Of a DNA stretch of 14,445 nucleotides, positions 1 to 14,445 are shown one piece after another. The notes beneath the pieces were generated by a model that saw only the letters and a program-made list of their open reading frames with translations, was not told the origin of the DNA and ran no database searches. The first letter of the stretch is position 1. Each line of letters opens with the position of its first letter. This DNA comes from a bacterium (GTDB lineage Bacteria > CSSED10-310 > JAJRTK01). The stretch spans positions 1 to 14,445 of the forward strand of contig JAJRTK010000180.1 of NCBI GenBank assembly GCA_024278345.1, given 5' to 3'. The position numbers and the translations under genes are program-made.

Positions 1-5
1 CCCGC

Positions 6-24
6 CGCCGGCAAGATGCCGGCG
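6..24. repeat. GC-rich inverted repeat at left edge
   Basis: The bases CGCCGGC and GCCGGCG form a perfect 7-bp stem around the loop AAGAT. A further GGCGGC at 35-40 could pair with GCCGCC at 4-9 as an alternative fold. It resembles REP-like palindromes scattered between genes in high-GC genomes. Only one copy is seen and it touches the window edge, so its full extent is unknown. Confidence 0.4.
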
Positions 25-145
25 CCACGCTTTCGGCGGCGATAGGTGTCAAGCAATCACGTGAGGATTTGATAGGTCCCGTTCCTTGCTCCCTACTGTC
101 GAAATCCGCGAATGATCAGGTTTTTGACTGGTGTTACGCTTTTGG

Positions 146-239
146 GGCAGTGGATCCGGCCCAGGGCCATGAAAGGCGAGTGGCGGCGGACGGACTGCCG
201 TCGCCGCGAGGGGAAGACAACCTAAAGAAAAGAAAGAAA
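146..239 (+). repeat. Dispersed structured repeat, copy A (short form)
   Basis: The copy begins with a GGCAG block and a C/G-rich stretch, then has the core GGCGAG (175-180). A near-perfect stem follows: GCGGCGGACGG at 183-193 and CCGTCGCCGC at 198-207, loop ACTG, with one bulged G. It continues with GAGGGGAAGACAACC and a purine tail of A and G to about 239. Copy B at 12071-12165, inverted, matches almost base for base through the core. Similarity to B seems to continue past the tail: both have GGTGCCCTTCAGGA shortly downstream (251-264 here). Confidence 0.8.
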
Positions 240-240
240 T

Positions 241-390
241 TTACTCAAATGGTGCCCTTCAGGATCCCCACCACCGGTTTTCTCGGGTCCTATCGACTTC
301 GGTGGTGCGGGGCCAGACAGAAGATCGCCGGAAGACTCTGGGCCAGTCCTCGAAGAACTCCTCACTTTGTTCTATATTGGGTTGAGTGGT
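241..390 (+). ncRNA. Candidate retron ncRNA (msr-msd) region, unproven
   Basis: Two hairpins stand in the expected place for a retron RNA, ahead of the kinase-RT operon. The first pairs CCCCACCACCG (266-276) with CGGTGGTGCGGGG (300-312), with a two-base bulge. The second pairs GGCCAGA (311-317) with TCTGGGCC (337-344). Outer segments TTACTCAA (241-248) and TTGAGTGG (382-389) can pair over 8 bases, two of them G-U, like a short a1/a2 duplex. Known retron RNAs have such an outer duplex, a branching guanosine and a long msd stem. I cannot pick a branching G, and neither stem is long, so this is a location hypothesis rather than a delineated RNA. Confidence 0.25.
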
Positions 391-463
391 GAGCGGTGGG
401 CAGTGAGCATGCGGTGAGTTGTTCGTAAGCGGTTATTAGCGGGCGGTGAGCGGCGGTGAACTG
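387..463. repeat. Degenerate GGTGAG-rich repeat stretch
   Basis: The short word GGTGAG and close variants (GGTGGG, AGTGAG, GGTGAA) recur about eight times in some 75 bases, often preceded by GC or GCG. Spacing is irregular, so this is not a clean tandem array. It lies in the leader between the hairpins and the kinase start and is not translated. It could be low-complexity sequence, a decayed tandem repeat or a set of protein-binding sites; the sequence does not decide. Confidence 0.4.
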
Positions 464-519
464 ATGTTTGCGTTTGCAGAGGCGTATCGGCTTTTGTTCG
501 GGAAATCGGGAAGGGGCGG

Positions 520-2700
520 ATGATGGAACAATTCAGAATGGGTAGAGCTCTCTTGAAGGCTGGTGTCCGCGGCGTAGGCGCGGCGATCCCCGGAGGAATT
601 TTTGTCGGGGCCTTGTTCGAAGAACTGGCATTGCCCTTTTGCAACGGAGCCTGGGACTGGTTGAAGGGCAAATCCACGGCTGAGCGGCAGGCCGCTCTCG
701 ATGAGCTTGCTCAACTGCCGGTTCCCGATGCTCGTCAGATTGCCGAAGCGGAATTGCCGGAAGAATTGTCGTCTATTCGTAGTCGGGAAGAAGTTCTGAG
801 CTATCTTTCCGTGGTACCCATGTCTGTTCGGCGAGCGGTGAGCCGTCCCGGCGACGGAGGGCAACCATCGGTCCTGGCCACCCAGTTGCCTGAAAGACCG
901 GAAGCCTTGATGGCGTTTCTTCCTCTTCGGCCCCCGCGCTTTGCTCCGGGAGATCCGGTGGCGGGCCACGACTTCGAGCTAGAAACACTCCTTGGGCAGG
1001 GCGGTTTTGGCGAGGTTTGGAAAGCGTGCCATATCCGGCGCCGCTCCGTTCCTCCCAGGGCGTTCAAGTTCTGTTTGGACCCAGTGCTGAGGTTCAGTTT
1101 GGAGCGGGAGCTCGACCTTGTGGATGAGCTCCGGCACGAAGGGATCGTGGAGCTTCTTGGAACCGCTTTGAGTGCCGATCCGCCCTTCCTGATGTACGAG
1201 CTTGTGGAGGGCGGCGATCTCGTGGGCTGGCTTCAGAACTTCGAGGGCCGGCTGCCGCCGGAGAAAGAGGTCCTGAAGATCTTGAGAATGACGGCGGAAG
1301 CCCTGGACTACACCCACCGGAAAGGGATTGTCCATCGAGATCTGAAACCCGCAAACCTGCTCGTGACTTCCGATGGCCGGATTAAGATCGCCGATTTCGG
1401 AATCGGCGCATTGTCGGCGGACGCGGAGCGGACGCGGTCGCCCAGCGAGGTCCTGACGCAACACTCGAAATTGCAGGGCGCCTGCACTCCGCTGTACGCC
1501 GATCCGACGCGGATCTATTCAACCCATGCCGACCCAAAGGTCGATATCTACGCTTTGGGTGTCATTGCCTACCAGCTCCTCATGGGCAACGTGACGCTGC
1601 CCATGCCACAGTATTGGCGGCAGGAGCTCGAGACCCGCCGAGTGTCGAGTGGCCTTTGCGATCTCGTTGCGGCTTGCGTGGAACACCCAACGAACCGCCT
1701 CGCGGACGCAGGGGCCTTTTTGGCACAACTGAAAAGGCTTCGTACGGAGGCGGGAGCTGCCAGCCGAACCGAAACCGCAAAGCCCGCTAGCAGCAAGAGG
1801 GCAGGGGAACAAATCCACTCAGCCACCAGAGAGAGGCGACAGAGCAGAGTTTCGTCCAAGTCCGTGGGCACTGGGAAGATCTCTCGCCGAAATCCGGAGC
1901 TCCAGATCTTGAAAAAGGCGTGCCTCGTGGATCGCGGACCTCGCAAGGTCGATCGCCGTCTTCGTGGGCGCGGTATCATTGAGAGCGCGGATATCATCGC
2001 CCACCTTTCCCACGTCACCGGAGCGAGCTTACAGGAAGCCGCCCGAGCCGTCGATGCGTTTTGGAATAATGTGGCACGTCTGGGTGACAAGCTGGAGAGA
2101 GGCCAAAAACACCTGGTGATCCCTCATTTCGGCACCTTCCGATTGGCACGGCGCCGGACGAGCAGAACCAGTCGAGGCCGAATCGTTCTCCAGTTCCGGT
2201 CGCGGACCCTGGCGGAGCTGAAAAGCAGAAGCGCCGGAGGCAGGACTCCCAGTGCCGACCAAGAACGCGAGGGGCTCCTGGGAATGTTTGATCGCCTCAT
2301 GGGCTCCGGTGGCAAGCGATCCGCCAGTGGAGTCACTGGAACTGTCCCCAGCGTGGGCGATCCCGTATGGGTCCAGAAAGTGAAATCCTCCTACCCCATC
2401 GTGGCGGTGATGGAAGGCCGTGAAGCGGCGTGGAACCAGTCGCGGTTCTCGGTTCGAAGAAGACTTGCCCTGGCCATGGCGGTGGATGCCGAGCTGCCTC
2501 TGGGGATGGCCGCTCGCCTTCTGGAAGCGCTCCTTCAGACGATGGCCAGGCTCTTTCTGCAAAACGTCCAAGGTATCCGTTGGGCGCGGCGCGGCTTCAT
2601 GCGACCGGTGAAAGTCCGCCGTCGGCGACGGGGAAAAAGGCAGTTCACCCACTATCGGTTCCAGTGTTACCGGGCTTTCTCCCGCCGCCTCAAGGACTGA
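520..2700 (+). CDS. Ser/Thr protein kinase fused to HU/IHF-like DNA-binding domains
   Basis: This 726-residue protein has a glycine-rich hydrophobic segment at 11-40, then a kinase at about 151-408. Visible kinase motifs are the P-loop GQGGFGEV (159-166), K183 in AFKF, probable alpha-C E197, HRDLKPAN (272-279) with catalytic D274, and DFG (292-294). YADPT (326-330) replaces the usual APE. The N-terminal 140 residues and the FKFCLDP segment recall planctomycete/verrucomicrobial kinases (memory, not searched). After a basic linker, 486-567 matches an HU/IHF fold, with the HFGTF turn at 536-540 and a basic arm. Residues 642-722 look like a second, degenerate HU-like unit. It phosphorylates Ser/Thr and should bind DNA or structured RNA/DNA. 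The start at 520 follows AAGGGGCGG; a second ATG lies at 523. The RT gene begins 12 bases after the stop, so the two are probably cotranscribed. A kinase-HU fusion beside an RT suggests a retron partner protein (inference). Kinase and first HU calls are firm, the second HU moderate. Confidence 0.9.
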   Translation: MMEQFRMGRALLKAGVRGVGAAIPGGIFVGALFEELALPFCNGAWDWLKGKSTAERQAALDELAQLPVPDARQIAEAELPEELSSIRSREEVLSYLSVVPMSVRRAVSRPGDGGQPSVLATQLPERPEALMAFLPLRPPRFAPGDPVAGHDFELETLLGQGGFGEVWKACHIRRRSVPPRAFKFCLDPVLRFSLERELDLVDELRHEGIVELLGTALSADPPFLMYELVEGGDLVGWLQNFEGRLPPEKEVLKILRMTAEALDYTHRKGIVHRDLKPANLLVTSDGRIKIADFGIGALSADAERTRSPSEVLTQHSKLQGACTPLYADPTRIYSTHADPKVDIYALGVIAYQLLMGNVTLPMPQYWRQELETRRVSSGLCDLVAACVEHPTNRLADAGAFLAQLKRLRTEAGAASRTETAKPASSKRAGEQIHSATRERRQSRVSSKSVGTGKISRRNPELQILKKACLVDRGPRKVDRRLRGRGIIESADIIAHLSHVTGASLQEAARAVDAFWNNVARLGDKLERGQKHLVIPHFGTFRLARRRTSRTSRGRIVLQFRSRTLAELKSRSAGGRTPSADQEREGLLGMFDRLMGSGGKRSASGVTGTVPSVGDPVWVQKVKSSYPIVAVMEGREAAWNQSRFSVRRRLALAMAVDAELPLGMAARLLEALLQTMARLFLQNVQGIRWARRGFMRPVKVRRRRRGKRQFTHYRFQCYRAFSRRLKD

Positions 2701-2712
2701 TGGGGGCTGGAG

Positions 2713-3585
2713 ATGATGGGCCGCCTTTGCGAAGTCGTGAAGCTGAACAGCGAAGCCATCAACGCCATGCTGGATCGGGTGGAAGAGCTTTACCTGCGCT
2801 TCCCCATTCCCAAGTCGCCCACGAAAAAGCGCTGGATTGAGGCGCCGGCTCCGGAGCTCAAGGAGCTCCAGCAGCGCCTTCTCAAGGGGCTGCTCTATCA
2901 GCTTCCCGCCCATCATGCCGCACACGGTTTTGTGCCAGGCCGCTCGATCTTGACCAACGCCCGAGTCCACGTCGGCCGCCGGTGGGTCATTGCCCTTGAT
3001 ATCCAGGAGTTCTTTCCCTCCACCCGGGCGGCGAAAATAGAGGAGATCGTTCGCGGGTTTGCGGGTCTTGATGATTGGGAACGCTCGGCCATCGTCCCAT
3101 TGGTGACGCTCCGCGGACGGTTGCCCCAGGGTGCTCCCACCAGTCCTCACCTGGCGAATTTGGCCTTTTTCCCCCTCGACGTGAAGCTGGTGGAATTGGC
3201 GAAAATCAGAGGATTCCGCTACACGAGATATGCTGACGATCTGACTTTTTCTGGCAACCGGTTCCCCACGGGATTGGTTGAGAACGTCAGCGAAATCCTG
3301 GAAAAAGGAGGGTACCGGCTGGCCAGGAAGAAAACGCGGATCATGGGCCAGGGCCGCCGCCAAAAGGTCACCGGCCTTGTGGTGAACGACAAGGTTCAGT
3401 TGCCCAGGGAGTTTCGGCGTTGGCTCCGTGCGATTCTTCACGACATCCGGCACCGAGGGCTTGACGCCGCTCTCAGTCGGACCCAGAACATGACGGAAGC
3501 TCGCCTGATCGGAACCCTGTCATTCCAGATGATGATCGACCCCGACGGGCTGGGCCGTCTCATCTCTTCTTCCGACGAATTCTAG
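2713..3585 (+). CDS. Retron-type reverse transcriptase
   Basis: The protein has 290 residues, close to the usual length of retron RTs. It shows the retron NAxxH motif as NARVH (82-86), motif A as ALDIQEFFPS (94-103) with D96, QGAPTSPHLAN (139-149), the catalytic YADD (173-176) in RYADDLTFSG, and the retron VTG triplet (219-221) before the thumb region. All catalytic aspartates are present, so it should be active. In known retrons this enzyme copies part of a partner RNA into msDNA primed from a guanosine 2'-OH. There are in-frame ATGs at 2713 and 2716; GGGGG at 2702-2706 spaces best with 2713. The 12-base gap to the kinase gene suggests translational coupling. No maturase, endonuclease or integrase domain is present, which argues against a group II intron. 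The RNA substrate is not identified; 241-519 is the best place to look. Confidence 0.9.
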   Translation: MMGRLCEVVKLNSEAINAMLDRVEELYLRFPIPKSPTKKRWIEAPAPELKELQQRLLKGLLYQLPAHHAAHGFVPGRSILTNARVHVGRRWVIALDIQEFFPSTRAAKIEEIVRGFAGLDDWERSAIVPLVTLRGRLPQGAPTSPHLANLAFFPLDVKLVELAKIRGFRYTRYADDLTFSGNRFPTGLVENVSEILEKGGYRLARKKTRIMGQGRRQKVTGLVVNDKVQLPREFRRWLRAILHDIRHRGLDAALSRTQNMTEARLIGTLSFQMMIDPDGLGRLISSSDEF

Positions 3586-3652
3586 AGCTTCTCCTCAACC
3601 GGTGCCGAGGTGTCCCAGGGACTCATTTTCTTGAAACAAGGTGCGGTGTAAC

Positions 3653-3735
3653 GGCTCTTCTTTTTTGGGGTTGGGTTCCGCTTCCATCGCTCACGGCCGT
3701 TCGCGCTGTTCGCCTCCGGCTTCCCCTTCTCCCGA
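3653..3735 (-). repeat. Dispersed structured repeat, copy E (degenerate)
   Basis: Read on the minus strand it goes GGCGAACAGCG, ACGGCCGT, then GAAGCGGAACCCAACC and an AAAAAAGAAGAG purine tail. This follows the same order as copies A and B, but the core stem is largely lost. It fills most of the 173-base gap between the RT gene and the next gene and is oriented opposite to both, as copies B and C are. The match is clear in the GCGGAACnCAACC block and the purine tail, weaker elsewhere. Confidence 0.55.
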
Positions 3736-3758
3736 AGTTTGGCAGGGAATTTTGCACT

Positions 3759-5597
3759 ATGGGTTTCCCCACCGAAGAAACCTGGCCTCCAGACAAGATG
3801 GAGCTCGACTTGGGCGGGCTTCGGATCGTCCCCATCGTCCATGGGCGACTGGAATTTGCTATCGAGGTGCGTCGGCAGATCTTCGAGTACCATCCCCAGG
3901 CCGTCGCGGTCGAGCTCCCGGAGACATTGTACGAACCGGTGATCCGGGCCGTGCGCAGGCTTCCTTTTATCTCTGTCGTCCACTATCAGACGGCCGGCGG
4001 TGACCCCGCCTATCTGCCGGTTGAGCCCTGCGACGGAGTGGTGGAAGCGATGCGGCTGGCCCTAGAAGCGGGCATGGAGCTGCGCCTTGTAGATCGCGAC
4101 GGCGATGGCATCGAAAATGTCATGGAATGGATTCCGGACCCCTATGCCATCAGCCGGATCGGCTCAGCGCAATACTGTCGCCGGTTACTGAGCTCCTACG
4201 GTAGCCGTCCGGTTCCTCCCGAGGACGAAGCGCGGGAAGAGACCATGGCCTACCATCTGGGGCAGCTCCAGAACCAATATGATCGGGTGCTGTTCGTCTG
4301 CGGTTTCGCCCATGTAGCGGGCGTCATCAAGGCGTTGCCCACCGCCGTGGCTCGGCCGCTGGGCCGCGTTCGCCGGGAACGGGTACTGGTTTCCGCCCTC
4401 CACCACGACTCCATCCGGGAGTGTCTGGCAGAACCGCCGTACCTCACCCGGGCCTACGAAGAGGCACGCCGGAGCAGCACCGTGCATCAGCTCGATCGGA
4501 TGCGGGAAGCCGTTTCTTTGGTGCAGGAGGCGACCAAGCAGCATCTTGAAAACTCCGGGGAAACGGTTTCACCGAAGATCATGAAGACTCTCTTCCGGTT
4601 TGCACGGAACTATGCCCTGGTGGAGGGCGGCCTTGCACCGGATCTCTACCAGCTTCTCGTGGCCGCCAAAGGTTGCGTCGATGACAATTTCGCCTATGAA
4701 GTGTGGGATTTGGCCACGAGCTACCACTACATCGAGTCTCCACCGACCTTACCGGTCATCCGCCTCGGCGTGGAGGATCTCTACAAGCATGCCCGCCACA
4801 TTCGCTTCCACCGAAAGCTCAAAAATCGCCGGATGGGGATGCTGCGGATGATCAAGAAAAGAAAGAGGGAAAAGAAACCCGGAGACTGGAAGAAGAAGTG
4901 GAAAGGCCTCTCCATCTGCTCCCACCCACCGGAGGACCTGGTCATCGAGGGGTACGGCGCTTTCTTGAGGAAAAAAGCCAAGGGGATCCTCAGCCAGGAG
5001 TACAGCCGTGTCGAACCCTTCCAAACCAGTCTGCTGGACGGCATCGACATGCGCGAAACCCTCCGGAATTGGCATGAACGGAAGATCTACGTTCGGGAGA
5101 ATCGGCCCGTCAGGGGCGAGGTCGGAGCTGTGGTGGTCATTTTCGATCCAGACGTTGGCGCCCATGAAAGCTATCCCTGGCGCATGACATGGCAGGGCGA
5201 GCACGAGCAGGAATCAGACATGGCGCTCTATGCAACCGAACCGGGCGACCAAGTGATCGGCCCTGGCATCTCCCGGTGCGAGTACGGCGGAATGGTGATG
5301 ACCTATCCGCCGGGGCGGATGTATTACGTGTGGGAAGACCCTTACCTTGCGGGCACTCACAATAAGGCGGAGCGACTCCTGCTGGCGGGCCTCGTTTACG
5401 CCCTGGATCGCATGGTGGTCTACGTTGCGGAAAAGCCACCCGGAAGCCGAATGCGGACCATCGCCGCCAGGCTGGACAAGAAGCTTCTGTATGTTCCCAG
5501 CGGCCAGCTTTCGCCTCTAACGCTCAAAAAAATCCGCGTTTTTCACGTCCTAGACGGTCACCACGTGAGGAGCTATGCGGGTGAGTTTATCTGGTGA
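3759..5597 (+). CDS. TraB/PrgY-like N-terminal domain with unassigned C-terminus
   Basis: This 612-residue protein has a first 200 residues that carry the scattered motifs of the TraB/PrgY/ChaN/TIKI superfamily. These are IVHG near the start (26-29), VAVELPE (49-55) with E52, AREETMAYHL (158-167) like the family's ERDxxMA, and FVCGFAHVAG (179-188) with H185, like the GxGHxxG motif. Known members include pheromone-shutdown proteins, haem-binding ChaN and metalloprotease-like TIKI, so the biochemical role is open. Residues 200-612 match nothing I recognise. They include a very basic stretch at about 349-383 and an acidic/aromatic part near 455-525. No signal peptide or membrane helix is evident, so it is probably cytoplasmic. 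The start at 3759 follows AGGGA about 11 bases upstream; the ATG at 3798 just before the domain is an alternative. The gap holding repeat E argues against it belonging to the kinase-RT operon. Confidence 0.75.
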   Translation: MGFPTEETWPPDKMELDLGGLRIVPIVHGRLEFAIEVRRQIFEYHPQAVAVELPETLYEPVIRAVRRLPFISVVHYQTAGGDPAYLPVEPCDGVVEAMRLALEAGMELRLVDRDGDGIENVMEWIPDPYAISRIGSAQYCRRLLSSYGSRPVPPEDEAREETMAYHLGQLQNQYDRVLFVCGFAHVAGVIKALPTAVARPLGRVRRERVLVSALHHDSIRECLAEPPYLTRAYEEARRSSTVHQLDRMREAVSLVQEATKQHLENSGETVSPKIMKTLFRFARNYALVEGGLAPDLYQLLVAAKGCVDDNFAYEVWDLATSYHYIESPPTLPVIRLGVEDLYKHARHIRFHRKLKNRRMGMLRMIKKRKREKKPGDWKKKWKGLSICSHPPEDLVIEGYGAFLRKKAKGILSQEYSRVEPFQTSLLDGIDMRETLRNWHERKIYVRENRPVRGEVGAVVVIFDPDVGAHESYPWRMTWQGEHEQESDMALYATEPGDQVIGPGISRCEYGGMVMTYPPGRMYYVWEDPYLAGTHNKAERLLLAGLVYALDRMVVYVAEKPPGSRMRTIAARLDKKLLYVPSGQLSPLTLKKIRVFHVLDGHHVRSYAGEFIW

Positions 5598-5631
5598 CCT
5601 GGGAGATCGGAGCATACCCTCAATAAACCGA

Positions 5632-5683
5632 GACAGCCAGCGACCGATTGCTCCGGCTGCCGGCTGTCCACCGCTTTAACTTT
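5632..5683. terminator. Probable bidirectional terminator between convergent genes
   Basis: GACAGCC (5632-5638) pairs with GGCTGTC (5662-5668) as a 7-bp stem around a partly self-pairing loop. On the plus strand a T-rich stretch (CTTTAACTTTT) follows; on the minus strand TCGGTTTATT follows. It sits between the stop of the TraB-like gene (5597) and the stop of the RRM gene (5696), where a shared terminator is expected. The stem is interrupted, so strength is uncertain. Confidence 0.5.
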
Positions 5684-5695
5684 TAACGTTGACGC

Positions 5696-6025
5696 CTACC
5701 AACGTTCTCGTCGGCGACCTCCCCCATAACCGCCGCCGCCACCGCCAGCGCCCCCACCACTACCGCGGCGGCGTGGAGCCTGCTCCGTGGCGAAATCGAC
5801 CCGAAGAGTCCGGCCATCTAGCTCCTGACCGTTCATCGAGTCGAGGGCGTCAGCGGCGGCTTCCTCTTCTACGAAGGTGACGAAACCGAATCCGCGCGAG
5901 CGACCCGTATCCCGATCCGTGATGACCTTGGCTTCGATAATCTCACCAAATTCACCAAATACCCTGCCCAGGGTGGTGTCGTCTGTCTTCCAGGCCAACC
6001 CACCGACAAATAGCTTCTTGGACAT
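5696..6025 (-). CDS. Small glycine-rich RRM RNA-binding protein
   Basis: This is a 109-residue protein with one RNA-recognition motif: RNP2 as KLFVGGL (4-10) and RNP1 as RGFGFVTF (44-51), with the expected spacing. A glycine-rich, arginine-capped tail follows from about 85. Bacterial proteins of this type bind single-stranded RNA in the cytoplasm; in cyanobacteria such Rbp proteins are often cold-induced. I start it at the ATG at 6025, where the RRM begins (MSKKLF), with GGAG about 13 bases upstream. The frame stays open to 6124, but that extension crosses an intrinsic terminator at 6088-6112 and has no domain resemblance. The upstream promoter, long structured leader and terminator suggest control by premature termination (inference). 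The gene faces away from hutU and converges on the TraB-like gene. Confidence 0.9.
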
Positions 6026-6087
6026 TCTGTTCACACTACTCCAATGAGCGCTTTTCAGCGCGAAACCCACCCCGCCGCACGAGGAGC

Positions 6088-6112
6088 AAAAAAAACCGGC
6101 TTTATGAGCCGG
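6088..6112 (-). terminator. Intrinsic terminator ahead of the RRM gene
   Basis: On the minus strand CCGGCT and AGCCGG form a 6-bp GC-rich stem with a 5-base loop (6096-6112), followed at once by eight T residues (6095-6088). This is a textbook Rho-independent terminator. It lies about 63 bases before the RRM start and about 220 bases after a predicted transcription start. It either ends a separate small RNA or acts as an attenuator for the RRM gene. Confidence 0.85.
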
Positions 6113-6335
6113 AAAGCTTTGCAAACCCGATTTCTCGATCCACTCGCATCGGCGCGGCTAACTCCATCATCCCACACCCGCGTGACTCACGCCGCCGAAA
6201 GAGACGACTCAAACCAGCAAACGCCGGCCCCAACCGCCCGTCAGGGCGAAAAGCGAGAACTCACCCGCTAGGGGGAAACCCCCAAAATGTGAAACAACGA
6301 CTCAAACCAAATTCGGCCCGGAGCCGAACCTAGCC
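6088..6335 (-). ncRNA. Structured RNA or attenuator leader upstream of the RRM gene
   Basis: A transcript starting near 6334 and ending at the terminator would be about 245 bases. It is rich in hairpins: TTCGGC/GCCGAA (6312-6328), GGGGG/CCCCC around TTT (6271-6283), GGGTGA/TCGCCC competing with CGCCC/GGGCG near 6236-6270, and CGTGA/TCACG near 6180-6191. The 13-base word ACGACTCAAACCA (plus strand) is repeated exactly at 6204-6216 and 6297-6309. No convincing open frame fills it. I checked by eye for hallmarks of tmRNA, RNase P RNA, SRP RNA, 6S RNA and the c-di-GMP riboswitch and found none. It may be a free-standing small RNA or a regulatory leader of the RRM gene. Confidence 0.6.
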
Positions 6336-6340
6336 CTCCC

Positions 6341-6370
6341 ATTAGAAACCAAAGAATGGGTGGATGTCAA
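6341..6370 (-). promoter_or_regulatory. Strong sigma70-type promoter for the RNA/RRM transcript
   Basis: On the minus strand there is a perfect -35 TTGACA (6370-6365), an 18-base spacer and the -10 TCTAAT (6346-6341, five of six consensus bases). Initiation would fall near the G at 6334-6335, directly before the first strong hairpin. It is the best promoter match I found in the window. Confidence 0.75.
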
Positions 6371-6742
6371 GAGCTAGTTGATCTTTTATTGTGAAAGGCG
6401 TACCTGCTTGGGAGGTGCGGATGCGGTAATGTAGAGTTATTTCGTTGTTTTCAATCCAGTTATTCTTGGACAACCTGTATCCAAAATGGTTGGATTTTTA
6501 CGGGAGGGTTGGTTCCGGTGGGGCAAGGCGTCGGCTAGACGGTGGATCGGGGCGAGCAGCGGCGGACGGAGGGGAACTCGCGCAGAAGGCGCGGGTCATG
6601 CCCATGAGAGCGGAACACAACCTGGAAAAAGAAAACGCCGACCCATAGACCGTCGTCTTTTGCACAATGGGAAGTTCGGGGATCTTGCGCGGAGAAACCG
6701 CGGGGTCCTCCACTGGACCTCTTTCCAGGAACGAGGTGAGCC
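6361..6742. other. Intergenic region upstream of urocanase
   Basis: This stretch separates the minus-strand RRM transcript from the plus-strand urocanase. Its left part (6370-6500) is clearly more AT-rich than its surroundings and probably holds the urocanase promoter. I found only weak hexamers (TTGGGA at 6408 and TAGAGT at 6432, 18 bases apart) and would not rely on them. The right part is taken up by repeat copy D. No protein gene is supported; open frames over the repeat have no family resemblance. Confidence 0.5.
6520..6637 (+). repeat. Dispersed structured repeat, copy D (long form)
   Basis: It starts with GGGGCA and has GGCGAG at 6551-6556 followed by the CAGCGGCGGACGG core. It then carries the extra hairpin of the long form: ACTCGCGC (6576-6583) pairs perfectly with GCGCGGGT (6589-6596, one G-T) around AGAAG. 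It ends with GCGGAACACAACC and a GAAAAAGAAAA tail. It matches copy C in layout, with stem changes that keep pairing, and lies in the leader of the urocanase gene. Confidence 0.75.
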
Positions 6743-8785
6743 ATGTCTGAACTCGAACGATTTCAAGCTCAAGTGGTGGAGGGAATTCCCGCTGAGCTGC
6801 CAGATCCGCCTTCTTCCGAGCCGGAGATCGAGCGCGCGCCCCCTCGGAATGCTCTCCTTTCGCCTTCGGATCGGGCGTTGGCTCTGGCCAATGCTCTCCG
6901 TTACTTCCCGCGCCGCTGGCATTCCCTTTTGGCGCGGGAATTTTCTCAGGAGCTAGCGGATTTCGGGCATATCTACATGCACCGCTTTCGGCCTCACTAT
7001 CCCATGCATGCACGGCCCATCGACCAGTATCCGTCGCGTTCGGTTCAGGCTGCGGCCATCATGCTCATGATCCAGAACAACCTTGATCCGGCTGTGGCGC
7101 AGTTTCCTTATGAGCTGGTGACTTACGGCGGCAATGGGGCGGTGTTCCAAAACTGGGCGCAGTATCGTTTGGTGATGCGCTATCTGTCACGGATGACCAA
7201 CGAGCAGACGTTGGTGGTCTATTCGGGGCATCCGTTGGGGCTGTTTCCGTCAGGCGTGGAGGCGCCTCGGGCGGTGGTGACCAACGGGATGATGGTTCCC
7301 AATTACAGCACGGGACGGGATCTGGACCGGTTGAATGTTCTGGGGGTGACGTCGTATGGCCAGATGACGGCTGGCAGCTACATGTATATCGGGCCTCAGG
7401 GGATCGTGCATGGGACGGCCATCACGCTTCTGAATGCCGGGCGGCTCTACCTGAAGACGGGAGATGCGGGGCTGACGGGAAAGGTCTACGTGACCTCGGG
7501 GCTTGGGGGGATGAGTGGGGCGCAGGCGAAGGCCTCGGTCATTGCTGGTGCCGTGGGCGTCATCGCCGAAGTGAATCCCGCGGCTCTCGAGAAGCGCCAT
7601 TCCCAGGGTTGGCTGGATGAGGTCGAAACGGACCTGGGGCGGCTGCTATTGCGGATTTCGCGGGCACGGAAAGAGAAGAAGCCTCTTTCTCTGGGCTACC
7701 TTGGCAACGTGGTGGACCTTTGGGAGCATCTGGTGAAAGAGGGAGTTTCGGTGGAGCTTGGGTCGGATCAGACTTCCCTTCACAACCCATTCGGTGGAGG
7801 GTATACCCCGGCGGGGCTCACGTTGGATGAGGCGCGGCGGATGATGGTCCGGGATCCGGCGGGTTTTCGGGAGCGCGTGCGGGAGTCGCTCTGCCGGCAG
7901 ATTGTGGCCATCAATACCTTGAGCGACCGGGGAATGTTTTTCTGGGACTACGGAAATGCCTTCCTGGTGCAGGCCAAGCGGGCTGGCGCCGATGTGGTCC
8001 GGGAAGATGGAACCTTCCGGTATCCTTCGTATGTCGAGGACATTATGGGGCCTATCTGTTTCGACTACGGGTTTGGTCCTTTTCGATGGGTTTGCGCTTC
8101 CGGGTCTCCGGAGGACTTGGCGGCGACGGATCGCATTGCGGCGGAGGTGCTGGAAACGCAGGCTTCGTCGGCTCCTTTGGAGATCCGGCAGCAGATCGAA
8201 GACAATCTCCTGTGGATTCGCCAGGCGGGGGCGAATCGGTTGGTGGTAGGTTCTCAGGCGCGGATTCTCTACGCAGATCGGGATGGCCGGAGGTCCATTG
8301 CTCAGGCATTCAACGCTGCCATCGCCCGGGGCGAGATTGGGGGCCCCGTGGTCCTTGGCCGCGATCATCACGACGTGAGCGGGACCGATTCACCCTGGCG
8401 CGAGACAGCCAATATCCGGGATGGATCGGCATTTACGGCCGATATGGCCGTGCAAAACTTCGTGGGAGACGCTTTCCGGGGAGCGACCTGGGTGAGTCTC
8501 CACAACGGCGGGGGCGTCGGCTGGGGCGAGGTGATGAACGGTGGCTTCGGCCTGGTCTTGGACGGATCCCGGGCCGCCGGCCTTCGAGCCGGGAAGATGT
8601 TGTCGTGGGACGTGGCGAACGGTCTTGCCCGGCGGGCGTGGGCCCGAAATCCCGGGGCGATGTTCGCCGCTCGACGAGCCATGGAGTTGGAGGATGGCCC
8701 GGAGCTTACCTTGCCGGAGCTGGCCGACGAGACCACGGTCCGCGAAGCGCTCCAGAAGGCGGGTTTCCAGGAAGGAACGGAATGA
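6743..8785 (+). CDS. hutU: Urocanate hydratase, long animal-type form
   Basis: Urocanase converts urocanate to imidazolonepropionate, the second step of histidine breakdown, using tightly bound NAD+ as an electrophile. The 680-residue protein shows YSGHPLGLFPS (160-170), YGQMTAGSYMYIGPQG (205-220), the NAD-binding TSGLGGMSGAQ (251-261), FRWVCASG with the expected active-site C451, GRDHHDVSGTDSP (539-551) and LHNGGGVGWGE. Ordinary bacterial HutU has about 555 residues. This one has the length, an N-terminal extension and internal wording (HHDVSGTDSP, DMAVQNFVGD) of the vertebrate UROC1 type, recalled from memory. The start at 6743 has GAGGTGAG just upstream. No hutH, hutI, hutG or hut regulator is in the window, so it is either solitary or part of a scattered pathway. 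Product certain; phyletic type strongly supported by motifs. Confidence 0.97.
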   Translation: MSELERFQAQVVEGIPAELPDPPSSEPEIERAPPRNALLSPSDRALALANALRYFPRRWHSLLAREFSQELADFGHIYMHRFRPHYPMHARPIDQYPSRSVQAAAIMLMIQNNLDPAVAQFPYELVTYGGNGAVFQNWAQYRLVMRYLSRMTNEQTLVVYSGHPLGLFPSGVEAPRAVVTNGMMVPNYSTGRDLDRLNVLGVTSYGQMTAGSYMYIGPQGIVHGTAITLLNAGRLYLKTGDAGLTGKVYVTSGLGGMSGAQAKASVIAGAVGVIAEVNPAALEKRHSQGWLDEVETDLGRLLLRISRARKEKKPLSLGYLGNVVDLWEHLVKEGVSVELGSDQTSLHNPFGGGYTPAGLTLDEARRMMVRDPAGFRERVRESLCRQIVAINTLSDRGMFFWDYGNAFLVQAKRAGADVVREDGTFRYPSYVEDIMGPICFDYGFGPFRWVCASGSPEDLAATDRIAAEVLETQASSAPLEIRQQIEDNLLWIRQAGANRLVVGSQARILYADRDGRRSIAQAFNAAIARGEIGGPVVLGRDHHDVSGTDSPWRETANIRDGSAFTADMAVQNFVGDAFRGATWVSLHNGGGVGWGEVMNGGFGLVLDGSRAAGLRAGKMLSWDVANGLARRAWARNPGAMFAARRAMELEDGPELTLPELADETTVREALQKAGFQEGTE

Positions 8786-8830
8786 AGTTTCGGTCCCGCG
8801 TCCCGTTTGGGGCGGAATTTTTGGAAAACT

Positions 8831-8946
8831 GTTTTTTCTTTGAGTTGTGGTCCCCTCGCGGCGGCACGACCCACGCCTACGGCGCGAGTTCCCCCCGTCC
8901 GCCGCCACTCGCCTTTTTAACTCCCCTGGATTGGAGCCTTTGCCCC
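8831..8946 (-). repeat. Dispersed structured repeat, copy C (long form), likely hutU terminator
   Basis: On the plus strand GCGGCGG (8858-8864) pairs perfectly with CCGCCGC (8899-8905), enclosing a second hairpin ACCCACGCC/GGCGCGAGT with loop TAC (8869-8889). TTTTT follows at 8914-8918. Read this way it is a GC-rich stem with a T-run shortly behind the hutU stop, as in an intrinsic terminator. On the minus strand it reads GGCGAG, core stem, extra hairpin, GGGGACCACAACTC and an AAAGAAAAAA tail, the same order as copies A, B and D. It fills the gap between hutU and the zinc-ribbon gene. Confidence 0.75.
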
Positions 8947-8989
8947 GAGGCCGGGGAATGCCCGAGGATCGGGTGCGGAGGCTGGAGTC

Positions 8990-10054
8990 ATGAACTGCCC
9001 GACATGTAAATTGGAGCAAGGGGAAGGCCGGGAAACCTGTGGCCGCTGTGGTCTTGATTTCCAGAAATACCGGCGAGTCTTGGAACGTCGAGAAGAGCGG
9101 AGGCGCCAGCGGGAATTGCTGGATCGGACCGGTTTAGAAGGGGGCCAGTCCGTTCTGGAGGTAGCCCGGTCCAAGCCCTTGGAGCCTTTGCCTTCCGAGA
9201 CCCTCCAGATCGGTTCTTCACCACTGCCGCGTCACCTGGATCCCGTTCTGCCGCCGAACATCCGCGTGTTCGATGACTTTGACGATGAGCCTGCTTCCCA
9301 GTGGCTGGACCGGGATGGGTGGATCGCCCTTGGCGTGGGCTTGCTCATCGCCATCGGCCTTCCCTTTTTTCCGTTTCTGGAAATGATCCTTCACCCGCTG
9401 ACAACCCTGTTTCACGAGATCGGCCATTCACTCTTTGCGTGGTTGGCCGGGATTCCCGCCATCCCCTCCTTCGACTTCATGGAAGGCGGCGGCCTGACCC
9501 GGTGGTTTCGGACCCACCCCCATCCGCTCTTGATTTTGCTTGCCTGGGGAGGCCTCGGTTTCGCCATCTACACCTATAGGAAACAGAAGCTGAGCGTGGT
9601 GGTTTTTTCAGTCATTTGGCTCCTTCACGTGATCTACCTCTTTACCTGGATCCGGGAGCCGGTGATTCTCTTCATGGGAAAGGGAATGGAGCTGGTCTTT
9701 GGCGGCGTTTTTCTGTACCGGGGGCTCGGCGGTTGGGGTTGCGTCCAACCTTCGCTGGAGCGACCGCTCTATGCGGGCCTTGGGCTGTGGACCATCTTTC
9801 GGGTCATGACGTTTTCCCATGCCCTCATCAACGATCCCATCGCCCGCCATTTCTACCGGCAGGGCAAGGCGTCGGTGGCAAGCGATCTCGTGCGCCTCAC
9901 CGAGGTCTACCGCCTCCACACGAGTCTTGACGGCCTGGCCAGGTTCCTGATTTTTTGCAGCGTCGTGACGCTGATCCTGACCTTTGCCGCTTTTCGTTAT
10001 CGCCGGTATATTCTAGCTGCCCTGGTTCGCGTTTTCGGGATCGTGAGATCCTGA
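8990..10054 (+). CDS. Zinc-ribbon membrane protein with M50-like HEIGH motif
   Basis: The 354-residue protein opens with a zinc ribbon: CPTC (3-6) and CGRC (17-20), ten residues apart. An Arg/Glu-rich, possibly coiled stretch (25-45) and a linker to about 105 follow. The remainder is membrane-embedded, with hydrophobic helices near 111-131, 133-155, 178-194, 201-220, 256-276 and 318-338. HEIGH (142-146) lies in the second helix, as in site-2/M50 intramembrane metalloproteases. FDFMEGGGLT follows (161-170), a pattern I associate with M50B-like proteins. An NDP motif (281-283) could supply the third zinc ligand, but that is speculative. The start at 8990 follows GCGGAGG. The ribbon probably faces the cytoplasm. 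Substrate unknown; a non-proteolytic membrane protein is possible. Confidence 0.75.
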   Translation: MNCPTCKLEQGEGRETCGRCGLDFQKYRRVLERREERRRQRELLDRTGLEGGQSVLEVARSKPLEPLPSETLQIGSSPLPRHLDPVLPPNIRVFDDFDDEPASQWLDRDGWIALGVGLLIAIGLPFFPFLEMILHPLTTLFHEIGHSLFAWLAGIPAIPSFDFMEGGGLTRWFRTHPHPLLILLAWGGLGFAIYTYRKQKLSVVVFSVIWLLHVIYLFTWIREPVILFMGKGMELVFGGVFLYRGLGGWGCVQPSLERPLYAGLGLWTIFRVMTFSHALINDPIARHFYRQGKASVASDLVRLTEVYRLHTSLDGLARFLIFCSVVTLILTFAAFRYRRYILAALVRVFGIVRS

Positions 10055-10235
10055 TGCGGGGCCTCCCGGATGGTAGAACACCTGAAGGGCGAGTTCGTGA
10101 GCAATTGCTTTCTTCTCTCAGAGGGAAACGCTCCCACCGGAGAGGGCCGATCCATACACGCTTTACGCACGCCTACCGTAAACCCTTCGCGGAGCCGGCT
10201 TCAACGGTTCCGACGAACCAGAGGGAGAACCCCGG

Positions 10236-10619
10236 ATGTTGACGAAAATTGCGTTCATTGCTCATCCAACAAAGGATATCGCACGCTCGAAAAAGTTTTT
10301 CGGCGAGGTCCTCGGCCTCAAATTGACAGGGGATTATGGCGACATGTGGGCGGAATTCGAGACCCCCGACGGTCAGACCCTTGCCCTGGATACCTACAGC
10401 CCCAAGATCGTTGATTCGCCATCCCCCTATATGGCTCTGGAAACCGATGACATCGAGGCTGAGGTCGCTCGGCTCCGGGAGGGCGGAGCAACCGTGGCCC
10501 GGGACACCTGGGCCAATAAAGATGGCGAAGGAAACGAGCTTTGTCGCATGGCTTTGCTTCTTGACCCGGACGGCAATCCGTTGATGCTTCACCAGATGGC
10601 CGAGCACCGGAAGAGCTGA
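10236..10619 (+). CDS. VOC-fold (glyoxalase/bleomycin-resistance-like) protein
   Basis: This 127-residue single-domain protein has the paired beta-alpha-beta-beta-beta layout of the vicinal oxygen chelate superfamily. The first half opens with IAFIAHPTKDIARSKKFF and FGEVLGLKL. The second half opens with MALETDDIEAEVARLREGG and ends with LLLDPDGNPLMLHQ. Possible metal ligands are H9 and the late E/H positions, but I cannot align them with certainty. Members range from glyoxalases and dioxygenases to antibiotic-binding proteins, so no reaction is assigned. GAGGGAG precedes the ATG by about ten bases. A small hairpin (GGTTC/GAACC, 10206-10219) lies just before this site; its meaning is unknown. 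No signal peptide is seen, so it is cytoplasmic. Confidence 0.88.
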   Translation: MLTKIAFIAHPTKDIARSKKFFGEVLGLKLTGDYGDMWAEFETPDGQTLALDTYSPKIVDSPSPYMALETDDIEAEVARLREGGATVARDTWANKDGEGNELCRMALLLDPDGNPLMLHQMAEHRKS

Positions 10620-10700
10620 CCTTTTCGAGGGATTGAGACCGAGTCCCGGCTGGTCCATGGTGGCGGGCCGAGACGATGACCATTGCTCGAAAACCGACCT

Positions 10701-10705
10701 GGAGG
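10701..10705 (+). promoter_or_regulatory. Ribosome binding site deciding the FGE-like start
   Basis: GGAGG stands seven bases before the ATG at 10713. The frame can be read from a TTG at 10683, but that start has no such site and would place ten extra polar residues before the signal peptide. The ATG at 10713 is therefore preferred. Confidence 0.8.
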
Positions 10706-10712
10706 CCGACGG

Positions 10713-12050
10713 ATGCGCCGACAGATGACCCGTGGACAATTGGGAGCCGCTTTCTTCTGCTGGGCCACCGTGGCCGCGACTTTTCCGGCGCCGGCCAGTG
10801 CCGGCGATTGCCGGCTAGAGCAGGGACTCCAGGATGCCTACGCCACGGCCCGGAAATACTACCGCTGTTACGAGGAGCCAGGTTGCCCAAGCCGCCTGGA
10901 TCCCACCCAGATGTTTTGCATCTGGAACAAGGTGGCCACCTGGGAATGCCAGGGAAATCCCAACCTTGACGAGGCCTGGCGCGCCATGTCCGAGCTCCGG
11001 CTCGACTATGGGCTTGGCACCGATCCGTGTGGAGTGCCCGAGGCTCCGCCTCCCTCCATGACACCGGCACCCAAACCCGGCACGGCGACTCCGAAACCAC
11101 CGACACCACCGCCGAGTCGCGCCCCGGCGACTCCCAGACCTCCACACCCGAAGCCGGCCCCGCCCACAGCGGTTCGGCCCCAGCCATATCCAAGGCCAAC
11201 CCCTCTTCCAATACGGCCTGGACCTCCTCTGGAGCGGCCACCACGAGGTCCTGAAGAGCGCCCCCACCATCCCGGGAAAAAGGGGAAATTGATTCGCCTG
11301 TCCCACCGCACCGATCTTGAGCTCGTCTGGATTCCGGGAGGCCGTATCTGGCTTGGCTGCGCCGCCGGCGATACCCAGTGCCGTCCGGACGAGAAACCTC
11401 GTTACCGCAGGGAAATCAAAGGGTTTTGGATCGGGAGACTCGAAGTCACGCAGCGCCAGTGGAAGGCCGTGATGAAGCGACTTCCCTCTTCCGCACGCCG
11501 CTGCCCCCAATGCCCGGTGACCCACGTCTCCTGGAGCGAAGTGAAGCAATTCCTTCGAAAGGCGAGTCATGGCCTGCGTCTTCCTTCGGAGGCGGAATGG
11601 GAATACGCGGCCAGAGGCGGTCTGAACAAATCCCGCTACGGGCCGAACTCGAAGATTGCCTGGTGTTCCGGGAAAGGGGTTCGGGGCGCAAAGCGAGGTG
11701 GCCTGTTGATTCCGAACCCCTACGGTGTTTACGACATGCTGGGCAATGTCTGGGAATGGACCTCCGACTTTTACGGGATCTACGATAAAGGGTTCCGGCC
11801 CAAGGGGAAGGAGTTCTCGCACAGTCGCCAGAGGGTGATCCGGGGAGGGAGCTGGAAGACTCTACCCCGGATTTGCCGGGCTTCCCACCGGGAGAGTGCT
11901 TTGCCGGCAACGCGGAGAGGCGATCTTGGGTTCCGCGTGGCGAAGAGCAAGGGCAAGGGCAAGAAGAAAGAGAAATCCAGGGAGAAAGAAAAGCCTTGGA
12001 AAAAGTGGAAAAAAAAGCAGAAGACTGAAACCGGGTTGCGGGACTCCTGA
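10713..12050 (+). CDS. Exported formylglycine-generating-enzyme-like (SUMF1 fold) protein
   Basis: This is a 445-residue protein. A signal peptide (1-30, ending PAPASA) is followed by a small cysteine-rich domain (33-106, seven Cys). A proline-rich linker spans about 109-188 and an FGE-sulfatase domain about 200-410. Domain signatures are EVTQRQW (244-250), LPSEAEWEYAARGG (290-303), YDMLGNVWEW (340-349), IRGGSW (376-381) and GFRVA (406-410). True FGEs carry a pair of catalytic cysteines near the end that turn a sulfatase Cys into formylglycine. Here that segment reads RICRASHRES and has only one Cys, so catalysis is doubtful and a binding role is more likely. The tail 411-437 is extremely lysine-rich. 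The signal and the linker suggest a periplasmic or surface location, perhaps contacting cell-wall or nucleic-acid anions through the tail. No sulfatase gene is nearby. Confidence 0.88.
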   Translation: MRRQMTRGQLGAAFFCWATVAATFPAPASAGDCRLEQGLQDAYATARKYYRCYEEPGCPSRLDPTQMFCIWNKVATWECQGNPNLDEAWRAMSELRLDYGLGTDPCGVPEAPPPSMTPAPKPGTATPKPPTPPPSRAPATPRPPHPKPAPPTAVRPQPYPRPTPLPIRPGPPLERPPRGPEERPHHPGKKGKLIRLSHRTDLELVWIPGGRIWLGCAAGDTQCRPDEKPRYRREIKGFWIGRLEVTQRQWKAVMKRLPSSARRCPQCPVTHVSWSEVKQFLRKASHGLRLPSEAEWEYAARGGLNKSRYGPNSKIAWCSGKGVRGAKRGGLLIPNPYGVYDMLGNVWEWTSDFYGIYDKGFRPKGKEFSHSRQRVIRGGSWKTLPRICRASHRESALPATRRGDLGFRVAKSKGKGKKKEKSREKEKPWKKWKKKQKTETGLRDS

Positions 12051-12070
12051 AGGGCACCCTTGGGGATCAT

Positions 12071-12165
12071 TGCTTTCTCCTTCTAAGGTTGTGTTCCGCT
12101 CGCGGCGACGGCAATCCGTCCGCCGCCACTCGCCTTTTATCGCCCCGGGACAGAGTTGACTGCCC
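12071..12165 (-). repeat. Dispersed structured repeat, copy B (short form), possible terminator
   Basis: On the plus strand GCGGCGACGG (12102-12111), loop CAAT and CCGTCCGCCGC (12116-12126) form a strong stem with one bulged base. TTTT follows at 12134-12137, 21 bases behind the CDS end plus stem as in a weak intrinsic terminator for the FGE-like gene. On the minus strand it mirrors copy A almost base for base: GGCGAG, the stem, GCGGAACACAACC and a purine tail ending GGAGAAAGC. Confidence 0.8.
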
Positions 12166-12226
12166 TGAAAGCGTGGGACGACCTGAAACCGAGGGGTACG
12201 AATGAGGGGCACGAATAGGGATCATC

Positions 12227-14119
12227 ATGACGCGTAGATGGCTGTGTTTTTGTTTGCTTTGGTTCTCTAGTGCCGCGCTGGCCGGGCCTCTCCACGAGGC
12301 GGCGAGGGCTGGGAATGATGCAGCGCTCCGGCGTTTCTTGGCCAAGGGGGCGAAGATCGATTCGAGAGCCGCCCACGGTGGCCAAACGCCCTTGATCTCC
12401 GCCATAAAGGGATGGGGCGCCACAGCCGGGACCCTGCGGCTTCTTTTGGATTCTGGAGCCAATCCCAATGCCGTCGATGGAGAGGGGCTGACAGCACTTA
12501 CGTGGGGTTGCCGCTTGGGCATGGAACCGGCAAAGCTCCAGATACTCCTGGACAAGGGAGCAAAGCTGGACATTGCCACGGAGGGAAGCAATGGCCGGAC
12601 CGCGCTGATCCTGGCCGCCCTGGAGGGCCATGAAAAGCTGGTGGAGTTGCTGATCCACAAAGGTGTGAACCTTGAGATCAAGGACAAATACGGCCACACC
12701 GCCCTGAGCTGGGCTGCCTGGAAGGGGAACGCGGGGGTGCTCCGGATCTTGGCGAAGGCCGGAGCCGATATCGATGCCTCGGATCGGGACGGTCGAGTGC
12801 CGCTTTACCTTGCTTCGGAGAGCGATTTGCCGGAGGCCATCCGGATCTTGATCCAGGCTGGCGCCAGCCTGGAGAAAACTTCCTGGAGCCCGCTCATGCA
12901 GGCGGTCGTGGCCGATGATCCCGGGCGTTTACGCATCGCCCTCGCGGCGGTCGGCGATCTGGAAGCCAGAGATGGTGATGGCCGTACAGCACTTCTTTTG
13001 GCTGCGAAATTCGCATCGGAGCCGGCCATACAGGCTCTCTTGCAGGCAGGAGCAAAGGTCAATGCGCTGGACCGCGATGGATTTACGCCCATCATTATAG
13101 CGGCGAGGTACCAGGGTCCAACGGAGCTTGCTCCGCTGTTGGCCGCGGGAGTCGATCTCAATGAGGCGGACGAACGCGGTAGGACGGCCCTCATGCACGC
13201 GGCTTGGCGGGGAAAAGCCCAGAACATCAGGGCATTGGCCAAAGGGGGCGCCCTTCTTCAGGCCAAGGATCGCCGCGGCCGGACCGCGCTCTATTTCGCC
13301 AACCGCCACGGCACGGAAAGGGCCGTCGAAGCTCTTCTTCAGGCCGGGGCCGACGCAAACGAGACCTACTCAGATGGGGTTACGGAGGGGATCACACCGC
13401 TGATGGTCGCCGCCAATTACGGATCCGCCCCAGCCGTGGAAGCCCTTCTCAAGGCTGGGGCCAAGATCGACCATCGCGATTCGGAAGGCAATACGCCCCT
13501 CTTTGAGGCGGCGCCTCGGGAACTCCCCATCATCCAGGCATTCCTGCGGGCGGGAGCCGATCCGAGAGTGGCCAATGATTCTGGAGAAACCCCTCTCATG
13601 GCGGCGGCGGAGTATGGCGGTCCGGAGCAGATCCAGGTCCTGGTTCGCGGCGGCGCCGAGCTCAACACCAAATCAAATTCGGGGGCCACGGCGATCTTTT
13701 TTGCCACAAGCCCTTTCAGTCCCCGGGATGGGTCCACTCTCCGGGAGCTTCTGGCCCTGGGAGCCGATGTCAACCACAAGAACAACTGGGGAGAAACGGC
13801 TCTCCACAATGCGGCCCGGTACGGTACGCACCGCCACGTGGAGGCCCTCCTGGAGGCAAAGGCTTTCGGGGATGCCAGGGACGGTTCGGGGAAGACACCG
13901 CTCATGGCCGCGGTCTCGGCAATCTCTCCCAACGTCCTTATCGTGGAGGCTCTCCTGGCCGCCGGAGCCGATCCCGCCGCCAAGGATCAGGCGGGAGCAA
14001 CGCCTCTCGGCTTGGCCAAGGAGTCGCCCATGGAATCGTCGATCCGGGATGATTTGGTGGCCATGCTGGAATTGGCTCTTCGGAAGAAGGGGCCGAAGTC
14101 CGGAGCGGTGGAGGAATAG
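12227..14119 (+). CDS. Exported ankyrin-repeat protein
   Basis: The 630-residue protein has a signal peptide (1-19: two Arg, a hydrophobic core, then SAALA). The mature part is built almost entirely of ankyrin repeats. I count 17 clear or moderately clear 33-residue units with the G-TPLMxAA / VEALLxAGAD pattern, plus a decayed last one before a short charged tail. Repeats 7, 13 and 15 deviate in length. Ankyrin repeats bind other proteins and have no catalysis of their own, so it is probably a periplasmic or secreted scaffold or inhibitor. No anchor, protease or other domain is visible. The start at 12227 follows AGGG with six bases between. The gene stands alone behind repeat B and converges on the Uma2-like gene. 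Fold certain, partner unknown. Confidence 0.92.
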   Translation: MTRRWLCFCLLWFSSAALAGPLHEAARAGNDAALRRFLAKGAKIDSRAAHGGQTPLISAIKGWGATAGTLRLLLDSGANPNAVDGEGLTALTWGCRLGMEPAKLQILLDKGAKLDIATEGSNGRTALILAALEGHEKLVELLIHKGVNLEIKDKYGHTALSWAAWKGNAGVLRILAKAGADIDASDRDGRVPLYLASESDLPEAIRILIQAGASLEKTSWSPLMQAVVADDPGRLRIALAAVGDLEARDGDGRTALLLAAKFASEPAIQALLQAGAKVNALDRDGFTPIIIAARYQGPTELAPLLAAGVDLNEADERGRTALMHAAWRGKAQNIRALAKGGALLQAKDRRGRTALYFANRHGTERAVEALLQAGADANETYSDGVTEGITPLMVAANYGSAPAVEALLKAGAKIDHRDSEGNTPLFEAAPRELPIIQAFLRAGADPRVANDSGETPLMAAAEYGGPEQIQVLVRGGAELNTKSNSGATAIFFATSPFSPRDGSTLRELLALGADVNHKNNWGETALHNAARYGTHRHVEALLEAKAFGDARDGSGKTPLMAAVSAISPNVLIVEALLAAGADPAAKDQAGATPLGLAKESPMESSIRDDLVAMLELALRKKGPKSGAVEE

Positions 14120-14167
14120 CAGTTCCCGTTATCATCGACTTCGCGCCTGAAAGAAGCACCGCGGCGA

Positions 14168-14187
14168 GCCCCTGATTTTTCGGGGGC
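14168..14187. terminator. Hairpin between convergent genes, possible terminator
   Basis: GCCCCTGA (14168-14175) and TCGGGGGC (14180-14187) form an 8-bp stem around TTTT. GCGAGC occurs on both sides as a short direct repeat. It lies between the ankyrin gene stop and the Uma2-like stop, a place where a terminator would serve both strands. No T-run follows on either side, so it may instead only protect RNA ends. Confidence 0.4.
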
Positions 14188-14204
14188 GAGCCGACCCGGC
14201 CTCG

Positions 14205-14445
14205 TCACGATTCATCGTCCGGGTCGATGCCAAGCTCCCGGAGTCGCGCCGCCAGCCGTTCGGCCCGCTGGCGTTCCCGTTCGGCCCGCTGGCGTTCCTG
14301 CTCCAGGCGATCCTTGAGCTCGGTGTAACTCAGAAAGGGATTGCCCTCGGGGTCGTACAGCTCTAATTGACCGTCCCGCAGCTCGAACCGTATTCCCAGG
14401 CGCGGACTCACGAAACCCTGCATGCGAAAAACCGGAAAGAGGCGG
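14205..14445 (-). CDS. Uma2-like protein, C-terminal part (cut by window edge)
   Basis: Only the last 80 or so residues are in the window; the frame stays open through 14445, so the ATG at 14423 is internal. The segment SPRLGIRFELRDG, followed by LELYDPEGNP and an Arg/Glu/Gln-rich coiled tail ending LRELGIDPD, is the typical C-terminus of Uma2-family (DUF820) proteins. These carry a PD-(D/E)XK nuclease-like fold and are common in Cyanobacteria and related genomes. The catalytic part is outside the window. The heptad-like coil is encoded by two exact 21-base tandem copies (14256-14297), a place prone to length change. Its job in the cell is not known. Confidence 0.75.
   Translation of the reverse strand, partial: RLFPVFRMQGFVSPRLGIRFELRDGQLELYDPEGNPFLSYTELKDRLEQERQRAERERQRAERLAARLRELGIDPDDES
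14256..14297. repeat. Two perfect 21-base tandem copies inside the Uma2-like tail
   Basis: The unit beginning CCGTTCGGCCCGC is repeated exactly twice (14256-14276 and 14277-14297), followed by a poor partial third. In the minus-strand reading frame each unit adds seven residues, one coiled-coil heptad of the ERQRAER type. Slippage here would lengthen or shorten the coil without shifting the frame. Confidence 0.85.

Follow-up and report, generated by a model that had tools for sequence, protein, structure and literature searches.

A type X retron candidate whose HU-type partner protein carries a fused Ser/Thr kinase

Introduction

To our knowledge, no described class of retron effector is a protein kinase. 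The locus analysed here raises the question of whether one could be: a gene for a Ser/Thr kinase with an HU/IHF-like tail lies directly 5' of a gene for a retron-like reverse transcriptase (RT), in a stretch of 14,445 nucleotides (the window). In retrons that have been worked out, the complex of RT and msDNA controls the effector; filaments of Ec86 react when msDNA is methylated, and in Ec83 the degradation of msDNA sets PtuAB free (PMC12948488). We have asked which retron type the RT belongs to, where the two halves of its partner protein come from, how widely the arrangement occurs and which explanation of the locus is best supported.

Results

Organization of the locus

The partner and RT genes share the plus strand and are separated by 12 bases (2701–2712; Table 1), a layout and spacing that are as first described. 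An ATG at 538 offers an alternative start for the partner gene. The window spans all of contig C102, which belongs to a draft genome of 6.06 Mb (550 contigs, 87.9% completeness); the seven closest comparison genomes are related to this genome at the phylum level only. GC and GC3 are uniform across the kinase, HU, RT and neighbouring genes.

Table 1. Features of the locus (positions in the window).
Feature	Positions	Strand	Evidence or detail
Weak msr-msd candidate	415–535	+	a1 415–424, TAAGC 426–430, a2 526–535
Partner gene: N-terminal domain, Ser/Thr kinase and two HU/IHF-like units	520–2700	+	726 aa
N-terminal domain, residues 1–148	520–963	+	Common to two kinase–FGE paralogs of the source genome
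Ser/Thr protein kinase domain, residues 153–361	976–1602	+	Pfam Pkinase, 2.2e-36
Type X partner tail, residues 399–725	1714–2694	+	PADLOC IHF-VHL_X, 3.4e-37, profile positions 22–242 of 305
HU/IHF-like unit 1, residues 489–551	1984–2172	+	Pfam PF00216, 5.4e-5 on the segment
HU-like unit 2, residues 641–725	2440–2694	+	IHF-VHL_X; predicted element order
Retron reverse transcriptase, type X by profile	2713–3585	+	290 aa; PADLOC RT_X, 6.4e-106
RT motifs	NAxxH 2956–2970; YADD 3229–3240; VTG 3367–3375	+	Sequence motifs

Beyond the RT, after 173 bases, lies a 612-aa gene (3759–5597, plus strand) with no match in Pfam or PADLOC, which could be a third member of the locus or unrelated. The genes that follow are ordinary neighbours, namely an RRM protein gene (5699–6124, minus strand) and then, onward to 14119, urocanase, glyoxalase-like, FGE-sulfatase and ankyrin-repeat genes. 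A dispersed intergenic repeat of ~130 bases, forming a strong GC-rich hairpin, is present at 155–282 (plus strand), at 12027–12154 (minus strand) and in part at 8829–8863 (minus strand), flanking the locus on either side. It occupies at least 41 scored places in the source genome (402 first-look candidates, 40 scored).

The reverse transcriptase

The RT has its motif residues in the correct order—NARVH at residue 82, QGAP at 139, an intact YADD at 173 and VTG at 219. In PADLOC the top model is RT_X (351.7 bits, with almost full coverage of the model), ahead of RT_XIII (254.4 bits). Pfam returns RVT_1 (1.6e-16), NCBIfam returns retron_St85_RT (2.3e-62, under that model's cut-off) and the nearest solved structure in the PDB is the retron Ec86 RT (6.3e-33). 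The best matches in PADLOC, NCBIfam and the PDB are all retron RTs, bearing out the preliminary description of the protein as a retron RT with NAxxH, YADD and VTG motifs; an origin from a group II intron is ruled out by the PADLOC and NCBIfam scores.

Judged by profile scores, the protein is a type X retron RT. The best types for 13 comparison retron RTs were XIII, II-A, III-A, XI, I-C or 'other', and type X for none (0/13). Across 386 sampled genomes the runner-up on RT_X reached 238.6, and RT_XIII was the better model for it. We base the type on profile scores because a tree of 16 sequences, which contains no second type X RT, draws the window RT on a long branch and does not resolve its placement. 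Retron identity, for which a tree had been suggested earlier as a check, stands by profiles and motifs. The type X label, joining RT_X to IHF-VHL_X, we take to refer to the classification of Mestre et al. 2020. PADLOC cites Mestre et al. 2020 (PMC9252829). No paper found in the literature searched uses the name 'type X retron'.

Close relatives of the RT were scarce. Scanning genome contigs for homologues gave one distant RT (41%; 'RT_other' in PADLOC), and tblastn against plasmids and phages gave RTs of types XIII, III and I-C-like where typed, none above 41% among the matches listed. A separate observation concerns a 721-aa protein with two tandem retron-like RT domains, the first carrying YIDD, which occurs in two genomes of a single genus (L048, G134:C85; L050, G270:C386).

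The HU/IHF-like tail of the partner

The C-terminal part of the partner matches IHF-VHL_X, the PADLOC model for the type X partner, from position 22 to position 242. The protein ends before the model does, so that positions 243–305 (63 positions) are absent. Each half of this region matches the model separately: residues 429–577 align to profile positions 78–153 (1.6e-19) and residues 578–726 to positions 172–242 (3.3e-15), and no other PADLOC model matches either piece. This separate matching is consistent with two HU-like units in the tail. For unit 1, Bac_DNA_binding is weak on the whole protein (2.7e-4), and the segment alone reaches 23.8 bits against a Pfam cut-off of 22.4; the top eight Foldseek matches are HU proteins, all with E above 0.1. 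For unit 2, searches gave no Pfam match and no HU among the fold matches, and the predicted order of elements, helix–helix–strand–strand–helix, is that of the HU fold. The single-sequence structure predictions were poor (mean pLDDT 41 and 62).

The partner was previously described as a fusion of a Ser/Thr kinase with HU/IHF-like domains, and the strong Pkinase and IHF-VHL_X matches (Table 1) agree. It was also put forward as a new retron partner, which is right in part. Because the tail matches IHF-VHL_X, its HU-like portion is a catalogued type X component; the kinase falls outside the library model, which has 305 positions, with HU from about position 78, and no room for a kinase. By these profile comparisons, the new element is the fused kinase.

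The kinase half and its resident paralogs

The catalytic residues of the kinase are intact: GQGGFGEV at 159–166, Lys183, HRDLKPAN at 272–279 and DFG at 292–294, with ADP at the APE position. Asp274, named earlier as the catalytic aspartate, sits within HRDLKPAN as proposed. The domain that precedes the kinase (residues 1–148) gave no match in Pfam or PADLOC.

The kinase has 107 matches within the source genome, which are headed by two resident paralogs (G000:C202 and G000:C275), scoring 510 and 423 bits; the next scores 95. In this genome search the two are 57% and 50% identical over partner residues 7–426 and 6–421, and in a second comparison 55% and 49% over residues 8–436 and 4–415, so that the homologous stretch comprises the ~430 N-terminal residues of the partner, N-terminal domain included. 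Both share the N-terminal domain and kinase of the locus protein; they continue into an FGE-sulfatase domain where the locus protein has its HU units, and lack HU. Homology begins at partner residues 4–8 and ends at 415–436, where the type X tail starts. The kinase half is therefore of separate origin from the tail, and the simplest reading of this boundary is that a resident module of N-terminal domain and kinase was joined onto a type X partner. Since the library partner model has no kinase, we infer that the retron gained the kinase and not the reverse. No RT gene was seen in the short stretches flanking the two kinase–FGE genes. More generally, Ser/Thr kinases abound in the source genome (L056 and L057 are examples), and two of them bear an FGE-sulfatase tail on the N-terminal–kinase module.

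Against PADLOC, the kinase domain matches the defence kinases mad6 (5.5e-47), PD-T4-6 (1.1e-42) and PglW (6.5e-24). The likeness is that of the kinase fold, and these matches are no sign of a defence role because the resident kinase–FGE paralogs match nearly as well.

The search for further copies

Kinase–HU genes beside RTs were sought in other genomes, as the preliminary description had suggested, and the pairing did not recur: apart from the locus itself, ~1,170 genomes searched with the partner model contained no true copy and no match at E ≤ 1e-6. The genomes comprised 385 further members of the relatives sample, 195 from the phylum of G035, 294 Planctomycetota, 290 from the phylum of G274 and 14 from two small phyla; silence within any of these groups is not proven absence. 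The weaker IHF-VHL_X matches in other genomes (E ~1e-5 to 1e-3) were not type X partners. Most of those in the reference sample align to the HU portion of the model and most likely represent ordinary HU genes. Three matches in Planctomycetota and one in L023 fall on the non-HU part, in frames unlike HU or retron genes, and were set aside as chance. No HU tail was found in plasmids, phages or viral contigs. A type X retron is a rare kind of system, this being the sole copy of the partner against ~1,170 other genomes, and with a single copy and no relatives there is neither a conserved pairing nor covariation to draw upon.

A candidate msr-msd RNA

A retron msr-msd RNA gene is marked by a1/a2 repeats and a branching guanosine. 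Scanning 283–560 for an a1/a2 pair followed by AGC gave one match: TGAGTTGTTC (415–424), with GTAAGC next, and GAACAATTCA at 526–535. Of 300 shuffled sequences, 9 equalled it. Folded alone, 410–540 is closed by the a1/a2 stem with a z of −1.5, a stability reached by 15 of 200 shuffles. The RNA, if real, would overlap the start codon at 520; the alternative ATG at 538 lies just 3' of a2 and agrees with the onset of homology (residue 8) to the nearer paralog. By these measures, 415–535 is a weak msr-msd candidate and serves as a lead only.

Other placements fared no better. Rfam gave no family above threshold over 1–6500, the fold of 330–522 is no more stable than shuffles, and 3560–3800, 3' of the RT, holds neither an a1/a2 candidate nor a stable fold. 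The hairpin at 155–282 was rejected as an msr-msd, being a copy of the dispersed repeat. Short GAGCGGTGAGC-like direct repeats occur at 378–460, just 5' of the partner gene.

Discussion

The reading that we favour, with moderate confidence, is that of a type X retron in which fusion turned the HU-type partner into a kinase effector. An RNA encoded immediately 5' of the partner gene would be the template from which the RT produces msDNA, and the pair of HU-like units would attach to the RT–msDNA complex and keep the kinase inactive. Should a phage function then modify or degrade msDNA, the kinase would be released or switched on, and growth would cease once it phosphorylated a target in the host. 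The HU units would thus hold the partner on RT–msDNA with the kinase as output, a division of labour suggested by analogy with Ec86 and Ec83.

Genes matching RT_X and IHF-VHL_X, lying 12 bases apart when the partner is otherwise unseen in ~1,170 genomes, argue for a type X retron, and the even composition across the genes and the intact kinase residues also count for the favoured reading. Fusion of the kinase to the retron's own partner argues for a functional link, short of proof. Against the favoured reading count the single copy, the weak msr-msd, the failure of the tree to place the RT, the missing 63 model positions, the occurrence of the kinase module outside retrons in the paralogs and the precedent of Retron-Sda1, in which a kinase acts without RT or ncRNA.

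Comparison with known systems places the locus nearest to type X. Its RT scores best on RT_X, its tail on IHF-VHL_X 22–242 and the two genes adjoin; the locus departs from that type in a Ser/Thr kinase within ~430 additional N-terminal residues, a domain that the type X partner model lacks, and in having no counterpart to profile positions 243–305. With the type II-A retron Ec86 it shares a homologous RT, an effector gene 5' of the RT and, by the mechanism proposed here, effector control by RT–msDNA. The Ec86 effector is nucleoside deoxyribosyltransferase-like, whereas the locus has a kinase with an HU-like tail, and RT_II-A models reach at most 204 bits on the window RT. Retron-Sda1 likewise has a kinase gene adjoining a retron RT; it differs in that the kinase is HipA-like, accompanied by DUF3037 and a type III RT in separate genes, whereas the kinase of the locus is fused to the retron partner (PMC12548924).

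The strongest alternative holds that the HU–HU tail alone does the retron work of msDNA binding or regulation, with the kinase as an accessory for regulation or sensing, one that might report phage infection to the RT–HU complex, and not a toxic effector. The type X model, whose 305 positions include HU at 78–153 and no kinase, means that kinase-less type X systems are presumably functional, and the attachment of the same module to FGE-sulfatase tails, in a genome with 107 kinase matches, suggests that its role is one of general input or signalling. Yet the tail of the locus is missing positions 243–305, a non-HU part that might be the effector in reference systems, and the kinase active site has been preserved. 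We regard this alternative as unlikely.

Less probable still is that kinase–HU works on its own in signalling or defence and came to lie next to the RT of a retron, a situation known from Retron-Sda1, the RT here being solitary or decaying. The adjoining HipA-like kinase gene of that retron, with DUF3037, defended without RT or ncRNA (PMC12548924), and the window offers no clear msr-msd. However, the tail and the RT match the partner and RT models of one and the same retron type, the genes are close enough to form one likely transcript, and the RT is intact.

An assembly or contamination artefact, for which a fragmented and incomplete draft and a fusion seen once can be cited, is very improbable given 726 codons in one unbroken frame, paralogs too divergent (49–55% identical) for mistaken read joining, even GC and GC3 over kinase, HU, RT and neighbours, and the source genome's own dispersed repeat on both flanks.

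Returning to the type X retron with a kinase effector, a broader proposal, which we put forward tentatively as possible, is that such loci form a kinase-effector subtype, in which HU–HU would serve as an exchangeable RT–msDNA adaptor and the organism's own kinase would have been made a phage-triggered toxin by fusion. The literature searched, which did not include the type X source paper, yielded no protein kinase acting as a working retron effector. If functional, the protein kinase would be a new kind of retron effector, and if the fusion does act as one, kinase signalling would join the outputs controlled by msDNA. Type X is barely described, and a locus of just two genes, with YADD and D274 as evident sites to mutate, would open its mechanism to testing. 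The locus is also a clear case of possible effector gain, in which a resident module would have been joined to a pre-existing adaptor while related kinases remain in the genome.
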